This document shows positions 1 through 64,000 of a DNA stretch of 64,000 nt, piece by piece. This DNA comes from Nostoc sp. T09 (GTDB lineage: Bacteria; Cyanobacteriota; Cyanobacteriia; Cyanobacteriales; Nostocaceae): assembly GCF_002154695.1 (NCBI RefSeq), contig NZ_MTAV01000047.1:1-64000 (forward strand), given 5' to 3'. A model generated the notes under the pieces. That model was not told the DNA's origin, did no database searches, and saw only the letters and a list, made by a program, of their open reading frames with translations. Both the position numbers and the translations under genes were made by a program. Position 1 is the first letter of the stretch; every line of letters begins with the position of its first letter.

Positions 1-463
1 GTTGCAAACGCTACCTTCAGTTCCTCTCAGTATTTTCTCATGAATCATTCCGGATTGCTAAAGTATATATAGCGTTATATATTAAGATTGTCTATTTAAA
101 AGTAATATTTGTTTTATGTTTAATTAAACAATTTTATAACAATAACAAAATTAATTATTAAAAATATTAAAGCTATGAATAGGGTAAGGACAGTAATTTA
201 AAGTAAACTCGTTTAGCGCCAAACTTTGATAACTTTGGGTGTAATAATTATCAAATTCCATCTTTTTAATCAACAATGTCTATTACTCTCCAGTCACCCC
301 TTTAGTTTGTATAAGTTTTGAGTGTTAGTCTAAAAGTAGTATCAATCTAAAATAGCTGTTATAGGCTTTAGGTTTTGAGGTTAATTCCAACCCTCAATAA
401 GGACGATTTCTTGAGGCAAGAAGAGAATTACCTAGTGTCTACTGGAGGTTAGACTAAATAACA
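1..463. other. AT-rich gene-less stretch upstream of the first kinase
   Basis: No convincing open frame or repeat is seen. The only supported signal is a GGAGG at 444-448, 15 bases before the ATG at 464, which is longer than usual spacing but is the only ribosome-binding-like sequence there. Confidence 0.5.
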
Positions 464-3400
464 ATGCGTTCCTGGGTAAATAGCATACTATTATCTAGCC
501 TTCGTACTCGTCTGGTACTTCTCGTTCTCCTAGCCGTCGTTCCGGCATTGGGGCTAATTCTCTACACTGCTTCCGAACAAAGACATAGCGCAACGCTGGA
601 GACGCAGCAAAACACACTACGGTTGGTGAGATTAGCAGCTAATAACCAGAGACAGGTGGTTGACGCAACCCGCCAGATTCTCACAATCTTGGCGCAGCTT
701 CCAGTAATTCGTAAGGGCAACTCCGCAGAGTGCGATCGCTTGCTTGCCGATCTCCTTAAACAGTATCCTAGCTATGCCAACTTTGCCGTGCTTGATAGGC
801 GAGGAAACACAATTTGCAGTGGTCTTTTTAATAGTGTCTCAATTAATTTAGCAGACCGCCCTTATTTCCAGCGTGCTTTGCAAAGCAGCAAATTTGCAAT
901 TGGTGAGTATCAGATTGATCGTTTTACCAAAAAAGCAACGGTTAACTTTGCTTACCCGATTTTAGACAAGCTGGGGCGAGTTCAAGTTGTGGTGATCGCT
1001 GCCCTTGATTTAGCCGAATTGAACAAGTTAGCGGCTCAAGTAAGGTTATCCCAAGGAGCAGTGCTGAGTGTAGTCGATCACCAAGGCAGGCTATTAGTTC
1101 GCTATCCCGAGCCGCAGAAGTGGGTAGGAAAATCTATACCAGAAGCAGCCTTCTATCAAATGAAACTCGCTCAAGGTGAGGGCACATACGAAGCGAATAG
1201 CTTGGATGGTATCCCTCGTCTGTTTGCTTTTGCCGCAGTAGGTGATGATCCCCTCAACCCTGATGCTTACATTAGGGTTGGCATTCCTCTGTCTTCTGTA
1301 CTTGCAAAGGAAGACAGGCTATTAGTTCGCAATCTGATTGGGTTGGGTGCTGTTACTATCTTGGCATTAATTGCGGCGTGGGTAGGTGGAGACATCTTTC
1401 TGATCCGGCAGGTGAATTTGCTGGTGCAAACAGCTCAGAAACTGGGCAATGGCGAACTGAATACACGCACCGGACTCTCTAATAAATTGGGGGAAATCGG
1501 TCAACTTGCTCGTGCTATTGACGAGATGGCAGAAGCGCTGGAAGTGCGGGAAGTGGCGATCGCTTCTCTTAACCGAGACTTGAAAACTTTGTTTGAGCTA
1601 ATTCCTATTGGCATTCTCGTCGCTCAAGACCCCGAATTTAGGCAGGTGAAAGCAAACCCAGCATTTGCGCAGATTTTGGGTATCTCATCTGAAGACAACA
1701 TCTCTTATACTCCAGTTGATGCACCTCGTCCATCCTACAAAATCTTACGGGATGGTAAGGAACTTACTCCGAATGAATTTCCGCTGCGCTATGCTGCCAT
1801 TCATAAAGTTGAAATCAAAGGCACAGAGGTTGATATCGTCCGAGGAGATGGCACTGTATTCAACTTATTTGGTTATGCTGCTCCCTTACTTGATGAGCAG
1901 GGTAAAGCCAGAGGTTCAGTAGCAGCGTTTTTAAATATTAGCGATCGCAAGCAGATAGAGGAACGCACACGTCAGTTAATGACTCAAATCCAAAACCAGG
2001 CGAATGTATTACACGCGATTCTCTGTGCTTCTGTCGATCACATTTATATCTTTGATCGGCTAGGCCGCTATCAATACGTTAGCGATGGCGGTGCTACAGT
2101 CATGGGCATGAAACCTGAGGATTTTGTGGGTAAGACTTGGCGAGAACTCGGCTTAGCCCCAGAAGTTATAGAAACTATGAATCGGTTGGATGCTCAGCGA
2201 GAAGCAGTGATGGCAAATGGGCAACCGCTCACGGCTGAGGCTGACTATCTAGCAGCAGACGGAGTACACTACTATGAATACATTCTTGCTCCTCTACAAA
2301 GTTCAAATCAAACAATTGAAGGTGTAATTGCCGTATCTCGTGATATTACTGACCGCAAGCGGACAGAGCAAGCGCTTAGAGATAGTGAGCAACGGCTACG
2401 GTTGGCACAACGGGCGGCCAAAATTGGTACTTGGGAATGGAATTTGAAAACTGGAGAGGTGTCTTGGTCAGAAGGGATCTGGGACATTTTGGGGCTGGAG
2501 CGAAGTATTGAAGACCCCAGTGCGAAGGCTTGGGTAGACTTTATTCATCCTGACGATCGCCAACGGACATTGCAAACTGTTGAAAATTTATTTGCTCAAG
2601 GTGAAGAATACTACGATGAATTCCGGATTATCCGCAATGATGGCACCGTCGTCTGGCTGTCATCCAAGGGGCGGATTACCCGTGGTGTAGATGGGCAAGT
2701 CGAGCGGTTTTTGGGAGTCAATATCGATATCAGCGATCGCAAGCGTTCAGAAGCAGAGCGCGAACAACTACTAATTCGGGAGCAGGCTGCAAGGGAAGCC
2801 GCAGAAGCAGCAAACCGAATTAAAGATGAGTTTCTCGCCGTCTTATCCCATGAATTGCGAACTCCTCTCAATCCCATTCTTGGCTGGACACAACTGCTGC
2901 GGGCAGGCAAATTAGATGAGGCAAAAAAAGCGATCGCATTGGAGACAATAGAGCGCAATGCTAAGTTGCAAACTCAACTAATTGGAGATTTATTAGATAT
3001 TTCCCGGATTCTGCAAGGAAAATTGACACTCAACATTTGTCCGGTTGATTTAGCTGCAACTATTGAAGCAGCCAAGGAAACTGTACGTTTGGCAGCTGAA
3101 GCTAAGTCAATTCAAATTCAGACTGAGATTGTTTCTACTGTCAAGCCTTTCATGGGTGATGCTAGCCGCCTGCAACAGGTGGTGTGGAATTTGCTCTCGA
3201 ATGCAGTCAAGTTCACTCCTATTGGCGGACAAGTAAAAATTAAGCTGGAATCTGTTGGCACTGATGCTCAAATTCAAGTCAGCGATTCAGGTAAGGGAAT
3301 CAGTCCAGAGTTTCTGCCTTATGTATTTGAGACATTTCGGCAAGCAGATAGTGCCACTACGCGTCAGTTTGGCGGATTAGGATTGGGATTGGCGATCGTG

Positions 3401-3934
3401 CGTCACATCGTGGAAATGCATGGTGGTAGAGTCTGCGCAGACAGCCCTGGGGAAGGACAGGGAGCAACGTTTACAGTCAAATTACCGCTAATGTTGGCAA
3501 CAGCAAAAGAACAGCCGCAGGAACCCCAACGAGAAAATAGATTAGATTTGAGTAGAGTCCGCGTACTGGTAGTTGATGATGAAACTGATACACGTGAGCT
3601 ATTGGTGTTCATCATCCAACAATATGGTGCTGAGGTAACCGCGGCATCCTCAGCAAGAGAGGCATTCAAGGAGTTAAAACAGTTTCAGCCAAATGTCCTT
3701 GTTTGTGACATTGCCATGCCAGAAATAGATGGATATACACTGATACGCCAAGTGAGAGCCTGTCCATCAGAGCAAAGCAAACAAATTCCCGCGATCGCCT
3801 TGACTGCATTCGCAGGTGAATTCAACCAACAACAAGCCTTGGCAGCAGGTTTTCAAAAGCACCTAGCCAAGCCAGTAGAAGCAGATCAACTTGTACAAGC
3901 GATCGCGAGTTTGGTTTATGCAAACTATTCTTAA
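464..3934 (+). CDS. Hybrid sensor histidine kinase (Cache-HAMP-PAS3-HisKA-HATPase-REC)
   Basis: This 1156-residue membrane kinase has a first membrane helix at about residues 15-37, an extracytoplasmic Cache-like sensor, a second helix near 285-308, and a HAMP segment. Three PAS domains follow (about 370-495, 510-640 and 650-765). The HisKA box SHELRTP places the phosphorylated histidine at His796. The HATPase has N-box LLSNAVKF and G-boxes SDSGKGIS and GGLGLGLAI. A C-terminal receiver has its phospho-acceptor at Asp1082 (VCDIAMP). The receiver suggests intramolecular relay to an unseen phosphotransfer partner. The kinase-receiver half closely resembles that of the kinase at 52592, so the two are probably paralogues. 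The ligand cannot be told from sequence. No partner gene is adjacent. Confidence 0.93.
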   Translation: MRSWVNSILLSSLRTRLVLLVLLAVVPALGLILYTASEQRHSATLETQQNTLRLVRLAANNQRQVVDATRQILTILAQLPVIRKGNSAECDRLLADLLKQYPSYANFAVLDRRGNTICSGLFNSVSINLADRPYFQRALQSSKFAIGEYQIDRFTKKATVNFAYPILDKLGRVQVVVIAALDLAELNKLAAQVRLSQGAVLSVVDHQGRLLVRYPEPQKWVGKSIPEAAFYQMKLAQGEGTYEANSLDGIPRLFAFAAVGDDPLNPDAYIRVGIPLSSVLAKEDRLLVRNLIGLGAVTILALIAAWVGGDIFLIRQVNLLVQTAQKLGNGELNTRTGLSNKLGEIGQLARAIDEMAEALEVREVAIASLNRDLKTLFELIPIGILVAQDPEFRQVKANPAFAQILGISSEDNISYTPVDAPRPSYKILRDGKELTPNEFPLRYAAIHKVEIKGTEVDIVRGDGTVFNLFGYAAPLLDEQGKARGSVAAFLNISDRKQIEERTRQLMTQIQNQANVLHAILCASVDHIYIFDRLGRYQYVSDGGATVMGMKPEDFVGKTWRELGLAPEVIETMNRLDAQREAVMANGQPLTAEADYLAADGVHYYEYILAPLQSSNQTIEGVIAVSRDITDRKRTEQALRDSEQRLRLAQRAAKIGTWEWNLKTGEVSWSEGIWDILGLERSIEDPSAKAWVDFIHPDDRQRTLQTVENLFAQGEEYYDEFRIIRNDGTVVWLSSKGRITRGVDGQVERFLGVNIDISDRKRSEAEREQLLIREQAAREAAEAANRIKDEFLAVLSHELRTPLNPILGWTQLLRAGKLDEAKKAIALETIERNAKLQTQLIGDLLDISRILQGKLTLNICPVDLAATIEAAKETVRLAAEAKSIQIQTEIVSTVKPFMGDASRLQQVVWNLLSNAVKFTPIGGQVKIKLESVGTDAQIQVSDSGKGISPEFLPYVFETFRQADSATTRQFGGLGLGLAIVRHIVEMHGGRVCADSPGEGQGATFTVKLPLMLATAKEQPQEPQRENRLDLSRVRVLVVDDETDTRELLVFIIQQYGAEVTAASSAREAFKELKQFQPNVLVCDIAMPEIDGYTLIRQVRACPSEQSKQIPAIALTAFAGEFNQQQALAAGFQKHLAKPVEADQLVQAIASLVYANYS

Positions 3935-4124
3935 TGATTTCCTACCTCCAGCAATGAATTTAATTTTGTCCAATTACTTATCAACACAAGTTTGACCAAT
4001 CTCCTCAGTTCTTTGTCCGGAGATTATGCCATCTTGTCTTCAATTAGATACTATTGATGCTAGATAATGGGAAAGCTTTGACATTTACTTGCCCATCTAG
4101 AGCGGAAGAACAGAATTAACTACT

Positions 4125-5912
4125 ATGCGAACTCACTATTGCGGCGCACTCCGAAAAGAACATATTGGAGAAACTGTTACCTTGTACGGATGGGTAGACC
4201 GTCGCCGCGATCATGGGGGCGTGATATTTTTAGATTTGCGCGATCGCTCTGGCATTGTCCAAATTGTTAGCGATCCCCAACGCACCCCAGATTCCTATGA
4301 GCCAGCAAATGCTCTGCGGAATGAATACGTTGTCGAAATCACTGGTAGGGTGACGCAACGTCCTGACGAATCTCTAAATCCTCGCATACCTACAGGTGAA
4401 GTGGAAATCTACGCGGATAAAATTGAATTACTCAACGCTGTCCGCAAACAGTTACCTTTCCAAGTTTCCACAGCTGACACTGAGACAGTGCGGGAAGATT
4501 TGCGGCTGAAGTATCGTTACTTGGATTTGCGACGCGAACGTATGGCGCGGAATATGCAATTGCGTCATCAAGTTGTCAAAGCCATGCGCCGCTACTTGGA
4601 AGACGTAGAAGGTTTTATTGAAATTGAAACCCCGATACTTACTCGTTCTACCCCAGAAGGAGCGCGGGATTATATCCTCCCCAGTCGCGTCAACCCTGGT
4701 GAGTGGTTTGCGTTACCACAATCACCACAATTATTTAAACAATTGCTGATGGTATCCGGTCTGGACAGATATTATCAGATTGCCCGTTGCTTCCGCGATG
4801 AAGACTTACGAGCGGATAGACAACCAGAATTTACCCAGTTGGACATGGAAATGAGTTTCATGTCTCAAGAAGAAATTATCGAACTCAATGAGAAGTTAGT
4901 TTCTTATATTTTCAAAACCGTTAAAGGAATTGAGTTACACCATCCTTTCCCGCGTCTTACCTATGCCGAAGCGATGGAACGCTACGGTAGTGATAAACCA
5001 GATACTCGTTATGGTTTGGAATTAATTAATGTTTCTGATGTCTTAAAAGATTCTGGTTTCAAAGTTTTTCGGGACGCTGTAGCCAACGGTGGCGAAGTGA
5101 AAATCTTGCCAATTCCCAATGGTAATGATGCAATTTCTAATGTCCGCATCAAACCAGGCGGCGATATTTTCAAAGAAGCCAGTGAAGCGGGTGCTAAAGG
5201 TTTAGCTTACATCCGCGTTAGGGAAGATGGTGAAATTGACACCATTGGCGCGATTAAAGACAACCTCAGCGTTGAACAAAAAGCAGAGATTTTACAGCGT
5301 ACAGGTGCAAAAGCCGGTCATTTGCTCCTATTTGGGGCTGGTGATGCCGCTACAGTTAATAAAACTTTAGATAGATTACGGCAGTTTGTGGCTAAAGAGT
5401 TTGGGTTAATTGATCCAGAGAAAATCAACTTGCTTTGGATTACCGATTTTCCCATGTTCGAGTGGAATGCTGATGAAAAACGTCTAGAAGCGCTGCACCA
5501 CCCATTTACTGCACCCCATCCTGATGATTTGCATGATTTAAAAACCGCCCGCGCCCAAGCTTACGATTTAGTATTCAACGGCTTTGAAGTTGGTGGCGGT
5601 AGTCGGCGGATTTATCAGCGAGACATTCAAGAACAGGTGTTTGAAGCCATAGGTTTGTCTCCCGAAGAAGCACAAAATAAATTTGGCTTTCTCTTAGAGG
5701 CGTTTGAATATGGTACCCCGCCTCATGGTGGCATTGCCTACGGTTTAGATCGTTTGGTAATGTTGCTAGCTGGAGAAGATTCTATCCGCGATGTCATCGC
5801 TTTTCCGAAGACACAACAAGCCCGTTGTGTATTGACTGATGCGCCTTCTGGAGTAGATGCCAAGCAGTTGAAAGAATTGCACGTTACTTCGACTTACAAG
5901 CCAAAAACTTAA
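4125..5912 (+). CDS. aspS: Aspartyl-tRNA synthetase
   Basis: Class II synthetase that charges tRNA-Asp with aspartate in the cytoplasm. The 595-residue length is typical of the bacterial type. An N-terminal OB-fold anticodon-binding domain ([20 protein letters not shown]) is followed by the class II core: motif 2 at [18 protein letters not shown], the bacterial GAD insertion in the middle, and motif 3 at [10 protein letters not shown] near the C-terminus. Whether it is discriminating or also charges tRNA-Asn cannot be decided here. It stands alone, 190 bases downstream of the histidine kinase and convergent with a small hypothetical gene. Confidence 0.98.
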
Positions 5913-5937
5913 GACGGCTGATAGACAGTATTGAGAG

Positions 5938-6288
5938 TTAGAGTAAGCCTTTATAGCTAAGTTCTTCTCTAACTCTTCTGTTATGTTGATTATGCTCCCT
6001 TTGCCTTTCATCAATGGCTGGACTGTATTCTAAAGGCGGTTCTAAACATTCTAAGTGTTCTTTTTCACCATTCTCATAAATTCTCATGTGACGATCATTA
6101 GTCATTCTGTGCATGGCATAATACTCAAGATACTCAATATCTTCTTTAATTCCGAAACTAAAATTTATCTTCCAGCCAGCTTGCAAAATTGAACCTTGAT
6201 GACGCTGTTTTAAATTATCTTCTGGCAAGGTAATTTCCCATTTGGAGAAATGCTTATTGAATTCAGTGTGAATTTTGTCCATGTACAA
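5938..6288 (-). CDS. Hypothetical protein, 116 residues
   Basis: I do not recognise a family. The protein is soluble, charged and without a signal peptide. It has a WEITLPEDN and GWKINFSFG core and a His/Arg-rich C-terminus, which looks like a small alpha/beta protein. It could start at the first or third residue (both Met); neither has a clear ribosome-binding site. It is convergent with aspS, only 25 bases from the aspS stop. The composition matches its neighbours, so it is probably a real gene, but its function is unknown. Confidence 0.6.
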   Translation of the reverse strand: MYMDKIHTEFNKHFSKWEITLPEDNLKQRHQGSILQAGWKINFSFGIKEDIEYLEYYAMHRMTNDRHMRIYENGEKEHLECLEPPLEYSPAIDERQREHNQHNRRVREELSYKGLL

Positions 6289-6415
6289 AAAATATATTGT
6301 TTAACAAGCAAAAAAATTGCAAGTTGCTGAAACTTACAAACTAAAATTTTACTAATATTCAAGGGAATGAGCGATGCTGTCACAATAGAATCAAGCCGCT
6401 ATTTCCAGATTCCCT

Positions 6416-7126
6416 ATGAGTGAAGCTATCACCTCAACAGAAGATTTGTTGCCAGATGTTAGTCTTCTGGTAACAGAGGATGACGAACCCTTGGATAATT
6501 TACCATCAGAAAAATAACAACGGCTACTGACAGAAACCCTTTATAGTTCTTGGAATGGAGCAAGTAATGCCCAAGGGTTTATCGTTGCTGCTAATGTGGG
6601 ATTGTATCCCAGTAGCAAGCAACCGCCAATTGTCCCCGATGTGTTTTTAAGCCTAGATGTACAGGTAGCCGAAAACTGGTGGGAAAAAAGACATCGCTCT
6701 TATTTTTTTTGGGAGTTTGGTAAACCACCAGAAGTGGTGATAGAAATTGTCTCTTATCGAGAAGGTAATGAAACCGGGCGAAAATTATTAGACTATGCCA
6801 GGATGCGGGTCATATAATACATTATCTTTGACCCAACTCAGCAACTTGGCGGTGAAGTTTTACAAATGTATGAGTTACACGGGCGACAATATGTGCCCAT
6901 GAGCGACCAATGGCTAACTGAAGTTGAGTTAGGTTTATGCTTGTGGTCAGGTGTATATGAAGGCAAGCGAGATGTTTGGCTGAGGTGGTGTGATGCTACT
7001 GGTAATGTGATTTCTACAGGTGCAGAACGTGCTGAACAAGAGCAACAGGCTAAAGAAGCCGCTATGCAACGCGCTGAACGTTTGGCAGCACAATTACGAG
7101 CATTGGGATTTGACCCTGAGGAGTAG
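6416..7126 (+). pseudogene. Uma2-family (DUF820) nuclease-like gene with two nonsense codons
   Basis: From the ATG at 6416 one single frame reads as a Uma2-family protein (PD-(D/E)XK-like fold, very common in cyanobacteria) to the stop at 7126. It is broken by TAA at 6515-6517, where CAA (Gln) is expected in the run SEK-QRLLTE, and by TAA at 6815-6817, where Tyr is expected in RVI-YIIFDP. The core motif PDVFLSLDVQV and the EVVIEIVS strand with the catalytic-type Glu are intact, and no frameshift is present. The C-terminal coiled region (ERAEQEQQAKEAAMQRAERLAAQLRAL) is also intact. This looks like a recent pseudogene; two separate short proteins are less likely. Confidence 0.85.
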
Positions 7127-7211
7127 GAAAGGGGCGCAAGGAGCGGGGGAAGGAAGAAAAAACTTGTGACTGTTGACCCTTGCCCAATGCCCAATGACTA
7201 ATGACAAACAA

Positions 7212-7231
7212 AAACCCGCTACAGCGGGTTT
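7212..7231 (-). terminator. Rho-independent terminator
   Basis: A perfect 9-bp stem AAACCCGCT / AGCGGGTTT with a 2-base loop. On the minus strand it is followed by a T-rich tail (TTGTTTGT). It lies 34 bases past the stop of the small minus-strand gene at 7266. Confidence 0.8.
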
Positions 7232-7265
7232 ACACACAACAAAACTATAAATTTGAAGACTTGAT

Positions 7266-7421
7266 TTAAGCACAGTATCTCATTTCGTCTTCCAATTGGC
7301 GAATTAGCTTGTCGTCGCCCTTGGCTCTGGCTACTTGCAAACGACGTTCGATATCTCTTTGAATATTTTGTCTGTGAGCTTCTTTAGCTGTATTAGCGGC
7401 TTGTAGTCTAGTTGTATTCAT
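7266..7421 (-). CDS. Small charged hypothetical protein, about 51 residues
   Basis: The open frame could begin at 7448, but Met10 (ATG at 7421, reading MNTTRLQAANTAKEA) gives a more natural protein. It is almost entirely helical and charged (RDIERRLQVARAKGDDKLIRQ), ends with EDEMRYCA, and has no membrane segment. A good terminator follows it, which supports a real transcription unit. I do not recognise its function; a small regulatory or stress protein is possible but not shown. Confidence 0.6.
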   Translation of the reverse strand: MNTTRLQAANTAKEAHRQNIQRDIERRLQVARAKGDDKLIRQLEDEMRYCA

Positions 7422-7545
7422 AATGATTACCTGGTCATCTGTCATCATCTTTGTCTCGTCTTCTTAATATAGCACAAATTTCGTAGTCTTTGTTACAGAA
7501 AAATCTGCTTTATTATATATTTATAGATACACATCGTGTATATCA

Positions 7546-8367
7546 ATGGGGCAATCACAAATCCTTGATGCCAAAACAAGTATCCTGACATTGTTGAGCG
7601 ATTTTGGCGATCGCGATGTCTATGTGGGTGTAATGAAGGGAGTAATTGCTCAAATCAACCCCAAGCTGACGGTAGTAGACTTAACTCACCAGATTCCGCC
7701 GCAAAGTATCGCCGCCGCTAGGTTCTGCTTAATGAATGCTTATCCTTATTTCTCAATGGGGACAGTACATGTAGCTGTGGTAGATCCGGGGGTGGGAAGC
7801 AGGCGAAGGGCGATCGCAGTAGAATTTGTCCAAGGATTTCTAGTAGGGCCAGATAATGGCATCTTTAGTGGAGTACTCAGTCAAAAATCAGCGATCGCAG
7901 CAGTTGAATTAACAAATTTTAACTATTGGCGAACTCCTCAACCCAGTACCACATTCCACGGTAGAGATATCTTTGCACCAGTGGGAGCTAATCTTGCTAG
8001 TGGTGTACCCATCCAAGAACTAGGGCAAGAAATCGATCCAGCAACTTTGGTACAGCTAAATATCGGTGAATGCAAAGAGACAAGCACTGGTGTAATGGGT
8101 TGTATTCAATATATTGACCACTTTGGCAACTTAGTCAGCAATATTCCTGGGAGTTATGTGCAAGGTAAAACCTGGTGCGTGCAAGTTCGTGGGTTGACTA
8201 TACCGGGGTGTGCAACTTACAGCGATGTTCAGGTTGGAGAGGCGATCGCTTTAGTTGGAAGTCACGGTTGGGTAGAAATTGCCATCAATAGCGGTAATGC
8301 ACATTCCCGATTGCAGATCAACTTGCAAGATAGTCTAGAAGTTATTAGCAGCGCAAACACACTTTAA
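7546..8367 (+). CDS. S-adenosyl-L-methionine hydroxide adenosyltransferase (DUF62)
   Basis: This is the SAM hydrolase family related to fluorinase and chlorinase, which splits SAM to adenosine and methionine using hydroxide. The family marks are all present: the N-terminal LLSDFGDRDVYVGVMKG with catalytic-type Asp, the DPGVGS loop, LVGPDNGIFS, the RDIFAP segment (GRDIFAPVGANLASG), and the C-terminal domain with DHFGNLVSNI. At 273 residues it is family-typical. It is monocistronic and convergent with the SH3 gene. The physiological role in cyanobacteria is unknown; a halogenase role is unlikely because the chlorinase/fluorinase insertion is not seen. Confidence 0.93.
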   Translation: MGQSQILDAKTSILTLLSDFGDRDVYVGVMKGVIAQINPKLTVVDLTHQIPPQSIAAARFCLMNAYPYFSMGTVHVAVVDPGVGSRRRAIAVEFVQGFLVGPDNGIFSGVLSQKSAIAAVELTNFNYWRTPQPSTTFHGRDIFAPVGANLASGVPIQELGQEIDPATLVQLNIGECKETSTGVMGCIQYIDHFGNLVSNIPGSYVQGKTWCVQVRGLTIPGCATYSDVQVGEAIALVGSHGWVEIAINSGNAHSRLQINLQDSLEVISSANTL

Positions 8368-8410
8368 GCTGGCAAAAAAGCACATAATACCATTTTGGAT
8401 TTAGCTTTTT

Positions 8411-8450
8411 TGCCGCTCTGCGTAGGCGTAGCCCGCCGCAGGCATCGCCT
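8411..8450. repeat. Nostoc-type short interspersed repeat
   Basis: A GC-rich segment (CGTAGGCGTAGCCCGCCGC, then AGGCATCGCC) of the kind scattered through Nostocales genomes. It sits between two convergent genes and reaches into the stop codon of the SH3-domain gene, so the last codons of that gene may have been supplied by the repeat. Confidence 0.6.
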
Positions 8451-8988
8451 AATTTGCAGGACAAGTAATAATACATCCTTGCGGCCATATCGATAGCAGA
8501 TCTTCTCGCACCCAACCAGTAACATTATTTGGGAACTTGATGCGATACCAACGATATTGACCCGCCTGTTGATACGAATCTTCAACCGTCACCAAATCAC
8601 CTGACAGCGCGTTGTACAGAACCTTGCTTCTTAAGTTGGGAGAGAAACGCACGTTAATTTTATAGCCGCGATTGCCCGCTATGGTAGCATAACGCTTGTT
8701 GCTCGGCTTAAAGCTAACTAAATCGCTTCGTATCCAACCGCTTGCTGTTCCTTCCACCGTTGGTTGCACAAAGTACCAGTAGTCGCCATCATCTCCCCCT
8801 GTAATATTCAAAACCTCCACATTACTGCCCGATGGTAAGATTTCTTCTACGGTTGCTGTCAAAGATGCACCTGTTCGCAGATTACTTCTACTCGTCAAGG
8901 TCGCCGGACGAGCCATTGCAGGCAATACTCCAGCCATCAATGTTGCAAAAGTCAACAATCCTGCTGTCAACTTTGTCATTAAACTCAT
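8449..8988 (-). CDS. Secreted protein with two bacterial SH3 domains
   Basis: The frame is open to 9069, but the start at 8988 (MSLMTKLTAG) has a TCTGGAGAA ribosome-binding site and opens directly with a signal peptide (LLTFATLMAGVLPAMA), so it is preferred. The mature 150 or so residues hold two SH3b repeats: RSNLRTGASLTATVEEILPSG and INVRFSPNLRSKVLY, each ending in a WYxx-GWVREDL / GWIRSDL strand. SH3b domains usually bind peptidoglycan or act as scaffolds, so an envelope role is likely. No catalytic domain is attached. The stop codon lies inside an interspersed repeat. Confidence 0.85.
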   Translation of the reverse strand: MSLMTKLTAGLLTFATLMAGVLPAMARPATLTSRSNLRTGASLTATVEEILPSGSNVEVLNITGGDDGDYWYFVQPTVEGTASGWIRSDLVSFKPSNKRYATIAGNRGYKINVRFSPNLRSKVLYNALSGDLVTVEDSYQQAGQYRWYRIKFPNNVTGWVREDLLSIWPQGCIITCPAN

Positions 8989-9361
8989 AAATTCTCCAGA
9001 AGATAGTTGATAAAAAAGTATAAAATTAAACTCGCAAGCAACTTTAACTACATATAAATACAGAACCAATCAGAGATTTTCCGAAAAAGTGAGTTTTCTT
9101 TAAAATGCATTTACCCTGAATTGAAGAGGACACAGGGACACGGAAACAAGCCAAATGTCAAGCTTAAGGATTCAAATCAGCAATAGATTTTTTCGTCTCC
9201 ACGGCTGTAGCTTGCTTCCTGTAGGGTAGTCGGGAGCAAATGACTAAGTGCTTCAATTTTGAGAAGTGTACGCTTTGCGTCTTCTTGGCTATTAGTCATT
9301 AGTCATTTGTTATTAGACTAGAAGGGACTAATTATCAATTCAGTCTCATAACTGATTTATT
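8989..9361. other. Intergenic spacer with heptamer repeats
   Basis: No gene is seen. Near 9290-9330 there are tandem copies of the TTAGTCA-type heptamer (ATTAGTCATTAGTCATTTG), a degenerate simple repeat also present at 42593-42655. Confidence 0.5.
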
Positions 9362-10018
9362 ATGACTACGCAAACATTATCAGCCCCAGAAGTTTATCAA
9401 GGTCAGTTTGGAGAATTTACAATTACTCAGAGCGATCGCACTGGTGTAATTATCTATCGCGCTGGATTAATGATAGCTGCACTCAGCTTTGCTATAGGTA
9501 GCGCTTTAGTATTGTTCAACAATCACCCAACAAATTTTGCGGTACTAACTCCGCTATTTGCCTGTTTTACTCTTGCTCTTGGTGTTAGTTTGTTAACCAT
9601 CCACATATACATGGCAATACTGCACCGATTTTTACAGGTTTTTTGGGCGATTGGTAGCATTGCATCAGTGGGATTGGCGTTTTCTAATAGTGAACCTTTA
9701 GCTGTTACCATTTACAATCATCCTTTTACCTTATTCGGAGTAGGATTTACCTTTGTAGCCTTGACTGGTATTTATTTCAAAGAGGCTTTTTGCTTTAATC
9801 GCCTAGAAACTAAAGTCTTAACTTTTACAGTACCGCTGTTGTTATTAGGTCATTTGCTGGGGATTTTACCAATTCAATTAGAACAAGTTTTATTGGGAAT
9901 TTGGGCAGTCTTGTTTTTAGTATTTGCCTTGCGTAAGACAGTACAAGCAATTCCTGCGGATATTGGAGATAAATCTGTGTTTACTTATTTGAAACAACAG
10001 CGTTCACAACAGGTTTAA
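9362..10018 (+). CDS. DUF2301-type integral membrane protein
   Basis: A 218-residue protein with about six hydrophobic helices from residue 30 onward (for example LMIAALSFAIGSALVLF and LLTIHIYMAILHRFLQVFW). It has a soluble N-terminus of about 28 residues. The overall pattern is that of the cyanobacterial DUF2301 family of unknown function. Its TAA stop overlaps the ATG of the next gene (TAATG), so the two are translationally coupled and probably work together. No catalytic motif is visible. Confidence 0.75.
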   Translation: MTTQTLSAPEVYQGQFGEFTITQSDRTGVIIYRAGLMIAALSFAIGSALVLFNNHPTNFAVLTPLFACFTLALGVSLLTIHIYMAILHRFLQVFWAIGSIASVGLAFSNSEPLAVTIYNHPFTLFGVGFTFVALTGIYFKEAFCFNRLETKVLTFTVPLLLLGHLLGILPIQLEQVLLGIWAVLFLVFALRKTVQAIPADIGDKSVFTYLKQQRSQQV

Positions 10019-10710
10019 TGCAGAACAAAAAAAATCGCCAGCGGCTAAAAATTCCCAAATTCAGATTAATCAAACGCCAAGAAATGTGGATATTGACGGT
10101 TCAGGGTTGGATAATTGCGATCGCATTACTTACTGCTTTAATAATTTTCACGATTACTCATATCCACCCATTTCTGGCGGTTACTTCTCCCATCAAATCA
10201 GCAGAATTATTAGTTGTGGAAGGATGGCTACCAGACTATGCAATACAACAAGCTGTAATTGAATTTAAAAGTGGTAATTATCGCCAAATAATTACTACAG
10301 GAGGCACTTTAGAGCGAGGAAATTATTTAACGGCATACAACACGTTTGCAGATGTAGCAGCAGCCACCTTAAAAAAACTGGGTTTGGAACCAGAGAAGGT
10401 GGTAGCTGTACCTGCACCCTACGTAATTAAAGATCGTAGCTATACATCTGCTGCCGAATTTGGCCGCTGGCTATCTAAGTCCAATTTACAACCTAAATCA
10501 ATTAATCTTTTCTCCTGGGATGCTCATACTCGCAGGAGTTGGCTGCTATTTCAAAAAGTACTGGCTCCTCAGATTAACGTAGGTGCGATCGCAGCCAAAA
10601 CACAAGATTACGATCCTAAAAAATGGTGGCGTTATAGCCAAGGTGTACGTACAGTGATTGATGAAGCGATCGCTTATATTTATGCACATTTTTTTAATTG
10701 GAAAGCGTAA
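10018..10710 (+). CDS. YdcF/ElyC/SanA-like (DUF218) membrane-anchored protein
   Basis: One N-terminal membrane helix (residues about 24-50) anchors an outward-facing DUF218 domain. Its family core can be seen: AELLVVEGWLPDYAIQQAV, the QIITTGG strand, and YTSAAEFGRWL. Members such as ElyC and SanA act in envelope integrity and peptidoglycan-lipid metabolism; others are uncharacterised. The gene overlaps the upstream DUF2301 gene by one base. The exact substrate is unknown. Confidence 0.82.
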   Translation: MQNKKNRQRLKIPKFRLIKRQEMWILTVQGWIIAIALLTALIIFTITHIHPFLAVTSPIKSAELLVVEGWLPDYAIQQAVIEFKSGNYRQIITTGGTLERGNYLTAYNTFADVAAATLKKLGLEPEKVVAVPAPYVIKDRSYTSAAEFGRWLSKSNLQPKSINLFSWDAHTRRSWLLFQKVLAPQINVGAIAAKTQDYDPKKWWRYSQGVRTVIDEAIAYIYAHFFNWKA

Positions 10711-10723
10711 AAATTAACTGAGA

Positions 10724-11860
10724 TTATTTACCAAGGATTTGCAATAATGCTCCTTGGTAAATCTTGAGTCCTTCTGCATTGAGATGGACACCATCAGTTG
10801 TTAAATTCTGTTTCAGAACTTTATTTTCATACAATGGTGCCACACCTGCTTCTACAACTGATACTTTTTCTCTAGCTGCAACTTGAGTAATTAAAGCATT
10901 AATTTGTTCAACCTTAGAAAGTGGTGCTGCTAAATTGGGATTTGAGCTAGCTGCAACCGTTGAGTAAAAGGCTGGAATCAGAAAAACCTCCTGCGATTCC
11001 AGTTTGCGGACAAGCGCGATCGCCTCTTGCAGATTTTTGCTAAATAATTCATCATTAATTCCATACAAAGCATCATTTGCTCCAATAGCAATAATCGCTT
11101 TTTGGCATTTCACCTTATTATCATTTAAACTTTGAAGTTGGGGAATCAATGAAATAGAGCTAAGACCATTAAAGCCAAAATTAAAATTCTGATTACCTAA
11201 TGTATTACCCAATCCAGCCGAAATAGAATCACCAAACAAACAGCCTGAATATTGCTTACCCTGGGTGGCAAATATTTGATATTGAAATGCAAGTTTACTT
11301 AAAACTGAAGAATCTAAATTATCCTTTGGTTTTTCATTAGAATCACTAGAAAATAAGTTTGACATACTAACTAACTTGAAAGCTTTTGGTAAGTCAACAA
11401 CTAATCTGCTACTGGGGTAAGCTTCTAAAAAGCTGACTACACCCAGACCTTCTGGAGATTTAGCACCTAAAATAATTGCAGATCTTAATGCTGAGACACC
11501 AGCTTGATCGCGGCGGTCAATTGCTTGAGATGCAAAATATAAAATTTGCTTACCAACTATGGTATCTGCTAGTTTATCTACAGCAGAAATATCAAGAGAC
11601 ATTTTTATTTGCAAAGCTGCCTGTAACTGTTGCTGTTGTTCAGGGCTAAGATAACGCAGAAAAGATTGAAGATCTGAAGAAACTTGTTGGTTTTCAGCGT
11701 ACTTACGAATGTCTGCTATAGGTAGGGATTGCTCAAACAAACCATATCTAACAATAAGTTTTTCAGATGCCAAACTTGGCAATGAAACTGTCAGAGCATC
11801 AAGAATCAAAAATATTAAACACCCAGATAGGGATAACAGCAATCGTCGGAAAAATTTCAT
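10724..11860 (-). CDS. SGNH/GDSL hydrolase with N-terminal DUF1400 domain
   Basis: A signal peptide (residues 1-31, ending SLPSLAS) is followed by a DUF1400-type region (IVRYGLFEQSLPIADIRKYAE), and from about residue 200 an SGNH hydrolase. The three catalytic blocks are present: GDSI with nucleophile Ser, GAND with the oxyanion Asn, and DGVHL with the Asp-His pair. It is expected to be an exported esterase or lipase. DUF1400 is usually found in front of alpha/beta hydrolases in cyanobacteria, so the pairing with SGNH is noteworthy. The gene is convergent with the YdcF-like gene, 13 bases away. Confidence 0.85.
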   Translation of the reverse strand: MKFFRRLLLSLSGCLIFLILDALTVSLPSLASEKLIVRYGLFEQSLPIADIRKYAENQQVSSDLQSFLRYLSPEQQQQLQAALQIKMSLDISAVDKLADTIVGKQILYFASQAIDRRDQAGVSALRSAIILGAKSPEGLGVVSFLEAYPSSRLVVDLPKAFKLVSMSNLFSSDSNEKPKDNLDSSVLSKLAFQYQIFATQGKQYSGCLFGDSISAGLGNTLGNQNFNFGFNGLSSISLIPQLQSLNDNKVKCQKAIIAIGANDALYGINDELFSKNLQEAIALVRKLESQEVFLIPAFYSTVAASSNPNLAAPLSKVEQINALITQVAAREKVSVVEAGVAPLYENKVLKQNLTTDGVHLNAEGLKIYQGALLQILGK

Positions 11861-12021
11861 GGCTCAGGAGAATAAGAAAACCAATAGTTAATACTCAATG
11901 CTCATGTGCCATTAGTCAAGATTTATCAATAATTTAGTGCTGTTCTGGTTAATTTATTCCCAGCAATAATCAATCAACCGAATTTGGGAATACTCAATCC
12001 AGTTGGTGTGAGGATGGATAA

Positions 12022-13140
12022 GTGGCAGAAGAACGCGCATATTGGTTAGCTTGGTCACAAATTTCTGGGATTGGACCAGTATTGCTACGACGCTTGCAAC
12101 AGCATTTTGGCACGCTGGCAATAGCTTGGAAAGCGACTGCGGCTGAATTGGCACAGGTAGAGGGTTTTGGTTTTCAGACATTGGAAAAAGTAGTAAAACA
12201 GCGATCGCGTTTGCATCCAGAACAACTACTCCTCAAGCACGAACAGGAAAATCCCCATTTTTGGACACCAGCAGATGCAGATTATCCTCGCTTGCTATTA
12301 GAAACTCCCAGTCCACCCCCCAGTTTGTACTATCGCGGTGAAGTGGAACTGCAAGAAAATCTCGGAAACAAACCTCTAGTTGGCATTGTCGGGACTCGTC
12401 AACCCTCAGATTACGGCATTCGTTGGACTCGCCAGATTAGTACAGCTTTGGCGAAAAACGGCTTTACAGTTGTTTCTGGGATGGCTGAGGGAATTGATAC
12501 CGAAAGCCACATAGCAACGATGAAAGCAGGTGGACGGACGATCGCAGTTTTAGGTACAGGTGTAGATGTCATCTATCCACCCAAAAACCGGGATTTGTAC
12601 AAACAGATTTTGAGCGCGGGATTAGTTGTAAGTGAATATCCTGCCAAAACGCCACCAGATCGCAGCCACTTTCCACGCCGCAATCGCATTATTGCAGGTT
12701 TAAGCCGTGCCATCTTAGTTATAGAAGCACCATTAAAATCTGGTGCTTTAATTACCGCCACATACGCCAATGATTTCGGCAGAGATGTCTATGCATTACC
12801 TGGTAGGGTAGACGACCATCCATCCCAAGGGTGTTTAAAATTAATTAGTCAAGGAGCTTCTATAATTCTTAAAGAACTAGACGAACTTTTAAAAATGCTG
12901 GGCGCAATACCAAAACTGGATGTAGTTGCAGAATCTTCAGCACCGCAGCAGTTGACTTTGCCAGATTTACCACCAGAATTGCAACAGGTAATAAGTACTT
13001 TTGGTGTTGATGCCTTACCATTCGATTTTATTGTCCAAAAAACAGGCTTGGCTGCTGGCTCAGTTTCCAGCGCTTTGTTGCAGTTAGAACTTATGGGTTT
13101 GGTTTCGCAACTACCAGGAATGCGATATCAGAAAATATAA
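12022..13140 (+). CDS. dprA: DNA-processing protein DprA
   Basis: DprA loads RecA on incoming single-stranded DNA during natural transformation. The 372 residues show the N-terminal helix-hairpin-helix-like region (QISGIGPVLLRRLQQHFGT), the Rossmann core with VGTRQPSDYG, SGMAEGIDTESH and AVLGTGVDVIYPPKNRDLY, and the C-terminal winged-helix domain (FDFIVQKTGLAAGSVSSALLQLEL). The start is GTG at 12022; there is no better ATG in this frame. It is a single gene, and no other competence gene is adjacent. Confidence 0.95.
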   Translation: MAEERAYWLAWSQISGIGPVLLRRLQQHFGTLAIAWKATAAELAQVEGFGFQTLEKVVKQRSRLHPEQLLLKHEQENPHFWTPADADYPRLLLETPSPPPSLYYRGEVELQENLGNKPLVGIVGTRQPSDYGIRWTRQISTALAKNGFTVVSGMAEGIDTESHIATMKAGGRTIAVLGTGVDVIYPPKNRDLYKQILSAGLVVSEYPAKTPPDRSHFPRRNRIIAGLSRAILVIEAPLKSGALITATYANDFGRDVYALPGRVDDHPSQGCLKLISQGASIILKELDELLKMLGAIPKLDVVAESSAPQQLTLPDLPPELQQVISTFGVDALPFDFIVQKTGLAAGSVSSALLQLELMGLVSQLPGMRYQKI

Positions 13141-13526
13141 TCTTTATCAGACATATAGCGTCAACCCCTAGGTGTTTTGCTAATATAAAATTTTATACAC
13201 AACAAGCTCATAGCACCAGGGTGGCACTATTTATGACTAGTAAAAATAATATTAGTTTAAATGCAAAATTATATATAAATATTGTTATCAAATTTTTGGA
13301 AAAGCTTCAGTAGGCTTTGAAGTTAACATAGTACTGATAAAAAATAGTTTTCATCAAAGACAATGCTGTAACTGCCTAAGATAATGAGCTTAGCGGTTTT
13401 TTGACTATTAGTTATCGCATATAAAATTTCGTCACAATCAAGCCCTGAAAGTTAAACGATAGGTAATCCGTTCCCTAATCTACTGTATGAATTGACAACA
13501 ATATACTAGTAAATGGATGGCCTCAT
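13141..13526. other. AT-rich intergenic region
   Basis: No gene, tRNA or inverted repeat is recognised in these 386 bases. The downstream kinase has no strong ribosome-binding site; its ATG is at 13527. Confidence 0.45.
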
Positions 13527-14909
13527 ATGAAGCAAAGCGGAACAATAATCGGAGAACGTTACCGAATTGAAAAAAGGCTGAAACAAGGAGGATATGGTAT
13601 CACTTACCTGGCTGTTGATATGCATCTACCAAGCTCTCCTAAATGTGTAGTTAAACAACTCAGCCTACAAAGCAATAACCCTATTATTTTATTGAAAGCT
13701 CGAAAAATGTTTGCCAATGAAGCCAAAGTCTTAGAGCGATTAGGAGAGAAGCATGATCAAATTCCTAAACTATTAGGCTACTTTGAGGAGGAAAATGAAG
13801 AATTTTATCTAGTTCAGGAATTGATTGATGGCTATGATCTGAGCCATGAAATCACTCCAGGTAATCATCTAAGTGAGAATAAGGTAATTACTTTATTAGA
13901 GGATATTCTCAAAATCTTAGAATTTGTCCATCAGCAAAGTGTGATCCATAGAGACATCAAACCATCGAATTTAATCCGGCGAAGCTCTGATGGCAAAATT
14001 GTCATGATTGACTTTGGAGCTGTCAAAGAAATCAGTACTCTAGAAGTTGATTTAAATGGGCAACCCAGCATAACCTATAAAGTAGGAACCTTTGGTTATA
14101 TGCCCACCGAACAAGAAAACGGTAACCCCCAGCCAAGCAGTGACATCTACGCTGTAGGAATGATCGCCATTCAAGCCTTAACTAGCTTGCACCCTTGTAA
14201 TTTAAAAAAAGCAAACTCTGGAGATTTTGTCTGGCACAAACATGCACCCAAGGTAAGCAAAGCTCTTGCTCACGTTCTAGACAGAATGGTGTGCCAAAAT
14301 TTTGAGTTACGCTATCAGTCAGCTACAGAAGCATTAAATGCACTTAGGGAAGCAACGGAAACTACATTACAACTACAACCTGAGCTTAATCAAAATTTAG
14401 TTAGCAATAAATTACCACTAGTAAACCCACAAAGGTTGCATCAAAATTCAGTACTTAAGTTATCTATAAATCCGGCTGATTATCCTTTTTTTATTGTTTT
14501 ATTTTTATTGTTAGTTATTTCTGGTTTTAACATTTTCCAAATTATACAAAGAAAAAATTTGGCATCAAGATACCAATCTTATGAAGCCAAAATTGATTTG
14601 AATGATGTATGTACAAAAGACTTTATATATGAAGAGACTGATGAAGTGAAAAACAATATCCCTATTCAAAAATTAGGAATAGATTACAAAAATCAATACA
14701 AGAATGTTTGGCCTATCTTTCGTTGGGTTTGTTTATATAAACCTATCAAAAAAGGTAAGAATAATTCTTTTGTTATTGGGGAACCCATACCAATTGGCAT
14801 AAACTTGGATAAGTATTGTGAAATCAAATACCCAGATGACAAAACAAAGGCTAGCCATCACGACTATAACGATCCTAATTCATTATATTGCACCCGCCCT
14901 CACCCATAA
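13527..14909 (+). CDS. Membrane-anchored serine/threonine protein kinase
   Basis: A Hanks-type kinase domain fills residues 1-270: glycine loop KQGGYGITYLA, catalytic Lys in CVVKQL, HRDIKPSN catalytic loop, DFGAVKE metal loop and the TFGYMPTEQ activation region. Asp and Asn of the HRD-K-N triad are intact, so it should be active. A single membrane helix (FFIVLFLLLVISGFNIF) follows a linker, and the last 110 residues form an unrecognised extracytoplasmic domain with several Cys. The kinase half is very similar to that of the CHASE2 kinase at 49825. It is not in an operon. Confidence 0.9.
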   Translation: MKQSGTIIGERYRIEKRLKQGGYGITYLAVDMHLPSSPKCVVKQLSLQSNNPIILLKARKMFANEAKVLERLGEKHDQIPKLLGYFEEENEEFYLVQELIDGYDLSHEITPGNHLSENKVITLLEDILKILEFVHQQSVIHRDIKPSNLIRRSSDGKIVMIDFGAVKEISTLEVDLNGQPSITYKVGTFGYMPTEQENGNPQPSSDIYAVGMIAIQALTSLHPCNLKKANSGDFVWHKHAPKVSKALAHVLDRMVCQNFELRYQSATEALNALREATETTLQLQPELNQNLVSNKLPLVNPQRLHQNSVLKLSINPADYPFFIVLFLLLVISGFNIFQIIQRKNLASRYQSYEAKIDLNDVCTKDFIYEETDEVKNNIPIQKLGIDYKNQYKNVWPIFRWVCLYKPIKKGKNNSFVIGEPIPIGINLDKYCEIKYPDDKTKASHHDYNDPNSLYCTRPHP

Positions 14910-14973
14910 AAACATTACAAGTACAGCAGATTGCAGGTTTGTCACTTAATCCGTATATTAGCATTAATTATTA

Positions 14974-15080
14974 TATAGCAATCCTAAATGAGTTGTGAAA
15001 TTACTCATTGAGCCAGGGAATAGGAAAGAAGGATCTACAAATGTACTTTGTTTTTTCACAAATGAAATAGGACTGCTATA
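14974..15080. mobile_element. MITE-like element, copy 1
   Basis: A 107-bp non-coding element bounded by imperfect inverted ends: TATAGCAATCCTAAAT at the left, and TATAGCAGTCCTATTT read inward from the right. A second copy of the whole element lies at 23428. TA next to each end is consistent with TA target use. Confidence 0.85.
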
Positions 15081-15218
15081 GTTGCTAAAAAATGCAAAAT
15101 ACAAAGGTGGTTGCTACATAACATAATGACGCAACCGCCGCTATTATATCTTGCGACAGTGGGGCTGTTAATATGGCCAAAATCACCTAAAATTCCGAGC
15201 AGCGATCGCAAGCAACAT

Positions 15219-15587
15219 CTAACGTTCCCCATATTCCATGCCATTAGCCTCAGCATAGCGATGCATAAATCGCATGAATCTGTCCCAACGGTCATCCTGC
15301 TCAATTTCCAATTTACACTCGACTCGCTGTAATTCATCCCCTTCATCACCGCCAAAAATGAATCGAGTAGAAGCAGGAGTAAAATTAATTTCACCTTCTT
15401 CATCTGTTAAACGCAAGGAATTCAAAGATGGTTTGGTAAAGCTATTAAACCCTTCCAAAGCTTGCAATTTCTCGAAAAACATCACAACTATGCGTTTACC
15501 AGTACGGACTTCGCGTCGCAAACTTACATTACTCAGATCTTCAAAAAGTCCAGCAAAAAATTCGATTGAAGGTGTAGTTGATTCCAT
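15219..15587 (-). CDS. psb28-2: Photosystem II Psb28-2-type assembly protein
   Basis: The 122 residues match the Psb28 family of PSII assembly factors: the central LTDEEGEINFTP strand, and the highly conserved C-terminus WDRFMRFMHRYAEANG. Compared with classical Psb28, the N-terminus (FFAGLFEDLSNVSLRRE) and the middle fit the second paralogue, Psb28-2 (like slr1739 in Synechocystis), better. It associates with PSII intermediates on the thylakoid. The gene stands alone; the following 246 bases hold no gene. Confidence 0.82.
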   Translation of the reverse strand: MESTTPSIEFFAGLFEDLSNVSLRREVRTGKRIVVMFFEKLQALEGFNSFTKPSLNSLRLTDEEGEINFTPASTRFIFGGDEGDELQRVECKLEIEQDDRWDRFMRFMHRYAEANGMEYGER

Positions 15588-15833
15588 ATTAAATGAAGTA
15601 TCAAATGTAAAGTATTAATGATGAAATTTGAAATGAACCATTCCATTTTTATTTTCAACCTTTAGGCTAAATACTTCACCTTTTTTTCATACTTCATTAT
15701 GTTTTTGTTAACTTGTAAGTAGTCCGGTGAGCATTGGGCAAGTCTTATTAATTACTTCTCCCTTGTCCTCCCTGTCCTCCTTCTCTCCCTGCTCCCTTGC
15801 ATTCATAGCTGGAAGTCCCCAACTGCCCTGCAC

Positions 15834-17510
15834 TTATCTAGGTGGGTAATACTGGGGATTCATGACTGGAGATGATGGATAACCAGTATTAGGCATAGGG
15901 TTTACCATGCCGTTGGGATAAGGAGCCATGATTGGGGGTTGATAACCATTCATGGGTACAGTACTGCCTGTATTGTTGGGCATGGGTACAGTATTGAATG
16001 TACTGTTGGGCATGGGTACAGGAGGAGCCATTACTGGCGACTGATAACCAGTTGCAGGCATAGTGGTTGTAGTGCCACTGGGCATAGTGGTTGTAGTGCC
16101 ACTGGGCATAACCGCATTTTGGCTAAATTGTTGGTAAGCGGCACGAGAAATGGCGCTAATGAGTTTTTCAGCGCGGAGGTCGTTATTGGGACGCTGTACC
16201 ATAACTGCGGCTATGTAGCGCTTACCAGTGGGGATATCAACTAAACCTGCATCTGCCAGCATTGTGCCGATATCGCCTGTTTTGTGGGCAATACTAGCGC
16301 CTGCTCCTAAACCAGATGGCAGCAAAGTGTCTTTTTGAGTTTGGCGCATGATATCAAGCAGCCGATCGCGCGATCGCATATTTACCAAATTCCCCTGATT
16401 TACCATCGCCATCAAGGTAGCTAATTCCTTGGGACTGGTGGTATTTGTCCCTTGTAAATCTGGAAGTTGATTGCGAATTGCTGTAGTTGTCAAACCCCAA
16501 CTGCGGAAACGCTGGTTCAACGCTTCTATCCCTCCCAGTCGAGCAATCAGCATATTTGTTGCTGTATTGTCGCTGATGGTAATCATTTTAGTGGCGACTT
16601 CTAAAGCCGTGTACTGAGTACCCGCCGGCTTGTATTGCATATTTCCGGAGCCACCAGCAATCATCTGTTGCTGCATGGTCAGCATTTCATCCAGGCGGAT
16701 TTTCCCTGCATCTAAATCTTGGAAGAAGGCGACCAAAATTGGTATTTTAATCGTACTGGCCGCTGGAAAACTAGTAGCGCTATTCACATCTACATAAGCA
16801 CCTGTATCCAAATCTACTAATAAAACTCCCGGTGTCAGATTTGGATTTGCCGCCGCCAGGTTTTGCACGGCAGTTTTCAACGAGGTAATTTCCTGAGATA
16901 AATATAAGCCAGAAGGCGTTTGAGCAGTTGGGGTAGGTTGGGATTGGGATTGCCCAACATTAGTATTAGATGTTGAAGAAGTTGGTGTCATCCGAGTAGC
17001 TGGGTCTAATACAGATAAAACCGTGCCCATAATCGCGCCGATACCAACTCCCACAATCAACAGCCGCATGGTATACAGCAGTGTTCTTGCCATTGGTTTT
17101 AAACGTGTCTTACGCGATCGCATGGCTGTTTTAGGCGACCCATGCCGATCGACCCGTACTGTCTTCAACTTTACAGTACTGGGTTGTACTTGAGGAGCCG
17201 TTACCTTCGTTCTGGGGATTGGTTTCACCGCTGCTGGCATTACCAGCCCTGGTCTTGACCTTGATACCCCAGCCGCCATTGGAGAGTTATTAGCACTCTT
17301 GGTTACCCGTGTAAGCGTGGCTTCTTTAGCGACAGCACGCTTTTGGTTGGGAACTTTCACTTTTTTGGGTTCCACTTTTTGCACTTTGGGTGGACGCTGG
17401 CGGCGGTTTACGGGTTGACGCCGCGAGAAAGCTCTAAGTTTTTCACTCGATTCTGACACCGCTACTCCTTGTGACCCAATCGATTTTTTTCCTGCTGACT
17501 CCCGGCCCAA
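15834..17510 (-). CDS. Class A beta-lactamase-like serine hydrolase, membrane anchored
   Basis: The N-terminal 140 residues are basic and Pro-rich and are followed by a membrane helix (LLIVGVGIGAIMGTVLSVL). An outward-facing beta-lactamase2-type domain follows, with all three active-site boxes: SxxK as STIK, the SDN box in ISDNTATN, and KTG in AHKTGDIG. An omega-loop Glu166 equivalent is not evident, so it may be a transpeptidase- or carboxypeptidase-like enzyme and not a true beta-lactamase. The C-terminal 90 residues are low-complexity Pro/Met/Asn/Thr with short repeats (PSGTTTTM twice; VPMPNNT-like units), probably a disordered wall-spanning tail. It is divergent from no gene and monocistronic. 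Confidence 0.85.
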   Translation of the reverse strand: MGRESAGKKSIGSQGVAVSESSEKLRAFSRRQPVNRRQRPPKVQKVEPKKVKVPNQKRAVAKEATLTRVTKSANNSPMAAGVSRSRPGLVMPAAVKPIPRTKVTAPQVQPSTVKLKTVRVDRHGSPKTAMRSRKTRLKPMARTLLYTMRLLIVGVGIGAIMGTVLSVLDPATRMTPTSSTSNTNVGQSQSQPTPTAQTPSGLYLSQEITSLKTAVQNLAAANPNLTPGVLLVDLDTGAYVDVNSATSFPAASTIKIPILVAFFQDLDAGKIRLDEMLTMQQQMIAGGSGNMQYKPAGTQYTALEVATKMITISDNTATNMLIARLGGIEALNQRFRSWGLTTTAIRNQLPDLQGTNTTSPKELATLMAMVNQGNLVNMRSRDRLLDIMRQTQKDTLLPSGLGAGASIAHKTGDIGTMLADAGLVDIPTGKRYIAAVMVQRPNNDLRAEKLISAISRAAYQQFSQNAVMPSGTTTTMPSGTTTTMPATGYQSPVMAPPVPMPNSTFNTVPMPNNTGSTVPMNGYQPPIMAPYPNGMVNPMPNTGYPSSPVMNPQYYPPR

Positions 17511-17632
17511 AACTCACTCCTCAAGCAATCTAATACTGAAATCACTTTTTGCCACTAAGTAGCATTTTTGTGTTTAGTTTAGGCCATATTATCTATTTTG
17601 GGGGGATGAATGCGTACATATTAATCGATGAA

Positions 17633-18370
17633 TTACAAGATTTCACGATCGCTATGGTTTTTCAGTGCCCATTCTACTTGCCGCAAAATCCCTCGCAACA
17701 TAGCTACTTCAGTCGTTTGCAGGTGTGTACGATTATATAGTTGCCTAAATTTTTCCATTCGGCTAGCTGCGGTATGGGGATAAAGATAACCTATCTTCAG
17801 CAGTAAAGATTCTAATTGTTGGTAATAAGCTTCCACCACATCCCAAGGTGCGAGTTCTATTGATGGTGACTCAGTTGCAGATAATTCTGTAAATTGTGCC
17901 AGTTCATAACAGCAGATGGCCACAGCCGTAGCCAGATTGAGAGATTGATAACTCTCATGTGTGGGAATCATCACAAACCGCTGAGCATAGTTTAATTCTT
18001 CATTGCTTAATCCCCGGTCTTCTCTACCAAAAATTAGCGCTACGGGTTTTTCTATTTCTTCCAATAACCAAGGTAGTGCCGTGCGGGGGTTTTCTAAAGA
18101 TGTTTCTTGACTGCGAACCCTGCCAGTAGTGGCTACCACTCTTACACATCCCTGCAAAGCTTCGGGTAACGTTGCAACTAATACGGCAGATTCTAAAATC
18201 TCTTTGGCATGAACCGCCATTTTCATAGCTTCCATTGACAGCGGATCGCATTGGGGATTGACAATTACCAGATGATTTAGCCCAAAATTTTTCATTGCCC
18301 TAGCGATCGACCCCACATTCATTGGACCAGCTGGCTCCATCAACACAATTCTTAACCCAGCTAATCCCAT
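17633..18370 (-). CDS. TrmJ-type tRNA/rRNA 2'-O-methyltransferase (SPOUT)
   Basis: SPOUT-superfamily enzyme that methylates the ribose of nucleotide 32 in tRNAs in characterised TrmJ proteins. The knot motifs are seen: MEPAGPMNVGSIARAMKNFG (motif 1), ALIFGREDRGLSNEELNYAQ (motif 2) and IPTHESYQSLNLATAVAICCYEL (motif 3). A C-terminal helical extension (about 70 residues) carries the TrmJ-like dimer region. Starting at the ATG at 18370 gives 245 residues, family-typical. The precise target nucleotide is inferred from the family. Confidence 0.88.
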   Translation of the reverse strand: MGLAGLRIVLMEPAGPMNVGSIARAMKNFGLNHLVIVNPQCDPLSMEAMKMAVHAKEILESAVLVATLPEALQGCVRVVATTGRVRSQETSLENPRTALPWLLEEIEKPVALIFGREDRGLSNEELNYAQRFVMIPTHESYQSLNLATAVAICCYELAQFTELSATESPSIELAPWDVVEAYYQQLESLLLKIGYLYPHTAASRMEKFRQLYNRTHLQTTEVAMLRGILRQVEWALKNHSDREIL

Positions 18371-19378
18371 TTCTTGCCTTCCTCCATTCGACCCGAAAAG
18401 ACTTGCAGAACAATTCTCGGTATTATAGCTTTTGCTAGAGAGCTTCCTGGAAATTATTGTAGCTGTGTTAAAAATTGTTTCTCAAAAAATGCCAAGCAAG
18501 CAAACTCAGGCAATAATTACTCGCGCCCTTATTTTTGAATTTCTCATATTTTCTTTGGATTTTAGTTTTACCATTGACAGGGCTAGTAAATAGGTTGACT
18601 CTAAAAAAATGTCAAACTTCTGTTTGTTAGGCAGAAAATTTTTTCAACCAAGGCATTTGAGGTTTAATTAAGTCGGTATAGCTGGAAAATAGGCAGGTAA
18701 ACATCAAGGCTGCAATTCTCTTGATTGATTGGCAAGTTCTTTGATGAGTTACTACTTAGGAATGTGGATTAAAATACCTACAATTCTTCTAGAGTGCGTT
18801 ACGCTTCTAACGCAGCGGAAATCTGGGATTGTGGTTACGCCACCATACTTCGCCACCTAACTATCTCAAGTTTTGCATTTTATTTACTCCACGTTTCTGA
18901 GCAAATCGATTAATATATAGTTTTTTCCAAAATGGATACAAAACTATATCCTCTTTTTTCAATCTTTACATTTGTTTAAAAGTAGCTTCTAATGCACTAA
19001 CATCTCACCCGAAGGTGTAAACTCCTTTTTGAACTATTGAATTTTTAATATTTATGGAGTTAGAAAATTTACATAAAGCTATCTTGTTTTTACGGTTAAA
19101 AGATTTTGAAATACTGGTGGCGATCACTATCAGCATTTATTATGGGGGTACAAGCATCTAAATTTTTATTGCAACATGGTTGCTCAGTTATGTCTCAGAA
19201 ATTATTACTGAAAGTACTGAGCTTTTAATACCAGTAACATACTGAGTGATTTAGTATATAAGCTAGTATTGCTATCTACAAGCAGAACACAGGGAATTAG
19301 TTTAGGTAGCTTGATAATCAAAGGAATTTTAACTTTTAGTTGTAAAGCTTTTGTATAAAATATTGGGAGTTATTCAAA
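18371..19378. other. One-kilobase gene-less region with a short palindromic repeat
   Basis: No open frame with coding character is seen on either strand. At about 18794-18815 a small palindrome (GCGTTA...TAACGC around CGCTTC) resembles the GC-rich repeats common in Nostocales. The rest is AT-rich and could hold an unrecognised small RNA or the 5' region of the downstream gene. Confidence 0.4.
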
Positions 19379-20608
19379 ATGTCACGTAGAAGCAGACCAT
19401 CTGGTTTGATGAAAGATACTGCTAAAAAAGTTGCTCGTGCGCAAAGGCAGGCTTCAATTCAAATGAAACTTGCTACCCCTGAAAACGAAAAAGCTTTACA
19501 GCAAAGGCAAAAGCAGACTAAGCATAATTACTTAGATCAACGTTGGGCTGATGTCGATGATATTAATGGGGAACTAGCAGAATGGATACATGAGTTGCAA
19601 ACGCTCTTAGCGCATAGTCTCAAGGTGGAAGATACAATCTCATTTGAAGACTTGCGGATTCGGGAGACATTTCCTGCAATAGAAGTACCGCAGGAGTTAT
19701 TAACAGCATCAAAACTGACACAATTTTACAAGCCGAAATCTCCTCCTCAGTGGCTCATCCGACTGCTGCCTTTTTTAGAAGAGCAATATATAAATAAGCT
19801 AAAAAAAGCAGAATTAGATTATCAAATTGCCAAGAAAAAAGATGAAGAAGCAGAAAATAGCCGTCAAGTAGCCCTAGAGCATCTTAAAGCAAATTATGAA
19901 TGGAAAAAACATAGTTTTATTTTAGATATTAAAAAGCGTAACGCTGAGGTAGATGAGTTAGAAACAGCTTACGAAGAGGCGGAAGAATCTGCTGTAGCAA
20001 TCTATAACGAGATGGTATTAGAACGCTCAGAATACCCATCCTTGGATGAGTACCAATACATCTCCTATACAAATCAAGACAAGGTAGTATTTCCCCAAGA
20101 ATTCCAAGTAGCCTATGTACCTAAATCTAAACAATTAGTTATTGAGTATGAACTGCCTGCTGCTAAAATTATTCCAACAATAGCAGAGGTCAAATACGAC
20201 CATAATAAAGATGAGATTCACGGCATAAGTAGAAAGCCAATCGAAATCGAGGAGTTATATCAAGATATAGTAGCTGCTATCACTTTGCGAACGATTAGCG
20301 AAGTTTTCGCAGCCGATCTAGCTCAACACCTAGATATAGTTGTATTTAATGGGTTTGTTCAAACAGTTGATTCCACTACAGGAAAGCATATTCGAACCTA
20401 CTTAATATCCATCCGAGCTACAAAGGATAGTTTTAGCAGTATTAATTTCAGTAATATTGATAAACTAACTTGCCTGCGAAATTTGGGGGCACAGATGTCA
20501 TCTTATCTGACTGCAATGCAACCTGTGCAACCAATTCTTGATTTTAAGATGATGGACGTGAAATCCGCACCACAGGAAAACATTCATTTAGCACGGGAGT
20601 CATCTTGA
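19379..20608 (+). CDS. Protein resembling the N-terminal, non-nuclease part of Mrr-type restriction endonucleases
   Basis: The 409 residues begin with a basic tail, then a long coiled-coil-like region (residues about 135-215, LKKAELDYQIAKKKDEEAE and following). From about 245 there is a block FQVAYVPKSKQLVIEYELP, IPTIAEVKYDHNKDEI, LRTISEVFAADLA, VVFNGFVQTVD and ending QPILDFKM. From memory this block matches the region that precedes the Mrr_cat domain in long actinobacterial restriction-endonuclease proteins. Here the chain ends where the nuclease would start, and no nuclease is encoded downstream. A standalone DNA- or effector-sensing subunit is possible. Assignment is by recalled similarity only. 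Confidence 0.6.
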   Translation: MSRRSRPSGLMKDTAKKVARAQRQASIQMKLATPENEKALQQRQKQTKHNYLDQRWADVDDINGELAEWIHELQTLLAHSLKVEDTISFEDLRIRETFPAIEVPQELLTASKLTQFYKPKSPPQWLIRLLPFLEEQYINKLKKAELDYQIAKKKDEEAENSRQVALEHLKANYEWKKHSFILDIKKRNAEVDELETAYEEAEESAVAIYNEMVLERSEYPSLDEYQYISYTNQDKVVFPQEFQVAYVPKSKQLVIEYELPAAKIIPTIAEVKYDHNKDEIHGISRKPIEIEELYQDIVAAITLRTISEVFAADLAQHLDIVVFNGFVQTVDSTTGKHIRTYLISIRATKDSFSSINFSNIDKLTCLRNLGAQMSSYLTAMQPVQPILDFKMMDVKSAPQENIHLARESS

Positions 20609-20772
20609 CTAGTGTAGGCTAGGACTTACGCAAAATAATGAAAAAACAAACCACAGTCCTCACTCACCCTTTGATCAAAAACCTACATTTGTAAAAATTA
20701 GAGAGCTTCACAAGCGTACTCCAAGCAGTACAATGTCCGGTGGTTTGATTTACAATGCCACAACCTACGTAA

Positions 20773-23328
20773 ATGAGAAGATCCCGGAAAGTTTGGTTGC
20801 CCAAGGCACTAAAAAATCTCGTCATTGTCATACTAGTGTTGGGTTTATCACTAGCGGGATTTGGCACCTATACTGTGCGGCAATCCTTTCCTGTAGAAAA
20901 TGGGGCGATCGCTCTTTCTGGATTGAAGGCTGAGGTAAACGTCCAGCGCGATCGCTGGGGAGTTCCCCACATTTACGCAGCTAACTCCCACGATCTGTTC
21001 ATGGCGCAAGGCTATATCCACGCCCAAGATCGCTTTTGGCAAATGGATTTTTGGCGACACATCGGTTCTGGGCGGCTCTCAGAAATGTTTGGTTCTTCCC
21101 AACTAGCAACTGACAAGTATTTGCGGACAATGGGTTGGGCAAGGGTAGCGCAGCAAGAAATCACACAAGTTAATGCAGAGATGAAGGCATATCTGGAAGC
21201 CTATGCTGAAGGAGTAAATGCTTATCTGGCAGGGCATCAAGGCAGCGCCTTAAGTCTGGAATATGCTGTATTAAAATTGCTCAATCCTAGGTATAAACCA
21301 GAACCTTGGCAAATGCTGCACTCCCTAACTTGGGGTAAGGTCATGGCTTACGACTTGAGCAGAAACTTCGAGCGCGAAATTGAACGTACCATTCTGCTCA
21401 AAACCCTAAACCTGGCTCAGGTGGAGGAACTTTTTCCACCATATCCCCAAGACTTACCAGTGATTTTACCCGACCTGCAAACAAGGAAAACAGGAGAGCA
21501 GAAGAATTTTGACGAAACAGAATTGATTGCCTCTAGTATTCAGGAAGCAAACGCGGCAATTACCCCAGCCTTGGAATCAATTACCAAACCAATGCTGGCA
21601 TTGCAAGAATTAATCGGTTCTAGGGGAATTGGTATTGGCTCGAATAACTGGGTAATCTCTGGAAAACGCACGACTACAGGTAAGCCAATATTAGCCAACG
21701 ATCCGCACCTAGCTGTACAAATGCCTTCTATTTGGTATGAGGTTGGTCTGTACTGTACACCCAAGAATGAGGAATGTCCCTACAATGTGACAGGTTTTTC
21801 CTTTGCTGGAATGCTGGGAGTAATTATCGGTCATAGCGATCGCATTGCTTGGGGTGTAACCAATGTTGAACCAGATGTCATGGATTTATACATTGAGAAA
21901 ATCAACCCAGATAACCCCAACCAGTATGAGGTCAATGGTAAATGGGTGGATATGCAACTTGTGAAAGAGACGATTCAAGTTGTTGGGAGTCAGCCAATTA
22001 TCCAAACAGTGCGTTACACCAGACACGGCCCCATTCTTTCTGATGTCTCACCCAAGTTACAGCAGTTCCCAGTAAATCACGGGCTAGAAATCCCACCGAA
22101 ATACGCTGTTGCCTTGCGTTGGACAGCCTTAGAACCTGCAACCTTGGGATATGCTATTCCCTTACTGAATCGTGCCCAAAACTGGCAAGAGTTCCGCATG
22201 GCGGCGAAGAACTTTGATGTTCCTGCCCAGAACTTAGTTTATGCTGACATTGATGGCAACATTGGCTACCAGATGCCTGGTAAATTACCAATTCGCTCTC
22301 AAGGGAATGGGCGTTATCCTGTTCCCGGTTGGACGGATGAATACGAGTGGCAAGGCTATATTGACTTTGAGCAGTTACCCAAAAGTTTTAATCCACCTCA
22401 AGGTTACATTGCTACCGCTAATAATTTAGTACAAAATCGATATCCTTATTTGATTACTACAGACTGGGTTTATGGCTACCGCGCACAGCGCATTGTCGAG
22501 ATGATTTCACAGCCAAATCAACCTCTATCTTTGGTAGATGTGCAGTCGATGCAGGGGGATAACCGGAATTTGAATGCTCAAACCCTTTTACCACTATTTG
22601 AAACTATCTCTCTGGATAGCCTACGTTTGCAAGCAGCTAAAAAATTACTACTAAATTGGAATTTGCAGCTAGGAATGCGATCGCCTGCGGCTGCCCTATT
22701 TGAAGTATTCTGGAAACATTTGCTAGCAGATACTTTTCACGATCAGTTACCTAGAGAGTACTTTCCCGATGGTGGCGATCGCTGGTATGAGGTAGTAAAA
22801 AATCTCGTCAAACAGCCAAATAGTAGCTGGTGGGATAACCACAAAACCCCCAATGTTGAGAACCGCAACCAAATCCTGCGACAAGCTTTTACAGAAGCCG
22901 TTGATGAACTCGAACGGATTCAAGGCAAAAACCCGAAATCCTGGAACTGGGGTAAGTTACATACCATTACATTTCGCAATGGTACTTTAGGTAAATCTGG
23001 GGTGGCAGCAATTGAAGCTTTATTTAATCGTGGTGCCTTTCCCACTGCTGGTAATGGCGAAACCGTGAACGCTAATCGTTGGCAAGCAAACAAATCTTTC
23101 GAGGTAACTGATATTCCTTCCCTGCGGATGATTGTAGATTTAAAAAATCTTGATAATTCAGTAGCAATTCATACACCTGGCCAATCAGGTCATGCCTTCC
23201 ATGTTCACTACACAGATATGATTGACCCTTGGCGCAAAATTGAATATCACCCCATGCTTTGGGAAAAGCAGACTGTGAATAGTAACACTGCTGCTTCACT
23301 AAAGTTAATTCCCAAATTAGGTACTTAA
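20773..23328 (+). CDS. Penicillin acylase family N-terminal-nucleophile amidohydrolase
   Basis: A basic N-terminus and one hydrophobic helix (residues about 15-35) export or anchor the protein. The alpha-subunit region (DRWGVPHIYAANSHDLFMAQGY and RFWQMDFWR) is followed by the autoprocessing site before Ser290 (IGSNNWVISGK), the expected nucleophile of the beta subunit. The later His/Asn residues typical of the family (YTRHGPI) are present. At 851 residues it is full length. Family members cleave penicillins, cephalosporins or acyl-homoserine lactones; an Anabaena relative has been reported as an AHL acylase, so quorum quenching or amide recycling is plausible. It is unlinked to neighbours. 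Confidence 0.9.
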   Translation: MRRSRKVWLPKALKNLVIVILVLGLSLAGFGTYTVRQSFPVENGAIALSGLKAEVNVQRDRWGVPHIYAANSHDLFMAQGYIHAQDRFWQMDFWRHIGSGRLSEMFGSSQLATDKYLRTMGWARVAQQEITQVNAEMKAYLEAYAEGVNAYLAGHQGSALSLEYAVLKLLNPRYKPEPWQMLHSLTWGKVMAYDLSRNFEREIERTILLKTLNLAQVEELFPPYPQDLPVILPDLQTRKTGEQKNFDETELIASSIQEANAAITPALESITKPMLALQELIGSRGIGIGSNNWVISGKRTTTGKPILANDPHLAVQMPSIWYEVGLYCTPKNEECPYNVTGFSFAGMLGVIIGHSDRIAWGVTNVEPDVMDLYIEKINPDNPNQYEVNGKWVDMQLVKETIQVVGSQPIIQTVRYTRHGPILSDVSPKLQQFPVNHGLEIPPKYAVALRWTALEPATLGYAIPLLNRAQNWQEFRMAAKNFDVPAQNLVYADIDGNIGYQMPGKLPIRSQGNGRYPVPGWTDEYEWQGYIDFEQLPKSFNPPQGYIATANNLVQNRYPYLITTDWVYGYRAQRIVEMISQPNQPLSLVDVQSMQGDNRNLNAQTLLPLFETISLDSLRLQAAKKLLLNWNLQLGMRSPAAALFEVFWKHLLADTFHDQLPREYFPDGGDRWYEVVKNLVKQPNSSWWDNHKTPNVENRNQILRQAFTEAVDELERIQGKNPKSWNWGKLHTITFRNGTLGKSGVAAIEALFNRGAFPTAGNGETVNANRWQANKSFEVTDIPSLRMIVDLKNLDNSVAIHTPGQSGHAFHVHYTDMIDPWRKIEYHPMLWEKQTVNSNTAASLKLIPKLGT

Positions 23329-23427
23329 TGGACAGTTCAAAACTGAAAATCAATCCAAGATTGTTCGTTTCTATGTATATTTAATTGTCTTAATTTTTTT
23401 GATTTGTAGCATACAGTTTTAAACTGC

Positions 23428-23532
23428 TATAGCAATTTTAAATGAGTTGTGAAATTACTCGTTGAGTCAGGAAGCAGGAAAGAAGGATCTACAAATGTAC
23501 TTTTTTTTCACAAATAAAATAGGACTGCTATA
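23428..23532. mobile_element. MITE-like element, copy 2
   Basis: Second copy of the element at 14974, in the same orientation and about 90% identical by eye. It starts TATAGCAATTTTAAATGAG and ends AAATAGGACTGCTATA. It has no coding capacity. Confidence 0.85.
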
Positions 23533-23666
23533 TATTCAAAACTTATGTAAATTTAGACGGGAATAAATTAGTATAACTTAATACTCTTTATGAAGAGTAT
23601 GGAGTATAACGTATCATGACCAATCCTAACTCTGGATTTTGCAGAATATAGTCGAGACAATAAAAA

Positions 23667-24110
23667 ATGCAACGTATGATTAAACAAAGTATTATAATTT
23701 CCGGAACTGCTGCGATCGCATTACTATTTGCAGGTTGTGGAGAGAGTAAGGTTGCTCAATGTAACAAAATAGTTAAGGTAGCAAATCAGGCAGTTACAGT
23801 AGGTCAAGATTTTGGCAAAAATCCTAATCCTCAAAAAGGTTCTAAAGCTTTGACTGAAGTAGCGGCGAAAATAGACACAATTACGGCAGACATGAAAGGG
23901 ATAGAAGTCAAAGATGAAAAATTACAGGGCTATCAAGGGCGCTTTCTCACCCTCTATCAAAGTACTAGCAAGGGGTTGAAAGATACAGCTACAGCCATAG
24001 ATAAAAAGAATTTAAAATCTGCAAATGGCGCTTTGGCATCTCTGAAAAAAAATAGTAGTGAAGAAACTAAACTAGTCAATGAAATTAATAGTTACTGCTC
24101 TGGGAAATGA
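23667..24110 (+). CDS. Cyanobacterial lipoprotein of unknown function
   Basis: Residues 1-24 form a lipoprotein signal (hydrophobic IIISGTAAIALLFA with lipobox LFAGC), so the mature protein is probably anchored by Cys24. The rest is mainly helical and Lys-rich with heptad-like spacing (QGRFLTLYQSTSKGLKDTATAIDKK). Two further Cys occur, in VAQCNK and near the end, SYCSGK, and could pair. I do not recognise a named family. It is convergent with the methyltransferase, three bases away. Confidence 0.8.
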   Translation: MQRMIKQSIIISGTAAIALLFAGCGESKVAQCNKIVKVANQAVTVGQDFGKNPNPQKGSKALTEVAAKIDTITADMKGIEVKDEKLQGYQGRFLTLYQSTSKGLKDTATAIDKKNLKSANGALASLKKNSSEETKLVNEINSYCSGK

Positions 24111-24113
24111 TAG

Positions 24114-24797
24114 TTAAATAGTCGCTCGTCGCCCACCAAATACTGCAAAACTAAAATTTTTGTACCAGCAATCAATGTCTTGAAACCCTGCTGCTTCTAG
24201 CCAATTAATTTGAATATCAAGAGTTGCCATGCGGTCATATTCCATACGTTTTTGTGCAGCTTTTAACTCCTCATTAGAAATACCTTGAGCATAAACAGAA
24301 TTCAACCACTGTTGGCGATAGAGTTTTTCTAAATCAGGAGTTTTTCCTAAAACTTGATCGGCGTTAACAAACATTCCTCCAGGATTCAGAACTTTGTAAA
24401 TTTGCTGATAAAGACGTTCCTTGTCAGCATTAGATAGATGGTGAATTGATAAAGCAGAAATCACCAGATCGTAGGGACCAGCTATATCAGTCTCAACGTA
24501 GTCACCTATGAGAATTCTGGGTGATTTACCCATTTTGCTAAATCGAGACTTGGCTTTTTCTAACATCTCAGCTGCTAAGTCCAGCAAAGTGAATTCTGCA
24601 TTAGGAAAGACTGCTTGAACCATACCTGCATAAAGTCCAGTTCCAGCACCCAAATCCAAAACTTTCAATGGTGCAGTGTAAGATTCTGGTATGATTTCAA
24701 CTGCTGTTTTATAAAAATCATCAAAACAAGGAATCAGGATGCGGCGTAAGCGATCGTAATCTGCCGCAGCAGTATTAAAAGCTTCTTGAATATCCAT
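24114..24797 (-). CDS. Class I SAM-dependent methyltransferase
   Basis: The 227-residue Rossmann-type methyltransferase shows motif I VLDLGAGTGLYAG, an acidic motif II ending EFTLLDLA, motif III around LIGDYVE and motif IV LVISALSIHHL. The substrate is not predictable; the closest general resemblance is to small-molecule methyltransferases such as those acting on tRNA-like or quinone substrates. It lies three bases downstream of the phosphatase gene's stop on the same strand, so the two form an operon. Start ATG at 24797. Confidence 0.85.
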   Translation of the reverse strand: MDIQEAFNTAAADYDRLRRILIPCFDDFYKTAVEIIPESYTAPLKVLDLGAGTGLYAGMVQAVFPNAEFTLLDLAAEMLEKAKSRFSKMGKSPRILIGDYVETDIAGPYDLVISALSIHHLSNADKERLYQQIYKVLNPGGMFVNADQVLGKTPDLEKLYRQQWLNSVYAQGISNEELKAAQKRMEYDRMATLDIQINWLEAAGFQDIDCWYKNFSFAVFGGRRATI

Positions 24798-24800
24798 CGT

Positions 24801-25133
24801 TTAATTTTTAATCTGTAATAAAGGTAGCACCTTCTGCTTTAACAATTTAATTAAAGCTGGCTCCATATACTCATATTCATCTGGAATATTCAAACATATA
24901 ACTCGCTTATCTTTGAGAAAGGGCTGAAAATTTTTTGCTAGCTTCTGTTTATGGGACTTTTCCATCACAAAAATTACATCAGCCCATGCAATTGCTTCTG
25001 TTGAAACTGGTACTTCCGCATAGCGATCCAAACCTGCTGAATCTGTTTCCAGCCCTTCATATTCAGAAAATACAACCTCAGCGGTAGGGCTTCGCAGTCT
25101 ATTTTGGCTACATACAAATAAAATTTTCTTCAT
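24801..25133 (-). CDS. Predicted low-molecular-weight protein tyrosine phosphatase
   Basis: A 110-residue protein of the short COG4551-type family. The N-terminal P-loop CSQNRLRSP gives the C-x5-R-S signature of LMW phosphatases. The later WADVIFVMEKSH strand and LNIPDEYEYMEP hold the general-acid-like Asp. It is shorter than classical LMW-PTPs (about 150 residues), as is normal for this subgroup. It heads a two-gene operon with the methyltransferase. Whether it acts on protein tyrosine or another phosphoester is unknown. Confidence 0.85.
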   Translation of the reverse strand: MKKILFVCSQNRLRSPTAEVVFSEYEGLETDSAGLDRYAEVPVSTEAIAWADVIFVMEKSHKQKLAKNFQPFLKDKRVICLNIPDEYEYMEPALIKLLKQKVLPLLQIKN

Positions 25134-25405
25134 TAATTAGCATTTGAAACCACAAAATTGAAGTTTCTGAACTTGAGCGATCGCACTTATTTCTACACTG
25201 CAATATACATTTTATTTACCATAGTTAATATATATATTACAACCAGATATTTTAGATAAATTAACTCATTTTAAACCCGGGTATTCTCCATACTTAATCA
25301 TCCTTCTCTAATTAAACTCTAAAAAATAAATATTAGAACTGAACATTTGTAATCGTATTTATGAATAGTCTTTTTTCTTTGTTTTCCCAAGAAATGATGC
25401 AACTG

Positions 25406-25546
25406 CTATAGCACATCAGGCTCCACAATTTTATTGCCTTTTTTGGGTATTTGTTGAATTAAAGCATCACACTCAGGTTTGTATGGTTGCTTAAAAGCTT
25501 ACTTTGCGATTTGTTTCTTGGTTTTAGACCAACTGATAGTATCCAT
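25406..25546 (-). pseudogene. Remnant of a fluorescence recovery protein (FRP)-like gene
   Basis: On the minus strand the reading MDTISWSKTKKQIAK, stop, AFKQPYKPECDALIQQIP, KKGNKIVEPDVL, stop, aligns by memory with the first half of FRP (…WSKxxxxIAxxAFDxAYxREcxALIxE…). FRP detaches the orange carotenoid protein from phycobilisomes. The second half (WRLHDFLS…YDYRYSVL…) is absent, and an internal TAA replaces an acidic or neutral codon at position 16. It is therefore a decayed fragment. No OCP gene is visible nearby. Identification rests on about 40 residues. Confidence 0.55.
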
Positions 25547-25711
25547 TCGCAATGTCAGTCTGAAGTTTATACGGTTATCTTAGCTCGCTCCATGTTTACA
25601 ACCAATTGACATGGGGTAGCAATACACGATACATCATGAGTCAATCGTTAAATTGTTTAAGATGCCAAATTTCTTTAATTGCCAGTTTCATCAGCATAAG
25701 GAGGGATGTAT

Positions 25712-26680
25712 ATGGATAGTAGTTTAATCGTATCCAACTTCCTAAATCCGCCAGTCCTGTTTTTCTTTCTTGGGATGACTGCTGTTTTTGTCAAGTCCGA
25801 TTTAGAAATACCTGCCCCTGTACCCAAACTTTTCTCGCTTTATCTGCTGTTTGCGATTGGCTTTAAAGGCGGGGTAGAATTGATTAAAAGTGGCATTACT
25901 CAAGAAGTTGTTCTGACGCTCTTGGCAGCGATGTTGATGGCTTGTTTTGTCCCAATTTACACCTTTTTCATCCTGAAACTCAAGCTTGATACTTATGATG
26001 CTGCCGCGATCGCCGCAACTTACGGTTCTATCAGTGCTGTCACCTTCATCACCGCTAGTGCCTTTTTAACTGAGATTGGTATTCCTTTTGATGGCTACAT
26101 GGTAGCAGCCCTTGCCTTGATGGAATCTCCAGCCATCATTGTTGGTCTAATCCTGGTGAATATATTTACGGTAGATGAGAAGCGGGATTTTTCTTGGGCG
26201 GAAGTGTTAAAAGAAGCATTTCTCAATAGTTCCGTCTTTCTTCTAGTTGGTAGCCTCGTGATTGGCTTTGTAACAGGAGAACATGGTTGGCAAGTTTTAG
26301 AACCCTTTACTCAGGGGTTATTTTATGGCGTTCTCACCTTCTTTTTACTCGATATGGGACTGGTCGCTGCCAGAAGAATTAAAGACTTGCAAAAAACCGG
26401 AGTTTTCCTGATCTCATTTGCCATACTAATTCCAATAGTCAATGCAGTTCTGGGGTTGCTGCTTGCTAAATTTATTGGTGTGCCTAAGGGAGATTCGCTT
26501 TTGTTCGCTGTACTATGTGCCAGTGCCTCTTACATCGCTGTCCCCGCAGCTATGCGGATGACTGTTCCAGAAGCAAACCCTAGCTTGTACGTTTCTACCG
26601 CCCTGGCAGTGACATTCCCGTTCAATATTATTGTAGGAATTCCGTTATATCTGTACGGAATCAACCTATTTTGGAGGTAA
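25712..26680 (+). CDS. sbtA: Sodium-dependent bicarbonate transporter SbtA
   Basis: SbtA imports bicarbonate with sodium across the cytoplasmic membrane in the carbon-concentrating mechanism. About ten hydrophobic helices are arranged as two inverted halves; the N-terminus reads DSSLIVSNFLNPPVLFFFLGM and the GFKGGVELIKSG segment is characteristic. An in-frame ATG exists at 25706, but AAGGAGG at 25698-25704 is only 1 base from it and 7 from the ATG at 25712, so the latter is the start (322 residues). It is followed 4 bases later by a PII-like gene and then by an exported carbonic anhydrase, forming an inorganic-carbon operon. Confidence 0.95.
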   Translation: MDSSLIVSNFLNPPVLFFFLGMTAVFVKSDLEIPAPVPKLFSLYLLFAIGFKGGVELIKSGITQEVVLTLLAAMLMACFVPIYTFFILKLKLDTYDAAAIAATYGSISAVTFITASAFLTEIGIPFDGYMVAALALMESPAIIVGLILVNIFTVDEKRDFSWAEVLKEAFLNSSVFLLVGSLVIGFVTGEHGWQVLEPFTQGLFYGVLTFFLLDMGLVAARRIKDLQKTGVFLISFAILIPIVNAVLGLLLAKFIGVPKGDSLLFAVLCASASYIAVPAAMRMTVPEANPSLYVSTALAVTFPFNIIVGIPLYLYGINLFWR

Positions 26681-26684
26681 TAAT

Positions 26685-26996
26685 ATGCATTTAGTTAAAA
26701 AGATAGAAATTATTGCCAACTCGTTTGAACTTGCCAAAATTTTAGATACTTTGGACAAGTCAGGTGTACATGGTCATGCTGTAATCCGAGGTGTTGCTGG
26801 TAAAGGATTACGAGGTATGGCAGAAGATTTAGACATGACAATGCTCGATAATGTATACATCATCGCGTTTTGTATGCCAGAGGAAATTAAGCCTGTTGTC
26901 GAAAACATTAGACCACTGCTCAACAAATTTGGAGGAACCTGTTACATCTCTGATGTAATGGAGATTCGCTCTATGAAATGTGTAGCGTCGTTGTAA
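26685..26996 (+). CDS. sbtB: PII-like SbtB/CPII-type regulator
   Basis: A 103-residue ferredoxin-like PII protein that would form trimers and bind adenine nucleotides, gating the SbtA transporter encoded immediately upstream. The first strand VKKIEIIANSFELAKIL, the helix ILDTLDKSGVHGHAV, and the T-loop with KGLRGMAEDLDM are visible. It lacks the C-terminal CGPxGC redox loop of Synechocystis SbtB and ends MKCVASL. In this and in its neighbourhood (transporter and carbonic anhydrase) it resembles CPII of Thiomonas too. Calling it sbtB is therefore by position and fold. Confidence 0.85.
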   Translation: MHLVKKIEIIANSFELAKILDTLDKSGVHGHAVIRGVAGKGLRGMAEDLDMTMLDNVYIIAFCMPEEIKPVVENIRPLLNKFGGTCYISDVMEIRSMKCVASL

Positions 26997-27012
26997 GAGT
27001 CGCATAAATCTC

Positions 27013-27726
27013 ATGAAGCATTCTATCGAGCGTCGTGACTTTTTGAAGTTGGGCATCACAGGGGGATTTGGACTGATGGTAACTGCCAGCGATTTACTCT
27101 GGCGAGTTAAACAGGCTAAAGCCGCAGCATTGCCTTCAGATACCCCCCAATCCCTCACCCCTGATGCCGCACTACAAAAGCTAATAGAGGGAAATCAGCG
27201 CTTTATCCAACATCAACCCCAATACCCAGATCAATCGGCAGCGCGGTTGCAGGAAGTTGCACAAGCTCAACATCCATTTGCAACCATCCTCAGTTGTGCA
27301 GACTCAAGGGTACCCGCAGAAATTGTTTTTGATCAAGGCATCGGAGATATATTTGATGTGCGGATTGCCGGCAATATTGCTACACCAGAAGCGCTTGGCA
27401 GTATTGAATATGCAGTTACCCTGTTAAACTCACCACTGCTGATGGTGCTGGGTCACGAGCGATGCGGAGCAGTCACCGCCGCAGTGCAAAAAGAAGAGCT
27501 GCTGGGTGATATTAGTACCTTTGTCAAAGCAATTAAGCCAGCTGTAGACAAGGTGAAGAATCAGCCAGGTGATGCAGTTGAAAATGCTGTGGTGGCAAAT
27601 GTGCAATATCAAATTGAACAGTTAAAGCGATCGCGTCTCTTAACTGAACGCCTAAAGTCCGGTCAACTAAAAATCGTCGGAGGTCGTTACGACTTAGATA
27701 CAGGAAAGGTTGGTATTATCACTTAG
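27013..27726 (+). CDS. Tat-exported beta-carbonic anhydrase
   Basis: A twin-arginine signal (ERRDFLKLGITGG, residues 5-17, then a hydrophobic stretch ending QAKAAA) precedes a beta-class carbonic anhydrase. Zinc ligands are in CADSR (Cys, with the Asp-Arg dyad) and GHERCG (His, Cys). The signal places it in the periplasm, folded with zinc before export. It is the third gene of the sbtA operon, 16 bases after the PII-like gene, and could supply bicarbonate to SbtA from CO2 at the cell surface. Length (237) is family-typical. Confidence 0.93.
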   Translation: MKHSIERRDFLKLGITGGFGLMVTASDLLWRVKQAKAAALPSDTPQSLTPDAALQKLIEGNQRFIQHQPQYPDQSAARLQEVAQAQHPFATILSCADSRVPAEIVFDQGIGDIFDVRIAGNIATPEALGSIEYAVTLLNSPLLMVLGHERCGAVTAAVQKEELLGDISTFVKAIKPAVDKVKNQPGDAVENAVVANVQYQIEQLKRSRLLTERLKSGQLKIVGGRYDLDTGKVGIIT

Positions 27727-27809
27727 AAACCTAAACTAGCCGTCTGGTAAAGTGTTGAAGCATTAGAATTAATAGAACAACATTGTTCACTTGTTACCTC
27801 TCTTTACCC

Positions 27810-27956
27810 ATGACGGCAACATTAATTCAAAGTCCCGATCGGGTTTTACTCAATAATATTAGCTGGCAGACTTATCAGTTTTTAGTCAAAGACTTTGAGC
27901 AAGAATTACACCCAAAACAGCATCAGCATATTTATCACCATCTCTTAATTAATTGA
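27810..27956 (+). pseudogene. 5' fragment of a Uma2-family gene
   Basis: The reading MTATLIQSPDRVLLNNI, SWQTYQFLVKDFEQ is the standard N-terminus of cyanobacterial Uma2 (DUF820) proteins. Homology stops after about 33 residues, and the frame runs into the end of the NACHT gene and stops at 27956. The remaining 150 or so residues are missing, so this is a truncated remnant at the junction with the NACHT locus. Confidence 0.75.
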
Positions 27957-29791
27957 AGTTCAGCAAAATACTTTTGGAGTAGTGGGTAAATAAAACGATA
28001 AGATCCACCTACTCTTTCCATCAGCTGCTTTTGCCTAGTATGTTCAAGAAAATAACCATAATTCCAAGGAATATATTCATCATGAAAAAGAATAATGCGT
28101 AATACAAAATGTTGAATGCAAGCAATACCTGGAACAAAACCACCAATAAGTACACCTGCTAATCCAAAAAATTTTGCAAATTTCAAGCATAGACTAGGCT
28201 TGATAATTAAACCGATCAACCAGCCAGTTAGACCCAAAAATAAACCAAATACTATAGCAAAAATTATAGCGAATTTTGCTGATCTTTTAATACCTTCATT
28301 TATAGATAACTTATTATCTATATTATCTGAGCCTCCTAATTGCCTTACAAAAGCTCCAAGTGGTATTCCAACTAATCCCCCAACTAATCCATTCATTAAT
28401 AGGGCTTTAAAGTGTTCTAATTTAAACAATAAATTCATTTGATAATTATTTCTAGTATCAATATTTGTGACGTTAGAGATTGTCCCAAAAATTATACCTT
28501 CACTTAGACCGACACATCGTAACCCATCTTTCCAGCTTTGCTCTCTAGATTTCATAGTAGGCCATTTAAAAACCTCAACTGGACTAATTTCTCTAAAACT
28601 AATAATTAGCGCACCTATCAAAGCACCAAATACTATACCTAATACACTGTGATGCAATATACTTCTCAGTCCCTGAACTAAACCACTGAGCAGTCCAATA
28701 ATTAGCCCAACCATTAATCCTACTGCAATACCATATTTTAATCTTTCAGATCTATCTTGCAACCAAGTAGGCTGCATATCTTCAATCGAAAAATAAATAT
28801 TAGAATCTTGAGTTAATCTTTTAGCCAACCAGATTAACATATATTTAGCTTTTTCTTCAGTTAGTTGCTGACCTGGAGATTCTGAATTTATTTCTTCTAC
28901 TAGAAATTTTAATTTCTGGCTGACATAGTCCCTAAACAATGCTCTACTTATTTCTAGTTCTGAATTAAAATTTTTATATTTAGTAATTGCTATTTCCTGA
29001 ACTATATATATCGAAATTAAAAAACTCAACATCAAAGGTGAGTTTTTTATCAAATTTAATAATTGAGTGCTTTGTCCAATAATATCTACTATTTCTTGGC
29101 ATCCTACTTTTATCAAATATTTTTCAATTTGTATTTGCTGCAAAGGTTGTAAATAGACTGCACCATTGAGATGAAGCTTTGAAGAAAAATCTATTTTTTC
29201 ATATGCCAGTCTACGGCTGCATACAACTAAGTGCTTTGGTTTATATTCTCCTTGAATAAAAATATTGATTGCCTTTACACAGCGTTGCTGATTTAGTGGT
29301 TGCATTTCATCTAGACCATCAAGTAAAAGCAACAGTTTTTGATTTTTAATCCACTGTAATCCAGTTTCTACAGCAACGCCATAAATCCTATTTAGTTCAT
29401 TTAGCAGCCATTTAAGGAAGCTTTTTTCATATTGTTTATCGGCTTTTCTTTCTTTACTTCCTTTCCAAGATGACAGTTCAAAATAAGCTGGTATAGGATA
29501 ACTAGAATCACCTTTAGCACGAATAATTAGTTCACTAGCCAATTGCATTAAAGTTGTGGTTTTTCCAGATCCTGGCTCACCCAAAATTAACAACCAACCT
29601 GCAATATCTGCCCGATCAAAAACTGTTACAATATTCACGTCTTCAGGCAGCTTACGCTTGTGCCTATAGCTTCCTTTATAATCCTCATCTCCAAGTGGTC
29701 GAACCTGGTCTGGTTGTTCTTCCATTGGCAAATTTATTGACTCATTATTATATAACAAATTGATCTTATGACGTGCGACTTTTGCAGTCAT
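27935..29791 (-). CDS. NACHT-family STAND NTPase with hydrophobic C-terminal domain
   Basis: The NTPase domain begins near residue 65: Walker A GEPGSGKTTTL, Walker B LLLLDGLDEM and the sensor-like VVCSRR. A helical NACHT-associated region follows. Instead of WD40 or TPR sensor repeats, residues about 360-570 hold several Gly-rich membrane segments (VGLMVGLIIGLLSGLVQGL, GIVFGALIGALII, AIIFAIVFGLFLGLTGWLIGL). The end, GGSYRFIYPLLQKYFAEL, is a tail found in many Nostoc NACHT proteins. Such proteins act in signalling, antiphage defence or programmed death; a membrane-acting effector is plausible here. A small gene 50 bases upstream is probably its partner. The C-terminus abuts a truncated Uma2 gene. 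Confidence 0.85.
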   Translation of the reverse strand: MTAKVARHKINLLYNNESINLPMEEQPDQVRPLGDEDYKGSYRHKRKLPEDVNIVTVFDRADIAGWLLILGEPGSGKTTTLMQLASELIIRAKGDSSYPIPAYFELSSWKGSKERKADKQYEKSFLKWLLNELNRIYGVAVETGLQWIKNQKLLLLLDGLDEMQPLNQQRCVKAINIFIQGEYKPKHLVVCSRRLAYEKIDFSSKLHLNGAVYLQPLQQIQIEKYLIKVGCQEIVDIIGQSTQLLNLIKNSPLMLSFLISIYIVQEIAITKYKNFNSELEISRALFRDYVSQKLKFLVEEINSESPGQQLTEEKAKYMLIWLAKRLTQDSNIYFSIEDMQPTWLQDRSERLKYGIAVGLMVGLIIGLLSGLVQGLRSILHHSVLGIVFGALIGALIISFREISPVEVFKWPTMKSREQSWKDGLRCVGLSEGIIFGTISNVTNIDTRNNYQMNLLFKLEHFKALLMNGLVGGLVGIPLGAFVRQLGGSDNIDNKLSINEGIKRSAKFAIIFAIVFGLFLGLTGWLIGLIIKPSLCLKFAKFFGLAGVLIGGFVPGIACIQHFVLRIILFHDEYIPWNYGYFLEHTRQKQLMERVGGSYRFIYPLLQKYFAELQLIKRW

Positions 29792-29841
29792 CTGTTTTAA
29801 TACTTCACTCCGCTTACCTTCTTGATTTGTTTTTGGGCTAA

Positions 29842-30348
29842 TTAGTTTTTTTTTAGCGCACCTTTAAATAGTGTTTTGATAGGCTGAAATGCTCTTCTTA
29901 ATGAACTTTCTGTATCCAGTTCTAACTCGTAAGACAAAATTCCAGGTATGAGAGGCAAAGCTAACTTCGCTTTAGCCATAGCAGGTGTTCCTGGTTGGTT
30001 TAGTTTATCTCGAATTTCCAGTAGTAACTCCATGAAGTCATCAGGATAGTTCACATTCAGCTTTTTCTTAATCAGTTCAACTTCCCGCACAACTTGAACA
30101 ATACTATTACGTGCATCTACTTCTTCCACACTACACAATTGTGCCTCTTGAGCCAGGAGATTCCAGTACTCAACCTCATACTTACGGAGTTCTGGTAAAA
30201 TCTGTTCCCGAATACGTTGTTTGATTGCAGTTTTGTCAAAGGTGTTTGTCGTCATGGCGAGATCCATTTCCGCTTCACCAAGTGTCTCATATCGCAACTG
30301 TAAGATTTTTTCTAATTGAGTCAATCTGCTGCTTGGAGACATTCGCAC
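29842..30348 (-). CDS. Small partner of the NACHT NTPase (effector-associated-like)
   Basis: The 168 residues have an N-terminal coiled-coil region (LTQLEKILQLRYETLGEAE through KQRIREQILPELRKYEVEYW) and a C-terminal part with LALPLIPGILSYELELD and SSLRRAFQPIKTLF. Both pieces recall segments fused to NACHT or WD40 proteins in filamentous cyanobacteria, from memory. It has no enzyme motif. It lies 50 bases upstream of the NACHT gene on the same strand, so the pair is likely one transcription unit with split adaptor and NTPase. Function is inferred from context. Confidence 0.65.
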   Translation of the reverse strand: MRMSPSSRLTQLEKILQLRYETLGEAEMDLAMTTNTFDKTAIKQRIREQILPELRKYEVEYWNLLAQEAQLCSVEEVDARNSIVQVVREVELIKKKLNVNYPDDFMELLLEIRDKLNQPGTPAMAKAKLALPLIPGILSYELELDTESSLRRAFQPIKTLFKGALKKN

Positions 30349-30758
30349 CTAACTCCTACAAAATTAAATTATTATCGTTTTTAAAAGTAGGGGTAAATAG
30401 CAGTTTTACAGTAATTTACGCTAAGGGTAAAACTCTTACTGACCAATCATTCGGTAAATCGCTATTGTTTGCGCTCATTTACCCCAAAGTGAAAACTTTA
30501 TTGTTATTTTATCGGTAATATCACTTAAATCTGTTTTGGTTTCGTTTTTTGTAACAAATAAAGAGAGTAGGGGACTTTTTAAAAGGCTGATTTTAGCTTT
30601 GTTTTGACAGCCAGAGCCGACTTAGCAAGAAAGTTTCTCGCTAATAGCTTCTACAATGCTGTTGTTTCATGGCTCTCAAGTAACACCCTCAACAGCTTCT
30701 GATACTAATTTGAAGAATGATCACTACAGATGTAGCGACTATCACATTATTTTTTTGA
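30349..30758. other. Gene-less AT-rich region upstream of the NACHT pair
   Basis: No coding frame of credible composition is seen. It contains AT-rich tracts with several TTTACxxTAA-like words (for example around 30390-30500) and probably the promoter of the NACHT operon; no specific site can be supported. Confidence 0.4.
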
Positions 30759-30949
30759 ATTAACGGGACTTAGGCAAAAAACACCAATCAAATAGCCTCA
30801 AACATATATTTCAATTGGCTTTGACATCGTTTTGATTGGTTTGTTGGTATATCTGGATTTCAGAGGTTTTTAGACATTTGGTATATTTCCCTGACCCCGC
30901 GAGGGCTTGAGACTTATTTCTTTCTCAAAAATGTTTAAGTCCCGTTAAT
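30759..30949. mobile_element. MITE with perfect 14-bp terminal inverted repeats
   Basis: Ends are ATTAACGGGACTTA at 30759-30772 and its exact reverse complement at 30936-30949. The 191-bp interior has no coding frame. It lies between the NACHT pair and the secA terminator. Confidence 0.85.
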
Positions 30950-30994
30950 ATTAGTAGTTTTTACCTGTTTAATTTAGGTATATCCTTTAAAAGC

Positions 30995-31043
30995 AAAAAG
31001 CAGTCAAGAAGTCTGAAAAAGTTAGACTTCTTGACTGCTTTTT
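30995..31043 (-). terminator. Strong secA terminator hairpin
   Basis: A perfect 20-bp stem (30995-31014 with 31024-31043) and 9-base loop. The arms begin with an A-run and end with a T-run, so it could stop transcription from either side. It follows the secA stop by about 63 bases. Confidence 0.9.
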
Positions 31044-31106
31044 CTATATGTATCCGCTATTTTACAGGCTGGTTACATCAGATATTCAACATCTGCTGCT
31101 TCAGTG

Positions 31107-33899
31107 TCAAACCATTTCTGATGATGTTTGCACTACTGGCTGCGGCTGCGGCTGGAACATGAACAGGGAGTAAACTACATCTCGGCGGATGTTGACCATC
31201 ATATCCAAGAAGAGTTCGTAACCTTCGCTCTTGTACTCAATCAGCGGGTCTTTTTGACCGTAACCACGCAATCCTACTGATTCACGCAAGGCATCCATTT
31301 GTTGCAGGTGTTCCCGCCACAAAGTATCAATCCGTTGCAAGATAAAGAAGCGTTCGGCTTGCCGCATTAATCCAGGCTGAATTTGATCGATCTGGGCTTC
31401 CTTGATGTCATAGGCAATTCTTACCTGTTCATGAAGGAAGGCTTTAATCTCGGCTACTGCCATATCTTCTAACTGATTTGCCTGCATGTCTCCCAACAGA
31501 TAGACAAATTCTTTGACTTTATCCACCAACTTTTCTAGTTCCCACTCTTCTGAGGGTAGATCTACGTTGATGTAGTAGTCAACGATCTCATCCATCGTTT
31601 TTTCGGCGTAGGTAATTACCTGCTCTTTCAAGTCCTGACCTTCTAGCACCCGGCGGCGTTCGGCGTAGATAGCGCGACGCTGATTGTTCATCACTTCGTC
31701 GTACTCAAACACCTGCTTACGGATGTCGTAGTAGTAGGTTTCAACTTTTTTCTGTGCGCCTTCCAAACTGCGGGTAAGCATCCCCGATTCGATGGGCATA
31801 TCTTCTTCAACGTTGAAGGCATTCATTAACCCAGCAACGCGATCGCCACCAAAAATCCGTAGTAAGTTATCCTCTAAACTTAGGAAGAATCTCGTTGAAC
31901 CAGGGTCGCCTTGTCGTCCAGCCCGTCCGCGTAATTGGTTGTCAATCCGTCGCGATTCGTGGCGTTCTGTACCAATAACGTGCAAACCGCCTAATTCTAC
32001 TACTTCTTCGTGTTCGCGAGTGGTGAATTGTTCGTATTCCTGCTTGATCTGTTTATAAGCTGCCCGCAATCTTTGAATTACAGGGTCATCAATGGGGCCT
32101 TTTTCGGCTGCTACAGCTATTTTTTCTTCTGCTTCTAATTCGGGTAAACTACGTTCGCCATACTCACGCACCGCCAATTCCACTGCTTCTTTCAATTGTT
32201 GCTCTGTCTGTTTGGTCAACTGAGTGGGGAAAATTTCTGGCGAAGCTTTCCAAGTTTTCACTTTTTTGCCAGGGACAAAGCCTTGACCACCACTAGTTCC
32301 AGTTGGCAGGCCAGCAGCTCTTTGGATACCAAAAGTATCCTCATCTTCTGGCTGGACAATCCGAGGCATAAAATATTCCCGCAATTTTAGACGGGCCATG
32401 TATTCTGAGTTACCACCGAGGATGATATCAGTACCTCTACCAGCCATGTTCGTGGCGATGGTTACAGCGCCTCTGCGTCCTGCTTGAGCGACAATCTCTG
32501 CCTCACGTTCTACGTTTTCTGGTCGGGCGTTGAGCAACTCGTGGGGAATCTCCATCTCCTTGAGCAACTCGCTCAGATACTCAGATTTTTCCACACTTGT
32601 GGTGCCCACCAGCACAGGTCTGCCCAGTTCATGCATTTCTGCACATTCGCGCGCGATCGCCTTCCATTTGCCTGGTTCTGTCTTAAAGACCATATCAGAC
32701 AGGTCTTGGCGTCTTCTGATTTGGTTGGTGGGAATTATCGTTACTTCAAGTTTGTAAATTTTTTCAAACTCTGCTTCTTCTGTTTTTGCTGTTCCCGTCA
32801 TCCCACCCAATTTGGGATAGAGCAAGAACAAGTTTTGATAGGTAATCGTCGCGAGAGTTTGAGTTTCTGGCTGAATTTCTACGTGTTCTTTGGCTTCAAT
32901 TGCCTGGTGTAGCCCATCACTCCAACGTCTTCCTGGGAGCACTCGACCAGTAAATTCATCTACAATCACCACTTCTCCGTTGCGGACGATGTAGTTTACG
33001 TCCTTGAGGAAGAGTTCTTTAGCTTTAATCGCATTGAACACAAAATGCGCCCAAGGATCTTCTGGGTCAAATAAATCTGTTACACCCAAAAGCTCTTCCG
33101 CTTCTGCAAAGCCTTCATCTGTTAACAGTACGTTACGAGCTTTTTCATCCACCTCGTAATGCTCATCTTTTTTCAAAGTGAATGCGATTTCGGCAGCTTG
33201 CAGATATTTTTCTGTCGGTCTTTCTACCTGTCCTGAAATAATTAGCGGTGTCCGCGCCTCATCAACTAAAATTGAGTCTACTTCGTCTATGACGCAGTAA
33301 TTAAATGGGCGTTGCACCACATCTGCCATTGATGTGGCCATATTATCCCGCAGGTAATCAAAACCGACCTCGCTATTAGTAACATAAGTAATATCACAGT
33401 CGTAATTTTTCTGGCGTTCACTGGGAATCATGCTCGCCTGAATTAGCCCCACGCTCAATCCCAAGAAACGATGCACCTGTCCCATCCATTCCGCGTCCCG
33501 ACGAGCCAGGTAATCGTTTACGGTAACAACGTGTACACCTTTACCAGTCAAGGCATTTAGATAACTCGGCAATGTCGCAACTAGGGTTTTACCTTCCCCT
33601 GTCTTCATTTCAGCGATTTGCCCAGTGTGCAGAATAATACCACCCAACATCTGTACATCAAAGTGCCGCAAGCCTAAGACTCGCCTTCCTGCTTCCCGAA
33701 CTACTGCAAAAGCTTCCGGCAGGATATCATCTAAGGTTTCACCTTTGGCAAGCCGCTGTTTAAACTCTCCTGTTTTGCCTTTTAACTCCTCATCGGAAAG
33801 AGCTTTAATTTCGTCCTCTAAGAGGTTAATTTCCGTAGTGTAAGGTTGGTATTTTTTAAGTTTACGAGCGTTGGGATCGCCCAACAAGTTCTTTAGCAT
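31107..33899 (-). CDS. secA: Preprotein translocase ATPase SecA
   Basis: SecA drives protein export through SecYEG at the cytoplasmic and thylakoid membranes. The 930 residues show Walker [12 protein letters not shown], the [16 protein letters not shown]-like box, the preprotein-binding domain, the second motor domain with [19 protein letters not shown] and [11 protein letters not shown], and the helical scaffold and wing. A cyanobacteria-typical insertion lies at about residues 530-600. The C-terminal zinc-binding Cys motif of E. coli SecA is missing; the chain ends in a Pro/Gln tail. A group II intron lies 182 bases upstream in the same orientation. Confidence 0.98.
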
Positions 33900-34122
33900 G
33901 GCAGGTTATGGCACTAAATAAAGGGGGATGGAAATTAAAGTTTCGGCATAGATTATAAAAATTTAACCCAACCCAGCCCTCTTGGTTGTTGATGGGTATG
34001 AAATGAAAATTAACTCACAAACAGCAAAAAGGCTGGCCAATCAGTTTACTAAATGATTGGTTTTATTTCATATCTTATGTTGTCGGGTAAGGCAGGGGCA
34101 TTTCTGCCCCTTTCCCCCCTAA

Positions 34123-34156
34123 GAACCGTGCTTACAAGTTTCCAAGTACACGGCTC
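34123..34156 (-). ncRNA. Group II intron domain V
   Basis: The catalytic hairpin of the intron: lower stem GAGCCG with CGGUUC, internal bulge, and a GAAA-capped upper stem. Its 34-nt size and position just upstream of domain VI are canonical, arguing that the intron may still be splicing-competent. Confidence 0.85.
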
Positions 34157-34170
34157 AAGCAAGTCAATAG

Positions 34171-35931
34171 CTACCATATTAATACTTCCTCTGATTGGGA
34201 GGAGTGTTTCGTATGGTTGGAATGGATTTGTTGATGGCAGTAGTAATGCACCAATTGTAGATTGGCAAGATTATTTTTGCCGTTCTGGTGTCGGGGGGTG
34301 ATGTGGTGTCGGTGAAGAGTTTCACCATTAAATAGGGATTCATGACACACTGGGCAGAGATAGTCTTGTTTTTTTGCTATCTTTTGGTTGCTGGGTTCTA
34401 GAGTTTGGGATTTACTCTTCTCTCTTTCAACCCAGTATTGCCTTAGTTCCGGGTCATCGGGTGAGGATGTACCTTTTACTAGGGTGTGTCTTTTAATATT
34501 GAACCAATTAAATTTCAACAGGTGTTTATTGGATGCTTTGTCACCAAATACCCAATTGTCCATCCTGTCTAGGTTCAATCTTCCCCAGTATCTTTTCTCC
34601 CGCCACTTGTCTGATTTATTTGGGTGCATTCTTTTGGTGTATCTTCTTTCCCTGATATACATCCAGTGGTCAAGACTACTGAATGCTTCTGTGGACACCC
34701 CTATGCGGAGATAATTAGCTATTCCCCTGATAATGGGGTTTAGTTTGTCTACCAGGTAATCAACGCTCTGGCTTTTATTTTCCAGCCATACATACCTGAT
34801 TTTGTTCCGCACATTCTGCATGGTTTGTTTACTGGGTTTTATCAGTAACTTAAATCCTGTCAGGGTGTTGGATACGGGGTATTGTCTGACGTTAAAACCA
34901 AGAAAATCGAAGCCTTGTGTAAGGTGGACGATTTTTGTTTTCTCATCAGAGAGGGCAAGACCTCTGTCTTTCATCCATTTATTTAGGATGGTTACTGACT
35001 TTTCTGCATCTTCTTTAGTTTCGCAGAATACTACAAAGTCATCAGCATATCGGACAATAGCGCGTTTACCTGTTAGTTCGCCTCTATTATTGTGTTTTAT
35101 GCCTAGAGCTTTTTCCAGTCCATGCAGGGCTATATTGGCTAAAAGTGGACTGATGATTCCGCCTTGGGGAGTTCCAGTTTCGGTTTCATAAAAAGTCCCT
35201 TTATCCACGTATCCCGCCTTTAACCATAAGTTGATTAATTTCCTTGCTGGGAAATTACCTATGATTTTAATTAGGGGTTCATGGGCAATGTTATCAAAAC
35301 AACCCTTTATATCCGCATCAACTACCCACTTTTTCGTCTTATTGGGACGCGCAATGTTGTATATTTTTCCTATTGCGTCGTGGGCACTTCTACCGGGTCG
35401 AAAACCGTAGCTACTGCCTTCAAATTTGGATTCCCAGTAGGGTTCCAATGCGTTTTTTACAATCGCCTGTAGGCATCGGTCTATTATGCTTGGTATTCCA
35501 AGGGGTCGTTTCTTGCCATTAGCCTTGGGGATATACACCCTCCGGGTAGGGTAGGGTTTCCAGGGGATGAATTTTGTTAGTATATCTACTAATAATCCTC
35601 TGGCTGCTGGTGTTTTTATCACCAATTTATCCACACCTGGAGTGTTTTTGCCCTGGTTGATTTGCGTCACTCTTCTTACCGAGATAAGGATGTTTGAGTA
35701 GCTTCGCATTAACAACCTTTGCAGATTGCGAACCAGTTTCAACTTCCCAGACCTTGTAGCCTTGAATATTCTTAGTCTCAATCGCCTGACTACTTTATTG
35801 ACTTTGCGCCAATTGACACAATTCCATTGGGTAGTTCTCTCAGTTACGTTCGCATTCCTTACGGACTGCATCCAACTTTTCCTTTTGAGTTCGGTAATTT
35901 TACATCGGTATTCAAGAGACTCACCTGCCAT
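34171..35931 (-). CDS. ltrA: Group II intron reverse transcriptase/maturase with HNH endonuclease
   Basis: The 586-residue protein has the N-terminal maturase-type domain, RT blocks with PKANGKKRPLGIPSIIDR, GFRPGRSAHDA, TGTPQGGIISPLLANI and the active-site YADD, then the X (maturase) domain, and a C-terminal HNH domain (CPVCHE, HRHHITPRHQNG, HQQIH). All catalytic motifs are intact with no stop codons, so it should support splicing and retrohoming. It is encoded within domain IV of the intron. The exact start is uncertain; the ATG at 35931 gives a normal family length. Confidence 0.93.
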   Translation of the reverse strand: MAGESLEYRCKITELKRKSWMQSVRNANVTERTTQWNCVNWRKVNKVVRRLRLRIFKATRSGKLKLVRNLQRLLMRSYSNILISVRRVTQINQGKNTPGVDKLVIKTPAARGLLVDILTKFIPWKPYPTRRVYIPKANGKKRPLGIPSIIDRCLQAIVKNALEPYWESKFEGSSYGFRPGRSAHDAIGKIYNIARPNKTKKWVVDADIKGCFDNIAHEPLIKIIGNFPARKLINLWLKAGYVDKGTFYETETGTPQGGIISPLLANIALHGLEKALGIKHNNRGELTGKRAIVRYADDFVVFCETKEDAEKSVTILNKWMKDRGLALSDEKTKIVHLTQGFDFLGFNVRQYPVSNTLTGFKLLIKPSKQTMQNVRNKIRYVWLENKSQSVDYLVDKLNPIIRGIANYLRIGVSTEAFSSLDHWMYIRERRYTKRMHPNKSDKWREKRYWGRLNLDRMDNWVFGDKASNKHLLKFNWFNIKRHTLVKGTSSPDDPELRQYWVEREKSKSQTLEPSNQKIAKKQDYLCPVCHESLFNGETLHRHHITPRHQNGKNNLANLQLVHYYCHQQIHSNHTKHSSQSEEVLIW

Positions 35932-36706
35932 ACGTCAGCACCCTTTCGGGTTGGGTATTACCCTATCTGTCCGGTTATTTATTCCCGTTGCCTTTCGGAT
36001 GACAGCATTCGCTTTTTATGGCATCCTTTTCCCACTGGGAAATTCGGGTTGGATTACTCCTTTGCTTACTAGTGCCATAGGTCTAGGCTCTAGATCCCAT
36101 TGGGCTTACTTCGTTCCACACGTATGAGATGCGATTGGATTAGGTACTCTCTATATTCCGGGGAATTTGGTGTCCTAGCATTGACCAGTCCAGGGGTCAT
36201 TGCCTTTTGCCTAGCAAATAAGCGTTTCCTAGGTCTTTTCCCATCACTGTCGTTGTACCAATTGATTGGTTCTAGCCACTTACAACAGCCTGAATATAAC
36301 GGAACCTCAATGAGAGTTCATTTTCATTTACCTTACCAATCTTCCTCTTGCCTCCTCCCGAATGTGGTTATCAGGAACGGTTGGGCTTTTCTCTTTAGCT
36401 TTGAGATAAGGTAATTACTTACCTAACCCCTTTGAGATGAGGACAAGCGTTGGACACTCGCTTGTAAATATCCTTCGGAATCGGTGCATTAATCATGCTT
36501 TATTTAAAACCTTATCCAGTAGAGATATTTAACTCATTACGTGCGACATCGAATCGCACTGGACTTTATTCATAGTATCATTTCACCCCCAGCTGGGGCA
36601 GAGAACGCCGACCATGCTCAAGTAGCAATTTCCGCCATTTAGGGAGCAAGGGAGGCAGAGCAATACAAGCAAGTATATTCTTCCTTGTCTTACTGCCCTC
36701 ATCCCT

Positions 36707-37264
36707 TCACGGCGAGTTCTCCGATTCTGGACTCAAGCGACGAAAATTGTAGTCACTTGCGCTGGGATGACAGCTAACACAACTACTTATCTGAACAGGG
36801 CGTGGTAGCTTAACTTTTGGATGCAAAGCTTTGAAATAACGCGAGTTGTTGATGCGATAGGGTGTTTCTTCGTCTTTTCGTTGGGAACGGGAGAAAGTTT
36901 GGATATACTTCCAAACCAAGATGCGCGGTGGATCAACTAGAGGCTGTAGCTGTGCGCCGTAGTGCTGCGTGTCTTCCAAGAGATTTTTCCAAGTTTGGGT
37001 AGGTAAAACTGCTGGCGGTAAAGCTATATGACAAGTTGAGCAGTTTTCCAAATATAATTCCTGCCCCAGTTTATATTGGGCAGGCACTACATCAACGGTG
37101 CCAATTTCCGCGTTAGAGATAGCACCTTGGGCGTTGCTAGCTAGGGCTAAAAGCCAACCCATAGCCAGACTCCACACCAAAATTATCAACAGCAAACCGA
37201 AAGGTTGGCGTTTGAATTTGCTATCGCTTTTAGGGCGAGATCTACGCTTCACAAGATTTGACAT
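36707..37264 (-). CDS. Membrane-anchored diheme cytochrome c
   Basis: A basic N-terminus and one membrane helix (FGLLLIILVWSLAMGWLLAL) precede a periplasmic or lumenal domain with two CxxCH haem sites, CSTCH (about residue 94) and CVSCH (about 161). The spacing and PAVLPTQTWKNLLEDTQHYG fit the DHC family of diheme c-type cytochromes. The electron-transfer partner is unknown. The upstream end is preceded by AT-rich sequence, and the intron starts about 150 bases past its stop. Confidence 0.88.
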   Translation of the reverse strand: MSNLVKRRSRPKSDSKFKRQPFGLLLIILVWSLAMGWLLALASNAQGAISNAEIGTVDVVPAQYKLGQELYLENCSTCHIALPPAVLPTQTWKNLLEDTQHYGAQLQPLVDPPRILVWKYIQTFSRSQRKDEETPYRINNSRYFKALHPKVKLPRPVQISSCVSCHPSASDYNFRRLSPESENSP

Positions 37265-37479
37265 TCCTCACATTCCCAAATTCTTAGATCTAGCACTGAC
37301 ATCACTGACATTGAATTATCAGTAATTATTGTGCGACGCTCAAATTTTTGCTTATGTTCTCTCTGTATGAGAGATATAGATGATTGAGCAATCTGAGTTA
37401 CTGCTATTAGAAAAATAGCCATGCAATATCATCTTAAATCCTTCACCCTGTTTACTTTAATATTTTCTTTAATTTGTCC

Positions 37480-37912
37480 TCTAAGATTTTGCACATCGCT
37501 ACTCATACCGTATTTGTACCAGGACGCTAGAATGATTCTTATTTAATATTCAATACTGGTGAAAAGTTACTAATTCCTAAAATTGATAATTTAGAAGACT
37601 TAAGAGATCTACATTTAGTAATGCTATCTGCTTGTGACACAGTACTCGGTCAAACTGCAAAAGACGGTATAGAAATTACCGTGTTTTAGCTTTTATTTTC
37701 TCAACCAAGAAAAGCTCAAGCCCTGCGTCAAGCGTAACTAAGTTTGCTGCATAGCAACAATTCCTTAACCGTAAATGTTGATAGAGGTGGAATTAATGTT
37801 AAACCATTACCAGGCGCAGCTACAACACCAAAAAGGAAACTTACTGACTATACCCATCCATGATTATTGGGCATCGTTCATTTTGATTGGCAATGAGTGT
37901 AATTTAACTTAA
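37480..37912 (+). pseudogene. Decayed CHAT-domain (caspase-like) protease gene
   Basis: In one frame the translation gives SKILHIATHTVFVPGR, stop, NDSYLIFNTGEKLLIP, DLRDLHLVMLSACDTVLGQ, TAKDGIEITVF, stop, QPRKAQALRQA, stop, LSLLHSNN and VNVDRGGINVKPLPGAA. These are the His and Cys active-site blocks (HIATH, SACDT) and the C-terminus of cyanobacterial TPR-CHAT proteins. About 35 residues are deleted between DGIEI and KAQALRQA, and a frameshift follows THP before DYWASFILIG. An ORF from 37420 resembling a signal peptide may be the old 5' end. Three stops, a deletion and a frameshift make it dead. Confidence 0.8.
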
Positions 37913-37956
37913 ATCAAAAACTTTTCGTAGTGAGGACTGTAGTCCTCATGACAAAC

Positions 37957-38865
37957 TTAGGGAATGGGAACCGATCGCAATAATCGCTCTACAACACTTC
38001 TAGCACTACGACCGCCCCTAGCGATGAGGCGATGGCAAAGAACGTGAGGGACGAGAAACTTCACATCATCGGGAATGGCGTAATCACGCCCTAAAATAAA
38101 AGCTAGTGCTTGGGTAGCTTTTTGTAAGGATACTGTACCGCGAGGACTAACACCAAGAGAAATTTCTTCATCCTGCCTTGTAGCCCGTACCAATTCTAAA
38201 ATGTACTGTTGCAAAGAAGTTTCTACTCTTACCTGAGAGCAGAGTTGGCGCAATTGAGCTACTTCTGCCAAAGTAATGCAAGGGTGCAACTCATCAACTT
38301 TGATACCATGTGCCAGGTTTTGCAGCATTTGCAGTTCGTCTGTCTCCGAAGGATAGCCCAAACTCAAGGACAGCATAAACCGATCCATCTGCGCTTCTGG
38401 TAGAGGAAAAGTGCCTTGATACTCAATCGGGTTCTGGGTAGCAATCACAAAGAAAGGCGTGGGAACAGCACGAGAGACGCCATCAACTGTTACCTGATGT
38501 TCTTCCATCACTTCTAGCAAAGCTGACTGAGTACGGGGTGTAGCGCGATTGATTTCGTCAGCTAGCAGCACATTGGCAAATATTGGACCAGGGAGAAAGC
38601 TAAATTCGCCGCTTTTTGGGTTCCAAATGTTAGTACCAGTAATATCAGTAGGCAGTAAGTCAGGGGTACATTGTAGCCGTTGGAACTTACCATCAACTGA
38701 ACGAGCTAAGGACTTAGCGAGGAGGGTTTTACCCACACCAGGAACATCTTCTAGTAAAGCATGACCACCGCCTAAAAGAGCGACTAGCACCAAACGTATT
38801 GCTTCGGTTTTACCAACGATGGTACGAGACAGGTTTTGTGTTAGAGCGTCAATTTTTTCTCTCAT
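37957..38865 (-). CDS. MoxR-family AAA+ ATPase
   Basis: The 302-residue AAA+ protein shows Walker A EDVPGVGKTLLAKSLA, Walker B VLLADEINRATPRTQSALLEVMEE, sensor 1 FFVIATQNP and the lid with GVSPRGTVSLQKATQALA. MoxR proteins act as chaperone-like factors, usually beside DUF58 and vWA genes, but no such partner is adjacent here. The open frame extends to a TTG at 38907; the ATG at 38865 (MREKIDALTQNL) fits the family start better. Confidence 0.92.
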   Translation of the reverse strand: MREKIDALTQNLSRTIVGKTEAIRLVLVALLGGGHALLEDVPGVGKTLLAKSLARSVDGKFQRLQCTPDLLPTDITGTNIWNPKSGEFSFLPGPIFANVLLADEINRATPRTQSALLEVMEEHQVTVDGVSRAVPTPFFVIATQNPIEYQGTFPLPEAQMDRFMLSLSLGYPSETDELQMLQNLAHGIKVDELHPCITLAEVAQLRQLCSQVRVETSLQQYILELVRATRQDEEISLGVSPRGTVSLQKATQALAFILGRDYAIPDDVKFLVPHVLCHRLIARGGRSARSVVERLLRSVPIP

Positions 38866-38958
38866 GCACCGTGGGATTGGGGAATTGGGGTTAGGGGTTA
38901 GGGACAATTTCCTAGTCCCTAGTCCCCTTTAGTGTTCCCAATCACTGCTCAGAACTCA

Positions 38959-40104
38959 TCACTCAGAAAGCAAAACTTCTTTAGCGACAGTACAATCAAG
39001 TTGAATTTGCGTTTTCAGAGCTTCTAGAGAAGAAAATTTTTGTTCGGGTCGTAAAAATTGTACTATCTGCACAGCCAGCTTTTTGCCATACAAATCTCCA
39101 GACCAATCGAACAGATGGACTTCCACAGATGTATCAGTACCATCGACTGTGGGACGGTTACCTATATTCATCACTCCCAATTGGGGGTGAGCAACATCTG
39201 GTGTTTCATCGAGAATAAAAACACGGACAGCATAAACACCTAAGCGCGGCAAAAACTTATCTTTTGGTAGTTGGATGTTGGCCGTGGGAAAGCCAATAGT
39301 TCTGCCAAGTTGTTTACCTTGAACCACAACACCAAAGAGAGTATAAGGGCGTCCTAGGAGAAGATTTGCGCTTTTGATATCCCCATTTTCTAGTGTTTGG
39401 CGGATCAGTGAAGTGCTAATTGGTGGCTCTTGAGTTGGTGGAATGTTGAGACAATTACTGTCTGCTGGCAAGTTACCACTACCTGTATAGGTTTCTAAGG
39501 CAACGATTGTTACAGGGATATGATACTTTGCGGCGAGTAATTGTAAATCCTTTGCTGTACCAGTGCGCTGTTTGCCAAAACAAAAATCTTGCCCAACACT
39601 AAGTTGCTGACATCGCAGTTGCTGCACGAGAATCTTTTCAACGAACTCTTCTGGTGATAAAGCAGATAATTCCTTATCAAAGGGCAATAGTACCAGCTGT
39701 TCTATTCCCAGCGATCGCAATTTTTCAACTTTTTCATCAAGTGGAGTTAACAAAGCACGGGGTTGTCCCGAAAAAAACTCCTGTGGATGGGGATGAAAAG
39801 TGACAACAGTTGAGTATGTATGCTCGTGTGTTGATGTTGTGGGGTTTCCTTGTTGGGGTGTTGGAGTAGTGGAGTCAGAGGGTGAGAGTTCTAGTAAATT
39901 CTTCTCATCTGCAACCAACTTTTGCTCGCCCAAAGCAGTCTCTGGGACTTGTCTTTTTGCCTGCTGTAAAACCGGTTGAATTACTCTTTGATGACCAAGA
40001 TGCACACCATCAAATTTGCCAAGAGCAACAGCAGTTGGCGTTAGCAGCCCTTCTGTCGAAGAAGCAACCCACACAGAACACCCATTTGGAGACAAATTTA
40101 GCAC
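38959..40104 (-). CDS. ribF: Bifunctional riboflavin kinase/FAD synthetase
   Basis: Converts riboflavin to FMN and then FAD. The adenylyltransferase half has GKFDGVHLGHQRV and the ISTSLIR motif; the kinase half has GRTIGFPTANI, GVYAVRV and MNIGNRPTVDG. Between residues about 50 and 105 there is a low-complexity Ser/Thr/Pro/Glu insertion (SPSDSTTPTPQQGNPTTSTH) not found in short homologues, lying just before TFHPHPQEFF. The start is GTG at 40104; a second GTG at 40071 (VWVASSTEG) is an alternative. It stands alone. Confidence 0.94.
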   Translation of the reverse strand: MLNLSPNGCSVWVASSTEGLLTPTAVALGKFDGVHLGHQRVIQPVLQQAKRQVPETALGEQKLVADEKNLLELSPSDSTTPTPQQGNPTTSTHEHTYSTVVTFHPHPQEFFSGQPRALLTPLDEKVEKLRSLGIEQLVLLPFDKELSALSPEEFVEKILVQQLRCQQLSVGQDFCFGKQRTGTAKDLQLLAAKYHIPVTIVALETYTGSGNLPADSNCLNIPPTQEPPISTSLIRQTLENGDIKSANLLLGRPYTLFGVVVQGKQLGRTIGFPTANIQLPKDKFLPRLGVYAVRVFILDETPDVAHPQLGVMNIGNRPTVDGTDTSVEVHLFDWSGDLYGKKLAVQIVQFLRPEQKFSSLEALKTQIQLDCTVAKEVLLSE

Positions 40105-40595
40105 GTGGATTCTGGGATTTTAGGTTTATTTAGCTATCAGCCTCAAGCTACCCTATGGGTAACCGCCTAGAGGAGGACACGCCTGACGAACGGGCTACGA
40201 CTTCACTGATCATGAAGCTGGAGCCTTTTCGGCTCTGACCCTAACATTTTGTGCCATCAGCCGAGGTGTTTACACTACCCCTTTAGCTATTAGCCAAAGC
40301 ATACCCCACGGGAAGTCGCAAGCGAGGGCGTCTTGTGCTGTCGCTTGACTGCTCGTTGCTGAGTCCAGAGAACCCCACACCAAAGCCAAAAAGGCTCTAG
40401 CTGTAAATTTTGGGTTTTGCGGTATTTTACCCGCTCGGCCCCAATAGAGGCAGTCTCCGGGCATTTACGCTACCCTGGCGAACTCGCAAAGCGTGTCCTC
40501 CAGTTTTCGCAGTTTACCCCAAAGGTAACCTCTCCCGCTGAGAGCTTCTGATCACCAATCTAATCTAAAATCTACCATCGCTTCGACTGCAACGT
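40105..40595. other. GC-rich structured intergenic region
   Basis: These 491 bases carry no credible gene but have higher GC than neighbouring spacers and several self-complementary words (CAAGCGA/TCGCTTG near 40319-40353, GAGCCTTTTCGGCTC near 40222-40237) plus fragments like GTGTCCTCC that occur twice in opposite orientation. It is probably a nest of Nostoc interspersed repeats; a structured RNA is possible but unproven. Confidence 0.5.
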
Positions 40596-41525
40596 TTACA
40601 CTGAAAAGTTGCTCACAGGACAAGATTCTGAAAAAGAAACAGAAACAGGAATATTGAGTACCATTCCTTCCCTGGCCATGATTGCATTCGGAAATTGCTC
40701 AACCGCTTGTTTACCTATACCATCCAAAAAATCATCATTGTGTGCGGGGTCATGGTGAAAAATTACCAGAGTCTTGACTTTAGCGGCTATAGCTACCTTA
40801 ACAGCTTCTTGCCAAGTAGAATGTCCCCAACCAATTCTGGGCGTTGTTGGAGAATGATACTCGTCATTAGTATAGGTAGAATCGTAGATCAGGATGTCAG
40901 CATTACGAGCTAGCCAGAGGACATTTTCATCCAAGCGATCAGGAAAATGTTCAGTATCGGTAATATAGGCAGCAGCACCATCACGCCAGTTAATTCGATA
41001 TCCTACAGCTTCACCTGGATGGTTGAGTGGTGCTGTTTCTACGATAATGTCATTTATGTGTATTGCCTGCCCTGCGGTGATGTCACAAAAATTCAAGTTT
41101 GCCTGCATAATTTGCAAAGGCACAGGAAAATTTGGGTGAAGCATTTGGTCATTGAGACGCTGTTCGATTGTGGAACCATCAGGAGCAATTGCGCCGTAAA
41201 TCTTAAAATTGTTCCCCTTGATAAACCCCGGAGCAAAGAACGGAAATCCTTGCATGTGGTCCCAGTGGGAGTGGGTGAAGAATATATGACCTTCTATCGG
41301 CATTTGGTGCAATAAAGATTGCCCCAAAACATGTAGCCCGGTTCCACCATCGAAAATTAAGCGTTTACCGCCCACTTGCATTGCAATGCAAGGGGTATTA
41401 CCGCCATAACGCACGGTGTGTGGTCCTGGACTGGGGATGCTGCCGCGAACGCCCCAAAATTGCACGGTAAATTGGTTATCTAACCTAGACATGGGTGTTG
41501 CTTGCTGGACTGAGCGGGCGATCAA
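40596..41525 (-). CDS. Metallo-beta-lactamase fold hydrolase
   Basis: The 309-residue protein has the MBL motifs THSHWDHMQG (two-metal site), the later LNHPGEAVGY His, YITDTEHFP (bridging Asp) and the last His in FHHDPAHND. The opening FWGVRGSIPSPGPHTVRYGGNTPC is typical of the PhnP/COG1235-type branch, which includes cyclic phosphodiesterase-like enzymes. The true substrate is unknown. The initial 12 residues may not belong to the protein, as MSRLDNQFTVQFWGVRG is an alternative start. It is followed upstream by a 260-base spacer before surE. Confidence 0.88.
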   Translation of the reverse strand: MIARSVQQATPMSRLDNQFTVQFWGVRGSIPSPGPHTVRYGGNTPCIAMQVGGKRLIFDGGTGLHVLGQSLLHQMPIEGHIFFTHSHWDHMQGFPFFAPGFIKGNNFKIYGAIAPDGSTIEQRLNDQMLHPNFPVPLQIMQANLNFCDITAGQAIHINDIIVETAPLNHPGEAVGYRINWRDGAAAYITDTEHFPDRLDENVLWLARNADILIYDSTYTNDEYHSPTTPRIGWGHSTWQEAVKVAIAAKVKTLVIFHHDPAHNDDFLDGIGKQAVEQFPNAIMAREGMVLNIPVSVSFSESCPVSNFSV

Positions 41526-41786
41526 TAAAACAAATTGTTACTTATTTTTATTCAGTTTATGCGGTCTCACCATTTTGGTAGAAGAGAATTTCTTGGTAAA
41601 ACAGCATACCCTTTTTAAGGCTAGTTTTGTAAACCTGAGTGAGATATTACTAAGCACAAGCCTTAAGTTGTTTGGGCTTAAGTTTAGCAGTGGGATCAAG
41701 AGCGTTTCTACTTTATAGCCTAAATTTGGCGATCATGTATTTAACTACCTCCAGAGTTTCAAAGTTTTCTTTAGATAACAAAGTTT

Positions 41787-42584
41787 TCACGGAAATTTAA
41801 ATTCCCACTCCGACAATTGAGTAATTCCACTTGCGTAGGTGAGATTGTATTGTAATGGCGTTATGCTAATGTAGTTTTTACGGATAACATGCACGTCTAT
41901 AGGTATGTTTTGAGGTAAATTTAAGCCTTCGGGCGCTTCTACATCCTCCAAAACTTCACCAGTTAACCAGTAGTAGGTTTTACCACGAGGATCAACTCGC
42001 TTGTCAAAAACATCAACGTAGCGCCGCACTCCCTGACGAGTGATTGTAACTCCAGCAATTTCTTCCCACTGTACTGGGGGAATATTGACATTGAGCAACA
42101 TCAACTCTGGCAGGGGTTTTGCTGCCAGTTGTGCTACTAAAATTTGGGCAAAGCGAGCAGCAGCTTGAAAGTCTTTAGATGTATGACTGGCAAGACTCAA
42201 GGCGACGCTAGGAAGACCTTCAATTATACCTTCCATAGCAGCAGACACAGTTCCGGAATAAAGAATTTCAGTTCCCAAATTGGCACCTTGATTAATGCCA
42301 GAGAGCACCAAGTCGGGGGGTGATTCCAATAAAGCCCAAATTGCCAATTTCACACAGTCTGAGGGAGTGCCGTCGCAAGCCCAAGCTTTGACTGCGGGAT
42401 GAAAAATGGACTCTACAATTTCCGCACGAATTGGTTGGTGTAAAGTTAATCCATGTCCAGTCGCCGATCGCTCTCGATCTGGGCAAACTACAGTCACATC
42501 ATGACCTGCCTCTGCCAAGCTGTTGGCTAAGGTACGAATACCCAAGGCAGAAACTCCGTCATCATTGCTAATGAGTAATTTCAT
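41787..42584 (-). CDS. surE: 5'-nucleotidase SurE
   Basis: Metal-dependent nucleoside monophosphate phosphatase linked to stationary-phase survival. The N-terminal [13 protein letters not shown] (metal Asp-Asp), [27 protein letters not shown] and [25 protein letters not shown] motifs are all intact. Length 265 is family-typical. It is preceded by degenerate heptamer repeats and is divergent from pheS. Confidence 0.95.
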
Positions 42585-42592
42585 CGTTATTG

Positions 42593-42655
42593 GTTATTAG
42601 TCATGGGTCATTAGTCATTAGTGATTTGTTATCAGTCATTTGTCAATGTCAGGTG
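42593..42655. repeat. Degenerate heptamer tandem repeat
   Basis: Repeats of the TTAGTCA/TTTGTCA type (GGTTATTAGTCATGGGTCAT, then further units). The same unit occurs near 9290 and around 42940. Typical of long tandemly repeated repetitive sequences in Nostocales. Confidence 0.7.
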
Positions 42656-42807
42656 TCACAAGCCTAAGCAAAAAAAACATCCTCACACACCTAATCACCT
42701 CTAAACTGGTAAACAGAGGTTTGGTTTTGACCCTTGCCTTTGACCTGTTAAGGTCATATTACTAAGGTCACTGGTAATTTGTTCTCAATTGTGGGACTAA
42801 TGACCAA

Positions 42808-42929
42808 TAGACCTCTTGCAAAAATATATTTTTGCAAGAGGGGGGAAAGGGAAAAGGTTAAAGGGAAAGGGTTTTGAGTTCCTTTCCCCTTTTCCCCTTT
42901 CCCTTTTACCGACTTCTGCAAGAAGTCTA
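42808..42929. mobile_element. MITE-like element with internal palindrome
   Basis: A 122-bp element with inverted ends TAGACCTCTTGCA and (inward from the right) TAGACTTCTTGCA, one mismatch. Inside are a perfect 30-bp palindrome (CCTCTTGCAAAAATA and its complement, 42812-42841) and a purine-rich tract facing its pyrimidine complement. It lies just upstream of pheS and may influence its leader. Confidence 0.75.
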
Positions 42930-42957
42930 ATGTCGAATGACTAATGATTAATAACTA

Positions 42958-43950
42958 ATGACTAGCAATTTAGAGGCTCAACTTTTAGCACTACGGCAGG
43001 AAGGAGAAAAAGCGATCGCAGCCGCTGATACCTTAGAACGCCTTGAAGAACTCAGAGTCAGCTATCTGGGTAAGAAGGGGCAACTTGGGGCACTGTTGCG
43101 AAGTATGGGGCAGATGAGTGCAGAGGAACGCCCAAAAATTGGAGCGATCGCCAATACAGTTAAAGAATCCTTACAGAATAGTTTAGATAAGCAGCGCACT
43201 GCCCTAGAAGCGGCTCAAATTCAAGCCCAGTTAGAGGCTGAAACTTTGGATGTGACCATGCCGGGAATTTACAGCCCCCAAGGTCGTATCCACCCTCTAA
43301 ATGGCATCATCGACCGGGCACTGGATATCTTTGTCGGTATGGGCTACACCGTGGCTCAAGGGCCAGAGATGGAAACAGATTACTACAATTTTGAGGCGCT
43401 GAATACTCCGCCTGACCACCCAGCCCGTGATATGCAGGATACTTTCTACCTGCCAGATGGCAATCTCCTCCGTACTCATACTTCTTCAGTGCAAATTCGT
43501 TACATGGAAACTGAGGAACCACCTATCCGGGTGGTTGCGCCAGGTCGAGTTTATCGTCGAGATAACGTAGATGCTACTCATTCAGCGGTTTTTCATCAAA
43601 TAGAGCTTTTAGCTATTGATGAGGGACTGACGTTTACAGACCTCAAGGGTGCGATTAAAGTATTTTTACAAGCCATGTTTGGCGATCTGCCAATTCGCTT
43701 CCGTGCTAGTTATTTCCCTTTTACAGAACCCTCAGCTGAAGTCGATTTGCAGTGGAATGGGCGCTGGCTGGAGGTAATGGGTTGCGGTATGGTCGATCCA
43801 AATGTGCTGAAATCTGTCGGTTATGATCCAGAAGTTTATACTGGGTTTGCTGCTGGTTTTGGTGTCGAACGCTTTGCGATGGTTCTACATCAAATTGATG
43901 ATATTCGTCGCTTGTACGCCAGCGATTTGCGGTTTTTACGGCAATTTTAG
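42958..43950 (+). CDS. pheS: Phenylalanyl-tRNA synthetase alpha subunit
   Basis: The catalytic alpha subunit of the class II (alpha-beta)2 enzyme. The N-terminal coiled coil (residues 1-90) is followed by [39 protein letters not shown], motif 2 [20 protein letters not shown], and motif 3 [18 protein letters not shown]. Length 330 is typical. The beta-subunit gene pheT is not adjacent, as is common in cyanobacteria. A MITE-like element ends 28 bases before the ATG. Confidence 0.97.
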
Positions 43951-44186
43951 GCAAAAGTTAAAAGTCCAGAGTGATGTTAAGTTTTGGCTCTGGACGACCC
44001 TAAAAAGTCAGTATGCAAATAAAAGGATTGACTAAAAATAGACGAATCAAAGAGGCACAGAGAACACGCACAGAGGATAAATAGAGATTAGTGTTTAGAA
44101 ATGACTAATGATAGTCTTCTCCTGTCGAAGACGCTGTGTGAACAAGAAAAAAGTGGAATATGTCAGCGTATTTGCTGATCGCATAT

Positions 44187-45632
44187 CTATGACAAACAGC
44201 GATCGCAATGTCCACAACGCCAGTTAGCAGCTTCTTTGTCAAAACCAAAGGCGTTGAGCAGAAACTGCCAGCGGCACTGTTTGGTATGCAAATACTGATT
44301 CATTTGCTTGGCAGCTTGTAGTTGGGTTGCAGATTGCTTATCCACTCCTTGCTTAATGATGTAATGGAAAGGGTCAAGCCAGTTTAACTGACCGCTGCTG
44401 TGGAGTAAAGACAGTGCCATTGCGCCTTCGGGAAATTGTCGTGCGACTGTATTCACTTCTCCCTGTTTCGGCAGTTTTTTCGCCAATTCCTGTGCTATTT
44501 GCTGTTGCGATCGCATTTGTTCCTCAAAAAAATGTTGTCTTTGCTTATCCTCTGAATCTAACCACCCCGTAGGTTCACTTACCAAAGTCAGCGCTTCGGC
44601 TGGTTTACCATCTCTGCCGGCGCGTCCAATTTCTTGCACATATTCCGAAAGCAGCAGCGGCGCGTGAAAGTGAATTACCCAGCGCACATCAGGTTTATTT
44701 ATCCCCATACCAAATGCACAGGTACAAACGACAAATGGCATCTTGCCACTTAACCAGCTTGCTTCCACAGCACGGCGTTCTTCTGCACCTAATCCTGCAT
44801 GATAACTAGCTGTGGCATAACCCATCTCTGCTAACCATGCTGCTAACTTCTCACTATCTCGCCTAGTACGTACATATACTAATCCAGCTTGTTGCGGTCT
44901 ATTTTGAATAAATTTAACTAATTTTTGCTTTCTACCCCTTGGAGTCCAAGCTATGCAGACGTTGAGATGCAGATTCGGACGGTAGGGATTGAGGCGATAA
45001 ATATCGGGCTGTTGTAATTGTAAAACTGTAGAAATGATTTTTTGAGCTAAAGGGTCAGCAGTCGCCGTAAAGGCTGCAACGCTAATTTTTGTCCCTGGTG
45101 GTTTTGATTTAAGTAATGCCGAGCGCACTGCCCCTAATCTGCGATAAGCTGGTCGAAATGTCTCTCCCCACTGCACTAAACAATGAGCTTCATCCAAAAT
45201 GATGCCGTTAATCTGCAATTGCGGCTCGCACAATCTTTCCCAAACTGGGGTACTCAGTAAAGTTTCTGGTGATAAATACAGTAATCTGAGTTTTTGTCTA
45301 TCCAATGCTTGCAGAGTCAAGCGACGTTGGGATGCAGATAGTTCGCTATGTAATAGTGCTGCACTTAGGTTTAACTGACGTAGTTCTTGGACTTGGTTTT
45401 CCATCAGTGCCACTAACGGAGAAACTACTAAAGTTAATCCTGTTTGTAAAAGTGCGGGAAGTTGAAAACAAATCGACTTACCGCCACCTGTTGGCATAAT
45501 AATCAGTGCATCTTTTTGCGACAATAAACTACTGACAATTTCTCCCTGTGGCGAACGAAAATCGTCGTAACCCCAAATTTTTTTAAAGGTAGCAAGAACT
45601 AAATTCCAAGATGTTGTTATTGGTTGATTCAT
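44187..45632 (-). CDS. recQ: RecQ-family ATP-dependent DNA helicase
   Basis: Superfamily 2 helicase, 481 residues. Motif 0 YDDFRSPQGEIVSSLL, motif I MPTGGGKSICFQLPAL, motif II ILDEAHCLVQWG with the RecQ aromatic loop, motif V CAFGMGINKPDVRWVIH and motif VI QEIGRAGRDG are present. The RQC zinc site is represented by CRWQF...CGHCDRC at the C-terminus. The HRDC domain is absent, so this is the short RecQ form. It is likely to act in recombination and fork repair. Monocistronic. Confidence 0.93.
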   Translation of the reverse strand: MNQPITTSWNLVLATFKKIWGYDDFRSPQGEIVSSLLSQKDALIIMPTGGGKSICFQLPALLQTGLTLVVSPLVALMENQVQELRQLNLSAALLHSELSASQRRLTLQALDRQKLRLLYLSPETLLSTPVWERLCEPQLQINGIILDEAHCLVQWGETFRPAYRRLGAVRSALLKSKPPGTKISVAAFTATADPLAQKIISTVLQLQQPDIYRLNPYRPNLHLNVCIAWTPRGRKQKLVKFIQNRPQQAGLVYVRTRRDSEKLAAWLAEMGYATASYHAGLGAEERRAVEASWLSGKMPFVVCTCAFGMGINKPDVRWVIHFHAPLLLSEYVQEIGRAGRDGKPAEALTLVSEPTGWLDSEDKQRQHFFEEQMRSQQQIAQELAKKLPKQGEVNTVARQFPEGAMALSLLHSSGQLNWLDPFHYIIKQGVDKQSATQLQAAKQMNQYLHTKQCRWQFLLNAFGFDKEAANWRCGHCDRCLS

Positions 45633-45712
45633 AATTAATAGTAGATGTACCCCTATCCTTGCTGAATATAGCCTCTCTCATTCAGATAACGTTTCAGTAA
45701 TTTCATCATCTT

Positions 45713-46120
45713 ATGCTGCAAAGATTTCAATTTTGTTTTGAATGCCCAGCACATGATTGGATATTTGTTAAAGTTTTAAGTCAAGAACAGCAACTATCCT
45801 TCATTGCTTCTTATACACCTTACAATTCATTTATTGAACTCATAGATGCACTGCTAATTTTTCTGAAGAGAAGCGATCGCACAGTTGTGAGATGGAATAC
45901 TGAACTAATTGAATATGACTTTCACTTCTATAATAATGATCAGCAGGCAATGTTAGATATTGTAAAGCTTACAGATTGCCAGATTAATAGTTTAGCAAAT
46001 GAACTAGTTTTTAGAATAAATAGCTCACCTATATTTATAGCCTTATCATTCTGGCGAGCTTTGCGTCATCTGGAAACTGATAGCAATTTTGAACAAAAAT
46101 GGGGAAGAGCTTTCCCCTAA
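45713..46120 (+). CDS. Hypothetical protein, 135 residues
   Basis: I do not recognise a family. It has Cys in FCFECPAHDW, a helical middle (SFIELIDALLIFLKRS) and a YDFHFYNNDQQAMLDIV segment, with no signal or membrane helix. Coding composition is like its neighbours. It is divergent from recQ. The next 97 bases are non-coding and lead to a GNAT pseudogene. Confidence 0.55.
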   Translation: MLQRFQFCFECPAHDWIFVKVLSQEQQLSFIASYTPYNSFIELIDALLIFLKRSDRTVVRWNTELIEYDFHFYNNDQQAMLDIVKLTDCQINSLANELVFRINSSPIFIALSFWRALRHLETDSNFEQKWGRAFP

Positions 46121-46217
46121 GGAGAAATGAAACTGTTAGGAGAGTACATTCAAATCTATAAAGCCCATACTTTATAGATAATTTAATTGAGTTTAGTATC
46201 AAATATATTGAGCCACA

Positions 46218-46760
46218 ATGAACGAAGAATTAAAATATAGATTTTACATCAGCACAGATAAATCAAAACTCGATATCAACATGATTCATAATTTTCTGCG
46301 CAGTTCTTGTTAGGCAGAAAATATTTCCTTAGCCATATTGAAGAAGGCAATTTAAATTTCTCTGTGCTTTGGACTTTCCGAAAATACTCATACCAATTCA
46401 CGAAAATCTTGATGCACATAAATTTTTCGTAGGGGTTTAGCAATGCTAAACCCTTACTCGCGTATTTGTATCATTATTAAGGTGAAATGGTATCAGCAAG
46501 TTGGTTTTGCTAGAGTAATTACTGATTGTGCTAATTCTACTTTGTTGAAAGATCTATTTATTGTGGAGCCTTATCGAGGGCAACGATTAAGAAAATGGTT
46601 TGTGCAATATATTTTGGAAGCAGCAGAACTCCAAGATGTCCAAAGGTGGTTGTTAGGAACAAAAGATGCGAATGGACTGTATCGACGCTACGGTTTGAAA
46701 AATTTGACAGAATCCGAAAAAATGATGATGCGTATACATCTCAATGGTTATGAAAATTAA
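46218..46760 (+). pseudogene. GNAT-family acetyltransferase gene broken by nonsense codons and a MITE
   Basis: From ATG 46218 the frame reads MNEELKYRFYISTDKSKLD, INMIHNFLRSSC, stop (TAG for the expected Trp), AENISLAILKKAI, stop, ISLCFGLSENT, then the MITE (46391-46492), then QQVGFARVITDCANST, FIVEPYRGQRLRKW and GTKDANGLYRRYGL. Removing the MITE with one copy of its TCA duplication restores an uninterrupted frame (NT-QQVGFARV) into the acetyl-CoA-binding motif (R-G-Q-R-L). The two nonsense codons are separate lesions. A shorter frame starting inside the MITE at 46443 is not a real gene. Confidence 0.88.
46391..46492. mobile_element. MITE inserted in the GNAT gene
   Basis: A 102-bp element with inverted ends (ATACCAATTCAC / ATACCATTTCAC, counting one flanking A), an internal hairpin GGGTTTAGCA...TGCTAAACCC near 46434, and a TCA direct repeat on each side (46388-46390 and 46493-46495). 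It has no coding capacity. Confidence 0.85.
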
Positions 46761-46811
46761 GGTTTATTTTTGCTAAAAGACGTTTAAAGCTTCAGTATGC
46801 GTGTAATTCCT

Positions 46812-46856
46812 CAAAAAAAATCCTTGCAACTCTCCACAGGCGGAGAATGTGCAAGG
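46812..46856 (-). terminator. leuA terminator
   Basis: Stem with arms CCTTGCA and TGCAAGG and an inner CTCC/GGAG pairing, followed on the minus strand by a run of eight T (46813-46820). It lies 20 bases past the leuA stop. Confidence 0.85.
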
Positions 46857-46875
46857 GTTACAGACTTAAATGTAT

Positions 46876-48480
46876 TTAGACTTTCTGCGGAGTTCCTTTT
46901 TCTGTCTTCTCTTTTGATTGCAAAGATGCGTACAGCCGATTCAGTGCATTAACGTAGGCTTGAGCTGATGCAACGATGATATCTGTGTTGGCTGCATGAC
47001 CGGAAAAGATTCGTGATTCATGTCTTAATCGGATAGTCACTTCCCCGATCGCATCAATACCTGCTGTTACTGACTGTACAGAGAACTCAATTAACTGGTT
47101 GGGTACGTTTACTACTCGGTTAATTGCTTTGTAAACAGCATCTACAGGCCCAGTACCAATTGCTGCGTCGGTTAATTCTTCGCCTTCTGGAGTGCGCAGA
47201 GTAACTGTGGCGGTAGGTTTGGCATTGCTACCGCAGGAAACTTGCACTAACTCTACCCTAAACAAATCTGGTGCTTGTTGGATTTCATCATTGACAATCG
47301 CTTCTAAATCCCAATCAGAGATTTCTTTCTTTTTATCAGCAACTTCTTTGAATCGAATAAACGCTTTATTTAATTCGGTTTCTGATAGTTCAAAGCCCAA
47401 TTCTTTCAAGCGGGTGCGGAAGGCATTTCTGCCAGAATGTTTGCCCAAAACTATTTGATTGTCTGTCAAGCCAATCAATTGGGCATCCATAATTTCATAG
47501 GTGAGCTTGTTTTTTAATACACCATCTTGGTGAATGCCAGATTCGTGAGCAAAGGCATTTGCTCCGACGATCGCTTTATTTGGCTGCACTAGCATCCCTG
47601 TTAAATTGGAAACCAGGCGTGAGGATCTGTAAATCTCGCGAGTGTCGATATTTGTGAGTGGTTGTTCTGAATCTGCTGAGCGTCCTAAGAAGGGATTGAA
47701 ATATTGTCGCCGGACGTGCAAAGCCATTACTAATTCTTCTAAGGCTGCATTTCCTGCTCGTTCACCAATACCATTGATAGTGCATTCTAATTGTCTGGCA
47801 CCATTCTTGACGGCTTCTAAGAAATTAGCAACTGCTAAACCTAAGTCATTATGTCCGTGAACTGAAATAATTGCTTTGTCAATATTTGGGACATTTTCTT
47901 TTATCCCCTTAATTATTGACCCAAATTCGCTGGGGGTTGTATAGCCAACAGTATCAGGAATATTAACTGTTGTGGCCCCGGCTGCGATCGCTCGCTCTAA
48001 TACTTGATACAAAAATTCTGGATCAGAGCGTCCTGCATCTTCGGGAGAAAATTCGACATCATCAGTGAAAGTTTTAGCATAAGCAACCATTTCTTCGGCG
48101 ATCGCTAAAACTTCTGATTTTGTCTTTTTCAGCTTGTACTCAAGGTGAATATTAGATGTGGCAATAAAGGTATGAATTCTGCCTTTAGCAGCTGGTTTGA
48201 TCGCTGCTGCTGCTGCTTTGATATCATCTTGCCTGGCTCTTGCCAAACTACAAATCACAGGGCCATTTTCTGTGCCAACAATTTGGGCAATTTTGCTGAC
48301 TGCTTCAAAATCTCCAGGACTGGCAAAGGCAAACCCTGCCTCAATTACATCTACGCCCAGACGCGCCAGCTGCTTGGCGATAACTAGCTTTTCGTCTATA
48401 TTTAGGGTTGCTCCTGGACACTGCTCTCCATCTCGTAATGTAGTATCAAAAATTATGATTCGTTCTGGTTGGGTGCTCAT
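46876..48480 (-). CDS. leuA: 2-isopropylmalate synthase
   Basis: First committed step of leucine synthesis, condensing acetyl-CoA with 2-oxoisovalerate. Residues 1-280 form the TIM barrel with [14 protein letters not shown] (catalytic Arg-Asp), the metal motif [12 protein letters not shown] and [11 protein letters not shown]; the linker [13 protein letters not shown] follows; the C-terminal regulatory domain (leucine feedback) ends with the [13 protein letters not shown] motif. Length 534 is typical of the cyanobacterial enzyme. Monocistronic with a strong terminator. Confidence 0.97.
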
Positions 48481-48573
48481 TTTTTGTTATTTAGTTTAGG
48501 GTGGACTTTTCGCTATAAATAACTGGGATTTTAATTTTTTTATTTTTACATTTGTAAATAATTGTTAAGTATA

Positions 48574-49095
48574 TTAACCTTCAGTTTTTTCTATTCTGTC
48601 TCTAATATCATTCAAATCTATATATCTATCAGTAGCATTACGTAATTCCCTAGCTATCATTCCCTCTGTCGAAACTACTGTAATGTGTGTATTTTTTGAG
48701 CGTAATAATTCAATTGCTCTTTCAAAATCTCCGTCACCACTGAATAAAACTACTCTATCGTACTGATCTACTGTATTAAACATATCTACAACAATTTCAA
48801 TATCTAAATTAGCTTTTTGCGAGTACCGCCCGGATGAATCATCATAATATTCTTTGAGAATTTTCGTTCGGACTGTATATCCTAAACTAATTAGAGCATC
48901 TCTGAAACCTCGTTGATCCTGTGGGTCTTTTAAGCCAGTGTACCAGAATGCATTAATTAATGTTGTTTCTGATTGTTCGTTTTTAAAGTATTCTAATACT
49001 CGCCGTGGGTCGAAAAACCAGCCATTTTTTTGTTGAGCATAGAACATATTGTTTCCGTCTACAAAAATAGACAGACGATTCATTGGAGAACCCAT
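48574..49095 (-). CDS. NYN-domain protein (LabA/DUF88 family)
   Basis: A 173-residue PIN-like nuclease-fold protein. The acidic active-site set is visible: FVDGNNMFY near the N-terminus, NLDIEIVVDMF in the middle and LFSGDGDFERAIELLRS. LabA of Synechococcus belongs to this family and affects circadian output; others act on RNA. Nuclease activity is not proven for this subgroup. It is the gene upstream of leuA on the same strand, but the spacing (about 90 bases) does not require an operon. Confidence 0.85.
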   Translation of the reverse strand: MGSPMNRLSIFVDGNNMFYAQQKNGWFFDPRRVLEYFKNEQSETTLINAFWYTGLKDPQDQRGFRDALISLGYTVRTKILKEYYDDSSGRYSQKANLDIEIVVDMFNTVDQYDRVVLFSGDGDFERAIELLRSKNTHITVVSTEGMIARELRNATDRYIDLNDIRDRIEKTEG

Positions 49096-49459
49096 AGAAA
49101 ATTACACCTAATAATAGAAAAGAATTTTAGATTGAACAATAGATTATAGCAATTATCAAACGCTCAATTTGCTAATATCTATAAAGTATAACTTCATGTA
49201 TAGCTTTTATCTTAACCTCTTTTAATTCATAAAAATGGTGGAAACATGAGAGCAGATCCTGGACGCTGAAACTTTTTCATTCCAGACGCTGCAAGACTTA
49301 CCCTGTGATCAAAATCTACCAATAAAATTGACTTAGTAACAGCATTCTTAACTGTATAACAGTCAAGTTTACTCCTAAAGAGGTATGGTAGAGGTTCCAA
49401 GGTAGAATGTAGGCTAATGCCGATCTCTAGGTTTTGCCATCAACAACAGCACACACTTT
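49096..49459. other. AT-rich intergenic region
   Basis: No gene or repeat is recognised. It separates the divergent NYN gene and a small plus-strand frame and probably holds both promoters. Confidence 0.4.
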
Positions 49460-49657
49460 TTGGAAAAAATCGCCGTTACAGCAGTGGCAGAAGTTGTCCA
49501 AGAGAAACTTCTGGTAAATGCTCTACTAGGGGCATACCTGTTGAGTTGGGTAGCTCTTCACATCAACCAAGTGCGCAAACAAAGCATCTCTGAATTTAGG
49601 TCTGTGGAACAATCACAGATTGCACCTGTTTCAGAGAATCAGGTCGGCAGTGTTTAA
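49460..49657 (+). CDS. Small hypothetical protein with one hydrophobic segment
   Basis: A 65-residue frame with a TTG start at 49460; no ATG start is available. A hydrophobic helix (NALLGAYLLSWVALHI, residues about 20-35) is followed by a polar tail. It may be a single-pass membrane protein. No family is recognised and no clear ribosome-binding site is seen, so it may not be translated. Confidence 0.4.
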   Translation: MEKIAVTAVAEVVQEKLLVNALLGAYLLSWVALHINQVRKQSISEFRSVEQSQIAPVSENQVGSV

Positions 49658-49824
49658 ATGGGGAGACTCCTGCACAGACGCCATAACAATACAAATTTGT
49701 AGAGGAATAATGGATAGTTTACAAATGTATAAGTTTTTCATTTAAGTCTTATTTCAATGTGGTTGCACTAAAACAGGGTCTGAATAAATAAAACTGTTGT
49801 ACCTAAATTAATCAATAACACGAT

Positions 49825-52164
49825 ATGGCAGAAGAACCTACATCTAGGCTAACTAAAAAATATGTCTCTGCTGCCAATAGTCGGTCAGGCAAACCGACAA
49901 AAGCAACTTCGACCACATCAACCTACCATTCCCATCTGATGACTTGGTTTGGTCATCTGCTGGCTAGTGCTTCAGTAATAGGAGCAGCACTGCTGAGTAC
50001 TTCTGGGATGGGCATGGTGCAATTGATGGAAAGTCAGGCGGTTTCCACTTTTTTTCAACTGCGCGGGTTGGTTGTGCCTCCAGAAGACATCGTGATTTTA
50101 GCAATTGATAATCAGTCTGTATCAGTCCCTGAACAGTACTATAAAACAAATTCACAACAGTATGCTTACCTGGAACCACTGAAATCTTTTCCATTTAAAC
50201 GTGCTGCATACGCCCAAGTCATAGAAAAATTGATGCAGGCTGATGTTAAAGCTGTTGCATTGGATGTAGTTTTTGATACACCAAGTAGTTATGGGGTTGC
50301 AGACGATCGCCAATTCCAAGCAGTCTTGCGAAAATATGGCAGTAAAGTTACCTTAGCAGCGCTATATGAAAATTCCGAGTCACATCAAGGAACTTGGAAT
50401 CAACTAACGCTACCTCAGCCAATGTTTCGTGTAGGGGCTGTATCTATCGGTACAGTTAATTTCCCTCTAGAGGTAGATGGAAAGATTCATCGATTAGCAA
50501 GCGAGTTTAATAAGTCATTAGATCAACAAGATGTCTTAATAGATAAAGTGCCGTCCTTTGATGAAGCAGTATTAAGGGCAGCTAAAATTAATTATTCTCG
50601 ACCAAGAGGCGATCGCATTAATTTTTGGGGACCAGCCGGGACATTTGAGCCAATTCCCTTTTGGTACGTACTCGACCCGCAAAACTGGAAAAGCTATTTA
50701 CAGCAGGGAAAGGTTTTCAAAGATAAAATCGTGGTGATTGGAGCCACAGCACAGTTAGGCAATGATTATCATCCAGTAGTGGCTGGCAACAATGGGTTTT
50801 ATCCTGAACGCATGTCAGGAGTAGAAATTCATGCGAATGCGATCGCAACTTTGATGGAAAATAAAGCGATCGCTCAAGGAATTGTCAGTCCACCCATGCG
50901 AGGTTTATTTGTGCTGGCCATAGTCGGAGGTGCAGTGTTCCTCTGTACTAGAAGCAAGCGAGGCGTAAATAGATTTATATCTAGTATTTTCCTAGCCAGT
51001 ATTTGGGGAGGGATAAGCTATGTATTATTCGTACATGAGCAGCTAATTTTCCCCACAACTATACCAATGGTAGCGATCGCCTTAAGTGGATTGTCCTACC
51101 TCGGAACCGAAGTAGCCAGAGAAAGCATTAAAAAGCGGCAATTAGTAGATATATTTCAGAAATATAAATCTTCTCCGGTTGTCCAAGAAATTATCAGTCA
51201 ACAAGATGACTTGCAAGATCTACTTCAGCAACGAGATTTAGCCGTCGCCGGGAAAATACTTGGTGGACGCTACAAAATTGTCAAAGTTCTCGGTTCTGGT
51301 GGATTTAGCGAAACCTATATTGCAGAAGATATCCAACGTCCAGGCAACCCTCGATGTGTAGTTAAACAGCTAAAACCAGCTAACACTAAATCGACGGGAT
51401 TACAACTTGCTAGACGTTTATTTAACTCCGAAGCAGAAACCTTGGAAAGATTGGGAAAACATCCCCAAATTCCTCAGTTATTGGCTTATTTTGAACAAGA
51501 CGAAGAATTTTATTTAGTTCAAGAATATATAATTGGCCATCCTCTCAGTCAGGAATTGCCATCAGGTCAACTCCTTGTAGAAACTACAGTTATCGAGATT
51601 TTACGAGATTTATTGCAAACATTGGCATTTGTGCATCAAAACAGTGTGATTCACCGCGATATCAAACCGAGCAATATTATCCGGCGACATTCAGACTGGA
51701 AGCTAGTATTGATTGACTTTGGCGCAGTCAAACAAGCCACTGCACCGCAAATGGAAAATCAAGAACAGACCCCATTTACTATTGGTATTGGCACTAAAGG
51801 TTATGCACCCAACGAGCAATGTTTTGGACGCCCCCAATACAGTAGCGACATCTATGCAGTCGGTATGATTGGGATCAAAGCTTTGACTGGTATTGCACCC
51901 CATGAGTTCGATAGAGATGCTGATGGAGAGTTGCAATGGAGAGATCGGGTAATGGTCAGCCAACCCTTGGCAAAGATTCTCAGTAAAATGGTTTTGGAAG
52001 ACTACAAGCAGCGCTATCAATCTGCAATAGAGGCTCTAGTGGCGTTTGATCAGTTGGTAAGTTATTCAGATAGAAACTATGTAAACGAAAACGACTCATC
52101 AATCAAAACTGCACCTTCAGACGATCCAGATGCACCTACCACACCTTGGGAAGGACGATCTTAA
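49825..52164 (+). CDS. CHASE2-domain serine/threonine protein kinase
   Basis: A first membrane helix (residues about 36-60) leads to an outward-facing CHASE2 sensor domain (VQLMESQAVSTFFQLRG through EIHANAIATLMENK). Three closely spaced membrane helices (about 350-440) follow, then a short linker and a Hanks kinase with VLGSGGFSETYIAED, CVVKQL, HRDIKPSN and DFGAVKQ. Catalytic residues are intact. It would sense an extracytoplasmic signal and phosphorylate cytoplasmic proteins. The CHASE2-kinase combination is common in filamentous cyanobacteria. The kinase domain is a near paralogue of that at 13527. Confidence 0.93.
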   Translation: MAEEPTSRLTKKYVSAANSRSGKPTKATSTTSTYHSHLMTWFGHLLASASVIGAALLSTSGMGMVQLMESQAVSTFFQLRGLVVPPEDIVILAIDNQSVSVPEQYYKTNSQQYAYLEPLKSFPFKRAAYAQVIEKLMQADVKAVALDVVFDTPSSYGVADDRQFQAVLRKYGSKVTLAALYENSESHQGTWNQLTLPQPMFRVGAVSIGTVNFPLEVDGKIHRLASEFNKSLDQQDVLIDKVPSFDEAVLRAAKINYSRPRGDRINFWGPAGTFEPIPFWYVLDPQNWKSYLQQGKVFKDKIVVIGATAQLGNDYHPVVAGNNGFYPERMSGVEIHANAIATLMENKAIAQGIVSPPMRGLFVLAIVGGAVFLCTRSKRGVNRFISSIFLASIWGGISYVLFVHEQLIFPTTIPMVAIALSGLSYLGTEVARESIKKRQLVDIFQKYKSSPVVQEIISQQDDLQDLLQQRDLAVAGKILGGRYKIVKVLGSGGFSETYIAEDIQRPGNPRCVVKQLKPANTKSTGLQLARRLFNSEAETLERLGKHPQIPQLLAYFEQDEEFYLVQEYIIGHPLSQELPSGQLLVETTVIEILRDLLQTLAFVHQNSVIHRDIKPSNIIRRHSDWKLVLIDFGAVKQATAPQMENQEQTPFTIGIGTKGYAPNEQCFGRPQYSSDIYAVGMIGIKALTGIAPHEFDRDADGELQWRDRVMVSQPLAKILSKMVLEDYKQRYQSAIEALVAFDQLVSYSDRNYVNENDSSIKTAPSDDPDAPTTPWEGRS

Positions 52165-52591
52165 AAAACTCCTCATAATTTAGTCTTGATAAACTGTGTA
52201 AACCAATAATATGGTGTCTGGTTAAATACTCATCATTAGGACTGTTCGCGTAGCGTGTCGAAGGTCAGGCTAGGCGTACTTTTCAACTGGTTAGATCTCG
52301 AAAAAGGAGGCGATCGCACGTTTAGGCAAAGCCGTCACAGATTAGGAATTTATCCATAATATATTTAAGAATATTAACAATTTTGGACTTATAACCCTGC
52401 CTTCCTGTCTCTGGTAGGGTTTATTTTTCATATTTAATTGCTAATAAAGAGCTAAATTCCAGTAATGCAAGGACTTAAAACTTGACATGATTTGGATTGC
52501 GATCGCAACAAGAAAGAGTATTAATAATCAATACTATCCATTAAAGTTCATAGCTCACAGAGGTTTCAAGGGGTAGGGAGCCAACACGTGT
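52165..52591. other. Intergenic region with a short interspersed repeat
   Basis: No gene is seen. At 52243-52279 lies a GCGTAGCGTGTCGAAGG-type Nostoc repeat. A hairpin-like GGTAGGG...CCTGCC feature near 52396-52418 may terminate the upstream kinase gene (CCCTGCC, TTCCTGTCTC, TGGTAGGG followed by TTTATTTTT). Confidence 0.5.
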
Positions 52592-54715
52592 ATGTCAGAT
52601 GTATGGAATATTTTTTTTAGTTCCGGACCTTTTATCCCGCATGGGCACTGCTATCTATGGAAAACTGATTTAGTTTGGCTACACATCTTATCTGACGCCC
52701 TGATTGGACTAGCTTATTATTCTATTCCAACTACACTTTTCTTCTTCGTTAACAAGCGGCAGGATCTACCCTTCCATTGGATATTTCTACTTTTTAGTGG
52801 ATTTATTGTAGCTTGTGGTACAACTCACTTCATGGAGATTTGGACGCTTTGGCATCCAACCTATTGGCTATCAGGATTAATCAAAGCTGGCACCGCAACC
52901 ATATCTGTATTTACAGCCGCACAACTTGTACCGTTGGTTCCACAAGCCTTAGCACTTCCTAGCCCGGCTCAATTAGAACAAGCAAACCTACAACTGCAAA
53001 CACAAATAGCCGAAAGGTTGAAGATAGAAGCAGAACTAAGAAAATACCAAAATCACTTGGAAGATTTGGTTGCTCTGCGCACTAATGAAATTACTAAAAC
53101 CAACGAACAATTACAGCAGGAAATCACTGAGCGTCAGCGCATATTAGAAGTTTTACGGCAAAGTGAAGAGCGTTACCGTTATTTAGCTGAGGCAATTCCT
53201 CAACTTGTATGGACAGCTGATACTAACGGTGAAGCTAATTATTTCAACCACAAGTGGTGTACTTATACGGGGCTAACATTCGAGCAATCCTTGGGTTCTG
53301 GTTGGGTCGCAGCATTGCATCCAGATGACGTACAAACTGCTCATGAGGTGTGGTTAAATGCTGTTAATAATGGCACTTTATATGAAATAGAATACCGATT
53401 CAAACGGGCGGCTGATGGTTCTTATCGCTGGCAGTTAGGGCGAGGTTTACCGCTTAAAGATGAACAAGGTCATGTGGTGAAGTGGTTTGGAACTTGTACT
53501 GATATACACGAACAAAAACAGCTACAACAAGAACGTGCCCATTTACTAGAATTAGAACAAGCAGCAAGAGCTAAAGCAGAAGCCGCCAATCGAATTAAAG
53601 ATGAATTTCTTGCCATACTTTCCCACGAACTACGTACCCCAATGAATGCGATTCTTGGCTGGTCAAAGTTGTTGCAAAGTGGCAAATTAGAACCAGAAAA
53701 GATATCTCAAGCGCTAGCAACAATAGAGCGCAATGCCAAGTTACAGGTTCAACTAATTGAAGACTTACTAGATATCTCCAGAATTTTACAAGGCAAACTG
53801 ACGCTTAATGTTACGAATGTTTACTTAGAATCTATCGTCTTGTCTGCACTAGAAACAACGGCTTTAGCTGCACAAACCAAGTCAATACAGGTGAATACAG
53901 TATTTGAAGCCAATGTCGGGATAGTCTTAGGTAATTCTACTCGCTTGCAACAAGTCGTTTGGAACCTCCTTTCTAACGCTGTTAAATTTACACCCAATGG
54001 GGGAAAGATAGAAGTACGATTGAGCAAGGCGGATGGCTATGCTCAAATCATAATTAGCGATACAGGTAAAGGAATTAGCGCTGAGTTTTTGCCTTATGCA
54101 TTTGATTACTTCCGCCAAGCAGATAGCAGTTCAACAAGAAAATTTGGTGGCTTAGGTCTGGGATTGGCAATTGTCCATAATATCGTTGAAATGCATGGCG
54201 GTACAGTCACAGCAGCCAGCCAGGGCGAAGATCTAGGGGCAACTTTTACGGTCAACTTACCGCTTGTGCAAGACAAAAGCGAAAGTTTGAATGAACACAA
54301 TTACTCCTCTGACTTAACACCTAAGTCTTTATCCCTGGGAGGTATGCAAATTTTAGTTGTTGATGATGATGCAGATTCGCGAGATTTTATTGCTTTTGTA
54401 TTAGAGCAAGATGGGGCTGAGGTAATTGCAGTATCTTCGGCATTAGAAGCATTACAAACCATAGAACAGAAAAAGCCAGATGTATTAGTCAGCGATATCA
54501 GTATGCCTGATATGGATGGCTATACTCTAATGCACCAAGTGAGAGCTTGGAGTACAGAAAAAGGAGAACAAATTCCGGCGATCGCTCTGACTGCCTTTGC
54601 AAGACAATACGATCAGCAGCAAGCACTCCAAGCCGGGTTTCAGATGCATTTAGCCAAACCTGTTAACCCAGAAGAATTAGTTGCAGCGATTGTTAGACTG
54701 GCTGGGGTACGATGA
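52592..54715 (+). CDS. Hybrid histidine kinase with ethylene-receptor-type sensor domain
   Basis: Residues 30-115 form three membrane helices that match the ethylene-binding domain of plant ETR1 and Synechocystis SynEtr1: all five key positions are kept with the same spacing (Asp35, Tyr42, Ile72, Cys75 and His79, in IVACGTTHF), Cys and His being the copper ligands in ETR1. A coiled coil (150-195), one PAS domain (about 195-310), HisKA with His345 (SHELRTP), a HATPase (GGLGLGLAI) and a receiver with Asp635 follow. SynEtr1 has a phytochrome-like GAF, absent here. The ligand is inferred from the sensor. It is convergent with a response regulator. Confidence 0.92.
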   Translation: MSDVWNIFFSSGPFIPHGHCYLWKTDLVWLHILSDALIGLAYYSIPTTLFFFVNKRQDLPFHWIFLLFSGFIVACGTTHFMEIWTLWHPTYWLSGLIKAGTATISVFTAAQLVPLVPQALALPSPAQLEQANLQLQTQIAERLKIEAELRKYQNHLEDLVALRTNEITKTNEQLQQEITERQRILEVLRQSEERYRYLAEAIPQLVWTADTNGEANYFNHKWCTYTGLTFEQSLGSGWVAALHPDDVQTAHEVWLNAVNNGTLYEIEYRFKRAADGSYRWQLGRGLPLKDEQGHVVKWFGTCTDIHEQKQLQQERAHLLELEQAARAKAEAANRIKDEFLAILSHELRTPMNAILGWSKLLQSGKLEPEKISQALATIERNAKLQVQLIEDLLDISRILQGKLTLNVTNVYLESIVLSALETTALAAQTKSIQVNTVFEANVGIVLGNSTRLQQVVWNLLSNAVKFTPNGGKIEVRLSKADGYAQIIISDTGKGISAEFLPYAFDYFRQADSSSTRKFGGLGLGLAIVHNIVEMHGGTVTAASQGEDLGATFTVNLPLVQDKSESLNEHNYSSDLTPKSLSLGGMQILVVDDDADSRDFIAFVLEQDGAEVIAVSSALEALQTIEQKKPDVLVSDISMPDMDGYTLMHQVRAWSTEKGEQIPAIALTAFARQYDQQQALQAGFQMHLAKPVNPEELVAAIVRLAGVR

Positions 54716-54791
54716 GAAAATTGCTAATATTGCTAATTTTGGAATTAAAGTTTTACTAATTTATTTATAAAGCAGGCGATCGCTTTATATT

Positions 54792-55244
54792 TTATGATGA
54801 AACAATTTTATTAATACTAATTAAACGTTGAATTTCTGCTAATAATACGGTAGGTTCTACAGGTTTATTAACGTAACTTTGAAAACCCAATGCTAGAGCC
54901 ATGCTGCGACTTTCGTCAGCACTAAGAGCAGTTAGAGCGATCGCTGGCATCTGTCGTTGTTCAGAAATGCTGCTTTCTCTAATTTTGCGAATGAACGAAT
55001 AACCATCGACATCTGGCATAGCAATGTCAGAAATTAAAATATCAAATTTTAACTGTTTAATTATTTCTAAAGCTTGTGAGACTGATGTTGCTGTTTTTAC
55101 CTGCAAGCCGTTATGTTCAAGGATAAACGTAATTAGGATCAAGCTATCTTCGTTATCATCTACTAATAGAACTCGCAAGCTATCTAGAGATTGAACGTTT
55201 TTTATATCTTCTTGGAGATGTGGAGCTTCAGCGTTACTTGTCAT
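54792..55244 (-). CDS. Single-domain response regulator
   Basis: A receiver domain of about 120 residues with a 25-residue N-terminal lead. The acidic pocket LLVDDNEDS, phospho-acceptor Asp in ILISDIAMPDVDG, the Thr/Ser in ALTALS and the Lys in VNKPVEP are all intact. No output domain is attached, so it is likely a phosphorelay intermediate or a CheY-like protein. It lies 76 bases from, and convergent to, the ethylene-type hybrid kinase; its receiver closely resembles the one in that kinase, suggesting a paralogue and possible partner. Confidence 0.93.
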   Translation of the reverse strand: MTSNAEAPHLQEDIKNVQSLDSLRVLLVDDNEDSLILITFILEHNGLQVKTATSVSQALEIIKQLKFDILISDIAMPDVDGYSFIRKIRESSISEQRQMPAIALTALSADESRSMALALGFQSYVNKPVEPTVLLAEIQRLISINKIVSS

Positions 55245-55400
55245 GGTTAATATGTGCCTCCTTAGTTGCCTGCATCAATTACGGAGGAAGTCCCACGAGA
55301 CAGCTATTACATAACTATCTCGTGGGAATCTAACAACAAGCTACCACAACATTAGGCTTAAGCCAGGGGAAATATTTTCATCCTTCATGTTTCAGCCTTT

Positions 55401-57005
55401 TTACAGTTCACCTGTAGCCAGCATCTGGATGATGCGCGGTGTTCCAGGGTCGAACCCGGCCAAATCCCAGGAAAGTGGATCTTGAGGATCTACCAAGGTA
55501 ATGTTGTAAGGTGCAAGGGTAACATACACTGCCTTGGCATTGGGATTTACCTTCTGACGGTAGTGTGCTAATGCTTGACTTGGATGCTTAGACCCAGCCC
55601 ATGACTCATTATCAGTCCAAAAGCATACTACATCTGCTTTGAACTTGTTCTTAATCATCCAGTCGTAAGCTACAGAAGCATCTGTTCCACCAAAGTTTTG
55701 GTTACTAGCTTTGCGAAGTGCAGAACTAAAACTATCTTTGGCAGTGATACCTAATTCCCTAAATTCGGTAGCAAAGCCGCGAATCATGTAGTTTTTCTCT
55801 GCCTTTGCTGTTACCAGCGCCATTGCAGTAGCAATTTCACAGCAACTTAAGCCTACTGAATCAACCGCACTCCAAGACATGGAGCCAGAAACATCCACAG
55901 CGTGCATGAATACTTTGCCTGTAGGTTGCACGACATCAAAAGACAGTTCCACTGCCTTTTCTAAGATGTCTACAATCCGAGATACTGGTTCCCAATTCTT
56001 CTGGCTACGTCCTAATTTGCCACCAGATTGATAAGTTTTGAGGGCTTTCAAAACATCAATTGGATGTATGCGACCTTTACGCAGATGTTCTTTGTTGTTG
56101 AGAACTGCTTCTACTCGTAAAATATTGGCACTTTCATCAGCTCGTAACACACCCAGTTCTGTCAAAGAACCAAGATTACGCAGCATTGCACCTATTGGCA
56201 TTTCTTGGAAAAGCAACTGCCAAGCTTGTTTATCCATCTTGCCCACAGGTGCAGCCATTTCATGAGTTAGGCGACCTTGAGCGATCGCTGTATGGGTTTC
56301 GTTAGGATTCCGTTTGAGCCACTCATACCACCAAATCTGCGCCAATGCTTCAGAAGGGATATCTGCTGGCAAATCTTCCCAACCTTTAACTACCCACTCA
56401 AATAATTCACGGTGAGTTTCTGTAGGTGGTTTGACATGGAACAACCGCAATGCATCTCGGTGAGAGAAGCCTTGACGCTGTTGATATTTCAACAGTTGAT
56501 AAGCCAAACCTTTGACATCTTCCCGCGAAAGCCAAGTTTTCCCAGCTTCGCGCACTACCTTACCAAATCCCCGCAGCGATTTGGTATAGTTCAGCCATTC
56601 GTAGAAGTGGCTACCTGTGCGGATAACTTGCCCAAAGATTTCACCAAACGCCTTTTTGGCTTCTGGTGTTTCACCCATCGACAGCAGCACTAATGCCAAG
56701 ATAGGCGCACTGTTATTGATGGCGCGGCCATCGCTAGCATAGAGAATTTCCTCTGCAACATGCCCCGGATTCTCTGCAACAGCTTGTTTAACAACCATTA
56801 CAAAATCTTCAGTTAATTCTTGCTTTCCCGCGTAGTAAGTGCTTTTTGCTGTGCCAATCAACAGACAACGGCGCAGCATTTTCCAAATACCCGCATCAAA
56901 CATATACCCGCCGGAACGTCCTTTAATCATCTCTGCTTCCCGTCCGGGGATAGGCTGAGTTTGCGGTGTATTTGCTTTCTTTTTAGTAAAAAAATTGTAA
57001 TTCAT
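55401..57005 (-). CDS. rsr: Ro60/Rsr orthologue (TROVE and von Willebrand A domains)
   Basis: The 534-residue protein is a bacterial Ro autoantigen, a ring-shaped RNA-binding protein that binds Y RNAs and misfolded RNAs and works with nucleases such as PNPase. The TROVE HEAT-like ring spans residues about 25-340 (GGYMFDAGIWKMLRRCLLIG, FYEWLNYTKSLRGFGKVVREA). The vWA domain with MIDAS DVSGSM (about residue 370), FGGTDAS and the TDNESW strand follows. The frame extends to 57098, but that part overlaps an RNA gene. The ATG at 57005 has GGGAG 8 bases upstream. Six tRNA-like Y-type RNAs precede it on the same strand. Confidence 0.93.
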   Translation of the reverse strand: MNYNFFTKKKANTPQTQPIPGREAEMIKGRSGGYMFDAGIWKMLRRCLLIGTAKSTYYAGKQELTEDFVMVVKQAVAENPGHVAEEILYASDGRAINNSAPILALVLLSMGETPEAKKAFGEIFGQVIRTGSHFYEWLNYTKSLRGFGKVVREAGKTWLSREDVKGLAYQLLKYQQRQGFSHRDALRLFHVKPPTETHRELFEWVVKGWEDLPADIPSEALAQIWWYEWLKRNPNETHTAIAQGRLTHEMAAPVGKMDKQAWQLLFQEMPIGAMLRNLGSLTELGVLRADESANILRVEAVLNNKEHLRKGRIHPIDVLKALKTYQSGGKLGRSQKNWEPVSRIVDILEKAVELSFDVVQPTGKVFMHAVDVSGSMSWSAVDSVGLSCCEIATAMALVTAKAEKNYMIRGFATEFRELGITAKDSFSSALRKASNQNFGGTDASVAYDWMIKNKFKADVVCFWTDNESWAGSKHPSQALAHYRQKVNPNAKAVYVTLAPYNITLVDPQDPLSWDLAGFDPGTPRIIQMLATGEL

Positions 57006-57013
57006 GACTTCAT

Positions 57014-57034
57014 CTCCCGGCCCTTGCGGGCAAA
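57014..57034 (-). promoter_or_regulatory. Y-RNA-like hairpin in the rsr leader over the Shine-Dalgarno
   Basis: Transcribed from the minus strand: UUUGCCC, GCAA loop, GGGCCGGGAG. The stem GCCC/GGGC with GNRA loop and the UUG / CCG flanks copy the Ro-type motif of the upstream RNAs (only the final A of CCGA differs), and the 3' flank is the rsr ribosome-binding site (GGGAG, 57018-57014). Binding of Rsr here could block its own translation; this is inference. Confidence 0.6.
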
Positions 57035-57042
57035 AATGAAAG

Positions 57043-57193
57043 GTGGCAGGGCAGGATTTGTAGACGCGAAGCGGCTTCCCGAAGGGTACCTGCGACATCC
57101 CGCTTGGAAGGCGATAACCCTCATTCTTGGGCCTTTACAGACAAGGGGTGAACAAGGATGTTTTAGGCGCTCTACCACTGAGCTACCTGCCAC
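57043..57193 (-). ncRNA. tRNA-like Y-type RNA, copy 6 (decayed)
   Basis: Last copy before rsr. The 8-bp acceptor (GTGGCAGG/CCTGCCAC), D arm and a Gly-like anticodon loop CTTCCAA (anticodon UCC) are kept, with a 52-nt insert between anticodon-stem positions 28 and 29. The Ro-type motif is altered to CUUG...GGCCCA (CCGA to CCCA). The T-loop carries a 26-base insertion of a Nostoc repeat (about 57061-57086), and no CCA follows. It therefore looks like a degenerating member of the array. Confidence 0.8.
57061..57086. repeat. Interspersed repeat inserted in a T-loop
   Basis: The sequence GACGCGAAGCGGCTTCCCGA and its short flanks, a familiar Nostocales GC-rich repeat, sits between what should be adjacent bases of a TTCAAAT-type T-loop. 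Its own inverted symmetry (GAAGC / GCTTC) suggests a hairpin. Confidence 0.7.
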
Positions 57194-57262
57194 ATAAAGA
57201 ATTTTGGATTTTAGATTTTGGATTTTAGATTTTGAAATTAAATCTCAAATAAATTAAAATTT

Positions 57263-57404
57263 TGGCGGGTGGGGCAGGAATTGAACCTGCAACCTTTGAA
57301 TTAACGATAACCCTCAACTCGTCGGCCTTTTCAGGCAAGGTTGTGAAGCAAGGACTATGGGTAATTAACCCGTTCACTGCTCTACCAGATTGAGCTACCC
57401 ACCC
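57263..57404 (-). ncRNA. tRNA-like Y-type RNA, copy 5
   Basis: A 142-nt cloverleaf-like RNA: acceptor GGGTGGG/CCCACCC, discriminator G and encoded CCA, D arm GCTC...GAGC, T arm GCAGG-TTCAATT-CCTGC. The anticodon region is unlike the other copies: an extra hairpin GGGTTAATTACCC precedes the module, and the anticodon cannot be assigned safely (GUU possible). The module motif CUUGCCU-GAAA-AGGCCGAC is intact. It is the only copy with a 7-bp acceptor and G73. Confidence 0.8.
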
Positions 57405-57428
57405 ACATAAAAATTTCAATTTAGATTT

Positions 57429-57554
57429 TGGGTGGTGGGGCGGGACTCGAACCCGCGATGCTCGTCTTGCAAACGATAACCCTCAATTCTTCGGCCTTTG
57501 CAGGCAAGAGGTGAATAAGGATATTAAGCGCCTTACCACTTGGCTACCCACCAC
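57429..57554 (-). ncRNA. tRNA-like Y-type RNA, copy 4 (Cys-like body)
   Basis: A 126-nt RNA with acceptor GTGGTGGG/CCCACCAC followed directly by CCA, D arm GCC...GGC and T arm GCGGG-TTCGAGT-CCCGC. Deleting 51 nt between positions 28 and 29 leaves a perfect anticodon stem CTCGT/ACGAG around TTGCAAG (anticodon GCA, Cys). The insert holds CUUGCCU-GCAA-AGGCCGAA, with outer helix CCUUAUUC/GAAUUGAGG. No tRNA splicing system is known in bacteria for such an insert, so function as a tRNA is doubtful. Confidence 0.87.
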
Positions 57555-57582
57555 ATAACAATTCAAAATGCAAAATTAGGTT

Positions 57583-57708
57583 TGGGTGGCGGGGCGGGAT
57601 TTGAACCCGCGACCTCTCGAACCCAAATCGATAACCCTAATTCGTCGGCCTTTGCAGGCAAGGGGTGAACAAGGATGTTTAGCGCTCTACCACTGAGCTA
57701 CCCGCCAC
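57583..57708 (-). ncRNA. tRNA-like Y-type RNA, copy 3 (Pro-like anticodon)
   Basis: A 126-nt RNA: acceptor GTGGCGGG/CCCGCCAC then CCA, D arm GCTC-AGTGGTA-GAGC, T arm GCGGG-TTCAAAT-CCCGC. Without the 50-nt insert after position 28 the anticodon stem is CTCGA/TCGAG around TTTGGGT (UGG). The insert has outer helix CCUUGUUC/GAAUUAGG and inner motif CUUGCCU-GCAA-AGGCCGAC. This is the cleanest copy and a good seed for modelling. Confidence 0.88.
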
Positions 57709-57779
57709 ATTAAAAGTTATGAGTTGTGAGCTATGAGTGCTGAGTTTGGAATTTTTAACTCAGTACTCAGTACTGATTT

Positions 57780-57909
57780 TGGTGTGGCGGGGCAGGATTT
57801 GAACCTACGACCTTCCCGATTATGAGTCGATAACCTTCATTCTTCGGCCTTTTCAGACAAGGGGTGAACAAAGATGTTTTTGGCGCTCTACCACTGAGCT
57901 ACCCGCCAC
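57780..57909 (-). ncRNA. tRNA-like Y-type RNA, copy 2 (Met-like anticodon)
   Basis: A 130-nt RNA: 8-bp acceptor GTGGCGGG/CCCGCCAC, A discriminator and CCA; normal D arm; T arm GTAGG-TTCAAAT-CCTGC. Removal of 52 nt leaves stem CCCGA/TCGGG around CTCATAA (CAU). The insert shows compensatory change in its outer helix (CUUUGUUC with GAAUGAAG where copy 6 has CCUUGUUC with GAAUGAGG) and the motif CUUGUCU-GAAA-AGGCCGAA. Confidence 0.88.
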
Positions 57910-57973
57910 ATTAAAAGTTATGAGTTATGAGTGCTGAGTGAAAAATTCAAAGCTTAGTACTAATTTTGGTGTT
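57910..57973. repeat. Heptamer-like repeat between RNA genes
   Basis: The spacer between copies 1 and 2 contains GTTATGAGTTATGAGTGCTG-type units, also seen in the spacer at 57709-57779, the kind of short tandem repeat common in Nostoc spacers. Confidence 0.6.
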
Positions 57974-58107
57974 TGGTGTAGCGAAGCAGGATTTTCACCT
58001 GCATCTCCAGAAATGGATCAAGGGTGTTTAAGTTATTTGCGATAACCCTCGATATTGTCGGCCCTTACGGGCAAGGTGGGCGCTCTGGTATTTGAGCTAT
58101 CCGCTAC
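57974..58107 (-). ncRNA. tRNA-like Y-type RNA, copy 1 (module permuted)
   Basis: First RNA after the promoter, 134 nt. Acceptor GTAGCGGA/TTCGCTAC with A and CCA, D arm GCTC...GAGC. The T-loop is TGAAAAT, lacking the TTC needed in a true tRNA, and the D-loop lacks GG. The Ro-type hairpin CUUGCCC-GUAA-GGGCCGAC comes first, and the outer helix follows it as UCGAGGGU...ACCCUUGA, reversed in order compared with the other copies, where the outer strands flank the hairpin. It is the least tRNA-like copy. Confidence 0.82.
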
Positions 58108-58149
58108 AGAAGAAAGCTTACTCCTTTTGGAACATCGGCTTGTATTATT

Positions 58150-58178
58150 AATGTAGTATGCGTGTTACTAGATGTCAA
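58150..58178 (-). promoter_or_regulatory. Sigma-70-type promoter of the RNA array and rsr
   Basis: On the minus strand TTGACA (58178-58173), 17 bases, then TACATT (58155-58150). Transcription would start about 35-40 bases before the first tRNA-like RNA. No terminator is seen between the array and rsr, so this promoter could drive all seven genes. Confidence 0.75.
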
Positions 58179-58542
58179 GTATTTAGGAAGCTGAGTTTGA
58201 CATTAATTGTCTCAGTCAAAAAAACTATCTACAACTACTGGAGCGTCACTGCGCTATCGCTATCACTCCACTTAAATAAAGAAGTATATATAATTACTAA
58301 AAATTTTACTTTTGCCAGACTGGCATAATTAGCACAAGCTGTTTTTTTGGCAAAAATCTTGATTTAAAAGAATTACAGGCTGAATAATTTGCCAATACTT
58401 CAGGTAGCTTACAGTGCATAAAAATTATTAATGTTATATTTTTCCAACAAATTTGCCGTAACTTTGCCAAAAGATACAAAAAAATGTCACAATTTTTGCC
58501 AAGATAATAATTATTTCTTTTCTAACAATTCACTTGGCAGCA
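58179..58542. other. Divergent intergenic region
   Basis: No gene is recognised. It is AT-rich, with repeated TTTTGCCA/TTTGCCA words (for example near 58312, 58347, 58389, 58464 and 58494) that recur upstream of, and once after, the following gene; they may be binding sites. Confidence 0.4.
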
Positions 58543-59280
58543 ATGAGCATGAGTGAAAAGACACTAGAAGGCAGCGGGAAGGCTTTTCTCGTTCTGCTTT
58601 TGCCAATCTCGTTTTTGATTATTTTCCTTGTTTCCACTTGGAAATTTTTGCTGGCTTTAATACTGCTGCTTATTGGTTTCAATGTTTGGCAGTGGCATCA
58701 ATGGCAACAGTGGTGTCAGCAAGTTAATCCTATTTTCCATCGACTGCTTCAGGACACTCAGGGCAGAGTGACACCGATGGACTTGGCAATCAAGGGTAAT
58801 TTTTCTGGAACAATAGCCAAACGCTACCTAGATACTAAAGCCAGCGAATTTGGTGCCAGTATTCTGAATTCTGAAGATGGCGGTCCAGTTTATTACTTTA
58901 TCAATGCCACCATTTTGGGAAGCATACTCGAAAGTAGTGAGCCTGCTAAGGAACTTCCTTCTCAATCAGTTGCCCAAGCTGCTCCTATACTACTGGCACC
59001 AACGCTAGCACAGCCCCAGCCTGAAGAAACAGACGCTGAATTATTGCCTCCAGCAACTCATGAAGAAGTCAAAATACCTTTGGAAAAACAATTAGTTTTT
59101 GGCTCACTGATTCAATCAGAACTTGCTAAAAGGCTCAATGTTTATTCCAGTACGGTATATAAACGGCGAAATGACCCTGACTTTCCTGAATGGAGCCGCA
59201 GTCGCGATCCAGATGGTATTGCCTGGTCATTCTCTCGAAAATCTAAGGAGTTTTTCCCCTTAGACGAAGATAAAAGTTAA
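58543..59280 (+). CDS. Cyanobacterial membrane protein with helix-turn-helix-like C-terminus
   Basis: The frame opens at a TTG (58534), but the ATG at 58543 or 58549 is the likely start. Two hydrophobic helices (FLVLLLPISFLIIFLVSTWKF and LALILLLIGFNVW) are followed by a soluble region with RVTPMDLAIKGNFSGTIAKRYLD, which looks like a winged-helix, a Pro-rich linker, and a C-terminal SELAKRLNVYSSTVYKRRND segment that resembles a helix-turn-helix. A membrane-tethered DNA-binding protein is possible. I do not recognise a named family. It is divergent from the RNA array. Confidence 0.7.
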   Translation: MSMSEKTLEGSGKAFLVLLLPISFLIIFLVSTWKFLLALILLLIGFNVWQWHQWQQWCQQVNPIFHRLLQDTQGRVTPMDLAIKGNFSGTIAKRYLDTKASEFGASILNSEDGGPVYYFINATILGSILESSEPAKELPSQSVAQAAPILLAPTLAQPQPEETDAELLPPATHEEVKIPLEKQLVFGSLIQSELAKRLNVYSSTVYKRRNDPDFPEWSRSRDPDGIAWSFSRKSKEFFPLDEDKS

Positions 59281-59460
59281 AACTAGAAACTTGATTTTCC
59301 TGGCTTTTTGCCAAGGAAAAAATATCAACAATCAGTCGACAGTGAACAGTGAGGAGTTTTTCAGATGGGATTTAAATTAGCCCATTTCTGGAATTCGTAA
59401 GTTTGAGTTGAGGTCTAAATCCCAACTCAAACTTTGAGAACTAATAATTATTAAATGGTT

Positions 59461-60603
59461 TTAATTTTTAGCTTTTGCTGCTAAACCTACAGCTGCATTG
59501 ATGGAAGTTAATCCGCTTTCTTCTAACTTAGAAAGTAAACCTGTGAGAATGCGGCTTACCATCATAGGTCCTTCGTAAATCCAGCCTGTATAGACTTGAA
59601 TCAGGCTAGCACCAGCAGTAATTTTTTCCCAGGCATCTTCTGGGGTAAAGATGCCACCAACGCCAATAATCGGCAATTGCCCTTGGGTTTGCTGCCAAAT
59701 AAAACGAATTACTTCAGTAGAACGATCGCGTAATGGTGCGCCGCTAATTCCACCAGCTTCTTCTTGCACAGTTTTGCCTGTTTTTGCAATCACCTGAGTT
59801 TTCAGCAAATCACGGCGAATAGTGGTGTTAGTAGCAATTAACCCCGTAATTTGGTAGGTATTGGCTAAAGCAATAATATCAGCGATCGCTTCCCATTCTA
59901 AATCAGGTGCTATCTTGACAAAAATCGGCTTTTGTGATTTATTATCTTGTTGCAATAAATCTAAGATAGAGCCGAGCATGGCTGCATCTTGGAGCGATCG
60001 CAACCCTGGCGTATTAGGGGAAGACACATTAACTACAAAATAGTCTCCCCAATCTTTAAGTAAACGAAAACTATTGAGGTAATCGTTTGCAGATGCTTCT
60101 AAAGGGGTTACTTTAGACTTGCCTAAATTTATACCTATAGGTATTCGCTGGTTTAATTCTTGTTTCCCTTGCGCCAATCGTGCTGCCAATGCTGCTGCAC
60201 CGCTATTATTGAAGCCCATGCGGTTGAGGGCAGCTTTATCTAACGGCAAACGAAACAAGCGAGGGCGGGGATTTCCTGGCTGGGGAATAAATGTCACTGT
60301 TCCCAGTTCTGCAAAGCCAAAACCAAGGCTTGACCAGATCTGGGAGGCAATGCCATCCTTATCAAACCCAGCTGCTAAACCTAGAGGGTTAGGAAAGTTT
60401 AGCCCAAACAGATTTTGTTCTAAACGGGGGTCGTATAAGCATAATGACTGCTTAAGGAGGCCATTAACCCATCTAGCAGGTGGGCGATCGCTTCTTTGGG
60501 AGAGCCAGCCAAGAGTGTTAATCGTCTTTTGGTGTAACCACTCTGGATCTGTTTTGAGCAGATTAAACAACAGTGGACTAATTGCTATTTGATAGATATC
60601 CAT
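59461..60603 (-). CDS. pyrD: Dihydroorotate dehydrogenase (quinone), class 2
   Basis: Membrane-associated flavoenzyme of pyrimidine synthesis, passing electrons to quinone. The N-terminal amphipathic region ([22 protein letters not shown]) is the class 2 membrane-binding part. FMN-barrel motifs follow: [26 protein letters not shown], the catalytic Ser in [17 protein letters not shown] and [12 protein letters not shown]. The frame extends to 60642, but the ATG at 60603 begins with the conserved region, giving 380 residues. Monocistronic. Confidence 0.96.
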
Positions 60604-60713
60604 TCCAATCACAGTTGCCATAGGGCATTGGGCATGGGGCATTGGGCATTAATTATTTCACCGCGTCCCCGCGTTCCCTGTCTCCTTGTCCATCTTACTC
60701 ATCTTTTTATTCT

Positions 60714-60748
60714 GCCCTCTGCCTTCTGCCTTCTGCCTTCTGCCTTAT
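60714..60748. repeat. Short tandem repeat (TGCCTTC)
   Basis: Four or five near-perfect tandem units of the heptamer CTGCCTT in a pyrimidine-rich run upstream of the GAF protein gene. Confidence 0.8.
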
Positions 60749-60818
60749 TTTTAGATGCTAATTTTAAACGCAACTTATTATCAGGGTGCTTTTCTGGGCA
60801 TCTTATATATTACAAGTT

Positions 60819-63713
60819 ATGTTGACTAATAATCAGATGGGACCGCCAGAAAAACCAATAGCTGCTGAAAAACAGATAATTTCCTTGGGGCGTGTCCTCC
60901 AGAAACTCAGGGAAGAGGATAATGTTGAAGTTTTAATTGAAACTACTATTGCTTACATTAAAGAGCAGTTTGACTACCAACTAATTTGGATTGCTCTTTA
61001 CGATCGCCTGAATCATACATTGTATGGCAAAGGCGGCATGACGCCTACTAAAGACCCTAATTTCTTACAGCAGCGCTTAGTTCTCAGTTCAGGAGATTTA
61101 TTAGAACAAGTCGTAATTGAACAGCGTCCCTTAGGTGTAGCCGATTTAAGAGATGAACACCGCGCTGATACATTACAGGAAGTAGCGAAAAAATTCCAAA
61201 TCCAAGGAACGATTGTTTTACCGATTCGCTATCGAGACCGCTGTTTGGGTTTGGTATTACTAGGTTCGCAAAGCTGGGGCTATTTACTAGCTGGAGACGC
61301 AAAAGCAAGGCTATTAATGGTTTTAGCCGAACTGGGGGCAGTACTTTATCAACATGAGATAGATTTGCAGCAAAAGCAAACCAAGCGGATTGAGGAGCCT
61401 TTGTTGCGATTGTTAGAAAATTTACGCTCCCTAAGTAATTTAGATAAAAAACTAGAAGCCGTAGTAGAAGCAACTCATCAATTTGTTTCCCCATCTCGAA
61501 CAAATATTTACTGGTTTGAACGAGAAGGGCGCTACTTTTGGTGTCGGATGAGCAATCAGCTGCTCAACCTCGGTCGCAACTCTGGTCCCCAGCAACCAGC
61601 AGTAGGAATTTCTGTGCAGGACTTGAGTGAATTTTATTACGCTTTGGTAGTCAATCAAGTTGTCTCGATTGGTGAGTCACGTAGTTCTCTCAATAGCCAT
61701 GTTACAGGCAAGCTACTCCAACGCCTGCGGGTGCGATCGCTGTTGGCAGCTCCCATCATCTGTCAAAAGGAATTGCTGGGTTTTCTGGCAGTAGAAGGCA
61801 ATCAACCTCGCATCTGGACAGATACAGACAAAAATTTCGTCCAAGGTGCGGCTGGGTTAATCTCTTTGGTTGCCCCCACTGATAACATGGAAAGTACCAT
61901 CAAACAAATTCAAGCGGATGCCCAGTTAACTAGTCAAGTTGCCCAAGCTATCTATAGTGAGCATGACCTTCAAGAAGTACTACGTATCTGTGCTCAGAGA
62001 GTTTTAGATCGACTTGGTACCACCCGCTTTTTATTGTTGCGTTATGACCCTGACCAAAATCATTATCAAATTCTGCACCAAAGCCAACTCCAGAATCGCC
62101 GACCTTTGACATTTACACTCAATGCTCTCAAAGATTTAGATAGACAGCTTTTGCAGCGTGTCACTGAGGCAGTGGAGATTGAGAATTTAGATGAAGATCT
62201 GCGATTTTTTAATTGGCGGCCATTTTTTATCGAAAATGGTGTGCATTCTCTACTAGTTTGCAACTGTGCTCAGGGTAATTCCCCAATAGCCCTTGTCGTC
62301 ATTGCTCATGAAACGCACCGCTGTTGGACGACTTTAGAAAAGGAACTGCTATGGGTTGTCAGCCAACAAGTTGGTGTAATTGTTCGTCAGTGGCAACTGC
62401 AAGGCAATAACGAGCAGCAAAAAACAATCTTACACAGCCTACAACAATGCTTGCGTATCTTGGCACAAACCCAGAGTAAAACAACAGATACAGAAGAACA
62501 TCATCTAGAACGCACCGCACTGCAACAAATAGCATCTGTTCTGGGTTGTCCTTTAGCATTAATGCTATCTTGGGCACCTGGCCAGAATCAGGCAGAAATT
62601 ATCCCAGGAGTCATTACTAATAAGGGATTTGAGATTGTTGCTAATACATCGATCTCTGTTCAGACTGAAGTTCTCATCCAATGGGCACTTGCCCAAGAAG
62701 GTTACCTCAGCCTCAGAGTAGATGATTTGCCTCCAGAAACCAGAAATTGGTTGAATGGGTCGGATATTGGTCAAATTTTGGTGATGGTATTACGTACTTC
62801 CAATGCTTATCAACCCACAAGTGTGGTGTTATTTGCAGACCATCGAGAGCGTTATTGGTCGGAGCAAAGCCTCAGTGCGGCTGAAACTCTTGTTTGTCAA
62901 TTAGCTTGGTTGCATCGTCAAAAGCAAATTACCCAACTTCTAGAGTTGGCAACCGAGGACTTACGACAACTCAATTGGTACAAGCATCGTCGTCTAGAAG
63001 AAATTCACAGAGCAGCAACGCCGTTACTCTCTCAGATTCATGATTCGGGCATTTCTGCCCAGGAAATACGAGAAACACGCCCCCAACCACTAATGCGGCA
63101 GTTAGAGCACGCAACAGCCTCGATCGCAGAACTGCTCAAATATGAGCAATGGCAGTTACACATAAAATCGGAAACTATACCTGTAGCCAGTTTGCTGAAG
63201 CGAGCCATCGAAAAAGTGGACAATTTACTTAAACAACATAAGCTATGGGTAGGTGTGCATGGCTTAGGACAGTCTGTTGTAACTCAGGAGTCACCAAAAA
63301 ATTCTGCGGATCTTAAAGGTACTCAAACTTTAGGAAATCAATCCTCAATGGCGATCGTCGGTGACAGTAGAAAAATTGAACTAGTGCTTCAGGAATTATT
63401 GGTTGTAGCCTGTCAACGTTCTCAGCCTGGAGGCAGAATTGATATCTGGTGTCGTCGCTTAGATGAGGGAATGTTAGATATTTCGATTACAGACAGTGGC
63501 CCTATAGAAGCGCTGCTACTAGAAGAGCTAAATCAAGATCAACCCAAGGATTTGCTTGCTGTCTCTAGCCTAGATCAACCACCAGGTTTGCACCTTTTAA
63601 TCTGCAAAAATCTCATGCGACAAATGCAAGGCGAATTGCATTTCTATCAGTTACCAGATAATCGAGTAGTCAGCCGATTACTGCTACTGTTAGCTACACA
63701 TATTTCACAGTAA
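60819..63713 (+). CDS. GAF-rich sensor histidine kinase-like protein
   Basis: A frame is open from 60786, but the ATG at 60819 (MLTNNQMGPPEKP) is the likely start (964 residues). Four GAF-like domains occupy most of the chain (about residues 30-200, 210-365, 390-540 and 560-720): IEQRPLGVADLRDEHR, LLAAPIICQKELLGFLAVEG and similar blocks. A helical dimerisation region follows (about 740-820), then a degenerate HATPase (VGDSRKIELVLQELLVVA, ISITDSGPI). The phospho-acceptor His region is not clear: HRAATPLLSQI is the best candidate, so kinase activity is uncertain. No chromophore-binding Cys is obvious. Confidence 0.85.
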   Translation: MLTNNQMGPPEKPIAAEKQIISLGRVLQKLREEDNVEVLIETTIAYIKEQFDYQLIWIALYDRLNHTLYGKGGMTPTKDPNFLQQRLVLSSGDLLEQVVIEQRPLGVADLRDEHRADTLQEVAKKFQIQGTIVLPIRYRDRCLGLVLLGSQSWGYLLAGDAKARLLMVLAELGAVLYQHEIDLQQKQTKRIEEPLLRLLENLRSLSNLDKKLEAVVEATHQFVSPSRTNIYWFEREGRYFWCRMSNQLLNLGRNSGPQQPAVGISVQDLSEFYYALVVNQVVSIGESRSSLNSHVTGKLLQRLRVRSLLAAPIICQKELLGFLAVEGNQPRIWTDTDKNFVQGAAGLISLVAPTDNMESTIKQIQADAQLTSQVAQAIYSEHDLQEVLRICAQRVLDRLGTTRFLLLRYDPDQNHYQILHQSQLQNRRPLTFTLNALKDLDRQLLQRVTEAVEIENLDEDLRFFNWRPFFIENGVHSLLVCNCAQGNSPIALVVIAHETHRCWTTLEKELLWVVSQQVGVIVRQWQLQGNNEQQKTILHSLQQCLRILAQTQSKTTDTEEHHLERTALQQIASVLGCPLALMLSWAPGQNQAEIIPGVITNKGFEIVANTSISVQTEVLIQWALAQEGYLSLRVDDLPPETRNWLNGSDIGQILVMVLRTSNAYQPTSVVLFADHRERYWSEQSLSAAETLVCQLAWLHRQKQITQLLELATEDLRQLNWYKHRRLEEIHRAATPLLSQIHDSGISAQEIRETRPQPLMRQLEHATASIAELLKYEQWQLHIKSETIPVASLLKRAIEKVDNLLKQHKLWVGVHGLGQSVVTQESPKNSADLKGTQTLGNQSSMAIVGDSRKIELVLQELLVVACQRSQPGGRIDIWCRRLDEGMLDISITDSGPIEALLLEELNQDQPKDLLAVSSLDQPPGLHLLICKNLMRQMQGELHFYQLPDNRVVSRLLLLLATHISQ

Positions 63714-63923
63714 TTTTTAGTCTTTGCCTTCCTACGCAATTCCGCCTGCTTGAACTCAGTAATTACCATTACATAGCTAAGTTTTTAGCATTACATAAAT
63801 TTTTAGCATATGTTGTGAGGGGTATAACCCATAAATTTGCGGGCTGATTGCAGGTAGCAAATGCCTGTAGCGATTGATAATTGTCTTGGCTTGAATTACT
63901 GATAATGCTGCTACAATCTTGCT

Positions 63924-64000
63924 CTAAATAGGTCTCGCCGCCTGAGCTTGAGTCCAAATAGCAGTGAACATTTCTAAAATACTCGCTAAGTTAACCTGGA
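63924..64000 (-). CDS. 3' end of an unidentified gene (runs off the window)
   Basis: The minus-strand frame entering from the right edge reads QVNLASILEMFTAIWTQAQAA and ends RPI, stop at 63924-63926. It has coding-like composition and helix-forming character, unlike the competing frames. Only about 25 residues are visible, so no family is proposed. Confidence 0.45.
   Translation of the reverse strand, partial: QVNLASILEMFTAIWTQAQAARPI

Follow-up and report, generated by a model that had tools for sequence, protein, structure and literature searches.

The rsr locus and its upstream array

The window analyzed here is the whole 64,000-nucleotide stretch of a Nostoc sp. T09 contig. On its minus strand lie rsr and, directly upstream, an array of small RNA genes (Table 1). 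The rsr product matches both the TROVE domain (PF05731, 66.7 bits) and the vWA_Ro60 domain (PF25045, 134.9 bits) in Pfam, as well as the PDB entries 2nvo (E 2.3e-74) and 1yvp (1.1e-71). Alignment to these two structures reveals that the equivalents of K170, R174, and H187 are retained (numbering counted by hand), and the corresponding K-Y-X2-R-X12-H pattern is present in 93/95 rsr loci. H187 is the histidine through which Ro60 contacts Y RNA (PMC4030889, PMC11277228). With both domains and this histidine in place, the window protein meets the criteria for a Ro60/Rsr protein.

A preliminary description, made without database searches, had proposed that this gene is preceded by six tandem minus-strand RNAs with tRNA acceptor, D, and T arms, each carrying an additional module with a GNRA-capped UUG/CCGA stem. 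The six units were confirmed and span 57038-58109. In each, a module of about 50-70 nt replaces the anticodon loop and consists of UUG-NNN-GNAA-NNN-CC(G/C)A atop a longer stem, followed by GGUUAUCG. The pattern UUG-N3-GNAA-N3-CCNA is found in all six units, and the proposed CCGA holds for units 1-5 only. In unit 1, the second stem has no 5′ strand, and the fold joins this region to a strand further 3′ instead. Such first units form a type of their own, as their closest relatives in other genomes are also first units in 60/69 rows. The start codon of rsr is located 32 nt past the model match of the last unit.

Table 1. Features of the rsr locus in the window
Feature	Coordinates	Strand	Remarks
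Promoter-like site TTGACA-N17-TACATT, upstream of array and rsr	58150..58178	-	Consensus scan
Unit 1, tRNA-Y chimera, variant first-position type	57973..58109	-	Ro helix 58058-58074
Unit 2, tRNA-Y chimera	57779..57911	-	Ro helix 57844-57860
Unit 3, tRNA-Y chimera	57581..57710	-	Ro helix 57645-57661
Unit 4, tRNA-Y chimera	57427..57556	-	Ro helix 57491-57507; also Rfam tRNA match
Unit 5, tRNA-Y chimera, additional hairpin between D arm and module	57261..57407	-	Ro helix 57322-57338
Unit 6, tRNA-Y chimera, 26-nt T-loop insert 57062-57087	57038..57195	-	CCCA instead of CCGA, 57128-57144
Ro-helix-like hairpin UUUUG-CCC-GCAA-GGG-CCGGGA, rsr leader	57015..57035	-	Overlaps Shine-Dalgarno GGGAG 57014-57018
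rsr, Ro60 homologue (TROVE and vWA), 534 aa	55401..57005	-	Pfam and PDB matches

Single-sequence folding is a weak guide to the structure of these units. For units 1-5, folds outperform those of shuffled sequences only slightly (z of -1.2 to -3.6), and the minimum-energy folds of single units miss parts of the conserved design. That the array is not a product of chance is shown instead by strong cross-genome conservation and covariation.

Distribution across cyanobacteria

Since the first MAFFT alignments misplaced units 1, 5, and 6, the initial covariance model (R1) drew on units 2-4 alone; a second model (R2) was built from the best 150 of its 283 matches. R1 matches ordinary tRNAs at about 1e-8, so the line for calling a unit genome in Nostocaceae was set at E < 1e-12. 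Among 145 Nostocaceae genomes, 73 have both strong units and an rsr match, 9 have an rsr match only, none has units only, and 63 have neither; that is, 0/63 Nostocaceae genomes without rsr pass the R1 line. One genome falls short of this line despite having two units upstream. The prediction that covariance-model matches would lie beside rsr in Nostocales genomes was thus run and passed. Outside Nostocaceae, rsr lies downstream on the same strand in 37/39 loci picked by the RNA model.

Taken over all rsr loci, units adjoin the gene in 91/95, and in 58 of these 91 the gap from the last unit to the rsr start is 31-32 nt. The number of units per locus ranges from 1 to 11, with a single unit found in eight loci, and the spacers range from 0 to 516 nt. 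(The R2 alignment, A7, holds 150/153 matches, and the three weak matches were left out of unit counts.) In Picosynechococcus sp. PCC 7002, rsr resides on plasmid pAQ7 and is preceded by three unit matches. Exceptions occur in both directions: G085 (locus L127) has a full-length cyanobacterial rsr with no unit found upstream, and G298 (L320) has an eight-unit array followed by about 6.3 kb without rsr. In the class to which G403 belongs (18 genomes), R2 matches 11 at 1e-7, and all but the G403 unit are tRNA-sized, so chimeras in that class rest on G403 alone. For one G403 chimera, the D arm was missed by the acceptor-pairing script and the acceptor pairing rests on its fold. Overall, the layout is kept beside rsr across many cyanobacterial families, far beyond the window.

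Covariation, acceptor topology, and the Ro motif

In alignment A6, 28/35 pairs have changed on both sides, and the covariation measure is 0.498, versus 0.177 for shuffled and at most 0.106 for slid alignments. Two caveats apply: ordinary tRNAs (about 20/89 rows without the module) contribute some of the covariation seen in the acceptor, D, and T arms, and the alignments behind the covariation figures were fitted to the model. The window acceptors are too alike to decide on their own whether pairing occurs within or across units. Over all loci, acceptor strands within a unit form 7/7 pairs in 413/458 cases, compared with 74/229 when paired with the neighbor. For the 229 adjacent unit pairs, within-unit pairing is better in 149, tied in 67, and worse in 13. 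A CCA occurs 8-13 positions after the T stem in 168/322 units, mostly middle ones, and 114/148 middle units have CCA near the end.

The exact motif UUG-N3-N4-N3-CCGA is present in 208/322 units and, with relaxed letters, in 237/322; the other 85 lack the relaxed motif, and 45 lack even a still looser form. A GNRA loop closes the Ro helix inside the unit in 180/208 exact-motif units. The bulged C and GGUCCGA make up the site recognized by Ro60 (PMC4030889, PMC11277228), and the units, judged by sequence and gene position alone, satisfy the Y RNA criteria of a Ro helix with a bulged C and a gene adjacent to rsr. On this sequence evidence, the proposal that the tRNA ends are kept and the anticodon arm bears a Ro-type helix has held.

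Promoter and rsr leader

The preliminary description had also placed the array directly upstream of rsr under a shared promoter. The position held, and the promoter-like site is conserved: in 57/73 loci, the 120 nt preceding the first unit contain a site scoring 10/12 or better, versus 67/3800 random 120-mers. No minus-strand terminator-like site was found between the array and rsr. Transcription of both from the upstream promoter as one RNA is an inference from the promoter and the spacing.

A point new to this analysis is the hairpin in the rsr leader. A Ro-helix-like hairpin over the Shine-Dalgarno sequence occurs in 78/92 rsr leaders, versus 117/9200 random 45-mers. Its covariation is poor support: only 3/8 pairs have double changes, a number reached by 168/500 shuffles, and its score is nearly matched by slides of +1/+2. 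A control with open reading frames preceded by a Shine-Dalgarno sequence gave the hairpin in 242/513, and this control is unclean in that the set of loci contains many rsr copies. The hairpin hints at autoregulation of rsr, a possibility inferred from sequence alone.

Comparison with Y RNAs, tRNAs, and YrlA

In metazoan Y RNAs, the strand opposite GGUCCGA is UUGACU. The bulged-C helix GGUCCGA/UUGACU of metazoan and simple bacterial Y RNAs (GGUCCGA: PMC11277228) and the AGGCCGA/UUGCCU helix of the window units are alike, but in the former the strand order is reversed and the Ro helix is located at the RNA ends rather than closed by a loop. The classical criterion of a Ro stem built from the two termini of the RNA is therefore not met, as the ends of the units pair as an acceptor stem. 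With tRNA (RF00005), the units share the acceptor, D, and T arms and a UUC-R-A T loop, and units 4 (41.4 bits) and 5 (50.0 bits) exceed the gathering score of 29. In contrast to tRNA, they have the module in place of an anticodon loop, the window yields no tRNA call from ARAGORN, and the criterion of a decoding anticodon stem-loop is not met. The units also resemble cyanobacterial tRNA arrays, in which tRNA-type genes stand in tandem and some of them encode CCA, but differ in that ARAGORN finds no decoding tRNAs in the window or in chimera loci L183, L185, L197, L199, L200, and L284. In G126 and G403, divergent rsr genes are flanked by such tRNA arrays, and G403 also has apparent chimeras interspersed with ordinary tRNA genes. 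The genome of the window has a further array of its own, made up of divergent tRNAs (L009).

YrlA combines a Ro-binding stem with a tRNA-like domain (D, T, and acceptor arms) and is encoded beside rsr in some bacteria (PMC8394870), features that the units share with RF02553. The two differ in where the RNA is open: YrlA is open at the Ro stem with its acceptor capped by a hairpin, whereas the units have an open acceptor and a capped Ro stem, mostly with GNRA. Rfam YrlA matches in the window bridge adjacent units, the best reaching 50.6 bits against a gathering score of 69. The YrlA order of T arm, capped acceptor, and D arm is not met by the units. Because their acceptors pair far better within the unit than across units, the units are a circular permutation of YrlA, as the preliminary description had proposed; the YrlA form, with its capped acceptor, is shown by Gordonia phage Cashline.

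The R2 matches in Cashline were first taken for phage chimeras and are actually tandem YrlA bridged by the model. In its Ro locus, the acceptor is capped between the T arm and the next D arm with 7 and 6 of 7 pairs, versus 4 within the R2 unit. Viral contig L283, also matched by R2 and also first taken for a phage chimera, is mixed: among its six T-to-next-D steps of up to 40 nt, two reach 6 of 7 pairs and the other four give 2-4, these low values being obtained by fixed offset and the additional capped hairpins having been read by eye only. The exact module pattern has no match in viral contigs. Of the 349 phage records that contain a Ro relative, the others lay outside the RNA check, as did the 55 plasmid records from outside Picosynechococcus.

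Alternative explanations

One could regard the array as acting purely in cis: its tRNA-like elements would build up a structured 5′ leader controlling rsr, and none would ever be freed. The near-constant gap to rsr (31-32 nt in 58/91 loci) and the Ro-like hairpin over its ribosome-binding site favor this cis-only reading. Against it stand the fully paired acceptor stem of most units, the CCA near the end of most middle units, the variable unit number and spacers, and the apparent G403 chimeras amid ordinary tRNA genes, and we consider it unlikely. Less likely still is that the array is ordinary YrlA, the real RNAs being the 3′ half of one unit joined to the 5′ half of the next. The bridging Rfam matches and the tandem YrlA of Cashline speak for this possibility. 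Yet ordinary tandem tRNAs also yield bridging YrlA matches, of up to 28.2 bits (L188), acceptors pair far better within than across units once loci beyond the window are considered, eight loci have only one unit found, spacers are long and variable, and the Ro helix is GNRA-closed inside most exact-motif units.

The reading that can be all but ruled out is that the units are decayed or intron-bearing tRNA genes, such as remains of a tRNA array, without Ro function. The T-loop insert in unit 6, the divergent tRNA array elsewhere in the same genome, and the tRNA arrays flanking divergent rsr genes would fit. The module, however, covaries and is kept across families, the presence of units tracks rsr, and the normal anticodon loop is gone. 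The known group I introns of cyanobacterial tRNAs are far longer than the unit insert, which argues against the intron reading.

Proposed mechanism and significance

We favor the reading that the units are tRNA-ended, circularly permuted Y RNAs that bind Rsr. This is likely, with expression, processing, and binding all inferred; mature, Rsr-bound Y RNAs, as the preliminary description envisaged, thus have sequence support only. In the proposed mechanism, a single transcript carrying the array and rsr would arise from the upstream promoter, as inferred from promoter and spacing. Enzymes of tRNA processing would probably free the tRNA-like ends, yielding several Y RNAs along with an rsr mRNA whose leader would measure about 35 nt. 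In each Y RNA, the two ends of the molecule would form the tRNA acceptor stem, followed by the D and T arms, and the anticodon arm would be drawn out into a stem tipped by the GNRA-capped, bulged Ro-binding helix. This helix would grip Rsr, and the opposite end would present the tRNA-like domain, by analogy with YrlA, which presents its own to PNPase. Since the rsr ribosome-binding site lies under a hairpin of the same motif, free Rsr is inferred probably to repress its own translation until bound by Y RNAs.

A bolder version, which we lean slightly against, would make these RNAs a second Y RNA architecture across Cyanobacteriia, its origin being a circular permutation that links YrlA with a tRNA-ended form, with tRNA enzymes releasing several distinct Y RNAs and the rsr mRNA from a single transcript, Rsr repressing itself via the leader hairpin, and the array serving as both effector set and titration switch. 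Y RNAs of cyanobacteria are undescribed in the open-access literature searched, including the relevant sections of PMC8058203, PMC7790460, PMC7824862, PMC11472068, PMC7765460, PMC8394870, PMC11277228, and PMC4030889. The main Y RNA papers were outside this scope, so a prior description, a possibility already raised at the outset, is still not excluded.

If the interpretation is true, bacteria would have a second layout of tRNA-like Y RNA, and a whole functional RNA would have undergone natural circular permutation beside one protein family. A profile of the family would allow annotation pipelines to name such RNAs. The permutation would also offer a way to test the relation between Y RNAs and tRNAs, and it would become possible, in laboratory cyanobacteria such as Picosynechococcus sp. 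PCC 7002, to test what makes Ro proteins depend on tRNA-like partners and whether Ro is subject to self-regulation.

Array Anatomy in the Window

The window comes from contig C242, which belongs to a genome of 8.25 Mb. The six minus-strand units of the window sit between a promoter-like site and rsr. Manual reading gives every unit a 7-8-pair acceptor stem, a D arm, a short anticodon-stem remnant, a Ro-type helix of the form UUG-NNN-GNAA-NNN-CC(G/C)A, a conserved GGUUAUCG, and a T arm. The same reading places a long stem under the Ro helix in units 2-6 (e.g., CCUUGUUC/GAAUGAGG) and CCA close to the end in units 1-5. Unit 1 is a variant type, unit 5 has an additional hairpin, and the T loop of unit 6 contains an insert, ACCCTTCGGGAAGCCGCTTCGCGTCT, that resembles short repeats of Nostocales. 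The anatomy is established on sequence: the six tandem units with tRNA arms and a Ro module by rsr claimed in the preliminary description held, and its CCGA strand in every module held only in part, as unit 6 reads CCCA. No further units were found elsewhere in the genome, where other matches to R1, the covariance model built from units 2-4, were tRNA-sized (78-95 nt; E up to 1). A leader behind the promoter (ACAAGC...AAAGGAGTTAGC-like) is conserved at the same place in relatives and has a Shine-Dalgarno-like stretch ahead of unit 1 with no evident ORF. A separate array of 17 tRNAs lies on contig C97, eight of them with CCA at or near the end.

Coordinates of features in the window and in compared loci
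Feature	Position	Strand	Remark
Promoter-like site	58178-58150	minus	upstream of six units
Leader behind promoter	58110-58145
rsr	57005-55401	minus	downstream of six units
T-loop insert of unit 6	57062-57087		26 nt; sole copy within window
17-tRNA array, L009 (same genome, G000, contig C97)	91174-94253
Y-type unit 3′ of rsr, L076	2902-3019
Y-type unit 3′ of rsr, L077	4725-4842
Y-type unit 3′ of rsr, L078	4714-4831
Tandem YrlA-type RNAs, L285 (Gordonia phage Cashline)	1500-1960
Outgroup locus L188 (G403)	1-5500
Eight-unit array, L320 (G298)	3231-4863

Linkage to rsr and Member Identity

Linkage of the units to rsr is shown by searching 145 Nostocaceae genomes with R1 irrespective of rsr (threshold E < 1e-12) and the same 145 with the rsr protein. 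Both were matched in 73 genomes, rsr only in 9, units only in 0, and neither in 63 (Fisher p ~1e-31, with genomes not independent of each other). In six of the nine rsr-only genomes, rsr is merely partial or fragmented, and in G126 it is divergent (33%). G055 does have two lower-scoring units upstream of rsr, and in G085 rsr is full-length and no upstream unit was found. rsr is also split or partial in some of the 73 (G038, G088, G096, G106, and G115). The preliminary description had expected such a search of Nostocales to return rsr-adjacent matches, and it did. R2, a model built from the best 150 of 283 R1 matches, finds matches in 65 of the order's 243 genomes at E 1e-9, the weakest including tRNA-sized 80-nt matches, and in 53 of the class's 291 at 1e-11. 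Among 39 new loci outside Nostocaceae, a chosen subset of the R2 matches rather than the complete set, rsr lies downstream on the same strand in 37, no more than 250 nt from the unit used in 33 of them and 1999 nt away at most. The other two are L313, with no downstream rsr in the mere 1.7 kb covered, and L320, whose eight-unit array has no rsr within ~6.3 kb downstream.

Array size was counted at 95 loci with an rsr start found, mostly Nostocaceae plus added loci, several picked since rsr was already known there; L148 (divergent rsr) and L149 (partial rsr) were left out. At least one upstream unit is present in 91 of the 95 (range 1 to 11, the maximum in G187), with the last unit 31 or 32 nt from the rsr start codon in 58 of the 91; upstream units are missing in L127 and in the outgroup loci L186, L187, and L188. 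In arrays of at least three units, the nearest other-genome unit shares position class (first, middle, or last) in 238 of 285 cases, and only 19 of the 285 are closer to a same-array sibling. The units are orthologous by position, and the array therefore maintains distinct members rather than homogenised copies. A unit-like match 3′ of rsr occurs in 37 of the 95 loci; of 14 inspected, the fully readable ones lack a D arm. L076, L077, L078, and other rsr loci have an extra Y-type unit just 3′ of rsr, with an acceptor stem, T arm, hairpin variable arm, and T-run end but no D arm; none was seen 3′ of rsr in the window.

Topology Relative to YrlA

The tandem arrangement of the genes makes it necessary to exclude a YrlA reading, in which the 3′ half of one unit joins the 5′ half of the next. 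In 229 adjacent pairs, the 7-nt segments following the T stems were paired with those preceding the D arms. Pairing within units is perfect in 413 of 458 values (inner units counted twice), versus 74 of 229 across neighbours in YrlA order; within-unit pairing is better in 149 pairs, equal in 67, and worse in 13. The acceptors of the window taken by itself are mostly too similar for this discrimination. Upstream of the Ro gene of Gordonia phage Cashline the pattern is the opposite, of the across type: the 16-22 nt that separate one T arm from the following D arm fold into a capped acceptor hairpin (7 and 6 pairs), whereas cyanobacterial units pair the acceptor within the unit. The acceptor test therefore tells the two forms apart, and the cyanobacterial units are the permuted form; the circular permutation relative to YrlA proposed earlier is supported. 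At the Cashline locus itself, two YrlA-type RNAs lie in tandem directly 5′ of a Ro-like gene, their acceptors capped by tetraloops.

Covariation, Ro Motif, and Rsr

The fold is supported by covariation in two alignments. In A5 (best 150 R1 matches, 147 distinct), 97.2% of cells are paired and the score is 0.267 versus 0.151 shuffled and at most 0.094 slid; in A6 (89 rows, about 20 without the module, mostly ordinary tRNAs of L188 and L186), the figures are 93.9% and 0.498 versus 0.177 and 0.106. Double changes occur in 28 of 35 pairs in each. Both alignments are model-fitted, which biases them towards the model structure. Within the Ro helix, the loop-adjacent pair (CG 31, UA 22, UG 12) and the bulge-adjacent G-C (GC 41, AU 22) covary in A6.

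The Ro motif is likewise shown on sequence: of 322 units, 208 contain the exact UUG-N3-N4-N3-CCGA (180 of these with a GNRA loop), 237 a relaxed form (C/A-CGA, second place U/C, longer loops), 277 the loosest pattern, and 268 GGUUAUCG. The bulged C is reported to be the primary Ro60 site, retained in bacterial Y RNAs (PMC4030889), and to fall inside GGUCCGA (PMC11277228). The protein encoded by rsr in the window matches Rsr of D. radiodurans (2nvo, E 2.3e-74) and Ro60 of Xenopus (1yvp, 1.1e-71), and its equivalents of K170, R174, and H187 are retained (hand-counted numbering). H187 is reported to be essential for Y RNA contact (PMC4030889, PMC11277228). K170 and R174 also have a role. This pattern occurs in 93 of the 95 loci, the remaining two being broken frames. 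The closest rsr relatives among named records, each at 95%, are from Calothrix membranacea FACHB-236, Nostoc carneum NIES-2107, and Nostoc linckia FACHB-104; very near records may be missing.

Promoter and rsr Leader

In 57 of 73 loci, a promoter site with 10 or more of 12 letters matching is found no more than 120 nt from the first unit; such a site occurs in 67 of 3800 random 120-mers. In 30 loci inspected, it is mostly TTGACA-N17-TACATT. Co-transcription of array and rsr is therefore likely; of the shared promoter proposed earlier, the site is conserved and the single transcript remains an inference.

The stretch from unit 6 to the rsr start contains UUUUG-CCC-GCAA-GGG-CCGGGAG, in which a Ro motif overlaps the Shine-Dalgarno. 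Strictly defined, this hairpin occurs in 78 of 92 cyanobacterial leaders versus 117 of 9200 random 45-mers taken from these loci, which may overlap genuine units or the leader itself. It is kept in L127, where no unit was found, and in L106 and L114, whose nearest unit is more than 1.2 kb away. In a selection of 52 of the 92 leaders, covariation is modest, with 21 double-change cells versus 7.9 shuffled, in just 3 of 8 pairs, and a score of 0.256 with the +1 and +2 slides close behind (0.226, 0.244). Autoregulation of rsr through this hairpin is inferred from sequence alone.

Evolution and Outgroup Loci

In the rsr tree (20 rows, midpoint root, two long branches), a fully supported branch separates the 14 chimera-associated proteins from the phage, viral-contig, G126, and outgroup proteins. 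Outgroup loci L186 and L187 have simple Y-like hairpins with GGGUUAUC, spotted by eye and then folded. Weak YrlA matches in L188 (38.4 bits) and L148 (26.4 and 25.5) all fall below the gathering threshold of 69, and ordinary tRNAs in L188 score up to 28.2 bits when bridged as YrlA. L188 contains rsr, the 38.4-bit match, and 20 ordinary tRNAs with three apparent chimeras interspersed (two found by R2, one by eye), so both permutants seem to share one locus. The G403 record states 7% contamination, and no chimeras were shown in other genomes of its class. L148 of G126 places its divergent rsr (33% identity) within a 19-tRNA array, with its two weak YrlA matches and more CCGA/GGUUAUC-like pieces close by.

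Proposed Mechanism and Novelty

The literature searched, which did not extend to the specialist papers, gave no account of cyanobacterial Y RNAs or of the permuted topology. YrlA is already known to superpose on tRNA by circular permutation (PMC11472068), and, within this limited coverage, the unit layout is a variant on known Y RNAs rather than categorically new. In the mechanism we infer, array and rsr would be transcribed together, the units would be released at their tRNA-like ends, and Rsr would bind them (there are no binding data). The tRNA-like half may face PNPase or an enzyme, by analogy to YrlA (PMC8394870), and feedback on rsr would act through the leader. The permuted layout gives the array a straightforward rationale: with tRNA-type ends, one transcript could yield several Y RNAs plus an mRNA.
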